Source of the DNA: Theocolax elegans
Lineage: Eukaryota; Arthropoda; Insecta; Hymenoptera; Cerocephalidae
Length of the DNA stretch: 64,000 nucleotides
Reading direction: 5' to 3'
Assembly (NCBI GenBank): GCA_026168455.1
Contig: CM047426.1
Coordinates: 69,536,916-69,600,915 of the forward strand
This document shows positions 1 to 64,000 of this stretch, piece by piece. Below the pieces are notes generated by a model that searched no databases, was not told the origin of the DNA, and saw only the letters and a program-made list of their open reading frames with translations. How positions within the stretch are numbered: position 1 is the stretch's first letter; each line of letters opens with the position of its first letter. The position numbers were made by a program, and so were the translations under genes.

Positions 1-232
1 TATTATATTATTGAGTATACGTTTAAACATTTTATGAGTTTCATCAAGAATCAGTAAGCTAATACACATTCTTTCAAGTTATGTTCACAAACTTTTTTTT
101 GCGCAAGGAAAAAATACATATATTATGTATTCTTGAAAAAACAATTTTAATATATATATATATATATATATTATATAAATATTCCGCCGCACGCACACAC
201 ACCCACATATATACATACATATATATACATAT
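1..232. repeat. Composite repeat edge with TA and CA microsatellites
   Basis: AT-rich start of the window, matching the reverse complement of about 56,720-56,960. It holds a (TA)n run near 151-170 and short CA/TACA repeats near 190-235. The small reading frames here are low-complexity translations of repeat DNA and are not genes. Confidence 0.7.
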
Positions 233-804
233 ATATGGTCTATTTCACGTCAAGTGGTACGATGAAGAAAGACAAAAAATTCACAAAAATTAACATGGTA
301 TTTCCCATTTAAATTTATAAAAAAATTTGGTGTTTCTTTAAATTATCATAACTTTTTACAGAATTGAAGGCCATAAAAATGCTACAGACTATTTGAAATG
401 TATTGCTCCAAGCTTTCTTTTAGACTTTTGGATAAAAAAATCAATTGTGGCGCACTTACACTTTTTTTTAAGTTGAATATTGACATGTAGTTTAAGTAAT
501 ATTGACCTTGAGATTAGAAATTCTAATCCAGAAGAATAAATTCTACACATAATTAATAACGAATGTTACATATAATGTTGTATAGTAAAAGTTGATAGAT
601 TTTGGGTTAAATAGCGATGAACCCAGCTGTTGTTGAAAAAAACAGGAAAAAGTTCACTTCTTGAGGTTAGAATAACTTTTGAGCTAATAAATACCAGTAC
701 CTAAAAATTTTTTTCTGTATTCTGAAAAACATTTGCAATGTGTACCCAAAATTTGGTGCATTTTAAAATTTTGATCGGACCACTTCACGTGGAATACCCC
801 ATAT
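233..804. repeat. Foldback-type element, CACGTGAAGTGG terminal family
   Basis: The left terminus has a TTTCACGTCAAGTGG-type motif preceded by (TA)n and the right terminus has the inverted partner CCACTTCACGTGGAAT followed by ATATG. The interior (about 330-720) matches the arms of the palindrome at 58,146-59,142. This copy is a lopsided, partly deleted foldback. No coding capacity. Confidence 0.7.
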
Positions 805-1680
805 GTATGGTAATGAACAATTAACTTACCAAAAATAGTAAAGTGCATATACTTAATTGTAGTATTTAGTAAAAACCTATTAAAATTTTAGATTATTTTA
901 AACGGATCTAAATAGAACTTTACCTCCTAAAATTAATTTATTGAAGTCATCGCCAAGAGTTCTGTATGTCATTAATATTTTGTACTTTTAGAGTAATAAA
1001 ACTTTCTTCTTAATTAAATTAATTTTTGTATTAGTTTTAAAGAATTATTTATAATATGTTAGCGGTATATAAATAAAAACCTGTTTCTTCCATTTCTCCC
1101 GTAATTCGTAATTTGCACCCTCTTTCAAAATTTGCGTTTTAATCCATAATTATATCCAATTTATTTTTCCCTTTAGTTACAGAGCCCATATATTTATTTT
1201 AATTATTATAAACAAAGGCATTCCTTAATTAACCTTTTGTATCTAATAAATACATACTTGTTTATTTGAAATATTGTTTTATATAAATATACGTAATCTA
1301 CTTACTTATATATCCATACAATTTTTAAATTTGATTTGAATAATATTTAAATTAAATGCTCCTAAATTAATAATTTTCGAAAATCTATTCAAATGTAATT
1401 CGTATTTTATATTGCCACTGTTAAAATTTGAATCTTCTTTTGCCATTACTGTTTATAATAGAATTATCTTAAAAATGCAATAATTAATGTATTTAATTTT
1501 TAATATATTGTATATTTCACATATAGATATTTGGAAAAGTGTATGTTATACTTGATTAATATTTATTTTATCTTCGACAAATTGTGCATATTTTTAAAAA
1601 CATTACATTAAATTTTAGGTCCGTTTTTATTTTATGAGTTTTATCAGGAATAAGTAAACTAATACAGATTCTTTCAAGTT
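805..1680. repeat. AT-rich dispersed repeat unit R (inverted copy)
   Basis: This stretch reads as the reverse complement of 54,680-55,530 and, more diverged, of 56,930-57,790. Long shared blocks include the segment near 825-1,000 and the segment near 1,500-1,680. No open frame. It probably belongs to a non-autonomous transposon or satellite whose class I cannot assign. Confidence 0.7.
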
Positions 1681-1811
1681 ATATTCACAACTTTTTTTTG
1701 CGCTCGGAAAAAATACATATATTATCTATTCTTGAAAAAACAAATAACACGTACACACACACACGCACACGCACACACACACACGCACACACACGCACGC
1801 ACACACACGCA

Positions 1812-1843
<32 letters not shown>

Positions 1844-2246
1844 CACACACACACGCACGCACGCACACACACACACATACACACTTATATATATGACATA
1901 TATATATATAACATATATATATGACATATATATAACATATATATATAACATACATGTATAACATATATATGACATATATATAACATATATATAACATATA
2001 TATTATAACATATATATGACATATATATAAAACATATATATATGTTGAATTCTGAATTCTTAGACACGGCGGCGGCGGCGGCGGCGGCGGCGAAATATTT
2101 ATATATTATAGAGAGATATATTCACAACTTTTTTTTGCGCTCGGAAAAAATACATATATTATCTATTCTTGAAAAAACAAATAACACGTACACACACACA
2201 CGCACACGCACACACACACGCACACACACGCACGCACACACACGCA

Positions 2247-2278
<32 letters not shown>

Positions 2279-2658
2279 CACACACACACGCACGCACGCA
2301 CACACACACACATACACACTTATATATATGACATATATATATATGTTATATATATATATATAACATATATATGACATATATATATAACATATATATATAA
2401 CATATATATATATAACATATATATGACATATATATATAAAACATATATATATGTTGAATTCTGAATTCTTAGACACGGCGGCGGCGGCGGCGGCGGCGGC
2501 GAAATATTTATATATTATAGAGAGATATATTCACAACTTTTTTTTTGCGCTCGGAAAAAATACATATATTATCTATTCTTGAAAAAACAAATAACACGTA
2601 CACACACACACGCACACGCACACACACACACGCACACACACGCACGCACACACACGCA

Positions 2659-2690
<32 letters not shown>

Positions 2691-2935
2691 CACACACGCA
2701 CGCACGCACACACACACACATACACACTTATATATATGACATATATATATATGTTATATATATATATATAACATATATATGACATATATATATAACATAT
2801 ATATATAACATATATATATATAACATATATATGACATATATATATAAAACATATATATATATGTTGAATTCTGAATTCTTAGACACGGCGGCGGCGGCGG
2901 CGGCGGCGAAATATTTATATATTATAGAGAGATAT
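1681..2935. repeat. Three tandem ~400-445 bp composite microsatellite units
   Basis: The block starting CACAACTTTTTTT recurs at about 1,687, 2,131 and 2,532. Each unit then carries a (CA)n/(CGCA)n tract, a TATATGACATATA/ATAACA tract, a GTTGAATTCTGAATTC block, a (GGC)n run of about nine (2,068-2,092; 2,477-2,501; 2,887-2,908) and AATATTTATATATTATAGAGAG. An inverted shorter copy sits at 53,905-54,310. All frames in this block are repeat translations. Confidence 0.85.
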
Positions 2936-2939
2936 ATAT

Positions 2940-3180
2940 ATCTCTTTGCGGCCACTTCTCAAACAACTTGCTAACAGTTTTTACCTCTGTAGGCGTTCTC
3001 TCACGGGATGGAAAAAATTTCGTCTCTTTCTATCTTTCGCATCTCCTATGACGCTATCTCTTTTTGTTGCCATCGAATGAAAAAGAAAGTGGAAATAGCA
3101 AAAATTCGAGAATCGGAATTCAGCAAGCAACTTTAATAACATCGAATTTCTCCACTATGCACTTATGAATTCAAACCGGA
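2940..3180. repeat. 240-bp dispersed repeat, direct copy at 59,190-59,405
   Basis: The segment from GCGGCCACTTCTCAAA to ATCGAATTTCTCCACTATG is repeated in the same orientation at 59,196-59,405 with few differences. It is less AT-rich than its surroundings and non-coding by inspection. Confidence 0.75.
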
Positions 3181-4430
3181 TTTATTGTAAAGTGAAAACT
3201 TATATAAAAAATAGATGTGAGATTTGTAATTGCATAAATAGATAGTATAATTTTAAATGTACGAAAATATAAAAAATCTGAGGGGTTAGTTAGCTGTATA
3301 ATAAGGGCTTACGCGCCTGCATACTTGCGTGCAGGCGCTATCGCGCCTTTTGATCCTAGAAAATTCATCTTGAATATTTATTTATCCTTATTATCATACA
3401 CGTTAATCAAGTTCTGAAGCTTGAACTTTTAAACTTATAATTTACTTAAAATATATATTAAAAATAAGTACACCTCTACACTGAGAAAAATAGTATAATA
3501 AATATTAAAATAATCTATATTGTATACGAAAAGTGTAACATCTCAGCAATATAATTATTTTTGATATGTAATATTTAGATATATAATTAATATCCAATTT
3601 CGTAATTTTGCTGTTCAATATAGTAATTTTTATTATGCGAGTCAGCAAATTTTATTATTCAATCTGGTATTTTTTAAGTGCAAAACTAAAGAAGTAAAAA
3701 AGAATAACATTTGGCTTTTAATTAATTCGAAATAGATTTTATATATTTTTGACATTTAGGGAGAATTTCATTTATCAATTAATTACTCAAGAAACATTTA
3801 ACATTTTTGAAGTTTTAATTATATTACTATACTACTATTCTTACGCAGTTGATCGTAATTTTTATTCGCTTGCATATATTTATCTATTACACTTATTATC
3901 CACCAACTTAAATATTTATTTCAATCGCTCATTATACCAAGAAAAAACTGCACAGCAATATTTACAAAAAAATATAGTAAAGTATAACTAAAACAACTAG
4001 TTTATTTCATTGACTTCACTATACTATGGCTAAATTACTTATAAACGCATACTTGAATCAACCTACTTTTTTAGTACAATGGGTTCAGTTGATTTACTGA
4101 TATTCGACTGTATTTTTTACTATAATTCGCTTAGTTGAATTTACTATTTAGAAATATTTAATATAACACCATAATTTTTTAAAAGTATTTACTATTAAAA
4201 TGTTGTTACTGTTACAATATATTATTGCAGTATCATTATTCCACTATACAGTATTGTTAAATATACTATTATGTTTTAATAGTATATTGTGTGCCTAGGA
4301 CGTAAAGTGGGCTTTTTTAATCCGAGTGTGAAAAACACACGAGACATATGTTGAATGTTCGCGTTTGAAAGGCTCTAAAAATAGGGACACTATGCAAATA
4401 TTGCACTGTTATTAATAATTTCATATATAT
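3181..4430. other. AT-rich intergenic DNA with one GC-rich hairpin
   Basis: No gene is seen. A perfect 9-bp-arm hairpin, GCGCCTGCA at 3,313-3,321 and TGCAGGCGC at 3,330-3,338, stands out in otherwise AT-rich sequence. A CACTGAGAAAAATAGTA motif at about 3,478 resembles MITE ends but I found no clean partner. Confidence 0.5.
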
Positions 4431-4432
4431 AT

Positions 4433-5806
4433 ATGGGAGATTCCATGTGAAGTGATCCAGTTAAAAAATAGAATTTTGTTTTAATGTATGGAATCAGTAA
4501 AAAACTACTTGAATAGAGTGTAGCTAAATTTTTAGACCTAAATTTCAATTAGTACCAGAGCTGTAACCAATCAAAAAATCGAATTTTTTGAAAAAATTGA
4601 CTTTTTGGCCATGTTTATCACTTAATAACTCAAAATCTAACAATTTTTTTTTATATACATTAAATTTGAAAAAGTTTATAAATTTCAAGAAGAATCTGTT
4701 GGAATATTTCATTTATATTAGTTTAACACATTGAATATAGTTATAATTAATAAAAACCTTTGTAGTAAAAAAAAGGGTTGTACGATCAAAAATATTTTAT
4801 CCATCCAAGAATCTAATTAATCGATGATTAATTACCTTCAAAATGATGCAAAGTTTGAGTGCGGCAGAGCATTTCAGACAAAGTTATGGTGTTTTTAGGC
4901 AAATTTCTTAAAAAAAGAGAGCAAATGCATTTTATGAAAGAAACAGATTAACCGTATTACTTGCATTCAAACAATATGGCACTAATATTCTTCAATAATA
5001 CTAAAATATACTATTTAATGTTAGTTACTGATACTTTTCAATCTCTAAGCTGCTTACAAACACAAAACAGTAGGTATAAGCAGTTATACCTGTTATATAA
5101 TTGGATTTATTGGAATTTTAATAAGTTTCAGATATTTATTCAATTATATAACAGGTATAACTGCTTATACCTACTGTTTTGTATTTGTAAGCAGCTTAGA
5201 GATTGAAAAGTATCAGTAACTAACATTAAATAGTATATTTTAGTACTATTGAAGAATATTAGTGCCATATTGTTTGAATGCAAGTATACAGTTACTCTGT
5301 TTTTTTCATAAAATGCATTCGCTCTCTTTTTTTAAGAAATTTGCCTAAAACCACCATAACTTTGTATGAAATGCTCTGCCGCACTCAAACTTTGCATCAT
5401 TTTGAAGGTAATTAATCATCGATGAATTAGATTCTTAGATGAATAAAATATTTTTGATCGTACAACCCATTTTTTTGCGACAAAGGTTTTTATTAATTAT
5501 AACTATATTCAATGTGTTAAACTAATATAAATGAAATATTTCAACAGATTCTTCTTGAAATTTATAAACTTTTTCAAATTTAATGTATATAAGAAAAAAT
5601 TGTTAGATTTTGAGTTATTAAGTGATAAAAATGGCCAAAAAGTAATTTTTTTCAAAATATTCGATTTTTCGATTGGTTACAGCTTTGGTACTAATTGAAA
5701 TTTAGGTCTAAAAATTTAGCTATACTCTATTCAAGTAGTTTTTTACTGATTCCATACATTAAAACAAAATTCTATTTTTTAACTGGATCACTTCACATGG
5801 AATCTC

Positions 5807-5810
<4 letters not shown>
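4433..5810. repeat. Giant foldback element, ~670-bp arms
   Basis: ATGGGAGATTCCATGTGAAG at 4,433 is mirrored by its reverse complement ending at 5,810, and the two halves stay near-identical inverted copies to a centre near 5,120 (for example GGTATAAGCAGTTATACC at about 5,072 and again inverted near 5,155). (TA)n flanks both ends. The central open frame at 4,961-5,206 only spans the hairpin. No transposase is present, so the element is non-autonomous. Confidence 0.9.
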
Positions 5811-5840
<30 letters not shown>

Positions 5841-6392
5841 GTAAGTATGTGCAAGTGTGCGTGTGCATGGACGCATGCGCGTGCGTGTGCGTGTGTGCAT
5901 ATGTACGTGAGCGTGTGTGTGTTTGTATACGACTAAAAGGGGTCTATAAAAAAAACGCCCGCTGCTGAAAAAAAAACGCTTGCTTCTCCAGGTTTAGCGG
6001 GCGTTTTCTTTATGGGCGCAAAAGGACTACTTTAGTCCCTATTTTTAGGGCGCAAAAACGCGATTTTCGTGCATGTGTTAGAAAAATTATTTTTTATTGA
6101 ATTTTTTTATTATCACTAATTAATATGTATGACAATGAACTTACAATTAACTATACATTCAAAGAGTATTATCGGATTCAATGATAAATATAGATACTAT
6201 ATTTCCACAAGTATTTTCCTCTCAGATATTTGTTTGGAATTTTACCCACAAAAGAATCATGTTTTTTTTAACTCAATCGATTAAAAAATGCATCCAATAA
6301 GTTTCTAATTACTTTTTTAGTAGAGAAATGTGTTTGAGAATGTTGTAGTGAACGGAACGGACGAATAGAGAAAGTTTTCCTATACTTATATA
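5811..6392. other. Microsatellites and AT-rich spacer
   Basis: (TA)n to about 5,836, then a GTGTGC/GCGTGT-rich tract to about 5,925. A short inverted repeat AAAACGCCCGCT (5,952-5,963) and AGCGGGCGTTTT (5,996-6,007) follows. No gene seen in the rest. Confidence 0.6.
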
Positions 6393-6541
6393 GCTTTTCC
6401 CTGCCTCGAGTAAATGCGAGACGGTGGGGTTATTTAGGGAGAGGTAAGCACCCACACGTGCTTGTTGAGGTGGTGAGTGAACACCATAAAAACCCTCCAT
6501 GAGGAGGGTATATGGTAAGTAAGTGCCAGAGGGACATAAAC
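6393..6541 (+). mobile_element. 5'-truncated copy of the 5S-derived SINE
   Basis: The segment from TTTTCCCTGCCTCGAG through ATGCGAGACGGTGGGG to GGTAAGTAAGTGCCAG matches the 3' body of the SINE at 16,246-16,687 (there ATGCGAGATGGTGGGG, AGCACCCACAC, GGTGAACACC, GGAAGTGCCAG). The 5S-like head is missing. Two copies in one window support a dispersed family. Confidence 0.7.
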
Positions 6542-6562
6542 TCGAATATAATTTATATACAT

Positions 6563-8509
6563 ATGGGAGATTCCATGTGAAGTGATCCAGTTAAAAAATA
6601 GAATTTTGTTTTAATGTATGGAATCAGTAAAAAAACTACTTGAATAGAGTGCAGCTAAATTTTTAGACCTGAATTACAATTAGTACCAAAGCTGTAGCCA
6701 ATCAAAAAATCGAATTTTTTGAAAAAATTGACTTTTTGGCCATGTTTATCACTTAATAACTCAAAATCTAACAATTTTTTCTTATATACAATAATTTGAA
6801 AAAGTTTATTAATTTCAAGAAGAATCAGTTGAAATATGTCATTTATATTATTTTAAAACTTTGAATATAGTTATAATCAATAAAAACCTTTTTAGTAAAA
6901 AAAAAGGGTTGTACGATCAAAAATATTTTATCCATCCAAAAATCTAATTCATCGATGACTAATTACCTTCAAAATAATGCAAAGTTTGAGTGCGGCAGCG
7001 CATTTCAGACAAAGTTATGGTGTTTTTAGGCAAATTTCTTAAAAAAAGAGAGCGAATGCATTTCTCACTAAAAACATAAGTATGACTTTTTTTGTAAAAT
7101 TTTCCAAACTTTTCAATAAAAATACTTTTAAAGACATAAATGTATGCTGTCACACTCTTGTAAGCCATTTAAACCTTAAATAGTGAAAATCAGCAATTCT
7201 GCTCCGGACTCTGGTAACCTAATACTGTCTAAAAGATGTCTTTTTATAGTCAGAAACTGCCTAAAATTTCCAGAGTGGGTCTAATCATTAAGATCACTTA
7301 TGGTCAAAATATCCGGGAAAAGTGCCCGAAATATTAATAGAAATGTATATTTGTTGCCTTATAATGATGAATCTATTAGCATGGTCATTGCAAAAAAATT
7401 TATGCACTTACCTTGGAATGGTAGAAAAGTATCTTCACTTGTTTCAGTATCCATCTAATCCCCTGTAAGCTGCTAAAAATGCAAATATTATTATACAAAT
7501 GTAAAAAATTAATTTTTAAACATTTATAATGCTGGATTTTTAGTTTTACATCCCTTACAAGAATTATAATACTAATCTGAAGCATTACTATAAAAGTATC
7601 AACATTATTATTATTATTATTATTATTCAGCAATACATTGTTTAGATTTCACAAACTTGTCACTGTCACGTTATCATATTATTCATTATAATTATGTATC
7701 CGATTTATTTATATATCTTTTGTATTAAATACGTATATTCAGTTATTGTAATAATGATGTTTATATATTTATAGTAATCCTTCAGATTAGTATTATAATT
7801 CTTGTAAGGGATGTAAAACTATAAATTCAGCATTATAAATGTTTAAAAATTAATTTTTTACATTTGTATAATAATATTTGTATTTTTAGCAGCTTACAGG
7901 GGATTAGATGGATACTGAAACAAGTGGAGATACTTTTCTACCATTCCAAGGTAAGTGCATAAATTTTTTTGCAATGATCATGCTACTAGATTCATCGTTA
8001 TAAGGCAACAAATATACATTTCTATTAATATTTCGGGCACTTTTCCCGGATATTTTGACCATAAAGGATCTTAATGATTTAGACCCACTCTGGAAATTTT
8101 TAGGCAGTTTTTGACTATAAAAAGACATCTTTTAGACAGTATTAGGTTACCAGAGTCCGGAGCAGAATTGCTGATTTTCACTATTTAAGGTTTAAATGGC
8201 TTACGAGAGTGTGACAGCATACATTTATGTCTTTAAAAGTATTTTAAATGAAAAGTTCGGAAAATTTTACAAAAAAAGTCATACTTATGTTTTTAGTGAA
8301 AAATGCATCCCCTGGGAGCTAAAAATTCATGAAAATGGGCATATAATGCAAAAAAGTGCTAAAATGTCAACTTTGACTCTCTGTAACTTAAAATAATGGC
8401 CCAGAAAAAATCTGAAAAAATTCAGGAGAACTACTGGATACCTCTAAAACATATTCCCACAGTTATAGCAATATTTATTTTTTTCATCTTCGATGTCACA
8501 GAGAACCAC

Positions 8510-8563
<54 letters not shown>

Positions 8564-8711
8564 TTGACTATTGCACCAATATGAGATAAACACCCAAAAA
8601 AATTTCTTTTACTTTCTGCAAGTGAATTCAAATGATTTCCTGTAGGTTACAACTACTTAAAACAATATTTATTTTTTGTCCGGATCACTTGACGTAGTAT
8701 CTTTCATATAT
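6563..8711. repeat. Chimeric nested foldback element
   Basis: The left outer part (6,563 to about 7,055) is nearly the same as the left arm of the 4,433-5,810 element. From about 7,060 a different family takes over and forms its own palindrome (about 7,066-7,590 against 7,773-8,300, centre near 7,680). The right side carries a second terminus GGTGGTTCTCTGTGACATCG (inverted, ending near 8,512), a (TA)n run to 8,556 and finally a degenerate outer terminus at about 8,676-8,710. Small mirrored frames near 6,959-7,168 and 8,196-8,396 are two arms of the same hairpin and not genes. Confidence 0.8.
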
Positions 8712-9645
8712 TGTAACGGTAAGGTGCTGTTTACCTTACCATTTGACGAATTCGAGCAACATGAGCGACCAGTATCGTAATGTTCGCATTGGCTCGGGCC
8801 GGCAAGATTCGGCTCGGCTCGGTTCGTCGTGGCTATACGGGAGAGATCGGCTTAGCTCGCGAAAGATTCACACGCACACCTGAATACATAGGTATAGCCG
8901 CCTTGACACGCGACAGGTTTTGTCTCCCCGCGTCCCGTGTTTTAGCTCCGCCGTGATTGTTTTGCCGTGGTGCTCGTAGGTGTATTTCGACTGCAGGCCG
9001 ACCCTGCATTTGCCGTGAGTGCTGCGAAGGCGAAGGGACCACACGCCCGATACCACAAAGGGAGCAAGCGAGCGGGAGAGAGACAGAGAGAGAGAGAGAG
9101 CGACCGGACAGCTGATCGTTATTCGATTCCAGCAAAGAACAGAAGTAAGTGGTACCACTTCACGCAATCGCGTTTTGTTCAATAAACAATAAATAGTTTA
9201 TTTATTGCGCTATACCAGTCCCGTTGACTCTGTGTATTATTTTAGTTCGCGATATTTTCCCCTCTTTCTCCACAAGTCGGCCGTTTACCGACTTGTAATT
9301 TAAGATGTAGGCCTCAGCGACATATTTTGTTCGTTCTTTATTTTTTATATATATTTGAATATATTCTTTTTATTAATACAAATTCAATCCGGTGTTCGAG
9401 TGATTGAATTTTAACTTACGTACGATTCCTTCCGGGATACTAAGAGTCCGTATATTCTTAATTGACAAGTGCTCGACGCGATATCCCTATTTTGAGGTCA
9501 ATTTCAGATTTGATTTTTACCGCTGACAGGTAATCGCTGCCGCAATGCGGAAAAAATACGTTTATTTAAATAGGGTAAGTTCGAGCGTACCGCTGAGCAG
9601 CCGCGATAATAAAATAAACATCCGCGCGGCTATCAAACTGTTACA
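8712..9645. mobile_element. LTR-like block, TGTAACGG...CTGTTACA
   Basis: A GC-richer block begins TGTAACGGTAAGG exactly at the end of the foldback and ends ACTGTTACA. It contains a (GA)n stretch near 9,085-9,102 and AATAAA signals near 9,180. Form and ends resemble the solo LTR at 14,945-16,035, but the 4-bp flanks do not match (ATAT against TAAG) and no primer-binding site follows. It may be a solo LTR with eroded edges or the 5' LTR of the gypsy remnant downstream. Confidence 0.55.
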
Positions 9646-10108
9646 TAAGATATATTTTGTTATTTTGAATAAAAATTTGTTGGTTTTTAATATTTATTTT
9701 GTTAAATCAAATAATTGATTATTAGAATACATTTTTATTTTCATTGTTTCAAGTAATATATTGATTACTGGTTAGTTTTTGTTTGTTAGATTCTTGTATA
9801 TTTTTATTAAAAGTAAATAAATATATTTATTCAAAACAAGTACATAATTTGATAAGTATATTTGAGATAAATCATTTATTTTTTTTTTTAACAAAATTTA
9901 TTTGATCATACTATATTTTTTTCAGTGTTGTAAAAAATGTTTATATTTATATTAAATAATTGCATATGCATTTTTATATCTTATGCAATTATTAAATTAT
10001 TAATTTTTTCCTATCTTTTCAATTGATTCCTTAAATTAAGATATGTCTGCATTTAAATATAATCATAAATTCATTTTTTATACACTTATTTTTTACTAAT
10101 TTACTAAA
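9646..10108. other. AT-rich spacer
   Basis: Strongly AT-rich sequence in which I see no gene, RNA or clear repeat boundary. Confidence 0.5.
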
Positions 10109-10650
10109 GAGTATGAGCAGCACCTAACATGGGACACGAAATTCTCTAGTTCCAATGTTAAGCGTGAAAAGCTTGTACCAGAAGCTTTCCCAAAACCGAC
10201 TGGTGGAGCACGAGTTTTGGATAAAGTGGCGACTGTTGCCGAAAAGAGTAAGGATGACTCTTCTCTTTCGGATAACCAGTCGTCTAAGAAAACTATTAAG
10301 AAGAAGATCATGAAAAGTGCGAAAAACTCGCCATCTCTTCTTTTAGCGAATGCGAAGTAGCCGCTATGTACGGTACTTCAAACGTCGCTAATAGTTTTCA
10401 AAAACAGTACGACAAATCGAATAATTCTTTGACGAATTCTCAACTGCCCTAGCAGAATGGTTTTACCCACAAATGCCACAAAACCAGATGAGATTTGAAC
10501 AACCACAGGCGACGGCAGTAAACCCAACGAACCATAACACCAACTTTGTCGGTGTGTGTTTCACATGCCACAAAGTCGGTCATAGGTCGTCGGATTGTCT
10601 GAGCCGAATCTGCTACCGATGCGGAAATATTGGGTACTCCGCTGAATAGG
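10109..10650 (+). pseudogene. Decayed Ty3/gypsy gag with CCHC zinc knuckles
   Basis: A frame from 10,109 to about 10,360 reads as a basic, serine- and lysine-rich protein and ends at a TAG. After several frame changes, 10,537-10,648 encodes CFTCHKVGHRSSDC, a canonical CX2CX4HX4C retroviral-type zinc knuckle, followed by a second half-knuckle (CYRCGNIGY) that lacks its final His and Cys before a stop. This is the nucleocapsid end of a gypsy-type gag, the RNA-binding part of the particle protein. It has stops and frameshifts and cannot make a full Gag. The pol remnant of what is probably the same element lies at 12,199-12,880. Confidence 0.75.
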
Positions 10651-10940
10651 GCTCTACCGAATTGGGATCAAACTAGTACCAGCTGTGTGGAGCCAATGGC
10701 GTTACACTTTAAACGTGTCTCCAAAACGTGGGAAACCTGACGCAGGACACCCGAGCTGCCCGGACGCCCTGCACTGCATTAAGTAAACCGCGTGGTTTAC
10801 GAGGGCAAGAGTTTAAGGTTGGAGAACCCTCTATACTCTTTAAGAAGTCTAGCAATTCATTTGCTGACTTCTCTGAAGTCCTTATCGGAGATCAAATTCC
10901 TATACAGGCCGAAGTTCGTGTTGAAAGTAAATCTAACAAG
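10651..10940 (+). pseudogene. Gypsy gag-pol remnant, unassigned part
   Basis: Moderately GC-rich, coding-like sequence between the zinc knuckle and the inserted foldback. A frame of 74 codons at 10,728-10,952 has no motif I recognise. By position it would be the gag-protease junction. Confidence 0.4.
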
Positions 10941-11565
10941 GGAAGTACATAACCTCCGGGAAACGGATCTTATCCTAACTTTTGTATATCTTTTGTAATG
11001 TAGAAATATGAAGAAAGCCAAGTTATTGCTTGTCAATTGCCACGTTAACGAAAACTATTCGACATCTAATATTAGTTTCAATGAAAATTACTTCCAACAA
11101 AATCGCTTATAACTCCGAAACAAATAAAGATAATAATAATCGAACCAACAACCAGCAGAAAGTTGAGTTTAAGTAGACATAATTAAGAAAAAGAAACTAA
11201 AATTGCTCCATTTCGAGCAAAATTTTGATAAAAATAAGAAATTGAAGATCTTTTAACAAAAATTTAATATGAAAAGTTTGTTTTTTAGCCCAAAATTCTT
11301 CAATTCCTTATTTTTATCATAACTTTGCTCCAAATAAAGCAATTTAAGCTTCGTTTTTTTCAAACCATATTTACTTGAACTCAACTTTCTTCTGGTTTTC
11401 AGTTTGAGTGCCTGTCTCTATTTGTTTCCGAGTTGAGAGCGATCAAATTGGAAGTAATTTTCACTAATATTATTATTGGATATCGAATAACTTCCGTAAA
11501 AGTGGCCATTGGTAAGAGCTAACTTGGCTTTCTTCACATTTAATATTATAAAAGACATACCAAAG
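10941..11565. repeat. Foldback element inserted in the gypsy remnant
   Basis: Left (from 10,979) and right (to 11,565) halves are imperfect inverted copies: the left reads GAAGAAAGCCAAGTTATTGC and the right, inverted, GAAGAAAGCCAAGTTAGCTC. The centre lies near 11,270. The outer left 40 bp (GGGAAACGGATCTTATCC) recurs at about 40,553, so this is a dispersed family. It separates gag from pol of the host element. Confidence 0.8.
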
Positions 11566-12198
11566 TTTTTTCCTTGTAAGTGTAAGGATCTTAAACGTTC
11601 CGGGCATTCGACAGATGGAAAAGTTCTTAGAACACAACCTGACAATCCCACCCGAGCTTTACAAGGTAAAACAGAACGAGGAGCCTTATTAGACCAACAA
11701 AAGCGTGAGGATAACGATTGGTCTAAGGAACTCTAAAGGCAAATATATTATGGTATCAGAGATATAATTGGTTAAGACAGTGTAAAGAGATTGTTATTTC
11801 AGTCACTTAGCACCATCGGAGTGAACAATTTTAGTTGTTGCTCATTTTCACCCCGTTGTGGCACACCAAGTAAAGAGGACAAGAAGTCCTTGGTGAAGAA
11901 GGAAATTGTCCTCAACAACGAGTCCTTGGTGGAGAAGGTAGTTGTCGATGGTGTGCACAGTATGAACCGTACAAACTCGTTACTGAGGAGTACAGTTCAG
12001 GGGGAGGGGGGAAGGGGCAGGTGCCGTACTAAATACGTCCAAAATGACGCACACGGCATGGATTCTTAACGAAGATAGTCAAACTGATCAGATGATAACT
12101 GGAATCCAATCGGATAACCGGTTATTCTTTTTGGTACGACTCGCTGAACAGGAAAGCCTACTTTTGCCCTTGGGAGACGTCCACATAGAGGTTGAGAC
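11566..12198 (+). pseudogene. Gypsy pol 5' remnant (protease/linker region)
   Basis: Coding-like DNA with short open frames (for example 11,791-12,069). No protease DTG or DSG motif could be picked out with confidence. The position between zinc knuckle and RT suggests the protease-RT linker of the same gypsy element. Confidence 0.4.
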
Positions 12199-12550
12199 TG
12201 GTGCAAAAGATGTTTGACAAGGGCATCATTCAACCGAGTGCGAGTGATTGGTCAGCTAATGCGGTCATCGTCCGCAAGGATGATGGAAGTTATCGCTTCT
12301 GTACCGATTTTCGAGACCCTAATGCAGTCGCAAAATGAGATTCTTATCCAATTCCTAACATGGATACCATATTGGATAAGCTGCATAATGCAAGGCATAT
12401 ATCAAAAATTGATCTTAAAAAAGCTTACTTCCAAATATTAATGGTCGAGTCGAGCCGGCATTATACTGTATTTGCTGTACCAGGGTCGGAGCTATGGCAA
12501 TTCACGAGAATGCCTTGTGGACTCATAAATGCTCCTATGACCTTTGTGTA
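12199..12550 (+). pseudogene. Ty3/gypsy reverse transcriptase fragment
   Basis: One frame reads through the fingers and palm of a gypsy RT: MFDKGIIQPSASDWSANAV, the KDDGSYRFCTDFR block, an in-frame TGA, then MDTILDKLHNARHISKIDLK-type sequence and FTRMPCGLINAP. These match RT motifs up to the segment before the catalytic YXDD. The frame ends at TAA near 12,550, and the next recognisable pol sequence lies past the active site, so the YXDD block is deleted. This RT copy cannot be active. Confidence 0.9.
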
Positions 12551-12552
12551 AC

Positions 12553-12880
12553 GTTCCTTGGGTACAAATTGGACGCGAACGGCTTGCGCCCTGATGAGGA
12601 ACCAGTTGCCCCGGTCCTTAATACTCCACTCCTCGTAATGTCGAACAGCTGAGATCCTTTCTCGTGATGATAGGCAAGTATACTCGATTTATCAATCAAG
12701 AAGCTGACACTAAGGCTCTCCTTACCAAGTTGCTGCATAAAGACCAGGCTTGGGAATGGAGCGAGGAGCAGAAAGAGACGTTTGGTCAACTTAGAGTTGC
12801 ATTAGCTGAGTCGCCTGTACTAGCCCGACCATATTTTTCTAATCCATTTTCCAAAGTAACGCAAGTGACTCACCAATAGG
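12553..12880 (+). pseudogene. Gypsy RT connection / RNase H fragment
   Basis: FLGYKLDANGLRP, then after frame changes NVEQLRSFL, TKALLTKLLHKDQAWEWSEE and FGQLRVALAESPVLARP are the usual order at the RT thumb-RNase H junction of gypsy Pol. The sequence stops near 12,860, before RNase H active-site residues could be seen. Confidence 0.85.
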
Positions 12881-13100
12881 TGCGGTGTTGACGCTACTGG
12901 ACGATGTCACAGTTCGGGGATTCTGCTATAATCTTTTATGGTTCTTCGTCAATACTTCATGGGGGTCTTCATGTACCAGATAACTAAAGTCTGCAAAGCC
13001 AGAGTATTTGGATACATTAATTCCAGCTCCTAGCAGTGCAGTACATTCTTCTGAGCGAATTAAGCTTTCTGCTTTTAAAGAATCCAGTAGTGACTACCAG
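12881..13100. other. Junction between gypsy remnant and LINE
   Basis: No clear family signal. Coding-like composition fades from pol and LINE coding begins. The exact boundary cannot be placed. Confidence 0.4.
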
Positions 13101-14944
13101 CACTTATAAGAAATCGATATTGCTTCTGAACTCACTACTCTTCATATTTATCATCAAGGCCATCTCTCTCCTAACTATATCTGTCATTAACATCTTCAAT
13201 TTCCTGACATTCCATAAACTCATCACAATCAAGAACTCTCGGAAACCATGGAAACCATGGATCATCCTGACTATTAAAAGCTTCATTAAATCTCGAAATA
13301 ATGCTTATAGAAAATTGGAATTGACTGGCCTAAGATCTGACTATTTCAATTACAAGAAATTACGCATTCTAGTCAAAAACTCCATAGACTCTAGGAAGTT
13401 CAATCATCTCAGCAATAAACACAATAGTATAACAGAACCATCCTCATCATGGAAAGAGCTCATGAAAATGGGGTGGACCTCACAACCCAATCCATCTCCC
13501 ATAAATATCTTCTCAACAGACCAGCTAGATCCTCAAAAAATTTATTCATGACCAACTTACATTATCTTGAGAAAAATGACAATCATCAAGCGGCCTTATT
13601 AGTTGTATTGGATGACATCAGGTGAGCTACTAACAATAGAAAAATTACCATCTTTGTCCTATTCGATTTTCGTAAAGCCTTTGATTCAGTACCTCTTGGC
13701 CCTCCCTTAATCAAGCTGAGAAAAATAGGATGCTCGGATGTAGTCTTGTGCTGGTTCTATCAATATCTTATGAATCATTCACATACCGTAGCGGACGAAA
13801 CTGCGACACTGTCACACTGGCTTGGTACCTTCAGGGGTACCCCTTAAGGTAGCGTTTTTGGTCCGTTGTTCTTTTCAATAGTTATAAATGACTTGCAATT
13901 AGTTCTACAATACTCGAACTATATGATTTTCACGGACGACACACAGGTTTATCACTTGTTTTATCCTACTAAATTCGATTTACGGGTGTCCAACGTATAA
14001 GTAAAGATGCGAACGCTGTAGAAAATTGGGCTAAAAATAATGGCCTCAAATTAAAGCAATAAAACCTAAGTGATAAACCTGGGTAGTCGGGCTTTCATCT
14101 TGCGTATCATCGGGAACGCTGCCTTGAGGGTAAAAATAGGAAATGAGCTTGTAAAATCCCTTGGTGTCTAGATTACACTCACTCTCTACTGGTCGAGACA
14201 AGTGGCAGTTATTTCTCAGATAGTTTACAAAACACCTTTTTTGCTCAAATATTGCAGACAATCGTTTTCTCGAGAATCGCGTAAGAGACTATTCGAAGCC
14301 CAAATTTTTCCAACCTTTGACTATGCTTGTGCGGTCTATAATAATGTTGATGCAACCAGGAATCTGAAACTTAGTCGATTGCTGAATACGTGTGTTAGAT
14401 TCGTATAGGGCAACATACCTAGAAAGGCTCACGTAACTCGGTCGGTCGAGCTCAGAAGGGCTTTATTCATTGCCACCACTGCATTTAATATCATCCTCTG
14501 TTTCAATTCATCGTAATATCTTGCACAACATTTCACATTACCTACGAAATTCATGTTCAACTCGCGTAACTGCTCGCCATCCTCCCTCGTCCTTAACTTA
14601 CCTCCTACAGAGCGCAAAAGCCCTAAATCAATCATTCGTTATCACCGCCACTTGCCTTATATATCATCTTCCATTTATAGATTTCAATCTTCTCGCACAT
14701 AATTCATTCAAAGCCAATCTCCTAATATACCTAATTGAGCTCGGTCGTTAAGCTTAATAGTACAGAGTCACCACAGAGGTACTGAGCTGTCCCCCTTTAC
14801 CCGAACTGTAATTACCAGTACTATCTGCTCTGTCTGTGTAGCTCTTATTTGACGTTTCTTAATGTATTTATTCTTATTATTTTGTATATAACTATTTATT
14901 TATTTATAATTTGCGTTTTATATTGTGTTTGTAATTTTATATTT
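13101..14944 (+). mobile_element. LINE ORF2 remnant with reverse transcriptase
   Basis: The frame at 13,036-13,551 carries a linker typical of I/Jockey/R1-group LINEs (PWIILTIKSFIKSRNNAYRK, then YKKLRILVKNSIDSRKFNHL). RT motifs follow in other frames: FDFRKAFDSVP at about 13,662-13,694, GSVFGPLFF near 13,850 and an FTDD-type catalytic box at about 13,929-13,940, where FADD is usual. RLFEAQIFPTFDYACAVYNN and later segments give the RT thumb and C-terminal region. Multiple stops (one inside the GTP-GSVFGP block) make this copy dead. The TTTATTTATTTATAA-like tail is split by the solo LTR at 14,945. Confidence 0.85.
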
Positions 14945-15096
14945 TGTAACGGTAAACGGTTCGCGCGAGACGAAATTGTACCAATCGCGTGAGTTTACCG
15001 TCAAAGACGCGTAAGGTGCATGCGCGAACGCGCAGGAGGCCCGGTGTGCACGACCAGAAGTCATGTGACGCGAATCTCGTTGAACGAGGAAAGCGA

Positions 15097-15169
<73 letters not shown>

Positions 15170-16035
15170 GAAGGAAGGACAAAACGAGAGGTCGAAGAAA
15201 TCGAACGAAGGAGGAGCATACGTTTCCCCCAAGTCCTCTGCATAATTCAAGTAAGTCCTGGCCAGGCGACGTCATAATAAAATCGGGACGCGAGCGAAGA
15301 CCGGAGACGGGGTACGCGCGGTAGCCTTGTAATTGAACGAGAGGTTAGCTACTCTCGTCGCGACACTCTCTCTCGTTCGCGAAACCACGCATACGGCAAA
15401 TCGGAGTGTTTCACAACTCCGGCGCGACTACAACCGTCAGAATTCGAAATAGAGACAGATAATTTATACCTGGCACACCGACTGCGTTTAATTCGAGACG
15501 CCGTGTATCGATACGTGTTTTTGCGACGGGCGCACACACACACATACGCGACTTTGTATTTTCCTAGTTTATTCGTTCTATTAGTCTTGTTTACCTTGAA
15601 CCAAGGTTTACCATTGCCTTGGCTCAACTTATTGTTAATATCTCTCCGTTTTTATCTCATATAACTATTTCATTATCTTTGATTTCGAGTAACGGTCAAT
15701 CGAACCCGTGATCACCTCATATCCCAAAGGAGAATACCGCCATGCCCCGCGGGTGTCGTGCATTGCTTCGCACGACATATAACTGAGGAGCCGAACACGA
15801 GCATCAACGACGAGTGATATTCAGGTTATACTAGGTAAGTACATACGCTGTACACAGGGCAGACAACGTCATTCGGAGCTTGAGGCTAGCTCCAATCATC
15901 CTAATAGGCGATTTCGCCGACTTATCAGCTGCTTGGTGAGACAGCTGATCATAGTCGTGCGGAGATTTCCTGTGCATCGGGTACATGCACAGGACGATTA
16001 AAACCCTCCTGACGAATAATACCGACACCGTTACA
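14945..16035. mobile_element. Solo LTR with ATTT target duplication
   Basis: The block begins TGTAACGGTAAACGG and ends CCGTTACA, giving TG...CA ends with an 8-bp terminal inverted repeat. Both sides carry ATTT (14,941-14,944 and 16,036-16,039), the 4-bp duplication expected of gypsy or retroviral integrases. At 1,091 bp it has a (GA)n tract (about 15,095-15,170) and no internal coding region. This is the product expected from LTR-LTR recombination, here inside the LINE 3' tail. Confidence 0.9.
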
Positions 16036-16227
16036 ATTTTATAAATGTTATTTATTTATTTACTAGCAACAATTCCTGGTCGGCATTATATTAATTTTAA
16101 TATTTATTTTTTATATATTTTTTTAACTTCATATTTTTAAAATTTAATTGAATAACAAAGTATAATATACTATAATATGTAATTAATTAACCTAGTATTC
16201 AGTTATAAATAATTTTTTTTAATCAAT
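16036..16227 (+). other. LINE 3' tail continuation
   Basis: AT-rich DNA resuming the TTATTTATTTA texture found before the solo LTR. No gene. Confidence 0.4.
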
Positions 16228-16705
16228 AATATAAAAATAACAGTGACCGACACGGTGGCGGAGTGGCGGAGACGCACCTCGGCCGGTCACGGAAGTTAAG
16301 CAGCACTGAGTGCGGTTGGCACTTGGATGGGTGACGCTCTCGGTCGCTTGGCTTTCGTGGCGGGTTAGGTGTTTTTTCATACTTCACAACGTGAGCGGGA
16401 GGTGTGAAACATTCGGTTTCGGTGTCAAGGCCTACGCAATGTGACTTTGACACCCAAAAAGAATGTTTCGAATACACCGGCCATCTCGGGTGAGGTTTTC
16501 CCTGCTTCACAGGTTTCCCTCATCCACGGGCATAACCCCGGGCGAATGCGAGATGGTGGGGTTTTTAAGGGAGGGATAAAGCACCCACACATAGGTGGTA
16601 GGTGAACACCGTTAAAGTCTCCAGGGATAAACGGTAGGAAGTGCCAGGAAAAAGAAAGCACAAAATCAAGAATAAAAAAAAAAAAAGAATATAAAAATAA
16701 CAGTG
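16228..16705 (+). mobile_element. 5S-rRNA-derived SINE with 18-bp target duplication
   Basis: The element (16,246-16,687) is flanked by a perfect direct repeat, AATATAAAAATAACAGTG, at 16,228-16,245 and 16,688-16,705. Its head matches the internal promoter part of 5S rRNA: GGAAGTTAAGCAG at 16,291-16,303 and CTTGGATGGGTGAC at 16,322-16,335. A unique body and an A-rich tail (about 16,668-16,687) follow. A Pol III promoter, long target duplication and A-tail define a SINE mobilised by a LINE. A second, truncated member lies at 6,393-6,541. Confidence 0.9.
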
Positions 16706-17135
16706 CATTATATTTGCAAAATTGTAAATACTTATTTAATCTTAGTCAATTACTCAAGAGTTAAAAGATACTGAACATATTTCTACATGTTACTGAACCA
16801 TTTAAAAAAAATTAAAAATAATGGACATGACAAGACTTTCACTAGAGTAAGAAAATTTAATATTTCTTTGCCAATAACACTTTTCCTGTAGGAAGCTACA
16901 TCAATCTAGTAACAAATGTATGACTTTTCTATCAGAATAATATTTTCAACAACAAAATTTAGAATATAAAATTATTCTTTGACCATTTTACATATATATC
17001 ATGCTTCTTGAAAAGAAACGAACCATTTAAAATTTCATAAAAAATTATCAAAATCAGCTCACAAATCGTATGCAATCAATTATTTACTCCAACAAATAAT
17101 ATTTATATATAATAAATCACTTCATAAAAAATACC
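16706..17135. other. AT-rich spacer
   Basis: No gene or structured element is seen. Confidence 0.5.
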
Positions 17136-18025
17136 CTCCCCCTCCTTCCTTCCACCCCAATCTCTCATTAAATGGGGGATAAATGAATAGTGGTTGTCAT
17201 ATTGTTAATAACCGTAGCCGAAAAACCTCATTAGAGTATTTTTAGAATTGTTAAAAAAGAATGGATGTTATGATGTTATTCACCTGTACCAAAAACCCCT
17301 ATAATATTTTGGGAATTTTTCTAATTTTAGCCCCCTTTCCTTCTCTCCACCCCTGTCAACCATTAAATGGAGACTGGTTGAGCATCGATAGAGACTGGTT
17401 ATTATATATTGATATTCACCGTAGCAAATAATTAGTAATCGAAAATCCCCATTAAAGTTTTTTTAGAATTCTTATATTTCTATTCTCCCTCCTCCTTATT
17501 ATTTCATTTTTAAATTGGGGGATAATAAAGAATGGATGTTATAATGTTATTCATCTGTACCAAAAACCCCCAAAATATATATGGAATTTTTCTAATTTTA
17601 GACCCCCTTCCTTCTCTCCTCCCCTGTTAACTATTAATTGAAGGATAAATAGAGACTGGTTATCATATTGATATTCACCGTAACCGAAAATCCCCATTAA
17701 AGTTTTTTTTAAATTCTTATATTTTTAATCCCCCCCCCCCTTCTTTCATCTTTAAAATAGCGTATAAAAAAGAAAGGTAGTCATACTGTTATGCACATGT
17801 TCCGAAATCCCCATAAATTGTTTTTGATACTTTTATAATTTTACCCTCCTCCCTCCAATCATCTCTCCCCCATCTTCCATTAAATGGGGGATAAATGATT
17901 ACTGGTTGTCATATTGTAATTAACCGTAACCGAACATCCCCATTAGAGTTTTTTTAGAATTCTTATATTTTTATTCTCCCTCTTCCTCATTATTTCATTT
18001 TTAATATGGGGGATAAAAAAGAATG
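17136..18025. repeat. ~245-bp tandem repeat, four degenerate units
   Basis: The block CCCCATTA(A/G)AGTTTTTTTA recurs at about 17,447, 17,691 and 17,938, with a diverged start at 17,227, a spacing of about 220-247 bp. Alternating blocks GGGGGATAAA and ACCAAAAACCCC suggest each unit is itself an old dimer. C-rich stretches such as CCTCCCTCC are part of the unit. Non-coding. Confidence 0.8.
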
Positions 18026-18604
18026 GACTGGGCTGCCGCCCAGATCACCCACAAGAAGGACCAGGTTACTCTCAAGGGCTAGCTAGTGGACAATGGTGTA
18101 CAACAGACGATGCGGTTTGACTTACCATCTCCAGGGACTCCTTTCACAGCGGCAAAGCCGTTAGAGGCAGTCCGGCGCAAGCCGACTCGGCCAATACGAC
18201 CACCGACTCCGGCAACCTCGCAACCTCCACCTACTCAGCGGGGAACATCCACTGCCACATCTAAACCTCGAGTGGTCGCCAACATCCTGCTGCCACCTGC
18301 AGGGCGCCTCCCTCTTCGTCCGAGGACAACTCGCCGTTAAAGTGGCCCGCGCCCGGGTTGGTCCACCTTGACCAACCCCAACTAGAAATTCATTACGTGA
18401 GCGGGGCTTAGCGGCGTTCACCTGACCGTCCAACTCTGGCCACGAGTTTCTCGAGGCCAGAGCCAGGCTCGTAGAGAGTTAGTTGAGGGGTAGTGCTGTG
18501 TCCTTCCTCAGCGCACGCAGATGCCACCACGTCAGCGGCACCGCGGACCAGCAGATTCTCGGCTTTCTCGACCGACCTACCGTCGACATCTCGTCGAATA
18601 CGGA
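18026..18604. other. GC-rich unclassified coding-like block
   Basis: Composition jumps sharply at 18,026. A frame at 18,086-18,340 gives a proline-, arginine- and threonine-rich 84-residue peptide resembling a disordered Gag-type tail, but there is no diagnostic motif. Most likely another retroelement fragment. Confidence 0.4.
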
Positions 18605-19140
18605 CCATTTGCTTGAAAATGCATCATACGATTTTCTTTATCCTAGATTATGCGTAATATTAGAGATAAGATTAGGTTTAGAAATAGTATTTATAAGCAT
18701 TTTGTTCATTTTCGAAAGCCTGAACTTTTGTCTCGCTATAGCTTTATGAAAAGGAAATTAAAAATTATTTTGAAATATGCCAAGGCTACTTATATCAATT
18801 ATAAACTTGCTGAGTGTCATAGCTCTAAATGTTAGAGAATCTTGTCAAACTATGGTATTATCATGAATTTCCCGTCTTGGCCCCTAGGTTTCTTTTCATC
18901 CGCTGAGCTTGCTTCATTTTATGGTTCTATAACGTGCACCTACCCTCCTTGTACAGTTGATGAGTTGAATTCTTTATGTGACTTACATAGCTTACATATC
19001 ACTACCTCTTTTTCTTTTACTAATTTTACTGAAAATGAGGTTATTAAAGCTATTAGAAGATGTCTCCCTAAATTCCATGGAAGAATATGTCAATTGAGTC
19101 ATATAGTTACACAACCATTTGGAAAAAATCTGTTGTTGCC
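18605..19140 (+). mobile_element. Second LINE ORF2 fragment
   Basis: Overlapping frames give RNIRDKIRFRNSIYKHF, RYSFMKRKLKIILKYAKATY and SFSFTNFTENEVIKAIRRC. These match the endonuclease-RT linker and RT start of an I/Jockey/LOA-like LINE. The fragment ends before catalytic RT motifs and holds a stop near 18,833. It differs in sequence from the LINE at 13.1 kb, so two families are present. Confidence 0.65.
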
Positions 19141-19800
19141 CTAAATATAGTTTCTTGTCCATCTTTTTCGTCTGAGTCTAGACAAAGAAATATGTTTTCC
19201 TAATATTATTTTATTTCATTGCAACGACGTTTCGTCGCAAAGCCCCCTTCCCCCCTCGAAACACCTTATCATCCTGCTGATGTGGGAGTTGAAAAGATGG
19301 CAATGAAATGAATGATAACACGCACGCTAAGTCGATTACCCCCGTCCAGACAAACTAGCGCCGAGGGGCGATGAGCTTCTTCTGCGGGACTGTTTCCTGC
19401 CACCGTTTCCAACAACAAGCGACACTCCCGAAAAAAGTCAGGGTCATTGCTGGGATATGTCGGTGAGCCAGTGATGACGTTCGGGCTGCTCGATCACTTG
19501 AATTATAGATGCAGGTTCTAGGGTCAATAACAACAACTCGGCTAAATAGTCTATTTGCTGAAATTAGGTGTTAAGACCCGCCTGCACCACGTCTAATGGT
19601 CCAGAGTTTGTTACTCTCAAACCTTGCGCCAAGTGACAAAGGAATGTTTCTTGTGGAGGTCTATCCTGGATTAGCTCAATGCAGAGTTGCCGAGTCCTGT
19701 TCTCTTCACGTCCGCGGGTCAATTTACAATCAACGGTTTAACCTGTTCTTGTACGGTTTCTTTTTTTAGCCCCATTATCAGAACGTAAAATAAATTTTCA
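19141..19800 (-). other. Unclassified mixed block with a coding-like minus-strand stretch
   Basis: GC content is raised. On the minus strand from about 19,724 to 19,585 one frame reads as an uninterrupted peptide containing CIELIQDRPPQETFL and LAQGLRVTNSGPL, with normal protein composition. I do not recognise the family. It may be a Gag-type fragment. Confidence 0.35.
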
Positions 19801-22200
19801 AACAATTTATATATAGACTCTATACCTTTATTGCTTGATTTCGACTGCTCGCTTTTATTATTTTTCTTATTACTTGAAGCTTCGGGCGATTTCGTATTGC
19901 TATTATTGTTAGAACATGCGGTTTGTAAATGCCCTTGCTTCCCAATTAACGTACTTTTCCGAATAAAGAATTCTTAAAATTCTCTTTTATATCCGTTCAT
20001 ATAGAATACTTATAAATTTTTTAAAGTTTACTCTAAGTTTGTATATTTAAAAATATGATATTTTTTATGAATTAAATGTGATGTGCAAGTAGACTATGAA
20101 CTTACTGCAAATTAATTCTCAGAATCAAAATTAAAAAATATTTTTTATATGTGGAAGAAAATAATCTTCAAGTGTACTATAAGGTTCCTTGAATTTTATT
20201 TATGTGTTAAAAGATAAAAAATGTTTTCATAGCACATATAATGTAATCTAATAGTGTACGGAAAAACTATTACAATTTTATTTGAAATGTCAGAGTTGGC
20301 ACATTTTTGAATTGGCATAAAAATACGTATTATTTTGGAAATTAACATTATTTAATTACATTATTATTAATTATAATTTAAATATATTATTATAATTATT
20401 ATTAATTATAATAATTACATCCAGAAGATGAACATAAAAAACTATGAATAACCTATCAATACGCTACTATAACACTGTGGGTAAAGGATCAATACAAAGT
20501 CCTTTCTCGACTACACGCTTGTTCTATTTGTGTTGGTAGAGTTCAAGCAAGTATGAATAAAGGGTAAACGTGAATGAGACAATTTAATTGGGATCAAATA
20601 AAATAGAAGCCAGGAGGTTAATCAGTTTAGTGGAGGAGATGGTAAAGGATGCGTTATAGGATTTAGTGCGAGGAGAATGATACGTGAGGGATTTAGAGCA
20701 AAAACGGGATCAGGTATATTTTGATGGGAAAAAAGTGATAAGAGTGAGGTGTTTAGCGAAGTATGATTGCCATGAGTGTGCAATGACATCATATGCTAAT
20801 GAAGTCATCAGGAAGATGCATCTAGACTCGACCGAAAGCCAACCCAAGCCCGTCTAAAAGGCGTGACATGCCTCGAAATGTTTCCCTAAACAAAACATAC
20901 GCAGATATTCAAGAGGAATCTTGAAGAGAAAGAGAGAGAGTATTTTTATTGGACTACAAGGGATGGAGAACTCGGGGGCACTAATTTTTTAAAAAATTGC
21001 AATTGCAATAATACTCCTTTTCAAAATGTATACAATAAATGTAACCGACAGATACTTTTTTTAAGTAAAAGTATTGGTAGTAAGTATCTAATTTTTACTT
21101 TCATTGCAATTTTAACACAAGTATCCGTTTCTTTTGAGCATCCAGATACTTCTCAGGCTCTGCTTAAAACTATGTAAAAAATTAGTAATATATGAACGCA
21201 AATAAGATAAAAAGCGGTAAAGTATAATTAAATAAAACAGAAATGTTACAATAATATATCTGAAAATTAATTGAACATACGCTACATTGTGCAAAAAATA
21301 ATATGAGGTACAGGGAGATACAAAAATATCTACGGATCTCCGCAACATACGCACGATTCAAGAGAGATAGTTTGAATGTGTTGTAGGAATTAGGATTAAA
21401 TGCGATGAAATGTAGGAAATTAATGATACGAACAGCGTTGTTAAGAAATGATTTATTAAAGGCCTCAGTGCACGAAGGAAGGTAAGTGAGGAATTTTCCA
21501 TATGGGAGAGTGACGGGAAGATGACGGGGAATAATCTTGAAGTAGACAAAGAAGTTGTTTTAAAACAGTGTTTAACAAGGTAATGAGGTGAATTATGAGA
21601 TATTAGTTAACCCAGCCTTAACTGCTTGGTGTTAGTATATTTCGTAAAAAGTGCGTAAAAAGTTACAACCGTTTGTAGTAAAAAAGACAATGTTCGGCGG
21701 AGTCAGACCAAGTGTTTTTTGTCACACAAGGTTGGGACTTTATAACGCACGTGTTAAGAACGATATTTTTCGATACAGTATACCGAAAATTGCATTTGAA
21801 AAAATATAAACAATGCGTAAAATGCGAATTTACGCATACTATATTGAGTCCTCGCCGATCATAAGGATTGAAGCCAGTCTTCTTCTAATCATGTTCTAAG
21901 CTATCGGTAACACGTGGTCGGTTCGCGGAGTCGAGTTAGCTTCCTCCTAACGTGCACTCACGCAATCAATCTCTAGATCGAATTAATATTTATCGTACAT
22001 ATACACACACGCACATATACATAATTCACACCTTAACATAATATATCTAATTTGATTAACAGTTTGTAATTCAAGGGGTTTTTATGCCGCGAGGCATTTC
22101 TCCTTTTGAGCCAAATAAATTGATATTTAATGGCTCAATTGAATGTGTTTTAATTATAACCTCTTTTCCTTCATAGTATTTCATAACCTTTAAATTTTCA
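19801..22200. other. AT-rich DNA without an identifiable gene
   Basis: Small minus-strand frames (21,112-21,354; 21,358-21,549) are leucine- and serine-rich with no motif I can place. A GA run lies near 20,930-20,940 and a GC-richer patch near 21,840-22,000, followed by a CACACACGCACATATAC stretch. Possibly decayed retroelement tails. No call is made. Confidence 0.4.
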
Positions 22201-22507
22201 TAAAAAAACTATAAATATATAAAATTTTGAACTATGAAAAAGATATTTAAAAATTACAATACAAGTTTATTTTACATCTCCACTTATGGGGTTATATTGA
22301 ACAATACGATCATACAATATTAGACAGTAAGCAGCAGTTCCGCAAATTCAGCAGTGCAAATTCGAGTTTTTTTTAAAGCAATCGATAACAAGTAGTGGTG
22401 CAAGTATTATAAATTTATTTTTATTTATTAATGGGTTTATAATATTATATTTGTTATAATCATAAGCACATTGAAATTGAACATACATATCATACAAAAA
22501 ATCATAC

Positions 22508-23345
22508 CTAAATATGTGATATATCAAAATTTAAATTTTCATTTGGGTAGAACAGTAAATTGAAAATTAACTGTCTATTTGTAATGTTATATTGATTGAA
22601 ATGTCTAGCATTTCTTGAATGTAAATTTGTTCTATTAGTTTGAAAGCTAACAATAATAAATCTAGGTTTTTCTAGTTGATTAGATGTTTTACAGATCAAA
22701 TGTTGTGATGTTGTTGGAATCATTGAATATTTATAAAGCTCCCAAGACCGAATACTTATAGCGACGGGTATATATTTTCTAATGTAATTAAATAACTATA
22801 TCAGACGTTAGTCTGACATTATCTTGAATGATTCATAAAAATTTCTATCATTCTCTTTAAAAGACTGTTGTACAACGGCATTCAAATCAGTTATTAGTTT
22901 CGTTTCTTTAACATCAATCCATCTAGCATTTTCCAAAAATTCAAGTAGCTTTATTAAGAAGGGTAGTATAAGATGATACTTCCATCAGCTTTTATTATTT
23001 TTCCATAAATATGTAATAAACTTTTTGATAGTAATAGGCATAAATCTTGATGTTGTATTAATATACGAATCACATTACTATTATTCAATGTTAATGAAGT
23101 ATAAGGTTACTGCACTACCTCTTGATGAGCTATCAATTCATCAAAGATAACCAATGTATGCACATTTAGTATTTCCTCCATTTTTTCTAGGACAGCAGCA
23201 TCAAATCAAAATACAAGTTATTTTCTGTTGTTTAGTATTTATTTTTGGTTGGTAATGGCTCTGAGACCTAAGCTTCTTAGAAACTGAATGTGATTTTGTG
23301 TTAATTTGTTAATTGTCTAAGAGCAATTCATCGTCTGACGGCATG
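22508..23345 (-). pseudogene. Double-jelly-roll capsid-like protein, decayed
   Basis: Minus-strand frames carry, in order, HIQFLRSLGLRAI (about 23,300), SIQHQDLCLL and IYGKIIKADGSI (about 23,050-22,980), WIDVKETKLITDLN (about 22,920) and an intact C-terminal piece (22,723-22,508) with CKTSNQLEKPRFIIVSFQT and FNQYNITNRQLIFN. These are hallmarks of the double-jelly-roll-like capsid family carried by Polinton/adintovirus-like elements and by many insect genomes. Several frameshifts, stops and an internal deletion are present, so no full protein is possible. It lies downstream of the other virion-type genes on the same strand. Confidence 0.75.
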
Positions 23346-23399
23346 GTAGTACATTAATATATACTCTATCAATCTTAGCATTAAAAATATTACTCATTA

Positions 23400-23937
23400 T
23401 GTAACTTTTTAAATGTATGCGAATAGTAATGACTTCACCGCAAAGATTTATCAAATCTTCATCTTGATCAACTGTACGTAAGTGTAAATAGTCAATAACT
23501 TTGACAGATATAGGTAAGTATATAATTTCTTTAGGAACATCAATAATTTTATATCTTGGTGGTTCAGCAGGAACAAATTCATAAATTGATTTTGATTTAT
23601 GTAACCTCCTGAAGATCTATTACATTCAACTCGTAGAGCATTTACTTTTAGAATGGTTACTGGCAAATCAGATGTACGACTGATATAAGGTTGTAAGAAG
23701 CGTTCTGTAAATCCTAGGAGACGACCAATAGAATCATGCTCATCAATACTGTATAACGTGTTATTTGGTTTGATACTAATTTTTATATCTCTTAATTTGA
23801 GAATGTTTGTTAATGCTTTTACAAGATCCTCAATTTCGTAACTTCCTGTAGCTAGTTCAATTACTTTATTTCTAATGTAAAATATATTATGTCCGTAATG
23901 AATATTCGGAATAGAGTTTAACTTTAGTAATACAACA
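23400..23937 (-). pseudogene. Virion-associated protein of the viral element, main part
   Basis: The minus-strand frame contains NSIPNIHYGHNIFY, VIELATGSYEIEDLVKAL, SIGRLLGF, TSDLPVTILKVNALRVECN and, after a frameshift near 23,580, VIYLPISVKVI and ITIRIHLKS. I recognise these as a conserved protein that neighbours the double-jelly-roll gene in insect viral elements; its exact role (penton, hexon partner or fibre) I cannot state. The 5' end continues across the solo LTR at 25,021-25,090. Frameshifts make it a pseudogene. Confidence 0.7.
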
Positions 23938-25020
23938 TGTGACGTGGTATTCGCGAATCCGGTATAATTAATTATTATTAATAATTAAAATTGACCGTTG
24001 GGCCGCGTTGCCCAATACCGCGTACACAATTATTTAATTTATCCGAACTGCGGGCTGTCGCCAGGAACGCGAGTTCGCTGGGACGTACGGTATGGAGGAT
24101 TCGGGCGATCCTCCTTGCCTCGACACGAATTATAAATTTAAAGGATGTCGGCGGGAGCGGGGAGAATAAAATAAACACACTCAGTTAAAATAAAAATAAA
24201 AATAAAAGAACATTTATTTTAATATTAATTAACATTGGCCATCCAGGCCGTGTGCCGCGACAAATATTGCTTCGCGCGGGCGGAAGTCCCGGGAAACCTG
24301 TCGGATCGAGATCCTCGCCTGCGACAGGTTTCGCTCCCAGGAACCGCTGTTCGAGTACCGTTGTACTCGAACACACTCCCGTGGTACGCACACACACAAG
24401 GGAGGGGGAGGGTCACGATAATAAATGTCACTTACCGGTGACGCTCCTCGGGGATGGCCCAGCCGATCCTCGGCGACTGGTCGACCTCCTTGACAAGGGG
24501 ACGACCGGTGGTTGAGGTGGTGAAGGCGGCCCTTGCCGCGGCGAGCGAGTCGCGATCCGCGGTATCACTCGCGCACGACCCCGTCCTTGATTCACACACT
24601 CACACAAACACACACCAAACTGTACGGGACACGCGTGTGTCCACCCGGGTCTCCGCACTTAGCTCTGCTCCGGAACAACCGTTCACAGAGCTCGATGCAG
24701 GAGGGGGGTGGGGCGCACTCTCGGCTCTCACGAGTAGTACGCGATCACGGTCAAAACAATAATCCGTCTTGGTCGACGGATCATTACACACTGCTTAGGC
24801 GATCGCCTAATTTCCCGAAAAAGGGATGGAAGTGGGGAAACTCACACACTCTTTCACGCTCCCATCCCTACGTATAGTCGCGCGCGTAATTGTACACTCG
24901 TAGAAAAGTAAACAAGTGTCGTCGGTTGGCCTTGACATACGAAAGGCTCCGACGACTTACAATTCGCGAATTTAAGTACTCTATTCGTCGTGAATAGATT
25001 GTGTGACGATTTCCGTCACA
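23938..25020. mobile_element. Solo LTR with AACA target duplication, inside viral gene
   Basis: Begins TGTGACGTGG and ends TTCCGTCACA, giving a 7-bp terminal inverted repeat with TG...CA ends. The flanks are AACA at 23,934-23,937 and AACA at 25,021-25,024. It is 1,083 bp, GC-rich inside an AT-rich host, and carries A/T-rich polyadenylation-like sequence near 24,185-24,230. It splits the minus-strand virion protein gene. Frames inside (for example 24,454-24,762) show no retroviral motif and are shadows of GC-rich DNA. Confidence 0.9.
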
Positions 25021-25095
25021 AACAAGACCTAAAATATAAATTTTCTCTGGTCCATTTCAATGGTAGGATATAATGAGTTTCAGGCACTCAGAAGA
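25021..25095 (-). pseudogene. Virion-associated protein, 5' part beyond the LTR
   Basis: Reading the minus strand into the LTR site gives SLYPTIEMDQRKFIF and, one frame over, LGLV directly before the break, which fits the N-terminal end of the protein continuing at 23,937. A frameshift lies within this short stretch. Support comes from matching sense and order on both sides of the target duplication. Confidence 0.6.
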
Positions 25096-25101
25096 TGCCT
25101 G

Positions 25102-25107
<6 letters not shown>

Positions 25108-25187
<80 letters not shown>
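25108..25187. repeat. (GA)n microsatellite
   Basis: About 40 uninterrupted GA dinucleotides. It lies within or beside the minus-strand virion gene cluster and so interrupts it. Confidence 0.95.
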
Positions 25188-25190
<3 letters not shown>

Positions 25191-25399
25191 GTCATCTTTA
25201 TTGCTTTTATAGTACTAAAGTTAAATATGACAGTAACAACTATTTATAAATATGAAAATTATCTGAATAATTTAATAAATTTGCTAGAAATTTTAAGCAT
25301 AGATATCCGCAAACAAATGTTATATTCTTGATATTTTTTATAATTTTATTTAATTGTACTATTGTTATAATAATATTAATCAAATCTGTGGAAGTGATG

Positions 25400-25760
25400 T
25401 GGAAGTATTACTTTTATAATAGTTTTTTTCTGATATTTTTTCGTTTTAAGTATAAACCTTTTCCAGTAACTAAGGATTCCATACGTTGATTATGTCTACT
25501 TTGTTCTTCTATCTGTTTTTTGCAGCATTGGCAATATTTATATCATTAACTATGCCAGCAGCGTCGCCTCCTAATCAACCTTCTGCATTAAGACCTTCAT
25601 ATGTTGGAAGAAGAGCCGGTAAAAAGCCACCAGTTTCTGGAATTAGTACTCATAGTGAACTTACCTTACGTTTACCACTAGCTTTTTTTATCCTATCTTG
25701 TACAGCATCTAATGTTAATTAATTAGTATTTTTGAATTATTATCAGGCTTAACGTACTTA
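25400..25760 (-). pseudogene. Small virion protein with KGLYLK motif
   Basis: Minus strand: a hydrophobic, glycine-rich segment GGDAAGIVNDINIANAAKN (about 25,580-25,524) preceded by FLPALLPTYEGLNAEG, then HNQRMESLVTGKGLYLKRKN (about 25,492-25,433) just before a stop. The glycine/alanine block followed by a KGLYLK tail is typical of a small core or minor capsid protein that follows the phospholipase domain in related insect elements. There are stops and frame changes between blocks. The plus-strand frame at 25,486-25,722 is the shadow of this gene. Confidence 0.65.
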
Positions 25761-25764
25761 AATG

Positions 25765-25916
25765 CTGAATTATTTGACTTGTTTAAAGTATATACGTTCT
25801 AACCTCTTTCATAATTTTGTACACGGTCCGCACTGCTGATATTCTGGTATATGAAGTTCCACGGGTAGCTTGTTAATAATGTTATTTAGTACTCCTTTTC
25901 TTTTATGAACAATCAT
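25765..25916 (-). pseudogene. Phospholipase A2-like (parvovirus VP1-type) remnant
   Basis: From an ATG at 25,916 the minus strand reads VLNNIINKLPVELHIPEY and YQQCGPCTKL before a TGA, then KRLERIY in the same frame. The LP-ELHIP-YQ-CGP-TKL pattern is the calcium-binding-loop region of the secreted-type phospholipase A2 domain found at the N-terminus of parvovirus VP1 and in adintovirus-like proteins. The expected following HD catalytic helix (HDxAY) was not seen, so the domain is truncated. Its start lies about 70 bp from the start of the divergent ATPase gene. Confidence 0.6.
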
Positions 25917-25946
25917 TACATAGTCACGTATACACATGAGCTGGAT

Positions 25947-25958
25947 GGTATAAATACC
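25947..25958. promoter_or_regulatory. Bidirectional TATA element between divergent viral genes
   Basis: GGTATAAATACC has 5-bp mirrored arms, so each strand shows a TATA-type box (TATAAATA on plus, TATTTATA on minus). The plus-strand ATG at 25,985 and the minus-strand ATG at 25,916 lie about 27 and 31 bp from its two edges. Promoter function is inferred. Confidence 0.5.
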
Positions 25959-25984
25959 TCCTTCTATACTATCAGTTGTCAGTT

Positions 25985-26515
25985 ATGAATCAAACATTGA
26001 TAGTAATGGATTGCAAAGAACAACCACTTAAACTTCCACTAAGGAATTTTGATACTCTTACCGAAACGAAAGATCAAAATTTCAAACGACATAAAGATTT
26101 ATTAGTACATACTATTCGTGCAATATTTTGTGGTCCATCAAACGCTGGGAAAACTAATGCATTGTTAGCATTACTTATACGCCTCAATGGGGTAAAATTT
26201 AAAAAGATTTATATATCATCTAAATTTTTATACCAAAATAAATATAAGTGTCTTGAAAAACTTATTGAACTAATTGCCGGTATTAATTACTTACTTTGCA
26301 GTGATTAAGATCATGTTGCATCTCTTGATGATACAAAACCTAATTCAATTATAATATTCGATGATTTTGCATGTGAAAAGCAGGATAATATAAAGGCTTT
26401 CAATTTGTTATAAATATCGCATTGTTTTTTGAAGTAGTCTAGTTCTAGGTTGAAACTTTAGCAAGTTAGCATATGTGATTTTAATAAACAAATTGAGATC
26501 TTTCGGCAATGGTAA
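25985..26515 (+). pseudogene. A32/FtsK-HerA-type viral DNA packaging ATPase, decayed
   Basis: The frame opens at 25,985 (MNQTLIVMDC) and runs to a TAA at 26,306-26,308. Residues around 47-56 give the Walker A P-loop FCGPSNAGKTNALL. After the stop the same frame gives NSIIIFDDFACEKQDNIKAF, a Walker B hydrophobic stretch ending in DD, then a second stop near 26,413. This architecture is that of the packaging ATPase of Polintons, adintoviruses and large DNA viruses, which pumps genome into the capsid. The N-terminal third is undamaged. Homology beyond about 26,515 fades into AT-rich DNA. Confidence 0.8.
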
Positions 26516-26850
26516 AAGCATGTGAATTTATTATATGCAAATATAATTTACTTAAATTAAATTAAAAAATTACTAAAAAAATTATAATTGACATTGAAAC
26601 CTATTATATTGTATAACCACTTGAAAAGTTACTTGATATTACAGAAATATTTTCTCACCAATAAATGAAGCAACCGCTTATTTTTGAAAAATGAAGCAAG
26701 TATCAATTTAAAACCAAAACATGAAAAACAAGATAAAAAAATGTGATAGTGACAATGATTATAATGATTAACCTTTTAAGGACGGGACTGGTCGATATAT
26801 CGACCACTTTGGTATCATATTATTTTGGAATAGTTTCGGGTCTAATATTA
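26516..26850. other. AT-rich spacer
   Basis: No gene seen between the ATPase remnant and the BEL/Pao remnant. Confidence 0.5.
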
Positions 26851-27935
26851 TATGTTGAATACAAGAAACATCATTCTGAAAGTATATTTGACCTTGAGAG
26901 GAGATGCCTCGCGAATCGGCCATTCTTCCTGCCTTAACCAGTTGGCGCCTTCCCACCAGAGAGTGGACTCGTAAAGCCCTTGGATGTCCGTCCCTCGTGT
27001 TCCTAGATCGGCCAAGTTCTTGCTGGTGGGTACGTAGTGCTGCGTTGCTCCAGGAACGAGCTCGTGCACGTGCGCCACGTAGTCGTCGACGATGTTGCTT
27101 CCCGTCGATTCGGCAGAGTGCAGCCAGTGCAGGGCTACTTGGGAGTCGCTCCACAGGTGTCAGTCTGTCATCGGGATACCCAGGTGGCCTGCTACGAGGC
27201 GGAGTAGCTTGGCAGTGAGTAGCGCTGCTCTTAACTCGAGTCGGGTAATTGTCATTCTAGAAGAGGCTCGAGGTGAAGGGAGAAGACTCTTAATTGGCGA
27301 AAGCATTGTTTTGGCTCACAGGAGTCGTGTCGTGACGTTTTTGCTGTCGTGGTCGGAGATCCTGTAGTAGAGTGCAGTGGCCATGGCTCTTCGGCTCGCG
27401 TCGGCGAACGGATGTAGCTGGATTCTCCGTGCGCCAGAGTGTTAGATCCAGCGTGGAATGGCGATACACCTGACGCCATTTAGGTCACTCTAGAAAGCTG
27501 TCCATTTTCCAGCCCAAGTCTCGGGGACTTTGGTGTCCCAGTCCAGCTTCGCGCGTCATAGGTCTTGAATCAGCATCTTGGCGACTACACTGATTGGAGC
27601 CATTCATCCGCTGGGATCGAATATCCTGGCGAGTCCGGCGAGGATCGTCTTCTTGGTGAGCGTGGCCGTGGATGCGACAGTAGACGATATTAATCTGAAA
27701 CAATCCTGAATTGGATTCCAGGAGATCCCCAGTTCGTTATCTGACCGTCCGTTGAAAACTGGAGCCATGTTGGTCGGAGTCTGTCCTCGATTGGAATGTT
27801 CTCTAAGAGGTCGGGGCTGTTCGAGACCCATTTCTTGAGTGTGAGGCCACCTATCTTGAGAAGAGCGATTAGTTGATCGCGCCGGCGACGTGCTGATTGG
27901 CTCCTTCGTCCTGGTAAAGTTGCTTCAGCGTTTTT
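26851..27935 (-). mobile_element. BEL/Pao pol fragment (RT C-terminus to RNase H)
   Basis: The minus strand from about 27,935 reads RRDQLIALLKIGGLTLKKWV, IQFRI/ISWNPIQDCF, KKTILAGLARIFDPSGWMAP, LHPFADASRRAMATALYYR, SDSQVALHWLHS and HYVPTSKNLADLGTRG then STLWWEGANWL. This order (RT connection, RNase H with a DSQ motif, the ADL-RG-LWW-GP-WL end) is diagnostic of BEL/Pao Pol. Frames change several times and one stop lies near 27,480. Integrase and gag are absent, so the copy is truncated at both ends. Confidence 0.9.
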
Positions 27936-28413
27936 ATCGCAAAAACCCATCGTATCGCTACTAACATACATGAAAAACCCGGTGAACCTCACTACTAAAA
28001 CCGGTGATACTCTTACGTTTGACCAATTCTCGAATCACTAGTACAAAGAACACGATAAATAACGTTATTGCTTACCAAATTGGAGAAAATGCAATTAACA
28101 AAAAAGATAACAATATCGATAATAGCGATCTCTTCAACGATATATACGATTTTTATATACTTTAACCGGGATCTGATATTATACTCACTACGATACTCTT
28201 AACTCGAGATCTGATACTAGACTGACTATTTCTGGGAAAACACGCTCCGTAACCGAAAATTTGAATATTATCTATCTCTTTCCGACTGATTGTCCCGTTT
28301 CTCTGTCTCTCTCGCGCCACCTGCGGGAGATAAGTCATTATTTGACTTATCTCCATGTAATTACATGTCACAGGTGCCCCCTCCCACTGCCATATTCTCC
28401 CCACTGGTATCAA
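27936..28413. other. Unassigned sequence upstream of the Pao fragment
   Basis: Mixed composition, with a short inverted repeat near 28,325-28,370 (GATAAGTCA/TGACTTATC). No protein family recognised. Confidence 0.35.
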
Positions 28414-29237
28414 TGTTGACCATTAATACCATTAAAATTATTATAGAAAGCTTCGGTCGTTTTGACATCAATTATGGTAATATAAGCCAAAATTACCTGT
28501 CTCAGAACCGTAAGCATTCTATTGTCCCAACTATAAAGTCACTATTATACATATATCATATAAACATGATAAATGTTGATAATAGCACTATCTTACACAT
28601 CTCTTATCACATACAGTACGATATAATGGGAATTCACCCGTTCCGATTCGCGTTTCCATCTATATCGTATATGCTTCATGAATACGCGCGCCCTACTAAC
28701 GTATGTATTATCTATCCGCGCGCGCACCTGTTGATAATATGGCCGATCGGACTCGAGCGTGTAAACACGCCGGCACCGTTGCTCGTGTATCGGTCGTTTT
28801 CCGTCGCATCGCGCCCGAGTGATCCGCGAATAAGTGTGTGCGCGTGTTAATGTACGTGTAAGTGTAAGTGCGAAGTGCGCGCACCTCTTTCACCGGCCGG
28901 ACAACATCGCCAGCTTAACGACGGCTACCCCCACCAACGCTATCACGAGGGATACCGTGTACACAATAAAGGAATTATATATTATTAATTAATTCTATAT
29001 TAACATCTTTTTCTTTTACAAGTACCGTGGTTTTGGAGAACCTGACCACCCAGGGAACCTTTACCTTCGGTTAGCAGAGGAACCCGGAGCAGCCAACGAC
29101 TCATCGACTACAACCATCCGAAACAACAATAAGAAGTTCTCTCAGCAGGTAAATAATAGTTTTAATTATATTTATTATTAATAAATGATTATTAATCCCT
29201 TTTTATTATTGTTTCTGGTAACACAGTGATGGCAACA
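28414..29237. mobile_element. Possible BEL-like LTR (TGTTG...CAACA)
   Basis: Starts TGTTGACC and ends GGCAACA, with an AATAAA at about 28,967 and GC-rich promoter-like DNA near 28,630-28,930. Flanking 5-mers do not match, so the boundaries are uncertain. It lies 5' of the minus-strand Pao pol fragment and could be its LTR. Confidence 0.3.
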
Positions 29238-29666
29238 TCACAATGTGATCGTTAATACCATACTGTACACCAGATTTTTGACAATTATTTTTGTGTTCTT
29301 TACTTCTACATTGTAGTTATCTTTTCGTCTCACCTTCGTATCTCGCGTCACAATCGTTACATTTAATTTAATATACTAAGTTTGTTTCACAAAGTCTATC
29401 AGTTTTTTTCTTGCCTCTCACAACAACATTACCCAAGCCATTACAATTTCATAAAACCAGATATATTATCATAATTTGACAATAAAATTACCTTAAACAC
29501 CAAAGTATAAACCATCGCTCTTTTTTGTTCTACAGGATGACTAGATAAAAAAATTTTAAAATTTGCCTGAAAATGTATCTTTTCTATACCAGTTAGTGGT
29601 CTTTTCGATACCAATTAGCACCGTTTTTGTCTTTTTCATGGATGAATTGAAGACGTGTATTCCCGT
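29238..29666. other. AT-rich spacer
   Basis: No gene seen. A minus-strand frame at 29,556-29,882 runs into the palindrome that follows and is not convincing. Confidence 0.4.
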
Positions 29667-30730
29667 GTAAAAAAAGTATGGGGAACGTCTGGAAAAAGTC
29701 TGGCTTATAAAGTCTTGGCAAAGTCTAGCTGGTGAGACTATCCCATACTTTTTGCCAGACTTAATATATTTTATTTTAAAAGTCTGGGATAAATCATCCA
29801 GACTTTCTCCCGCACTATTACCAAACTTTATAATTATTTTTGAAAGCTTAGGATTATAAATAAGCCATACTTTCTCCCACACATTTTACTAGACTTTATA
29901 ATTATTTTTAAAAGTCTGGGAGAATTCAACCAGACTTTCTCCCAGTCTTCCCCCTCGTCGAATCTTTGTCGCACTGCATCTTCCAAACATAAAATTTATA
30001 TTGTATCTAATTAATAGAAACAATACATCCTCGACATGTTTTGATCTATCGAACTCACAAAACCACCAGATACTTATCTATCACATAAAAAAAGTCACCA
30101 ATGTTTTTCGTGTATCTCGCGACAACAAACTGATGAAATGGTTAGGGTACAAAACGATATGGAAACCAACTTAGATTTGATGATTGTGTTTTTATAATTG
30201 TAACCTAACCATTTCATCAGTTTGTTGTCGCGACATACACGAAAAACATTAGTGCCTTTTTTTATATGTAATAGATAAGTATCTGGTGGTTTTGAGAGTT
30301 CGATAGCTCAAAACATGTCGAAGATGTACTGTTCTTATTAATTAGAAATAATATAAATTTTATGTTTGAAAGATGCAATGCGGCGAAGATTCGACGAGGG
30401 GGAAGTCTGGGGAAAGTTTGTTTGAATTATCCCAGAATTTTAAAAATTATTATAAAGTCTGACAAAATGTGCGGGAGAAAGTCTGGTTGAATTCTCCCAG
30501 ACTTTTAAAAATAATTATAATGTCTAGTAAAATGTGTAGGAGAAAGTATAGCTTATTTATCGCAGACTTTCAAAATAATTATAAAGTCTGGCAAAATGTG
30601 CGGAAGAAAGTCTGGTTGATTTAAAATACATTAAGTCTGGCAAAAAGTATAGGATAGTCTCACCAGCTCTATTTTGCTAAGACTTTATAAGTCAGACTTT
30701 TCCCAGGCGTTCCCCAGACTTTTTTTTTAC
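29667..30730. repeat. 1.06-kb palindromic element rich in AGTCTGG motifs
   Basis: GTAAAAAAAGTATGGGGAACG at the left end is mirrored by CGTTCCCCAGACTTTTTTTTTAC at the right. Arms of about 500 bp meet near 30,180, where TAACCATTTCATCAGTTTGTTG appears inverted on each side. The outer arms hold repeated (A)GTCTGG blocks about 60-75 bp apart. No transposase. A target duplication could not be fixed. Confidence 0.85.
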
Positions 30731-30773
30731 ATTGATCAACTATACAACATAACAATTTTTATGTCGACAATTA

Positions 30774-32036
30774 CACTGCCAGTCACATACTTTTACCCCC
30801 CCCCCTTGAGCAAATTTGGATAAAGTTTAAAGTTTTGTATCTTTGAAAGAAATCATCGCACAAAAACCAGTCGGAGACCATTTGAAAGCTTATATAAAAT
30901 ACTATTTTTTGGAACTATTAAATGGCAATAAACTAGTTTTAAAAAACGAATTTTTGAACACCTTCTTTAATTCAATACAGTTTTCAAAAGAATGACGAAA
31001 CCAAAAAGTTATCCAGATAGATTTTTAGCTTTTTTCAAGAGCTTTCGACTGGTTTTTTTTAATTCTTGTTACGGTAGTTTTTGCTCGAAAAAAGCCTTTT
31101 TTTAAATCTAAATATATTAAAAACTTTTATAGATACAAAAAAATGATAAAGAGAAAAAATGTTACTTTTTTAACATAAAATACGAAAATCTTTTAAGTAA
31201 GAGCAAACAAAAAAATTTGTTATTGCCTGTATTTTTTATAAGTACAATCATCTTTGAAAAAAATCAACCTGCAGAGATGCAGCTGCAAGTTTTACAGCTG
31301 CATCCAGGAGCTTTCAAATGGTATTAATCAACGATTTAGCATTGTAAATTCTAAAATTGCCTAACTAAATCACTCTTTAACAAAAAAAATTTCCTTTTTT
31401 GTTTAAAAATTTATTTAATTATTAAAAGTAATAAGACTGCCAGGATTGAAATTAAAACAAAACAAAACTTGCATCTGCATCTCTGCAGGTTGATTTTTGT
31501 CAAAGATGATTGTACTTATAAAAAATACAGATAATAAAAAATTTTTTGTTTGCTCTTACTTAAAACATTTTCATATTCTACGTTAAAAAAGTGACATTTT
31601 TTCTCGTTATCATTTTTTTGTATCTATAAAAGTTTTTAATATATTTAGATTTAAAAAAAAGGCTTTTTTCGAGCAAAAACTACCGTAACTGTGATTAAAA
31701 TAAAGTTACAAGAATTAAAAAAACCAGTCGAAAGCTCTTGAAAAAAGCTAAAAATCTATCTGGATAACTTTTTGGTTTCGTCATTCTTTTGAACACTGTA
31801 TTGAATTAAAGAAGGTGTTCAAAAATTCGTTTTTTAAAACTAGTTTATTGCCATTTAATAGTTTCAAAAAATAGTATTTTATATAAGTGACTCAGGAGAA
31901 TCGAAAGGTATTAAAATAAGCTTTCAAATGGTCTTCGACTGATTTTTGTACGATGATTTCTTTCAAAGATACAAAACTTTAAACTTTATCCAAATTTGCT
32001 CCAGGGGGGGGGGGTAAAAGTACGTGACTGGCAGTG
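30774..32036. mobile_element. Tc1/mariner-like foldback MITE, TA target
   Basis: CACTGCCAGTCAC...TTTTACCCCCC at the left end and the inverted GGGGGTAAAAGTACGTGACTGGCAGTG at the right end are flanked by TA at 30,772-30,773 and 32,037-32,038. The halves are inverted copies with a centre near 31,400, where CTGCATCTCTGCAGGTTGATTT is mirrored. The TA duplication and CACTG-type terminus fit Tc1/mariner mobilisation. It has no open frame. Confidence 0.85.
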
Positions 32037-32108
32037 TACAATAAAATAATTAGAAAAATGTAAACAAATATAAATTTTATTTATTAGAACAACATTATTA
32101 ATATGGAA

Positions 32109-32932
32109 TTACTTCTTCTTTCGCTTCACATCCCAATACGTGGCATTACAGAGTACATCACTAAGTCCTTTAGTCCATAGCTTGTCCGTCGTTTCTAAAT
32201 GTTTTTCATTTCTTGAAGTTATAATTACATACTCCATTGTTTCACAAAATTTACAAGTCTTGAATATTTCTTTTGTCTCATTTTGTGACTTTTTATGAGC
32301 TGTATACTGTATAGCTACAGCCTTACTAATAAATTTTCTTAACATTGTCAATATACTTCTTGTAATAATATTATTTTCAACTACAGACGTTTTTAATATA
32401 CTAATTACGTCTTTTTTCATCAAATTGTTGATACTCAACTCTTCTTTGAATCTAATAAAACTTAACCTATCATCCAAAGGTATCTTGAATTGATATTTAG
32501 CTTCAAAATCAATTGCATTGGTTACCTTGTTTATAACCTCTTTGTTACAAAGATATTTTTCTAAATTAAGTAGTCTTTTACTCTGTTTCTGTTGTTCCAT
32601 ATAAATCATGGAAAGTTGTGCAAGTACTGCAGTCTCAAATGCTGAAGAACATGGTACATTAGAAATATTAACGACAGGCACATCAACTTTCATAATAGCT
32701 GGTATGCATTCTTTGTCTGTCGAAGCACAAACAAGATCTATAGATTTTGTTTCTGGTTGTGCTAGATTTGAAAGAAGTGGATCAGCTGTCTCATTATTGT
32801 GTGATTGTACTGACATATCATCGAATGGCTCAACTTGTCCTTTTCTATTACGTCCATTCATCGAATTATCACCTGGTACATCAGTATCATAGTTGTCGGT
32901 CATGACTGGACTTTGTACTAGTTTATACGTAT
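32109..32932 (-). CDS. DUF4806-like protein, main exon
   Basis: A 264-codon open frame from ATG at 32,903 to the stop at 32,109. The N-terminal half is acidic and disordered. The C-terminal half (about residues 140-235: FKIPLDDRLSFIRFKEEL, then ILTMLRKFISKAVAIQYT and KEIFKTCKFCETMEYVI) resembles the DUF4806 domain found in many insect proteins of unknown role. A good splice acceptor (TTTTTCAG) lies at 32,933, and the 29 bases after it are open in frame before the ATG, so the exon probably starts at 32,932. The function is unknown. DUF4806 proteins are often multi-copy in insects, so this could be a host gene or a mobile-element passenger. Confidence 0.6.
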
Positions 32933-32979
32933 CTGAAAAATTTTATATAATAATAAAAAAGATTTTCATATAATAATTA

Positions 32980-33203
32980 TTATGATATGATAATATTTAC
33001 ATCATTTCCATCAAGTTCAGACTTGTTATTTGCAGGTTGCAATATATCATGTAAAGCACTTTCTTGTATAAGAAGCTTTTGCTTCTTTACTTCATATAAA
33101 ATTTTCTTCTGTCGCTCCTCTAGCTCTTCACCTAAATGTAAGCTAAATGCGTGTTCTTCATCTTGAAGACGTTCCATTCTTTTGATAGCACCCTCATAAG
33201 TGT
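32980..33203 (-). CDS. Coiled-coil exon of the DUF4806-like gene
   Basis: Begins at an acceptor CTTTTTTCAG (intron side 33,204 upward) and reads TYEGAIKRMERLQDEEHAF followed by a charged helix (EELEERQKKILYEVKKQKLL) likely to form a coiled coil. A donor-like GAT|GTAAAT lies near 33,000; otherwise the frame stops at 32,980. Its acceptor phase equals that of the 32,932 exon, but using the donor would break the frame of that exon, so the two may be alternative 3' exons or this one may be damaged. Confidence 0.45.
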
Positions 33204-33509
33204 CTGAAAAAAGATTTAATGCAATTAGCCTGTAAGTGATAATAGATTCAAAGAAAATTTCTGTTAAAATATATTAATTGAGCTTAATTTGAATATGAAT
33301 GAATAATTTAAAAAGATAGATATTAAAAATATTAAAAAAGAACATTTAAAAAACATTAACTAAGGTTAACTATTGCACATGAGTAAATAATTAAAAAAAG
33401 ATAGAAAACTGCAATGAAAAAAATAATTTATTTATACCTGCATCACCTAACCTGCTTCACTTTGACTCTTTACCAGGTTATGCAACTATGAACTATTTTC
33501 TTTAATTTC

Positions 33510-33682
33510 AGCGGCTGCCATGAATTTAGTAGTCCGCTTTTTTCTTGATTTCAATCCATTTGTATGGAACTACATCAACTTGGCGTTCTCTTCTTTTTCT
33601 GCCTCGGTTAAGAAAATGTACAATCGCATAATTCTTTAAAGAAACACTTATTTTGGTATTGGTAGTAAATATCAAATCAGTC
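33510..33682 (-). pseudogene. Upstream exon of the DUF4806-like gene, possibly broken
   Basis: After an acceptor-like TATTTACAG at 33,683 the minus strand reads NTKISVSLKNYAIVHFLNRG and RERQVDVVPYKWIEIKKKA, then TAA. The IVHF...VVPYKWI pattern is the usual N-terminal segment of insect DUF4806 proteins. Coding-like sequence (KFMAAAEIKENSS) continues one frame over past the stop, suggesting a frameshift. A clean donor CAG|GTATAA lies near 33,440. Confidence 0.45.
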
Positions 33683-33689
33683 TGTAAAT

Positions 33690-34153
33690 ATAAAAGTCAT
33701 AACTGAATTACAATTTCAAACGTAACTAATAAAAGAAATAAATTTATTATTTTGTGTAACTTTTAGTTTAATAATCTGAGATTATGAAGTTAAATGTTAG
33801 TAATAAATGATATTGTATAAATTTTGAAGATTACATATAATACCATTTTTTTACTTCAATAAGAAATAAATATTGTTTTACTTTAAAACTTGAAATGTAA
33901 ATTTGAAAAAAATCTGAGTTTGAAAAGAGAGACAATGTGGAGGTAATATTTATAATAACAGTGTTTTTAACATAAAGGAATTAGGCCACAGGCACTATAA
34001 CGAACATAAAACTATGCATAAATACAAAAGATTTATTAATGATAAAAATACCTTGATAACACAACAAAATAAACTGTACTAAAATTGCTGTGGACACACA
34101 ATACATGAGTAAACACAGAGAAGCGGCCACTAGGTTGTAGATATATATATATA
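33690..34153. other. AT-rich spacer
   Basis: No gene seen. It ends in a short (TA)n at 34,142-34,156. Confidence 0.5.
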
Positions 34154-34480
34154 TATGGGTGGTTCTCTGTGACATCGAAGATGAAAAAAATGAATATTGC
34201 TATAACTGTGAAAATATGTTTTAGAGGTATCCAGTAGTTCTCCTGAATTTTTTCAGATTTTTCGGGGCCATTATTTTAAGTTACAGAGAGTCAAAATTGA
34301 CATTTTAACACTTTTTTGCATTATATGCCCATTTGCATAAATTTTTAGCTCCCAGGGAATGCATTTTTCACTAAAAACATAAATATGACTTTTTTTGTAA
34401 AATTTTCTAAACTTTTCATTAAAAATACTTTTAAAGACATAAATGTATGCTGTCACACTCTTGTAAGAAATAACCCCGAT
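34154..34480. repeat. Fragment of the chimeric foldback family
   Basis: TATATATGGGTGGTTCTCTGTGACATCG onward is the inverted counterpart of 8,196-8,515, including the TGTATGCTGTCACACTCTTG block. The match breaks at about 34,467. A further 40 bp of the same family (CATTTATAATGCTGG) reappears at 35,605-35,640, next to the broken gypsy RT. Confidence 0.8.
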
Positions 34481-34581
34481 TACAAGCCTTAAAATAAAAA
34501 TTGGAAAATATAGTAATGGAATGCAGCGCGTTACGTCGTTGACTGCAGAGGTCGTGCCGAGCGCCCTAACAGAAAGGCAAA

Positions 34582-35362
34582 CTGCCGTGAAAAAGAAAAA
34601 CTTACATAAATACAAAACCAATGAAACTGAGAAAATTAAGATAAACTGATTTATTTAAAATCTTTTATGCAAATAATGTTTTAAATAATAACAATTAGGA
34701 CTTATATTAAAACAGGTATTTTCTATCTAATAGTGCATTAAAAATTCGAATTGAAAAAAAAATCCTTTAAAAAATGTAAAGAATGTACTTACGTGGTTTT
34801 ATTTAGTAAAATATTTTATCAAAACCTTAAGTAAAAGCACTTGCGTGTTTTTTCAGTTAAAACGTAAATGAACTCGGATATACTTTTATACATTAAAACT
34901 TACATAAATGTTATACATTAAATTAATTGTACAAGTACTTACGTAGATTTCTATTTATCACAGTTCAAAGTTGAGTCAAAATTATTATAAAGAACTTACA
35001 TTAATCGGTGCGAACTTTAATTTTCAACAAGTAAGTAGTATTCAGTTACATTTTTACACGAAAAACTTACTCATAAGATTTTGCGTAAGCTTTTATTAAA
35101 CATTTTATAATGAGACTACACGACTTACGTCACTTTTACCCAACGGAAAGTCACTTACGGTAGTTTTTCCATATTACTTTAATCAATTTTAAAATTATCA
35201 GGTACTTACGATATTTTTTTTAAGTTTTTTTAGAAAAACAGCATGTTATATTACCTTAATTTTTTAATAGATAAATTCAACAATTTCTACGGAATTCATT
35301 GATATCAAAAACTCATTTTCGAAAAAAATGTCACTTATGTATGTTTTTATTTTTCACGGCAG
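34582..35362. mobile_element. MITE with CTGCCGTGAAAA ends and CAAA duplication
   Basis: CTGCCGTGAAAAAGAAAAAC at the left and the inverted TTTTTATTTTTCACGGCAG at the right, flanked by CAAA at 34,578-34,581 and 35,363-35,366. The 781-bp interior is AT-rich and holds about ten scattered ACTTACG/ACTTACA motifs. No open frame. Confidence 0.75.
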
Positions 35363-35469
35363 CAAAGACTTTTATATATACCTGTAAATACATGGGGTGA
35401 TAGGCTTTTAGGTTATTTTATTAGTTTATTATTAATTATTGAACGTACTTTCGATGTTCGGAATAAGAA

Positions 35470-35607
35470 AAATAGTATACGACATACGGTCAGATAGTTT
35501 GATATCCTGTCGTGTGTTATATGACGTCCTCGGTTTCGCCTCGAACGTCATACCACGCGCGACAGAAAATTAAACTTTCTGACCTTATATCGTAATATAC
35601 TATTTAA
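35470..35607. repeat. Short palindromic MITE (~135 bp)
   Basis: AAATAGTATACGACATACGG on the left is mirrored by CTTATATCGTAATATACTATTT on the right, with further pairing GTCAGA...TCTGAC and CTGTCG...CGACAG and a GC-rich centre. Confidence 0.6.
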
Positions 35608-35640
35608 ACATTTATAATGCTGGATTTTCAATTTTACAAT

Positions 35641-36600
35641 CACATTCAGCCGGGGTTGATGACGCTATGAGTATATCGTCTAAATATGTAAATGTGAAGT
35701 CCAAATTTCCCAGTGCTGTGTGTATGTAGCGCTGAAAAGTTTGTGAAGCGTTACGTAGGCCAAATGTCATAGCAGGGAATTCGTATAACTCGAATGGAGT
35801 TATCACTGCTGTCTTTTGAATATCTTCTGGTGCTACGGCAATTTGGTGAAATGCTTGTCTGACGTCCAGAGCTGAGAAAATTTTTTTATTGTTTAAAAAT
35901 ACTGTAAAGTCGTGGATGTGAGGAACTGGATAGCTGTCCGGAATTGTGATAGAATTTAGACGTCTGTAGTCTCCACAAATCCTGCATTCTCCATTTTTTT
36001 TGGCTACCATATGTATTGGGCTAGCCCAAGGACTTTTCGACGGTCTGCAAATACCATTCTCACACATTTTCTTGAATTCTGATTTCGCCACCTTTAGTTT
36101 TTCCGGATTAAGGCGACGTGCTCTCTGTGCAATAGGTGGTCCATTTGTGCAAATATAGTGATAGGAATCCTTGTTTTGTAGCGGTGTGATCTGCTCAGCT
36201 CCGAAGACTCTGGGAAACTTTTGTATTATGTGCGAGTACTTGTGTTGTGCATCAAGTAGCGAAATTTGTTCGAGATTTGAATGTTTCATAAATCCGGTAG
36301 TGGCACATTGGATATTGCCGTCAATCTGTCTTAGTTTATGTAAATCAGGCAATAAATGATACCGTAGTAAGAAGTCCGCGCCTATGATGGCGTATGGTAC
36401 ATCCGCTACGATGAAATTCCATATAGGCTTGTAAGGTAATCCGATATCCAATTGTAGGTTATGTGTGCCAAAAGTTTTTATTTCCGATCCATTGACTGCA
36501 TGTAGCATGAGGTTTGTTGCTTGAAGCGGCCAGTTGTCTGGTTTTGGAATGATAGAGAGACATGCTCCCGTGTCAATTAAAAATGTTATTTTGAAAATTT
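35641..36600 (-). pseudogene. Ty3/gypsy protease and reverse transcriptase, 3'-truncated
   Basis: The minus strand starts with FLIDTGACLSIIPK (aspartic protease DTGA, about 36,575) and a long open frame from 36,508 follows. It contains FIVADVPYAIIGADFLLRYH (protease flap region), then the RT: MVAKKNGECRICGDYRRLN, SALDVRQAFHQIAV, MTFGLRNASQTFQRYI and the catalytic box TYLDDILIAS near 35,680-35,660. The frame is undamaged up to that point and then runs into a 40-bp piece of the foldback family at 35,640, losing the RT thumb, RNase H, integrase and 3' LTR. RT without these parts cannot support transposition. Confidence 0.9.
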
Positions 36601-36665
36601 ATCCTTTATGTGAAGACGAGCGTTGTCTGAACCCAGCCTATTTGTCTCCAAAATAGCGGGATTTT

Positions 36666-37360
36666 TTAGTTTTCCTGTAATTTGTTTCCTGTGGAACTCG
36701 TTGAGTCCTTGGTTGCATCCTTGACTTCGAATGTGTGCCACGGCTTTTTGATCCAAGAACAAGGTGTAGCACAGCTTTTTGCCTTTGAGCCGAATTTCTC
36801 ATGATAAAAGCATAGTTTACCTTTGGCATCTGCAGCAGAACTCTTGATTCTAAATCTAAGTCTGTTAGGAGATGCAGATGTTGATCTCGTTTTTGAACGT
36901 GCATACCTTTTGTCAGCTGATTGTGCATTTATTTGTGCTTTTAAACTGTTAAAGCTTTCGACTAAGTCCCAATATTTCTTCTCTAAGCTGCTGTTTGTTA
37001 GGGCATTTATCTGATTTTCGTGCTTGTGTGTTAGTCTGAAAGCTGTATCAGCTGCTCCTAATGCTTTGTCACGTGAATCAAATTGAATGACGTGAAGTTT
37101 GAGATTTTGCGGAATAGCTTCAATCCACTTATTGAATATAACCTCCTCAGACATTTCTCCGTTTGCTAAATTACATAACCTCATGTAACAATCAGATGGT
37201 AGTTCGTCTGCTCTCATTTCATGTTTATCGCAGAATATATTTATCCTTTGATTCTTGGTTTTTCCATATTTGTTTAGTAACAAGGTTTTTATGTGTTGAT
37301 ACTTTTTTTCGGGTGGCAGTGCCGTTAATCTGTCTGTAATGGCTCTTGTTACATCTTGTC
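36666..37360 (-). pseudogene. Gypsy Gag, capsid and nucleocapsid part
   Basis: A 205-codon frame (37,283-36,666) preceded in the same frame by ITDRLTALPPEKKYQHIK. It contains KTLLLNKYGKTKNQRI, ELPSDCYMRLCNLA and FNKWIEAIPQNLK, typical of Ty3/gypsy capsid helices, and near the end CFYHEKFGSKAKSC, the atypical Cys/His box that replaces a standard zinc knuckle in this gypsy group. Gag would package the element RNA. The frame joins the N-terminal part only through a stop near 37,360. Confidence 0.8.
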
Positions 37361-37941
37361 ACAGGCTGTCAATTAGAGAGAGCAGTTTGACTTCATCCTT
37401 ACTTATTTTGATAAGGCCACTCCAAACAGGCCTCTGGATTGTGTTCCCAAAATTGTGTATATTTAATGGTTTTTTGTTTGCTGTCGTCAGAATTCCTGGT
37501 GTCATTGTTACTGACATTGACTGCTTGAGGTGTATTGGCTGTTTCAATAAAAGGCTCTTCTACACGTATAGGTAATTTGGCTATTGCTCCTGTCGAGGAT
37601 TTTTCATTTAAGGTGTTAGAAGCATTATCTGCATTTTCTTGAATGTACATTAATCGATCCAATTTTGTCTTTAAATCTCCCATTTGTTTATGTAGATCCG
37701 CATTTTGATCAAGTGATAATTCCTTTGAGTTTTTAAGAAAGTTCCTTTCCGAGGTGTTGATTTTGTCATCTTTGTGCATATTAGTAGGATTAAGGGGATC
37801 GTCATTGAAGTTTGTCATGTTGTGTGTATGTAGTGTAGTAGACGAGTTGATTTTGTCTGAAAACTTGGAACGCGTATTAAAGTATTGAGTATAAGAAAAT
37901 TTGTCTTTTTTTCTTAAATTGTAAGCAAGGCCCTCCGACAT
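37361..37941 (-). pseudogene. Gypsy Gag N-terminal part
   Basis: A 180-codon frame (37,941-37,399) rich in Asn, Ser, Lys and Asp with a short coiled-coil segment (LHKQMGDLKTKLDRLMYIQE). A frameshift near 37,430 moves the continuation (RPVWSGLIKISKDEVKLLSL) to another frame, followed by TAA. The ATG at 37,941 is the first after the AT-rich leader. Assigned to Gag by position upstream of the capsid part. Confidence 0.65.
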
Positions 37942-38987
37942 GGGTCAAAAATGCATTAGTTTTTATATTTTTATTTTTAATATAATTTTTTTATTTTTGT
38001 AAATATGTAATTTGAATCATCTCAAATTAATTTAAAACTATAGTTAAATTGAATTTATGATAAGTTTATCTGATAATTATAATTTATATAATAAATTGTA
38101 TGTGATTTTTATTTATTGCCATTTGCATGTAAAATAACTTTATTACCTTGTGTCTATATTATGTTGTTGAAACTAATTAATGCTAATTAAATATCTATTG
38201 CTGTTAATGATAATTAAATATTTATTGTTAATAATGATAATTAAATATCTATTGCCTTTTATTTCCTTTGTACGAGAAAAATAAAGAGTCAAATGATTAA
38301 ATGTTTTGCTTGATTTTTTTTTTTTTAATTATAACAGCTTATTGTCTGAATCGATGTTTTAAGAATCAATTTGATTTTGTAAAAAGAAAAAAAGTAAGAT
38401 AAGTGTTATTGTGATTTAGGTTAAATTGACCTTTTCTATATATATCATATGTTTTTAACAAACGTTGTATACTTAAAATTCAACTTATGTTATTTTAGTC
38501 GCACTAATAAATAGAAAATTATTTTCGAAAAAAGAATAAAGTTAACCTTAAAATTTATCTAATATAATTTTTCGAGTATGCAGTATGACCGTTGTATTTC
38601 TAGGAATTCTTATGGAAAATGCCGGTTATTTGTTGTAAACAACAAGATGGCGACGCCAAATCGTTAGCCGGTTTTTTACGTATACCAAATACTCTCATTC
38701 CTCAAATCGTATGTAGATGTAGATTGCCTGTTGAGCGCAACCAGTCGGAAGAAAAAAATGTTGTGTACGAAGATGGTCATACTGTCCAATGCCAAGTCGT
38801 AGATCTGTTGGTTTATTGTGTGTCCAGCTGCGTCCCGGATTCGCCATGTCGATGAGTGGAGAGATCTCGAGATTCCTAGCAACAGGTGTGCTGCTCTTGC
38901 CGATTATCGATGTGGTGTTGATCGGCTTCTCAGTCTCGTTCGCCTCCTTCTTGTTTTTTTTTTATTGTTTTCCTTTATAATTTATAA
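37942..38987 (-). other. 5' leader of the gypsy element
   Basis: Sequence between the primer-binding site and gag. The part 37,950-38,600 is very AT-rich. The part 38,620-38,960 has coding-like composition on both strands but no recognised motif. A leader of about 1 kb is long for gypsy, so an extra insertion is possible. Confidence 0.4.
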
Positions 38988-39001
38988 GTTGGGGTCACCA
39001 A
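38988..39001 (-). promoter_or_regulatory. Primer-binding site of the gypsy element
   Basis: On the minus strand TTGGTGACCCCAAC directly follows the LTR end CGCTACA. TGG starting next to the LTR is the usual complement of a tRNA 3' CCA end used to prime reverse transcription. Confidence 0.75.
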
Positions 39002-39226
39002 TGTAGCGTTGAAGGCTATCTTGCTTAGGTTGCAATTAAGGTAGAATAAATAAGAGCTTTTATATTAACAAACTCAATTTATTCTCTTTCTTATGAGTTA
39101 AGTATAGAGCACCATGTGCTGTCGACGCAGGTCAGGACTAGAGTGCCGGCGCAGCGGCTATGTGTCTAAGAGTACAAAAGCGCTAATGCGCATGCGCGTC
39201 TGACTCACAAGTCTGCGGCCCCTACA
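39002..39226 (-). mobile_element. 5' LTR of the minus-strand gypsy element
   Basis: On the minus strand it starts TGTAGGGGCC and ends AACGCTACA (TGTAG/CTACA ends, 225 bp). It carries AATAAA-type signals near 39,045-39,085. No second LTR is in the window because the 3' end of the element is lost at 35,640. Confidence 0.8.
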
Positions 39227-39227
39227 A

Positions 39228-39634
39228 GTATCATACTCAATTAAAAATTCAAATTTCGCGCCACAAAATAGCAGACGAAAAAACAAATGATTTACTTATA
39301 ATAATTAATAAAATTAAAGTTTCGCAAAACCAGGAGTTAGTTGCTCTCCATTATGTAATTATCTATCATTTTACAGGGTTTCAAGTTATTATAACAATAT
39401 GTCACCGAGAACACCTTGAAAAATGCAATTTTCTTATATTTTTCAAGGTTTTCTCAACGACATATTAATATAATAACTCGAAACTTCGTAAAATGATAGA
39501 TAATTACATAACGGAGGGCAACTAACTCCTGGTTTTGCGAAAATTTGTTTTTATTAATTATTATAAGTAAATCATTTGTTTTTTCGTCGGATATTTTGTG
39601 GCGCAAAATTTGAATTTTTAATTGAGTATGATAC
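39228..39634. repeat. 407-bp perfect-edged palindrome
   Basis: GTATCATACTCAATTAAAAA on the left equals the reverse complement of TTTTTAATTGAGTATGATAC on the right; both arms also share ACCAGGAGTTAGTTGC (inverted) and TAATTATCTATCATTTTAC. The centre lies near 39,430 (CCTTGAAAAAT/ATTTTTCAAGG). It abuts the gypsy LTR with a 1-bp gap. Confidence 0.85.
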
Positions 39635-40537
39635 CCTCTTAATTAGCTTTCTACAGTTAATGTATAAAATTTAAAAGTAAATTACAAATATTTTTTCATT
39701 ACATAAATAAACCTGTAGTACATTTTATTTTAATAACAACAGAATTACATAAATTTTTTTTATAATTTAAATATTATAATGGTAAAATATATTATTACAT
39801 TATTCAGTAGTGCTTGACCAGTGAATCTTATTTAGAACTGGCCAGTAGCTAGGAATTAGTAATTAGTAATTAGTAATTAGTGTAGCAGTGTAGTGTAGAG
39901 AAGTTTCACTGCTCAAATTTCTACCAGGGATATATTGTCATTAATTGCGGATAAATAAATTTCTTTTTTTACATTATCTTTACGGGGTAATGTTCAATCA
40001 ATAAAAAAGATTAATAATGTAATATCGCAACAAATAAATAAACAAAATATACAAGCTTTTGATAATTAGGATCGTCGGTTCGAATCTCCATCTCGGACTT
40101 CGGTTTTTTTTCTGATGATTTTCATAAATATTATTTGTATGTATTTCAAATTGTAAATAATAAAGTATGAAATAATACTAAAATAAATGTATAACCGACG
40201 TTAAAATGTAAACAGATGAAAGTAGAAATTTATTTTTAATTCGACTCTTTCTCGAAATAATAAAAATTACTATGTTTTTTAATAAAATTTGCTATGTCAA
40301 CATAGTAAAATTTGTACATTTCAAATTTAACTACTAAACATAGAAATTTTTATTAAAAGTACAATATGTCCACCGATTACTATGTTTTATAGTAATTTTT
40401 ATTAGAATTTTTAATAATTTTTATAATACATTTTTCTCGGTGTAGTCATGGAAAATAGCTTATTTTTGGGGTTTTAGAAGTCTATAACTATATAGGTCTC
40501 TAATTGTCCTAGGGGGCTAAAAATTTGATTCACAATG
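39635..40537. other. AT-rich spacer with heptamer repeat and tRNA-like patch
   Basis: ATTAGTA is repeated four times near 39,854-39,881. Around 40,071-40,107 GTCGGTTCGAATCTCC and a following T-run resemble a tRNA B box and Pol III terminator, but no tRNA fold can be built. Nothing else seen. Confidence 0.45.
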
Positions 40538-40680
40538 GAAGTACTTGACCTCTGGGAAACGGATCTTATCCTAACTTTGGTATGTCTTTTGTAATATGAA
40601 TATATGAAGAAAGCCAATTTATTACTTGCCAATGGCCACTTTTACGAAAGTTATTCGACGTCTAATGCTATGCTTTTTAC
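40538..40680. repeat. Half copy of the 10.9-kb foldback family
   Basis: GGGAAACGGATCTTATCC through GAAGAAAGCCAA to CGAAAGTTATTCGACGTC matches the left arm of 10,941-11,565. The right arm is absent. Confidence 0.75.
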
Positions 40681-40859
40681 ATATAAGGCACGACCGTGTA
40701 ATTCGTGCTCTCAGCGTTTATGAATATTGGGCAAAATACATGCTCACAACAATTCAACTTTTATTAACTCTCACAAAGCTCGGAATTTTTTTGCCTAATA
40801 CAAAATATAACATACTTACATTATAAGAGATAGTAATAAAAAAATGACTTTAAATTATG

Positions 40860-41390
40860 TGCTTATCATCTTCGCCTTCGGATCATGTACACAATTAATT
40901 TTATTGTGATGAAACGTGATTTTTTGTACTTTTTTCGTTATTTTGACCGTTTTTTTTATTTTTGAAATATTGTTCTAGGCGTAAAGTGTAAAATAGAAAA
41001 AAGTTTTGATATTTTGAGACAAACATTTCATTCGTTTAAAGTTTTCGTGTACGAATAATACATATTGATTTATTACGAAAAAACGTGAATTTTAGTCCTT
41101 TTTTCATGGTTTAACCGTTTTTCTATGTTTACCTTCAAAAATATTGTTCTGAGCGTTAAGTGTAATAAAAAAAGTATAATAGAAAAAGGTTTGTTATTTT
41201 AAAACAAACATTTCGTTCATTAAAAATTTTTCTGTATAAACGATAGATTTAGTTTTATTGCGAAAAAACGTGTTTTTTTGTACTTTTTTCATTATTTTGA
41301 AAATATTATTCTGAACGTAAAGTGTACAACAACTAGATGTTTTGTTATTTTGAGAGGAACATTTCGCCCGTATAAAGTTTTTATGTAGGA
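40860..41390. repeat. Three ~170-185 bp degenerate tandem units
   Basis: TTATTGTGATGAAACGTGA (40,902), TTATTACGAAAAAACGTGA (41,071) and TTATTGCGAAAAAACGTG (41,256) each start a unit with shared blocks ATTGTTCT-AGCGTAAAGTGTA and ACATTTCATTCGT. AT-rich and non-coding. Confidence 0.75.
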
Positions 41391-42009
41391 TTCATACATT
41401 TCAAGATAATGCTACATAACCGTTTATCAACAATAAAAAATAATGTCATAACTTAAAGTATTTCAGTGCTATATATCTAAAAATAGGACCATTATCTAAA
41501 TACATTATGACGAAGTTACCCTGTAAATCTCAGGTAAATTGGTCAAAAATTGGCTGAGTTATCTTAGATACATGATTACATCCATACATACATCCCTACA
41601 TACATTTTAGGGAGGGCCTCAAATCAGTTCTAATACTCATACATTTCTCTTACAGTCCATTATCTAGTGTATTTTGATGCATCACACATTTTGCGGTGAT
41701 GAAAATACAAGGCTCTCCCGTGTAACAGTCGTGCCTAAAAATTGAATTTTTGTTGGTAATTCTAATTATATTAAATTTTCTGCGATTGTGTATCAGTAAG
41801 TATATATATCCAAAAAATGTTCTTATACAATCCAATGCAATTTACTAAAATAAAAGAAAAATTAACATTAAAACAAAATTTGTTCAGTATTTTTAGGAAT
41901 TATATTATGGTGTGTGTTAATATGAATGGTATTTTCCGATCATCTTACAAAGTTTTTTAATTAGCCCTACGGTAGCTCACTCTCAACGTGCTCTTTTTCT
42001 CTTGTCCGT
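41391..42009. other. AT-rich spacer
   Basis: Short CATACATACATCC repeats near 41,580-41,615. No gene is supported. Confidence 0.45.
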
Positions 42010-42460
42010 TTATAATAAACCAATTCTTTCCCCTTCCCTTGTTATGTATCTACGGTAAACGCACAGCGAGATGGTAGAAAGGGTGCTAAAGAAGAAAGAC
42101 ACATCGTGTGTGGGGCACAAAGAAAGAGCGAGTGAGAGAGAAAGAAAGAATGGGGGGAGGGGGGTGAGAGATGAGGGAGGTAGGCAGATGCAGAGGAAAA
42201 GGCCAAGAGTGAGAGAAGCAGAGAATTGGGACGGGTGGTGCTTATAGAGGGGTGTTCCTTCCCTCCGTGACGGAGGAGTTGAGAGTGCTGTTGAATATGC
42301 ATGAAGGCCTGGCTTTCTATCTACCGTCCTAAAAACATTCGACCGAGACCGAGTCGAGCGACGGCATTGAGCTACCAGCCACGAACGTATAACACACGCC
42401 TCGGTGCCACCGCCTCCGCCGTTATCACCGCGTTGCAATCGTTCTGACTCGTTAAAATCA
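42010..42460. other. GC-rich island with purine tracts
   Basis: A 450-bp GC-richer block with GAGAGAAAGAAAG and GGGGGGAGGGGGG tracts, and CpG-bearing sequence at 42,340-42,440. A 178-codon minus-strand frame (42,546-42,010) spans it but its composition (Ser/Leu/Pro runs) mirrors the purine tracts and it has no motif. It may be a promoter or 5' UTR of a gene outside what I can identify. Confidence 0.35.
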
Positions 42461-43058
42461 TGATATGTCCTTCTTTGACTTCTTTTTGAGTTTGAATCAT
42501 CTATCGGTCTTCGATATTGTATCTCTTTTTGTATTTCATACTTCAATATTGTATTTTCTTTTTTTTCGTTTTATTTTCTGTTGTTCAGTCTATCAATCAT
42601 CTATCCATTTTATCTTTAATTTTATTGCATACTCGTTAATATTCTAGTAAGGTTTATGTAACTTATACGTATCTTAAATTTTGTGGAAAATTCCGTAGTA
42701 CAATAATGAACTAAACTTAAAACATATATAATAGATTTACAAGTATTAAATACCGTTTCTTGCAAAAGCACCTGAAAAATGTGATGTAATTAAATTTATT
42801 TCATATCTGATATTTACAAAAAATTTAAATATCATTATTGTAAACATTTACAATAATAAATTATATTCTCAATTATTGATTAATATTTAAACAGTAAATA
42901 GCATTAAAAAATATTGATTCTATTTTTTGCGTAAAATCTTTTTTATATATAAGTTCATAATATCATTAAAGAAAACATTAAAGTTTTGTCAACACGAACA
43001 GAATAATTATTATTAACAAGGAGAGTTCACACCCTTTGGGGAACAAATCATTACCAAA
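42461..43058. other. AT-rich spacer
   Basis: No gene seen. Confidence 0.5.
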
Positions 43059-43304
43059 CTCCCCGCGTAAAAATATATACTATTGCCACTATATTGCAGA
43101 GCAATGGGCAATAGTTATTGCAAACATATTGCCAAAATGTTGCCGCGACAATTGGCAATGTATTGCCAACATACCGCCAAACAGCACCCTTCCATATCTT
43201 TGCCAAATATTGGCAATAGTTACTATTTTATCATTTGTAAACTATTGCCAATATGTTGGCCATACCTCATAAATTTAAAAAAAAAATAAAAAAAAATATT
43301 AGCC

Positions 43305-43378
43305 GGCTGCGGGATTTTAACCTTCGATCTTTAGATCCGAATGCTGGCTCTTTACCACTGAGCCATTTTGTTATTTTT
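43305..43378 (-). ncRNA. tRNA-like module, left arm
   Basis: On the minus strand TGGCTCAGTGG (A box) is followed by GGTTAAAATCC, a B box with one change from consensus, and then a T-run. It is the inverted partner of the right-arm module and points outward. Confidence 0.55.
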
Positions 43379-43502
43379 TGTTATTAAGAGTTAATTTCAG
43401 GCTATAAAGAACAGTTGAAAGTGTGGTTAAAAAATATTTCTATATATAAATTCAACTGTTCTTTATAGCCTGAAATTAACTCTTAATAACAAAATAACAA
43501 AA

Positions 43503-43575
43503 TGGCTCAGTGGTAAAGAGCCAGCATTCGGATCTAAAGATCGAAGGTTCAAATCCCGCGGCCGGCTAATTTTTT
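43503..43575 (+). ncRNA. tRNA-like module, right arm
   Basis: A perfect A box TGGCTCAGTGG (43,503-43,513) with a 5-bp D-stem (GGCTC/GAGCC), an anticodon-arm-like stem (TTCGG/TCGAA with a 9-nt loop), a B box GGTTCAAATCC (43,546-43,556) and a T-run from about 43,569. The 5' acceptor strand and a proper T-stem are missing, so it is not a tRNA gene but could drive Pol III transcription. Confidence 0.6.
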
Positions 43576-43807
43576 TTTTTATTTTTTTTTTTAAATTTAT
43601 GAGGTATGACCAACATATTGGCAATAGTTTACAAATGATAAAATAGTAACTATTGCCAATATTTGGCAAAGATATGGGAGGATGCTGTTTGGCGGTATGT
43701 TGGCAATACATTGCCAATTGTCGCGGCAATATATTGGCAATATGTTTGCAATAACTATTGCCCATTTCTCTGCAATATAGTGGCAATAGTTTATATTTTT
43801 ACGCGGG

Positions 43808-43921
43808 AAGTTATGGAAGAAATAAAATTTAGACGAAATTTTATCGAAAATTTAGCATTACAATTTGATGATTTCTTTAAGCCAAAATTTCGTCTAATTT
43901 TGATTTCTTCCATAACTTTTA
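43808..43921. repeat. Short inverted repeat next to the palindrome
   Basis: AAGTTATGGAAGAAATAAAA (43,808) is mirrored by TTTTGATTTCTTCCATAACTT (to 43,919), with an inner GACGAAATTTT/AAAATTTCGTC pair. Confidence 0.7.
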
Positions 43922-46900
43922 ACCAAATTAAGTTATTTGAGCTTTTTTTTAAAAATATATCTGCCCAATCTACTCGGTTTTCTTTTAAAATTTGGTTTCA
44001 ATGCATATCTTTACTTATTTCCGAGTTATAAGCAATCAAAATTAATGCTTTTTTCAGCGAGATTTTTTGTTATTTGCTCATATCTATCATAAAAAAGGGC
44101 ATTGGAATTAAAACCCTGATTTTCTTCATATTTTTATAGTAGAAATCTAGGTTGTGGACTCTCCTTCCTCCTCCAGTTTCAATAAGTATTAAAATAGCTA
44201 TAGGATTGTTATTAATATAATTAAGAGTAAATAGAAAATATGTAAACTCCATTAAAATTTTCTGGAACATTGTAAGAAATTTTTATTTCGTAACTAAATA
44301 AAATTTGAAAATTAATTTTTTTTGGTATAAAATCAGAAAAAGTTAGATTATATATGCCTATTTTTAAGAACACAAGTAGAAAAATACACAAAAATATCTT
44401 AAAAAATTTGTCTACATTTTTAATTTTTTATTAAATATTAATTTTAACACCGTTAATAACAATCAATAAAATTATATATATAAATTTATCTCTTTTTTTA
44501 AAATAATTTTAATCTTAATTATTGTAAGTACGATAGCAATGATTGGCACATTACGTAGTGATCAAAATTACACTACTTTTTCTGTTAACATTTAAAGTTC
44601 GCCAGCCTTAAAACCTTTTTATTTTGCTGTAAATGTATAAAAAAGCAAATTTTTCTGAATAAGTGATTATTACTTTACATCAGTAAAATTATACAGTAAA
44701 ATTATAGAAATACTTCTAAACTCAAAATATATATTTAATATGAGTAATCTCTCATTGAATTAAGAAAATTCCCACGCATATAATGTTTAAAAGTTCCAAT
44801 AAAGAAGCGGCTAATTGTAAGATATATCAATTTAGATAATTTTCAATTAAATTTGGTGGAATTGAACTTATAACACAGTAGGTGTATAGATACAATTTTG
44901 GTAATGTTATTTTTACAATAATATGTTAGCTATTCTTTTTGTTGTTCACTTTCATAAAAATAATAATTTATATATATTCTGAACTGCAACTCCATCTATG
45001 ACAAGATGTTCATCTATAGATGACTGATGCCATACATTTTAAATACCACGGTAATTGTTAAAGTAAAAATTAGTCTAATTGAATTTATACTGAAATAAAT
45101 TAATTATTTCACTATTAAATATAGACATTCAGTCTAATCAATAAAACATATAACTTTCAATAAGATTTTATGTGATGGATATACCCAGATATTTCCATTT
45201 ATACTTCTAAATCGACTCTACCCTCATTATAGACAACCTTTTTAAAAATATTGTACACTTCAATAAAAGCTACACATATATTCTTATCGCGTTTGTTGAT
45301 TACACTACTAGAAAGAAGTAATAGACATTATTAAAGTCGTTTTATACTGCATTATTTTATAAAATAATATTACAAAATATTGGAATATAGTATACAGTAA
45401 TATGGAACTGTATTATTTCTCCTTAATATATTATAAGACTTAAATTAATAATACCTAATATATCTTAAAATATTGACATAGATTTTGCAACATTAAATAC
45501 ATAAAGTATACCAACACATGCTAAAATAAACCTTAATATTCAAATTAGTCAAAATTAACGTTCGTTTTTTTCTTAGCGATGAAATTCACTTTTTAATACG
45601 TTTTGATACGTTGTAAATTTACAAATATAAAATTTCCTATTTTTTATGAAAAGTAAGAACATAATTAATTCACATTAAAAATCACAAAGAGTAGTATTTT
45701 AAATTGAGTGCAGTTATTATTTTTCTATAGGGCACTAAAGATTGTCAGAAGTATATTTGAAATCGGGTTACTCTGTTGCCTTTTGATCTACCAACTAAGC
45801 TTTCTCTATTGTTTTTATAACTTTTGTTAAGTTTAGCTTAAACATACTTTAAAGTATTCATCTATAGCAGGAACAGGCCTACCTAAGAGTTTTAATTGCA
45901 CAAGTGAACAAAGTCATAAGTATACATTCCAATAGTTGTTGATCTGTCTGATAGAAAGCATATTATAATACTAGTTCAAATATAATTCAAGCAACTATAT
46001 ATCAAATATTATATAATTCTAATTTTATATGAAGAAATAAATCACTAAATAGCGTCAAATTCGATACGCATATAATAATAAGTAATGTTAATTACTATAT
46101 AAGTTTTCTACTATCTATTACTATTACATTTTCATAATTATTGTTATCATAAAGTATAAGTTTTGTAAGATAATAAATAATAATGTTATAAACTAAATTA
46201 ACTAAACTTTTTAATTACACAGTAACATAATCTTGGTAGAAAAAATTAAATTATTATGCTATTAAGTCGTTAAATATTCAAGAAGAAATGTTTCAGACCG
46301 CGTAATATAATATATGTGTATTTAAAATACCTAACATATAAAATCTTTCTTGGAAAGTCCACGACAAAGTATTGATTTTAAGTTAGACTTTATTTTAGAA
46401 GCATGTAAATTGACACTTTAATAAAACGATGAATTTGTACTTTAATATCATGTTAAAAATGTAAATTTAATCGAATAACTATTTTCGCAAATGATTGGAT
46501 CTCTTAATTATAGGGCTTAAAGATGTTCGAATACTGTTAAGCTATATGAGATTAAAAATTGACTAAAATTTCACGAATACTTTCTCAAAGTTTTAATCAG
46601 TTTTGCCTGAGTATTCGATCTTTCTTAAGCAATCGCCTTTTTATCGATAAATGTATTTCCATTACTTAATATATTGATGAGTTTTGACATATATTAATAG
46701 GACTATTGAAAAACTTTAAGACGCTGTTTATTTTATACATATATAGTTTTAAATAAGAAAAAATTGAATAATAAAATAAAAAAGTTGATATAATAATAAT
46801 TTTACTACTCGCTAATGACAACGTAGTACAAGGCTTTTTATGGATACAAGGTGTCACAGATACTTATTTATATCCCCTTCAATACAGATTCCTGTTTTAT

Positions 46901-47205
46901 CCCTATAATGTGATACTTGCAACATTTCATGTATTATTTAAAACAGTATTGCACGTCTTCGTTTATTAGGTTCTTTAATTTACGAAAGACAAATAGAGAA
47001 AGAAAAAATAATAAAAAATAATGTAATACGTTAACATAAGTAAATAAGGGTCAACGACGAGGAACATAAACGATTCCGCTTGAGTGACATAAAACCTTGG
47101 TTTAGTATGATTTTTATTGTCACCAACAAGTAGAGTTAAGTCACAGACAGATACGTGACATAGAAGCGAGCTAACTTGCGTGGTGGTACCATCTGACGGA
47201 GAGAT
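43922..47205. other. Long AT-rich stretch without identified genes
   Basis: About 3.3 kb with no long frame, no repeat copy elsewhere in the window that I could spot, and no RNA gene. The least repeat-like part of the window. Confidence 0.5.
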
Positions 47206-47610
47206 CACGAATTCCCGTAGCCATTTTGTTTCTGGAGGTGGCTAGAAGGTCGCCGCGGTATCGCGTCACACCCGCGCATGTCCATTGGTTCCTCCTGCGG
47301 GGCAGTCTATGTCAAGAAAACTTTGTTCCGTCCTGCTCACTCTTTTAGCTCAAAAGCGCGTCGGCTCTCTTCCTTTCCCCTACCGAGTTTAATCGATTCC
47401 CCACCAGACGAAAGTTCCTCCTCTTTACCCCACTGCGCGACGCTCAGCAACCACAGATGCACACACACGCTTGTTAAAGCCCAAAATAGCCACCGGAATA
47501 TAACGCAGCTAACGGAGGTCGCCTCCGCGACGTGCATTACTGCACACACATCACAATTCAAGGGGAGAGAAGAAGAGAGAGAATGTCATTGAACCGTCTC
47601 TGAATTCTAC
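47206..47610. other. GC-rich, CpG-bearing island
   Basis: Abrupt rise in GC with GGTCGCCGCGGTATCGCGTC near 47,250 and a CCAAT-type ATTGG at about 47,283. A plus-strand frame of 104 codons (47,278-47,592) shows no domain. The position in a long AT-rich stretch suggests a promoter or first exon. Confidence 0.4.
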
Positions 47611-47975
47611 GTTTACCTATTTTGTAATACGGATAACTTGTTTTTCATTTATTCGTATTGACATTCATAATCATCATGTTCGTCGAAATAAATATTAAAC
47701 CATGTATATTAGTACAGTAACACGACAATCACCCTGATTTTATTAATATGTATTGATGGATTACAAATTTACTATATAAATCGTCTAGATTAAAATAGTT
47801 GAATTCAATTATAAACACCATGAAAAAATGTATAGTACCTCTAATTACAATAATAGCAGATAATATATAGCTGAATATTATTACAGCTATATGAATTATG
47901 CACTGAAAAGAAAATTGAATGTGCTTTAAACGGCGAAGTTAATGCTGTTTTCGATGCGTAAGACATCCCTTACCT
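47611..47975. other. AT-rich spacer
   Basis: No gene seen. Confidence 0.45.
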
Positions 47976-47978
47976 GAT

Positions 47979-49376
47979 AAATAAATTCTGCAATTCAATC
48001 TGACATTGTTATCTGATCAATAAATAATTTTAATTCTAACTCCCTTATTTTAACTATTTCTTTTAATTTGTTTATTAATTCAATTATTTTGATCTTACAC
48101 TTTTACTTTTCATTTCTGGCCCTCTCATGTCTTACAGTAATAAATAAATAATATACTAATGATATTAATTTGTGCAAAATTAATTTCTACAAAACTAATA
48201 AAAATGGACATTTCTTTTTTATTCTTTTAAATAAAATAATACTTGCACCACCGTTGCTTAATAGGTATTACCGGTTTATATAGGTATTAATTCTGACTAT
48301 ATTAACTGATGTTACATTTTATGAATCATTACATACATCTTAGCTATTATCTTATTTTAAAATTTATAGGCCTAATATATTATGCAAAGCGACTTATGGC
48401 ATATTATTAAATAGTGTGAAGACCCACGCGTGGAAACAAGACTATATACTATGAACCAATAATTTATTATTAATAAATATATTATTTGAAGCACATGAAT
48501 TAATTGGTAAAATTATGTAGATTGTTTACATATAATTAGTTATAAGTGAAATAATAATTATTTTACAAAACTACTAACAAAAACTTGTATTTAAAAAAAC
48601 AACGTAAGACATTATACTGAGTTTACTGTTTTGGGCAACTTTATTAGATTAAAATAATGATGTCTTTTGTTTCATTGGTGATGTAGGATAATAAAATTGC
48701 CAGAAAGCATTGCTATAATTATTTATTATTACTCTTTGCAGTTTCTTCAAGGTACTATACGTTCATAAATGTACAGGAGTACATTAGTAAGTCAGAATTA
48801 ACAGATGTATGAAGCGTTTAACCATCGGTGGTGCAAGTATTATTTTATTTAAAAGAATAAAAAATAATGTCCATTTTTATTAGTTTTGTAGAAATTAATA
48901 TAGATATTAATATAGATATTAATTTTGCACAAATTAACATCATTAGAATATTATTTATTTATTACTGTAAGACATGAGAGGGCCAGAAATGAAAAGTAAA
49001 AGTGTAAGATACTATTCATAAAAAAAATCTGTATTCAGATTGGTAGAAATTTTTACATGGATCAAAATACTTGTCGATTACAGTTTGATTTCAGTGCTTC
49101 CAATTGCAGAAACTATATTTACGAAGTTTAAGTAATATACATAAAAATGTTTATTTAAAATATAAATTTATGGTACGATTCAAAATACTTGTCAATTTCA
49201 GTTTGATTTCAGTTCTTTCAATTGCACAAATTTTTTATATGAAATTTTGTAATATTTAAAAAAATGTTTAATTAAAATTAAAAGAAATAGATAAAATAAG
49301 GGAGTTAGAATTAAAATTATTTATTGATCAGATAACAATGTCAGATTGAATTGCAGAATTTATTTATCACATAACA
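47979..49376. repeat. Interrupted large foldback element
   Basis: Left arm 47,979-48,258 is mirrored by right-arm pieces 48,826-49,012 and about 49,270-49,376. Examples: CTGGCCCTCTCATGTCTTAC against GTAAGACATGAGAGGGCCAG, and GACATTGTTATCTGATCAAT against its complement at about 49,326. The right arm is split by about 260 bp containing two copies of the 126-bp repeat listed next. The inner 570 bp is unpaired AT-rich DNA. Confidence 0.8.
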
Positions 49377-50240
49377 ATTTTCAAAGTTTGATTATAGAAT
49401 AACACAATACTTGCGGGTTTTGACACCTTCTTGGAAGGTGTTTTTGATTTCAGTACTTACAATTGCAGGAAATTATTATGGAATATAAGTTACATATAAA
49501 TAAGGTGTAATTAAAATATAAATAACCCTGCTAGAAATCAGAAAATTAAAAATCGGCAAATAATATGTTATTAACTAAATAAACGTATATTATAGCTACT
49601 TCTGCTAGCTTGTTACCACTGTTAAATGAAACGCTTTTTCCTCTTTAATTCGCCCATTTCTTAGATTCAAAACAGCTAATCATTACGATATGTTCATTTA
49701 AGTCCTTGTTTCAACCCATAAAAGATCGGATTATTTGATAAAATGGACACCGAAACTATACCTATTTCCTAACTATTTAAATGACACTTTAAATAGATTT
49801 GGAAAATAAATTGGAAATATTGTAAATCTGAATGATACTTTAAAATGACTGGTTTAAATGCAGAATTAAGAGTAAATTAGTATTAGTATTCGAGTAAACG
49901 ATCCAATTTGATTAAAAATTTGGAGTTTTAAGTACATGTATGGCCAGAAGGTGAAGTGAAAATATTTGGAGGTTACGGCAATCTATTAAATGGACGAACG
50001 CAGTGGAAAAAAGCGTTTCATTTAACCTATTAACTAACTACTTTTAATTCCTAAGTTTTAGTTCACATTTCCAGCAGGGAAGTAGGGAAAATATGGGAGT
50101 TAGATTCAAAATACTTGTCGATTCCAGTTTGATTTCAGTCCTTTCAATTGCAAAAGCTTCTTATATGGAGTTTTTGTAATATAAAAAAAAGATTTAATTA
50201 AAATTCAAAGAAACAGAAAAAACATGGGAGTAATAATTTA
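49058..50240. repeat. ~110-126 bp dispersed/tandem repeat units
   Basis: The block CAGTTTGATTTCAGT-CTT-CAATTGCA recurs at about 49,080, 49,198, 50,126 and, diverged, at 49,446, each followed by AAAATGTTTAATTAAAAT-type sequence. Non-coding. Confidence 0.75.
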
Positions 50241-50460
50241 AGTTATTTATTAGATAAATTTTATTTATACAAAAAAAATTATTTTTAGCAAAAAAGTGAT
50301 ATAAGTGAACTATTAGTATTTTAATATAAGGAATAAACATTAATTATACCATATATTTGCAAACATTTATCAGTAAATAATAATACAATGTTTTTAAGAA
50401 TATTTTTAACATAATTGTTCTGTACAAATATTATTTCTTAAACACTAATAATTTTTCTAT

Positions 50461-51367
<907 letters not shown>

Positions 51368-51373
51368 AAGATT

Positions 51374-51828
51374 TTACAGCCTTATAACCCGTGTGGCGAG
51401 TCTTACGTGTCGGAGAAATTAATAGAAATAAATGTAAACTAATATAGATAATTTTAATGGACGATAGAAAAGAGTATGTTGGCCCAGGCGCGCGCGTTCA
51501 ACGACACATCGAGTTTCTGCAATTCGACACCGCGGGTATTAGATGCACTGCACTTAATTGCAGCTTGTGTTTACTTTCGTATATATTTCTTTCTGCTGGA
51601 GTTTGTGAACTACGCGTTTCGAAGACGTTGGTCTCGATTTTCAAGTGGACGGTCGACGATATGGAGAATTTGTATACATCTTACTAGGATGTGTAGCGTT
51701 TCTATACATCCTAGTAGTCGATATAATCACGCGCATACAGTCAACCACGAATTTGATTGCATTAGATGTATTTACGAATTTAGCGTGCTCCGCGCATAAG
51801 ACTCGCCGTACGGGTTAGTAGGCTGTAA
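51374..51828. mobile_element. TIR element B, copy 1 (455 bp)
   Basis: TTACAGCC-TATAACCCGT-GGCGAGTCTTA at the left and the inverted form ending GGCTGTAA at the right. The second copy at 53,088-53,536 is very similar. No transposase, so non-autonomous. Confidence 0.85.
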
Positions 51829-51981
51829 TAGTTATTTATGTACTTTGGTATATATGATACGTTAATGCGATAGTTGGGCCGCGGTCGCGAGTGCAGCGAG
51901 CGTCCAAGGCATAACTAATCCATTCACAATAACATTTTTCCTCTAATCGCGCTAACGTATCATGTATACCATAGTGCGTAA
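51829..51981. mobile_element. Short TIR element A, copy 2
   Basis: Same ends and core as copy 1 but about 25 bp shorter in the left part. Confidence 0.75.
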
Positions 51982-52156
51982 TAGTTATTTATGTACCTTG
52001 GGTGAGCCTCGCGTCATTACTGTTCGAGGCGGAAAATTTCGTGGATGGTTAGTACGTCCGCGGTCGCGAGCGCAGCGAGCGGCCAAGGATGTTACTACCA
52101 TCCACGAAATTTGAGCCGAGAACTGTAATGACGCGATGCTTACCCATGGTACGTAA
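51982..52156. mobile_element. Short TIR element A, diverged copy 3
   Basis: GTTATTTATGTACCTTGGGTGA and CGCGTCATTAC at the left are mirrored by GTAATGACGCG and TACCCATGGTACGTAA at the right. The core again has GCGAGCGCAGCGAGCG and a paired CCATCCACGAAATTT. Confidence 0.75.
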
Positions 52157-52162
52157 ACAATT

Positions 52163-53081
52163 TTTCAGCCTTATAATTCGTACATACGACTCTTTCGTTG
52201 CTCACAAAGTAATTTATTATATATTTAAAAGTAATGTAATAAACACTTTTTTAAACAATATAAATAATTATATATTATGTCAATAATTTTTAAACATTTG
52301 TATACTGACGCTTATAAAACATTTTAATTTTTTAAATTCTGCATTTAGTATCAGAGAATATTAAATATTTAGTAATTACTTATTATTAATCGTAACATTG
52401 CAGTTATTAAAGATATAGGACTCATTTTGCGTTATTATATATATATATATATGCGGAGACAGACTGACACAATCCAAAAATTTACTATAGTGTATAATAA
52501 ATTTAACTGAAGTTGTAGTAAATATTACCAGAATTGTAGTAAAAATTAATAACTTTCTAGTAAATTTTATTATACACTATAGTACATTTTTGGATTGCGT
52601 CAGTCTGTCTCCGCATTACTAGACAACATTGTAATTTTTACTTCAAATTTTTCTCCGTGTATATATATATACACACTATATTATTTCTAAAATATAATAT
52701 TCTAATATATATGTATAATATATAGTACTTTCGTATCTGAGCAATATTAAGATAACTATGATTAAAGTAACGCAAACGTTACGTTTAAACTAGTTGTGTT
52801 TACGTTTGAAAAGCCATAGATATATCTCCGATACATGTACTACGCGTTTCAAACACGTTGACTCTATACCGTTCACGCGGCAAAGGTTATATTGCTCGCC
52901 GCATATATCCTACGGAGCGCTTTACATACAGCCTCCTAGGATGTATAGACACCTTATACGTCCTAGGAGGATGTATAGAGGGCTCTCATACAAGCGAGGA
53001 GCCACTTGTATGTACGCAACGTATTTACAAGCGGAGCGCGCTCTGCACGTAAGAGTCGTTGTACGAATTAGTAGGCTGAAA
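52163..53081. mobile_element. TIR element C, related to B (919 bp)
   Basis: TTTCAGCCTTATAATTCGTAC and ACGACTCTT at the left, inverted as AAGAGTCGTTGTACGAATTA and GTAGGCTGAAA at the right. The terminus resembles element B with AAA/TTT for TAA/TTA. It contains a nested palindrome at 52,453-52,614. Confidence 0.8.
52453..52614. mobile_element. 162-bp MITE nested in element C
   Basis: GCGGAGACAGACTGACACAA at the left and TTGCGTCAGTCTGTCTCCGC at the right; pairing continues through CTATAGTGTATAATAAATTT. Flanked by AT repeats. Confidence 0.85.
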
Positions 53082-53087
53082 AAGATT

Positions 53088-53827
<740 letters not shown>

Positions 53828-53904
53828 TCATTAATTTCAAATAGTCAATAACAAACTTTATCTTTTTTATTATTCTTTCTGGCACTATGAAATAGGCTAT
53901 ATCT

Positions 53905-54310
53905 AATATATATCTCTCTATAATATATAAATATTTCGCCGCCGCCGCCGCCGCCGTGTCTAAGAATTCAGAATTCAACATATATATATATGTTTTATAT
54001 ATATATGTCATATATATGTTATATATATATATGTTATATATATATGTTATATATATATGTTATATATATATGTCATATATATATGTTATATATATATGTC
54101 ATGTATATGATATATATATATGTCATATATATATGTGTGTGTGTGCATGTTTGTATGTGTGTGTGTGTGTATTTGTGTGTGTGCGTGCGTGTGTGTGCTT
54201 GTGTGTGCGTGTGCGTGCGTGCGTGTGTGTGTGTGTACGTGTGTGTTTGTGTGTGAGTGTGTGTATGTGTGTGTGTGTGTGTGTGTGAGTGTGTGTGTGT
54301 GTGATCATAC
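53905..54310. repeat. Inverted copy of the 1.7-2.9 kb microsatellite unit
   Basis: CTCTATAATATATAAATATT, (CCG)n, AATTCAGAATTCAAC, ATATGTTATAT runs and a (TG)n tract occur in the mirrored order of the left array. It begins about 90 bp upstream of the KRR1 ATG. Confidence 0.85.
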
Positions 54311-54590
54311 ACTTTTCCAAATATCCATATGTGATATATACAATGGGTTAAAAATTAAATACATTAATTATTGCATTTTTAAGATAATTCATAACTTTTT
54401 ACAGAACTGAAGGCCATAAAAATGCTACAGACTATTTGAAAGGTATTGCTCCAAGCTTTCTTTCAAACTTTTGGATAAAAAATCAATTGTAGCGCACTTA
54501 CACTTTTTTTAAGTTGAATATTGGGATGTATTTTATATAAAATTTACATTGAAATTAGAAATTCTAACCCAGAAGTGTGTGTGTGTATGT
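54311..54590. repeat. Piece of the CACGTGAAGTGG foldback family interior
   Basis: AACTGAAGGCCATAAAAATGC and GGTATTGCTCCAAGCTTTC match interior sequence at 360-420 and near 58,700. No termini. Confidence 0.65.
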
Positions 54591-55530
54591 GTGTGCGTGT
54601 GTGTGTGTACGTGTTATTTGTTTTTCAAGAATAGATAATATATGTATTTTTTCCGTGCGCAAAAAAAAGTGAATATAACTTGAAAGAATGTGTATTAGTT
54701 TACTTATTCCTGATAAAACTCATAAAATAAAAACGGACCTAAAATTTAATGTAATGTTTTTAAAAATATGCACAATTTTACGAAGATAAAATAAATATTA
54801 ATCAAGTATAACATACACTTTTCCAAATATCTATATGTGAAATATACAATAAATTAAAAATTAATACATTAATTATTGCATTTTTAAGATAATTCTATTA
54901 TAAACAGTAATGGCAAAAGAAAATTCAAATTTTAACAGAGGCAATATAAAATACGAATTACATTTCAAAAGTTTTTCGAAAATTATTATTTTAGTAGTTT
55001 TTAATTTAAATATTATTCAAATCAAATTTAAAAATTGTTTGGAGATTACGTATATTTATATAAAACAATATTTTAAATAAACAAGTATGTATTATTAGAT
55101 ACAAAAGGTTATTTAAGGAATGCCTTTGTTTATAATAATTAAAATAAATATATGGGCTCTGTAACTAAAGGGAAAAATAAATTGGATATAATTATGGATT
55201 AAAACGCAAATTTTGAAAGCGGGTGCAAATTACGATTTACGGGAGAAATGGAAGAAACAGGTTTTTATTTATATACCGCTAAAATGTTATAAATAATTCT
55301 TTAAAGCTAATACAAAAATTAATTTAATTAAGGAGAAAGTTTTATTACTCTTAAAGCATAAAATATTAATGACATGTAGAACTCTTGGCGATGACTTAAA
55401 TAAATTAATTTTAGGAGGTAAAGTTCTATTAAATCCGTTTCAAATAATCTAAAATTTTAATAGGTTTTTACTAAATACTACAATGAAGTATATGCACTTT
55501 ACTATTTTTGGTAAGTTAATTGTTCATTAC
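54591..55530. repeat. Repeat unit R, second copy
   Basis: Starts with a GT microsatellite and the CTTGAAAGAATGTG junction, then 800 bp matching the inverse of 820-1,680. It also matches 56,825-57,790 in the same direction. Confidence 0.75.
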
Positions 55531-55536
55531 CATATA

Positions 55537-56743
55537 TATGGGCTATTTCACATCAGTAGTACGATGAAAATTTGAAATCACTCCAAATTTTGTGAACAGA
55601 CTGGAAATATCTTCCAGAAGATAGAAAAAAAATTTGAGGTGTTAAAAATAATTTGCCTAAGAGTTATTCCACCATGAAAAATGGAAATTTTTCAATTTTT
55701 TAGAGAAATTATTATTTTCAAAGCTATTTATCTCAAAATCTATTGATTTTTTTAAAAATACATTATAAACAACTTTTGTTCAAAATAATCTTTAGAACTT
55801 ATCTACTTGGGTTACAATTCCTGATTTTAAAATCTCGAAGAGATAGAACGCCCGGAAATATTGAATATCAAAACAGGCGACCACGCCACAATCGATTTTG
55901 ATCTAACACCGCTCAAAAGATCACATTTTTTGAACACACAAACACCAAATTTTTTTAAAAATTTAAATGGGTAATACCATGTTAATTTTTGTGAATTTTT
56001 TGTCTTTCTTTAAATTATCATAACTTTTTACGGAATTGAAGGTCATAAAAAGCTACAGACTATTTGAAAGGTATTGCTCCAAGCTTTCTTTTAGACCTTT
56101 GGATAAAAAAATCAATTGCGGCGAACTTACACTTTTTTAAGTTGAATATTGACATGTAGTTTATGTAACATTGACCTTAAGATTAGAAATTCTAACCCAG
56201 AAGGATAAATTCTACACATAATTAGCAACGAATATTTGTATAGTAAAAGTTGATAGATTTTGAGTTAAATAGCGATAAACCCAGGCATAACTTACAACAG
56301 CGGTCTTGGCCGATAAGCTAACCCAAGCCATTCGAAAGCTCGCGAAAAATGTGAACTTTCGAGAGGTGTTAGATTAAAATCGATTATGGTGTGGTAGCCG
56401 TTTTTGGATATTCAATATGTCCGGGTGTTCTATCTCTTCGAGATTTTAAAATTAAGAAATGTAACCAGGGTAGATAAGTTCTAAAGATTAATTTAAACAA
56501 AAGTTGTTTGTAATGTTTTTTCAAAAAAATCAACAGAATTTGAGATAAATGGCTTTAAAAATAGAAATTTTTCTAATAAATTAAAAAATTTCCACTTTTC
56601 ATGGTCGAATAACTCTTAAGCAAATTATTTTTAACATTTAAATTTTTTTTGTATGTTCTGGAAGATGTTTCCAGCCTGTTCTCAAATTTTGGAGTGATTT
56701 AAAATTTTCATCGTACCACTTGACGTGAGATAGACCATATATA
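55537..56743. repeat. Large foldback element, third subfamily
   Basis: TATTTCACATCAGTAGTACG at the left and CGTACCACTTGACGTGAGAT at the right. Arms 55,540-55,933 and 56,345-56,743 are mirror copies (CTGGAAATATCTTCC, CATGAAAAATGG, ATCTCGAAGAGATAGAAC). The middle 56,000-56,280 is interior sequence of the 58.1-kb subfamily, so the element is chimeric. Confidence 0.8.
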
Positions 56744-57790
56744 TGTATACATATGTATGTATGTATGTGGGTGTGTGTGCGTGCGGCGTAATATTTATAT
56801 AATATATATATATATATTTTAAAATTGTTTTTTCAAGAATACATAATATATGTATTTTTTCCGTGCGCAAAAAAAAGTTGTGAACATAACTTGAAAGAAT
56901 GTGTATTTGTCTACTCATTCTTCATAAAACTCATAAAATTTTTAAACGTATACCCAATAATAATAACGGATCTAAAATGCAATGTAATGCTTTAAATACA
57001 GATGCAAAATTGTTTGAAGATTAAATAAATATTAATCAAGTATAACATACACTTTTCCAAATATCTATATGTGAAATATACAATAAGTTAAAAATTAAAT
57101 ATATTAATTATTGCATTTTTAAGATAATTCTATTATAAACAGTATAGGCAAAAGAAAATTCAAATTTTAACAGTGGCAATATAAAATACGAATTACATTT
57201 GAATAGATTTTCAAAAACTATTAATTTAGGAGCATTTAATTTAAATATTTTTTAAATTAATATTTCAAAATTGTATGGATATATAAGTGTGTAGATAATT
57301 TATATTTATATAACACAATATTTTAAATAAACAAGTATGTATTTATTAGAAATAGAAGGATATTTAAGAAATGAATTTGTTTATAATAATCAAAATAAAT
57401 ATTTGGGCTCTGCATAGTAAAAATAAATTGGATATAATTATGGATTAAAACGCAAATTTTGAAATAGAGTGCAAATTACGAATCACGGGAGAAATGGAAG
57501 AAACAGGTTTTTATTTATATAGCGCTAAAATTTTATAAATAATTCTTTAAAAATAATACAAAAATTAATTTAATGAAGAAGAAAGTTTTATTACTATTAA
57601 AGTACAAAATATTAATGACATAGAACTTTTGGCGATGATCGTTCGTCATTAAATAAATTAATTTTAGAAGGTGAATTTCTATTTATAACGGTTTAAAATA
57701 ATCCAAAATGTTAATAAGGTTGTTAACTAAAATACTACAATTTAGTAGGTATATGTACTTTACTATTTTTGGTAAGTTAATTTTTCATTA
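56744..57790. repeat. Microsatellite junction and repeat unit R, third copy
   Basis: TATG/GTGTGTG tract to about 56,815, then a block matching the inverse of 1-170, then 56,930-57,790 parallel to 54,700-55,530 with moderate divergence. Confidence 0.7.
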
Positions 57791-58124
57791 TCATTTATAA
57801 TTATTAAAATATAAATTTAAGCTTTATAAGAATTCATATAGTTTAATATTTACAGTTAACATTTAATATGTCTATTTTTTTATTATTTTTATTCTGATTT
57901 CATTACACTAAATTTTGGTAAACTTTTATTTATAAATTATAATAACTATAGCAATACCTCCAAGGTGTTGTATGAATCTGTTTAATTTTTAAGGTGTCCA
58001 TGGTAGTGAAAAAATAATACAATTTAAAACATTATTTTAAATAAATTAATTACGAAAAACCTTTTTCGAAATTAAAAATAGGGGGTTGGCGCGCGAAGCG
58101 CGCAGGGGGGCGAAGCCCCCCTAG
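57791..58124 (+). mobile_element. Possible Helitron-type 3' end
   Basis: AT-rich DNA ending in two GC-rich hairpins, GCGCGC-gaa-GCGCGC (58,089-58,103) and GGGGGGC-gaa-GCCCCCC (58,105-58,121), followed by TAG|T, i.e. a CTAG end next to T. Helitrons end in a hairpin plus CTRR and insert between A and T. The hairpin overlaps the CTAG, which is closer than usual. No 5' TC end was located. Confidence 0.4.
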
Positions 58125-58145
58125 TATATATATATATATATATAT

Positions 58146-59142
58146 GGGGTATTCCACGTGAAGTGGTCCGATCAAAATTTTAAAATGCCCCAAATTTTGG
58201 GTACACATTGCAAATGTTTTTCAGAATACAGAAAAAAATTTTTAGGTACTGGAATTTATTAGTTCAAAAGTTATTCTAACCTCAAAAAGTGAACTTTTTC
58301 CAGTTTTTTTCAACACCAGCTGGGTTCATCGCTATTTAACTCAAAATCTATCAACTTTTACTATAGAACATTATATGTAACATTCGTTGCTAATTATGTC
58401 TAGAATTTATCCTTCTGGGTTAGAATTTCCAATCTCAAGGTTAATGACAAATAAACTACATGTCAACATTCAACTTAAAAAAAAACTAACTTCGCCACAA
58501 TTGATTTTTTTATCCATAAGTCTAAAATAAAGCTTGGAGCAATACCTTTCAAATAGTCTGTAGCATTTTTATGGCCTTCAATTCTGTAAAAAGTTATGAT
58601 AATTTAAAAAAACACGAAAATTCTTTAAAAATTTAAATGGGAATTACCATGTTAATTTTTGTGAATTTTTCTCTTTCTTTAAATTATCATAACTTTTTAC
58701 AGAATTGAAGGTCATAAAAATGCTACAGACCATTTGAAAGGTATTGCTCCAAGCTTTCTTTTAGACTTTTGCATAAAAAAATCAATTGTGGCGCACTTGC
58801 ACTTTTTTCAAGTTGAATATTGACATGTAGTTTATATAACATTCACCTTGAAATTAGAAATTCTAACCGAGAAGAATAAATTCTAGACACAAATAGCAAC
58901 AAATGTGACATATAATGTTCTATAGTAAAAGTTGATAGATTTTGAGTTAAATAGTGGTGAACCCAGCTGGCGTTGAAAAAAACTTGGAAAAATTCACTTT
59001 TTGAGGTTAGAATAACTTATGAGCAAATAAATTCCAGTATCTAAAAATTTTTTTCTGTATTCTGAAAAACATTTGCAATGTGTACCCAAAATTTGGTGCA
59101 TTTTAAAATTTTGTTCGGACCACTTCGTGTGGAATATCCCAT
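58146..59142. repeat. Foldback element, full-length palindrome
   Basis: GGGGTATTCCACGTGAAGTGG on the left and CCACTTCGTGTGGAATATCCC on the right, with near-identical inverted arms (about 490 bp) meeting near 58,640 (AATGGGAATTACCATGTT). Flanked by (TA)n on both sides. Confidence 0.9.
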
Positions 59143-59189
59143 ATATATATATACTATTTGTGTAATAGCTGAGAGTAGCGAAGAAGCTC

Positions 59190-59430
59190 CCTCTTGCGGC
59201 CACTTCTCAAAAAACTTGCCAACAGTTTTTACGTCTGTAAGCGTTCACTCACGGGCTGGAAAAAAAATTCGTCTCTTTCTATCTTTCCCATCTCCTATGA
59301 CGCTATCTCTTTTTGTTTGCATCGAATGAAGAAGAAAGTGGAAATAGCAAAAATCGAGAAACGGAATTTAGCAAGCAACATTAATAACATCGAATTTCTT
59401 CACTATGATCAAGATTACCAATTTTGAATA
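59190..59430. repeat. Copy of the 2,940-3,180 repeat
   Basis: Direct copy from GCGGCCACTTCTCAAAA to CATCGAATTTCTTCACTATG. It sits right of a foldback here and right of the microsatellite array in the other locus. Confidence 0.75.
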
Positions 59431-60204
59431 TATGTTCTTAATATCAAATTTAAGCTTACATATAAAAGTAGAAATATTAAAGTGTAATAAAAATAATTAC
59501 GATCATTGTATCTATTGTCAAACTATATTCATATAGCATTTAATACTATGAACGAGAAATATAATCTGGGTACATTATTTAAAAATGATCATTTTCTGAG
59601 TGTATCACCTCGAGTGTATAATTTTGTTAGTTTTTGATACTCAAGTTGAAAAGTTGATTTTCTGAACTAAATCAACTGAAGTCAGTTAAAATATTGGCAC
59701 AAGCTTTTACGTTGATGTGTTATGAATGGTATAGAATGTAATGTAAAAGTACAGGGTTGCGGCAGTTATTGATGCTATCATAGACTTAGAAGTTTTAGAT
59801 TACTTTTAAATATTGTTCTACCGTATATAATAATACACTGTAATTATTTTTCAATGTTTAAAACTTTTTTTTTAATTTGATCAATTATTTAATTTAAACA
59901 TAATTTTTTAATACTACAATCTTAATATTCCAGTTATTGGACATACTTACTATGCGCGAAAGCGAATCATTATGCAATAACACATTTAGTCGATTATAAT
60001 GCGTCAGATATAATATAGTAATTTAAATACTATACCTAAAAGATTGAAAATTTTAGTACTTTATCAATTTTCAATGTATTATAACTTAGTAATTTAATTA
60101 GTAGGCATTGGAAATTATTACCATTCATTTATCATAATATTTTAATATTTATTATAATGAACGACGGCATTAAATTTCGTAAGCGAAAGTTGTATTTCTA
60201 TTTA
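59431..60204. other. AT-rich spacer
   Basis: No gene seen. Confidence 0.5.
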
Positions 60205-60770
60205 TATAATGGGGTATTTCACGTTAAGTGGTACGATGAAAATTTTAAAACGCTCCAAAATTTGAGAACAGACTGGAAATATCTTCCAGAAGATAGAAAA
60301 AAAATTGTAGGTGTTAGAAATAATTTGCCAACGAGTTATTCCACCATGAAAAATGGAACTTTTTCAATTTTTTAGAAAAATTGCTATTTTCAAAGCTATG
60401 TATCTCAAAATCTATTGATTTTTTTGAAAAAACATTACAAACAACTTTTGTTCAAAATAATCTTTAGAACTTATCTACCTGGGTTACAATTCTTAACTTT
60501 AAAATCTCGAAGAAATAGAACACCCGGAAATATTGAATATCAAAAAAAGGCGACCACGCCTCAATCGATTTTGATCTATCACCGCTCAAAAGATCACATT
60601 TTTCGAGAGCTTTCGAATGGCTTGGTTTAGATTATTGGCCAAGACCGCTAGTGTAAGTTATGCCTCATAAACCTCATAAAATCACTAATTTTCATGTATT
60701 TTAGGGCATAACTTACACCAGCGGTCTTAGCCAATAATCTAACCACCGAAATAGCCCATACATACACTGA
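60205..60770. repeat. Truncated foldback of the 55.5-kb subfamily
   Basis: GGGGTATTTCACGTTAAGTGG at the left, then the same arm as 55,560-55,933. The right arm is mostly deleted: only CTTACACCAGCGGTCTTAGCC (inverted partner near 60,640) and CCGAAATAGCCCATA remain. Confidence 0.8.
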
Positions 60771-61640
60771 AAAAAGTATTTCTTTACTATAAAGTCGGCG
60801 CATTACCAGTAAAGAAACGTGACTTTAAATACGGATAAATGCACCTGACTTTATAGTTATTGAATCTAACACTTGAAAGCGATTGATTTATTTGCACAAT
60901 GAATATTTCTTTATAGTTACGAAATATTCATTTGTACGAGTGATGTATATTTTTAATTGATTTAATATTTATATATCATTTATATATCGTTATTTATTTA
61001 TGTTGTCAATAAATTAAATTAATTAATTATGTATTTATGATCCCTGATAGAAAATAGCCCAATAGTTTTTTGTAAAATTTTCATAAGCACAATAGATAAC
61101 CTAAAAAAATCATGACAATAACACTTTATTTTATTAAACAGAATCTACATCTCTTCTGTATACAATTTGTACACCCTCGCCAGTTATATGAATTTTGAAT
61201 GGTCGTATAAATATTTTTTACTGGGTCGCTTTATTTTCAACTGGTAAGATTCAATTTAAAATGGTCAACGGTTACGCGTAGTCTGAAAGAGCAGCGATTC
61301 TACACTTACGAATAAGTTTGAGAGAGAGGGAAGATAAACAGTTCAAAGTATTCTTATTTTCTCTCGCACTAACTCGTAACGTATACAAACTCTCAATATC
61401 GCGGCAGTAAATTAAAATTATCGTTTTTATATATGAATCAAATATTAAAAACCAAAATATTCTAATTTTACTTGTATATATTATTTAACTAATTAACTAT
61501 TTAAGGTTAGCTTCGTATTTTCAATGCAAATTTTTTTACTGAATGATTTCTTTATTATAAAGAAATGTGCACTTACAATACTATTTCTTTATAGTTAAGA
61601 AATATTCGTTACTAGTAACTACGCTGTATTTACATATTTC
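60771..61640. other. AT-rich spacer, possible decayed MITE
   Basis: TACACTGAAAAAAGTATTTC at 60,764 and repeated TTTCTTTATAGTTA-GAAATATTC blocks at 60,906 and 61,588 suggest an old element. No gene seen. Confidence 0.4.
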
Positions 61641-61643
61641 CAG

Positions 61644-61900
61644 TGGCCTTTGCAGCACCAGTTTTAAATGAACAAATTCAGACAAAGTTAAAGGAGAAAG
61701 CTCTTAAAAGGGATGCGTATCGATTGGAAGATCAAAAATTATCCTCGGTTGCATTAACCACTTATGTTCAACACTGACAATGATAAATTCTCAAGGAGAA
61801 AAAGATAAATTTGTCTTGAAAGTGATAAAAGGTTATAACATTCCGTTTATTATAGAACCTTTTAGGATAAATGTAAAGCCTAGAGTTTTTTCATTAAAGG
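61644..61900 (+). pseudogene. DIRS Gag-like C-terminal remnant
   Basis: FAAPVLNEQIQTKLKEKALK and RDAYRLEDQKLSSVALTTYV read uninterrupted (about 61,647-61,775), then a TGA. The P-N-E...KRD...Q..L pattern matches the end of the first ORF of DIRS-like elements just upstream of RT. Confidence 0.55.
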
Positions 61901-61926
61901 AACAAGAATAGCGTTACAAAATATAT

Positions 61927-62690
61927 ATGAATGATACGATAATTAAATGTATGGAGTCGAAATGTAAATTTCTTTCTACATATTTCTTGGTTCCAAAACC
62001 TGACGGTTCCTTTCGATTTATTTTAAATTTGAAAAAACTAAATAAGTTTATTAAAAAAGTATATTTTAAATTAGAAGATTTAAGGGTTGCCACCAAGCTT
62101 GTATCAAAATCGTCATGCATGATTTCGTTGGATTTGCAGGATGCATAATTTTTGGTTCCGGTTAGTACAAAGAGTCAAAAATTTCTTGGCTTTAAATATA
62201 ACAAACAATGCTATCAGTTTAAATGTTTACCTTTTGGCTTGTCTACTAGCCCATATGTTTTTACAAAATTAATGAAACCGATAGTTAAATATTTAAGATT
62301 TGAGGGCTTTTTAATTGTAATGTATTTGGATGATATGTTGGTTATAGCAAATAGTTATGTAAAATGTTTGAATGATGCATTGTCTATCGTAAATTTTCTT
62401 CAACACCTAGGTTTTGTAATCAATTTTAAAAAATCAAAGTTAATACCAAGGACGTTTTGTAAATTTTTGGGTTTTATTGTAAATTCAACCAATAGTACTC
62501 TTGTTTTGCCTAAAAATAAAAAAGAAAAATTATTACTAATATTAGTTGAATTTTTAGAAAAAAGTTGTTGTAAAATTGTTGAATTTGCTCGGTTAATAGG
62601 TAGCTTAGTAGCAGCTTGTCCAGCTGCTACTAAGCTACCTATTAACATACGGGTGGTTATATATCAAAATAATGGAAATGGATAAATTGA
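61927..62690 (+). pseudogene. DIRS-type reverse transcriptase
   Basis: YFLVPKPDGSFRFILNLKKL, SCMISLDLQDA, a TAA where Tyr is expected (62,146-62,148), FKCLPFGLSTSPYVFTKL and the catalytic VMYLDDMLVI (about 62,317-62,346). The thumb region HLGFVINFKKSKLIP and FCKFLGFIV follows. The order and wording match DIRS-like RT, which reverse-transcribes through a circular intermediate. Near 62,593-62,645 a perfect inverted duplication ends the frame, and the conserved GWLY block resumes one frame over. Confidence 0.9.
62591..62647. repeat. Perfect 24-bp-arm hairpin inside the RT frame
   Basis: The arm at 62,593-62,616 equals the reverse complement of 62,622-62,645 exactly, with loop TGTCC. The second arm is extra sequence relative to the expected RT order. 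Confidence 0.95.
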
Positions 62691-63486
62691 AGGCTTTAAC
62701 TTGTTCAAAAGAAAATTTTTATAGCAAAATGGTTATATCAGATAAATCAAAATCAGACATCAGGTGGTGGATAGCCCATATACCTAATAGCAGTTTGTTT
62801 TATAGTCAAATGGAATATGCAAGAGTCAATTATACAGATGCTTCTAAGCTTAGTTGGGGTGCCACTGATGGTAGTTCTAAAGTTTTTGGTTCATGGAAAG
62901 AATCTCAATTTAATTTTCACATAAACTATAAAGAACTTTTAACTGTTAAACTAGGCCTAGAAGGATTACTTACATAAACAAGATGGGAGGTGTCAGGTTT
63001 GAAAAATATAATAGGTTAGCTACATCTACTTGGCAGTGGGCAGAGAATAAAAATATTTACCTCCGGGCCTCATATATTCCGTCTGTAGAAAATAAGCAGG
63101 CTGACAAATTGTCAAGAATTATAAACCCAGATTCAGAATGGGAGATTTCTCAAGCAGCATTTATAGAGATTTGTAAGACTTTTGGAGTACCAGAGGTAGA
63201 TATTTTTGCCTCTGCAAGAAATAAAAAATGCAAAAATTATTTTTCCTGGCTACCTGACCCTAATGCTCTAGAGATAGATGCATTTACGGTTTCTTGGAAG
63301 CACTTATACTTCTACGCTTTTCCTTCTTTTGTTTTAATTACGAAAACTTTGGAAAAAATTATTCAGGAGGAATCTAGAGGGATTTTAGTTGTACCGGCGT
63401 GGTACAGTCAACCCTGGTATCCTCTTTTTGTAAAACTAGTTGTAGGTAATGTTTTAAAATTTAAACCTATGGAACATTTTTTGTGA
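62672..63486 (+). pseudogene. DIRS RNase H and connecting domain
   Basis: The frame at 62,672-62,977 carries VNYTDASKLSWGATDG and HINYKELLTVKLGLEGL, an RNase H with its D (TDAS) and E (KELL) residues. After a frameshift, 62,983-63,486 continues with YIPSVENKQADKLSR, PEVDIFASARNKKCKNYFSW, DAFTVSWKHLYFYAFP and VVPAWYSQPWYP. This downstream part is characteristic of DIRS-like Pol between RNase H and the methylase/recombinase region. Confidence 0.85.
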
Positions 63487-64000
63487 TAACAAACATGCAG
63501 ATCTGTTTAATCCTAATGAATGTAATGTGATTGAATTTCTATCTAGTCGTTTCTCAAAGGGTAGTTCATATGGTAGTTTAAATAATGATATGTGCGCAAT
63601 ATCTTTAATATCGAATAATAAGATAGGCGAAAATGTATTAGTTAAACGCTTTTTAAAAGGGTTGTTATAAATTGCGTCCAACGAAAGCTAAATATTTTTA
63701 TACTTGGGACATTAATACTGTATTAGACTTTTTAGAAAATTTAGGTGACAATAAAGTATTATCCATGGAGGAATTAAGTTATAAAACGCTAGTTCTTTTA
63801 TCATTAGGTACTGCACAAAGAAAGCAGCCGCTATCAAAAATAAGGATGGAAAATATCATTTTTAATGCTGATAAAGTGGAAATTCTGATTACTGATTTAT
63901 TTAAGAATTCACGACCAGGGTTTAAGCAACCAGTTTTAATTATTCCAAAGCTTAATGAAAGACCTGGTGTTTGTATTTATCTAAGCATTAGAAATTATAT
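63487..64000 (+). pseudogene. DIRS tyrosine recombinase, cut by window end
   Basis: VIEFLSSRFSKGSSYGSLNN and VLVKRFLKGLL form a core-binding domain up to a TAA at about 63,668. One frame over, KYFYTWDINTVLDFLENLG and LLSLGTAQRKQPLSKI lead into the catalytic domain, including the first conserved Arg (QRKQPL). The His-x-x-Arg and Tyr nucleophile would lie beyond 64,000. A tyrosine recombinase in place of an integrase is the DIRS hallmark. Confidence 0.8.

Follow-up and report, generated by a model that had tools for sequence, protein, structure and literature searches.

Maverick/Polinton elements are reported to be abundant in wasp genomes (PMC6035795), and integrations derived from an adintovirus integrase are described as common in Ixodes ticks (PMC10675110). 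In intact relatives, as the literature presents them, a retrovirus-like integrase would insert the linear DNA, a PolB would copy it (protein priming has been suggested), and an A32-type ATPase would pack it into a shell made of a double-jelly-roll (DJR) capsid protein and a penton. By analogy with parvoviruses, the protein bearing a phospholipase A2 (PLA2) in these relatives probably aids entry. A further described system is the Polinton P-9_NVi, where we take NVi to stand for Nasonia vitripennis. According to its description, the penton gene of P-9_NVi lies directly upstream of the capsid gene (PMC4028283), and the Spodoptera Mavericks are described as encoding a protein of 258 residues whose N-terminal domain is a PLA2 (PMC5803895). 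Figure 1 of PMC3671162 compares elements that include fragments from T. castaneum and A. pisum and that share PolB, integrase, protease and ATPase as the Polinton core; the gene symbols in the legend of that figure include a parvovirus-type PLA2 whose bearer the legend leaves unstated, and a parvovirus is also figured.

The window analysed here (the whole stretch of 64,000 nucleotides from Theocolax elegans, with a G+C of 32%) contains at about 22262-26536 a set of broken coding pieces within AT-rich DNA, which we read, with a probability of roughly 0.92, as a germline copy, now truncated and dead, of an insect Maverick/Polinton of the type classed in Eupolintoviridae (formerly Adintoviridae). 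The original prediction of the wreck of an integrated Polinton/adintovirus-like virus at 22508..26515 was right in its location but not in its edges, the real extent being slightly larger. Its headline agrees with the best penton match, the Megastigmus wasp adintovirus, which NCBI places in Eupolintoviridae, and with the ATPase, penton and DJR capsid pieces adjoining one another, as seen in this window. Five virion modules had been named, of which the DJR protein, the ATPase and the penton are borne out by profile or homology, but the PLA2 and KGLYLK pieces are seen at motif level only; stops or frameshifts had been claimed for every gene, and broken frames are found in all three confirmed genes (ATPase, penton and capsid). 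Of the capsid and packaging half, no more than a part can be recognised in the window copy.

The packaging ATPase gene, of the FtsK/A32 type by which Eupolintoviridae are partly defined, was found on the plus strand at 26006..26536, as had been predicted from its Walker A and B motifs. The piece 25940-26410 (+) has 35 relatives (best E 1.1e-43, best identity 63%), 28 of them with the Pfam family Pox_A32, and Walker A and Walker B are retained in alignment A2, for which 21 of the 35 matches were used. Profiles for the ATPase, penton and capsid proteins were built without the window rows. The ATPase profile matches with iE 5.4e-51 (162 bits) over profile positions 1-178 of 233, and since the match stops at position 178 about the last quarter of the gene is lost; an in-frame stop is present at 26306-26308.

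What had been called a conserved capsid-associated protein, at 23404-23984 on the minus strand, is a penton, that is, the single-jelly-roll minor capsid protein that also belongs to the definition of Eupolintoviridae. For this piece 163 relatives were found and 120 listed, with a best E of 7.4e-36 among the matches listed; alignment A3 holds 20 of these and A4 holds 118 of the 120 listed. The main part of the gene, 23404..23937 (-), lies in two frames and covers profile positions 37-227 of 229, with matches at 23583-23936 (iE 5.5e-42, 133 bits) and 23404-23601 (iE 9.6e-28, 86 bits). In the penton tree the window piece clusters with P0051-P0058, the Megastigmus wasp adintovirus among them, with a support of 0.776; the 14-tip group has a support of 0.979 and the innermost group 0.0, and the branch of the window piece is 0.75 long. 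By identity, the sequence nearest to the window piece is P0160. A first structure model of the penton, built on 22 sequences, had a poor pLDDT of 63 and was set aside.

The penton gene is split by an insert of 1083 bp at 23938..25020, delimited by its terminal sequences (TGTGACG...CGTCACA) and by AACA at both flanks. Its G+C is 52% as against 28% and 30% in the two flanks, and a search of the window for a second copy found none. Because of its size, its TG...CA ends and its 4-base duplication the insert is probably a solo LTR; the AACA duplication belongs to this insert and not to the whole element. The copy was mutated, and another mobile element probably landed inside it. On the far side of the insert, 25021..25205 (-) is probably the N-terminal region of the penton gene. 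The profile matches it weakly: scanning the whole window gives iE 0.84, a search space fixed at 12 gives E 0.0014, and omitting the microsatellite tract raises this to 0.029. A piece reading PEKIYILGLV adjoins the insert in another frame, with a penton match of E 0.13-0.3. It may be noted that a (GA)39 microsatellite at 25109-25186 lies within the serine-leucine-rich start of this probable N-terminus, as if grown from the SLTLSLS codons of the probable penton.

The DJR major capsid protein, again a defining protein of Eupolintoviridae, is represented by a remnant at 22262..22978 (-), delimited by Pfam, profile and tblastn matches, with the last bases to 22262 read by eye; it ends near the C-terminus of the longest relatives found. 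The piece 22508-22795 (-) matches the double-jelly-roll-like family PF21738 with E 6.1e-17, and all 15 candidate relatives were confirmed (best E 2.6e-21), each of them with PF21738 and one named from the wasp Trichogramma kaykai; 13 of the 15 were used in alignment A1. With the 15 relatives tblastn covers 22270-22978 in two frames containing stops, and the capsid profile is significant at 22511-22822 (iE 3.3e-31, 97 bits) and 22354-22509 (iE 1.8e-8, 23 bits), so the predicted double-jelly-roll-like protein stands. The stretch 22979..23195 (-) is possibly the N-terminal part of the gene, judging from its position and from frames which resemble that part; the piece 22954-23106 gave no Pfam match. 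No match to the capsid piece was found in the phage collection. Just past the capsid gene, 22071-22208 (-) holds a coding-like ORF of 45 residues for which a Pfam search gave no match.

The piece at 25809..25982 (-) carries a loop-like CGP.TKL motif and resembles the calcium-loop end of a parvovirus-VP1-type PLA2. This motif has one occurrence in the six-frame window and 0 in 100 dinucleotide shuffles, the looser CGP.T.L occurring once in 100. KGLYLK, in 25414-25542, belongs with a preceding stretch to a two-frame piece at 25414..25722 (-), delimited by motif and position; the motif has a single occurrence in the window and 3 in 100 shuffles. Neither piece matched a Pfam family at a maximum E-value of 10 (HMMER filters drop most matches above 0.1), and between them 25543-25808 yielded Adeno_PX alone, at E 0.17 and spanning nine residues. 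Inspection by eye of the frames of the PLA2 region did not show the catalytic His-Asp motif of PLA2, and a DNA pattern for the loop motif returned 15 loci from IMG/VR, none of them PLA2-like by eye in the one frame translated for each. KGLYLK as a separate small protein is not upheld, since it perhaps shares a gene with the PLA2 piece. Because of their position and of the 258-residue PLA2-bearing CAP described for Spodoptera Mavericks (PMC5803895), the two pieces, about 570 bases from end to end, may represent one gene, in whose PLA2-bearing product the KGLYLK piece possibly forms the C-terminus. The place of both pieces fits the Spodoptera Mavericks as published in PMC5803895.

That neither PolB nor integrase is visible, as the original prediction had stated, was confirmed: six-frame Pfam scans of 11001-34000 in five stretches at E 0.1-0.5 gave no match for PolB, a retrovirus-like integrase or an adenovirus-like C5 protease in this truncated, decayed copy. 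This would also agree with a separate kind of capsid-bearing element, one lacking PolB and integrase and replicating otherwise, for example with the help of a relative. Against this, truncation is seen in the copy (the ATPase match stops at profile position 178 of 233), the insert splits it, the best named relative has an adintovirus name and lineage, and PMC5803895 describes PolB and integrase in the Spodoptera Mavericks that also carry an A32-like ATPase and a PLA2 protein. Truncation and decay mean that the missing genes say little on how the parent replicated; the suggested replication without PolB is not supported, and we consider such an element very improbable. We hold it equally improbable that the cassette came from a Maverick derivative which first lost PolB and integrase, was moved or packed through a complete relative, and decayed afterwards.

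The mobile-element domains of 11001-34000 other than PF21738 are those of retrotransposons, namely Peptidase_A17, RVT_1 and a weak RT_RNaseH_2. A BEL/Pao retrotransposon remnant lies at 27142-27657 (-) (Peptidase_A17, E 1.9e-36) and a reverse transcriptase domain at 13536-13961 (+) (RVT_1, E 4.8e-26). Elsewhere in the window, 35615-36598 (-) is a retrotransposon remnant with aspartyl protease (E 7.7e-7) and reverse transcriptase (E 1.2e-16), and at 62149-63998 RVT_1 (E 9.9e-17) precedes a match resembling Dam methylase that is below cut-off (E 2.2e-4), an order which recalls a DIRS-type retrotransposon. A Krr1 KH1 domain at 53483-53827 (-) (E 1.4e-12) is perhaps a host KRR1 exon or pseudogene.

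Since its frames are broken, the window copy is most likely without present function. Viral capsid genes domesticated by the host and decayed only recently would agree with the named matches, which include predicted proteins from the hymenopteran genomes of Trichogramma and Cephus, but the ATPase, penton and capsid genes are all broken here, the three sit together in a virus-like order and no sign of host use was seen, which leaves this reading a slighter chance still. Shuffling the window 20 times by dinucleotides gave best domain scores of 0.9 bits for the ATPase, -0.2 for the penton and 2.2 for the capsid profile, and no match of the three profiles was better than iE 0.5 in the rest of the window or iE 0.038 in the reversed window. 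Unrelated chance ORFs in AT-rich DNA are the least credible source of the cassette: 103 stop-to-stop ORFs of at least 40 residues overlap 20000-29000, and ORFs alone therefore carry little weight, but the profiles score 162, 133, 97 and 86 bits here, while shuffled windows reach 2.2 bits at best, and this refutes a chance origin for the ATPase, penton and capsid, the PLA2 and KGLYLK pieces apart. Searches of IMG/VR with single capsid, penton and ATPase pieces and with alignments A1, A2 and A3 confirmed no relative. The PDB sequences gave no match to the ATPase and capsid profiles at E 1 and only matches at E 0.44-0.93 to the single capsid and ATPase pieces, and PHROGs gave no match below E 0.016.

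With Mavericks abundant in wasps (PMC6035795) and adintovirus integrase-derived integrations common in Ixodes ticks (PMC10675110), the truncated Maverick/Polinton copy is one more dead copy of a known kind; it adds one fossil to a group reported as abundant in wasp genomes, looks ordinary and raises no fresh question. Its value for annotation is that none of the 120 listed penton matches carries a precomputed Pfam domain and that the broken ATPase piece 25940-26305 alone matches Pox_A32 with E 0.0023, under the curated cut-off.

Compared by its penton record only, the Megastigmus wasp adintovirus (Eupolintoviridae) has a penton 61% identical to the window piece, whereas the window copy is broken and has no match for PolB, integrase or protease. 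Spodoptera frugiperda Maverick 1 and 2 have in common with it an A32-like ATPase and a capsid-like protein bearing a PLA2; unlike the window copy, their description presents them as seemingly intact and as carrying PolB, integrase and protease, and it gives no homologue of the PY capsid protein (PMC5803895). By the same description, their eight small genes stand in tandem on one strand, whereas in the window the ATPase is opposite to the others (PMC5803895). The elements of Figure 1 in PMC3671162 resemble the window by description, in the ATPase of the Polinton core; a PLA2 symbol stands in the legend. Polinton P-9_NVi and other polintoviruses, likewise compared by description, have a DJR capsid protein and a penton, as in the window (PMC4028283).
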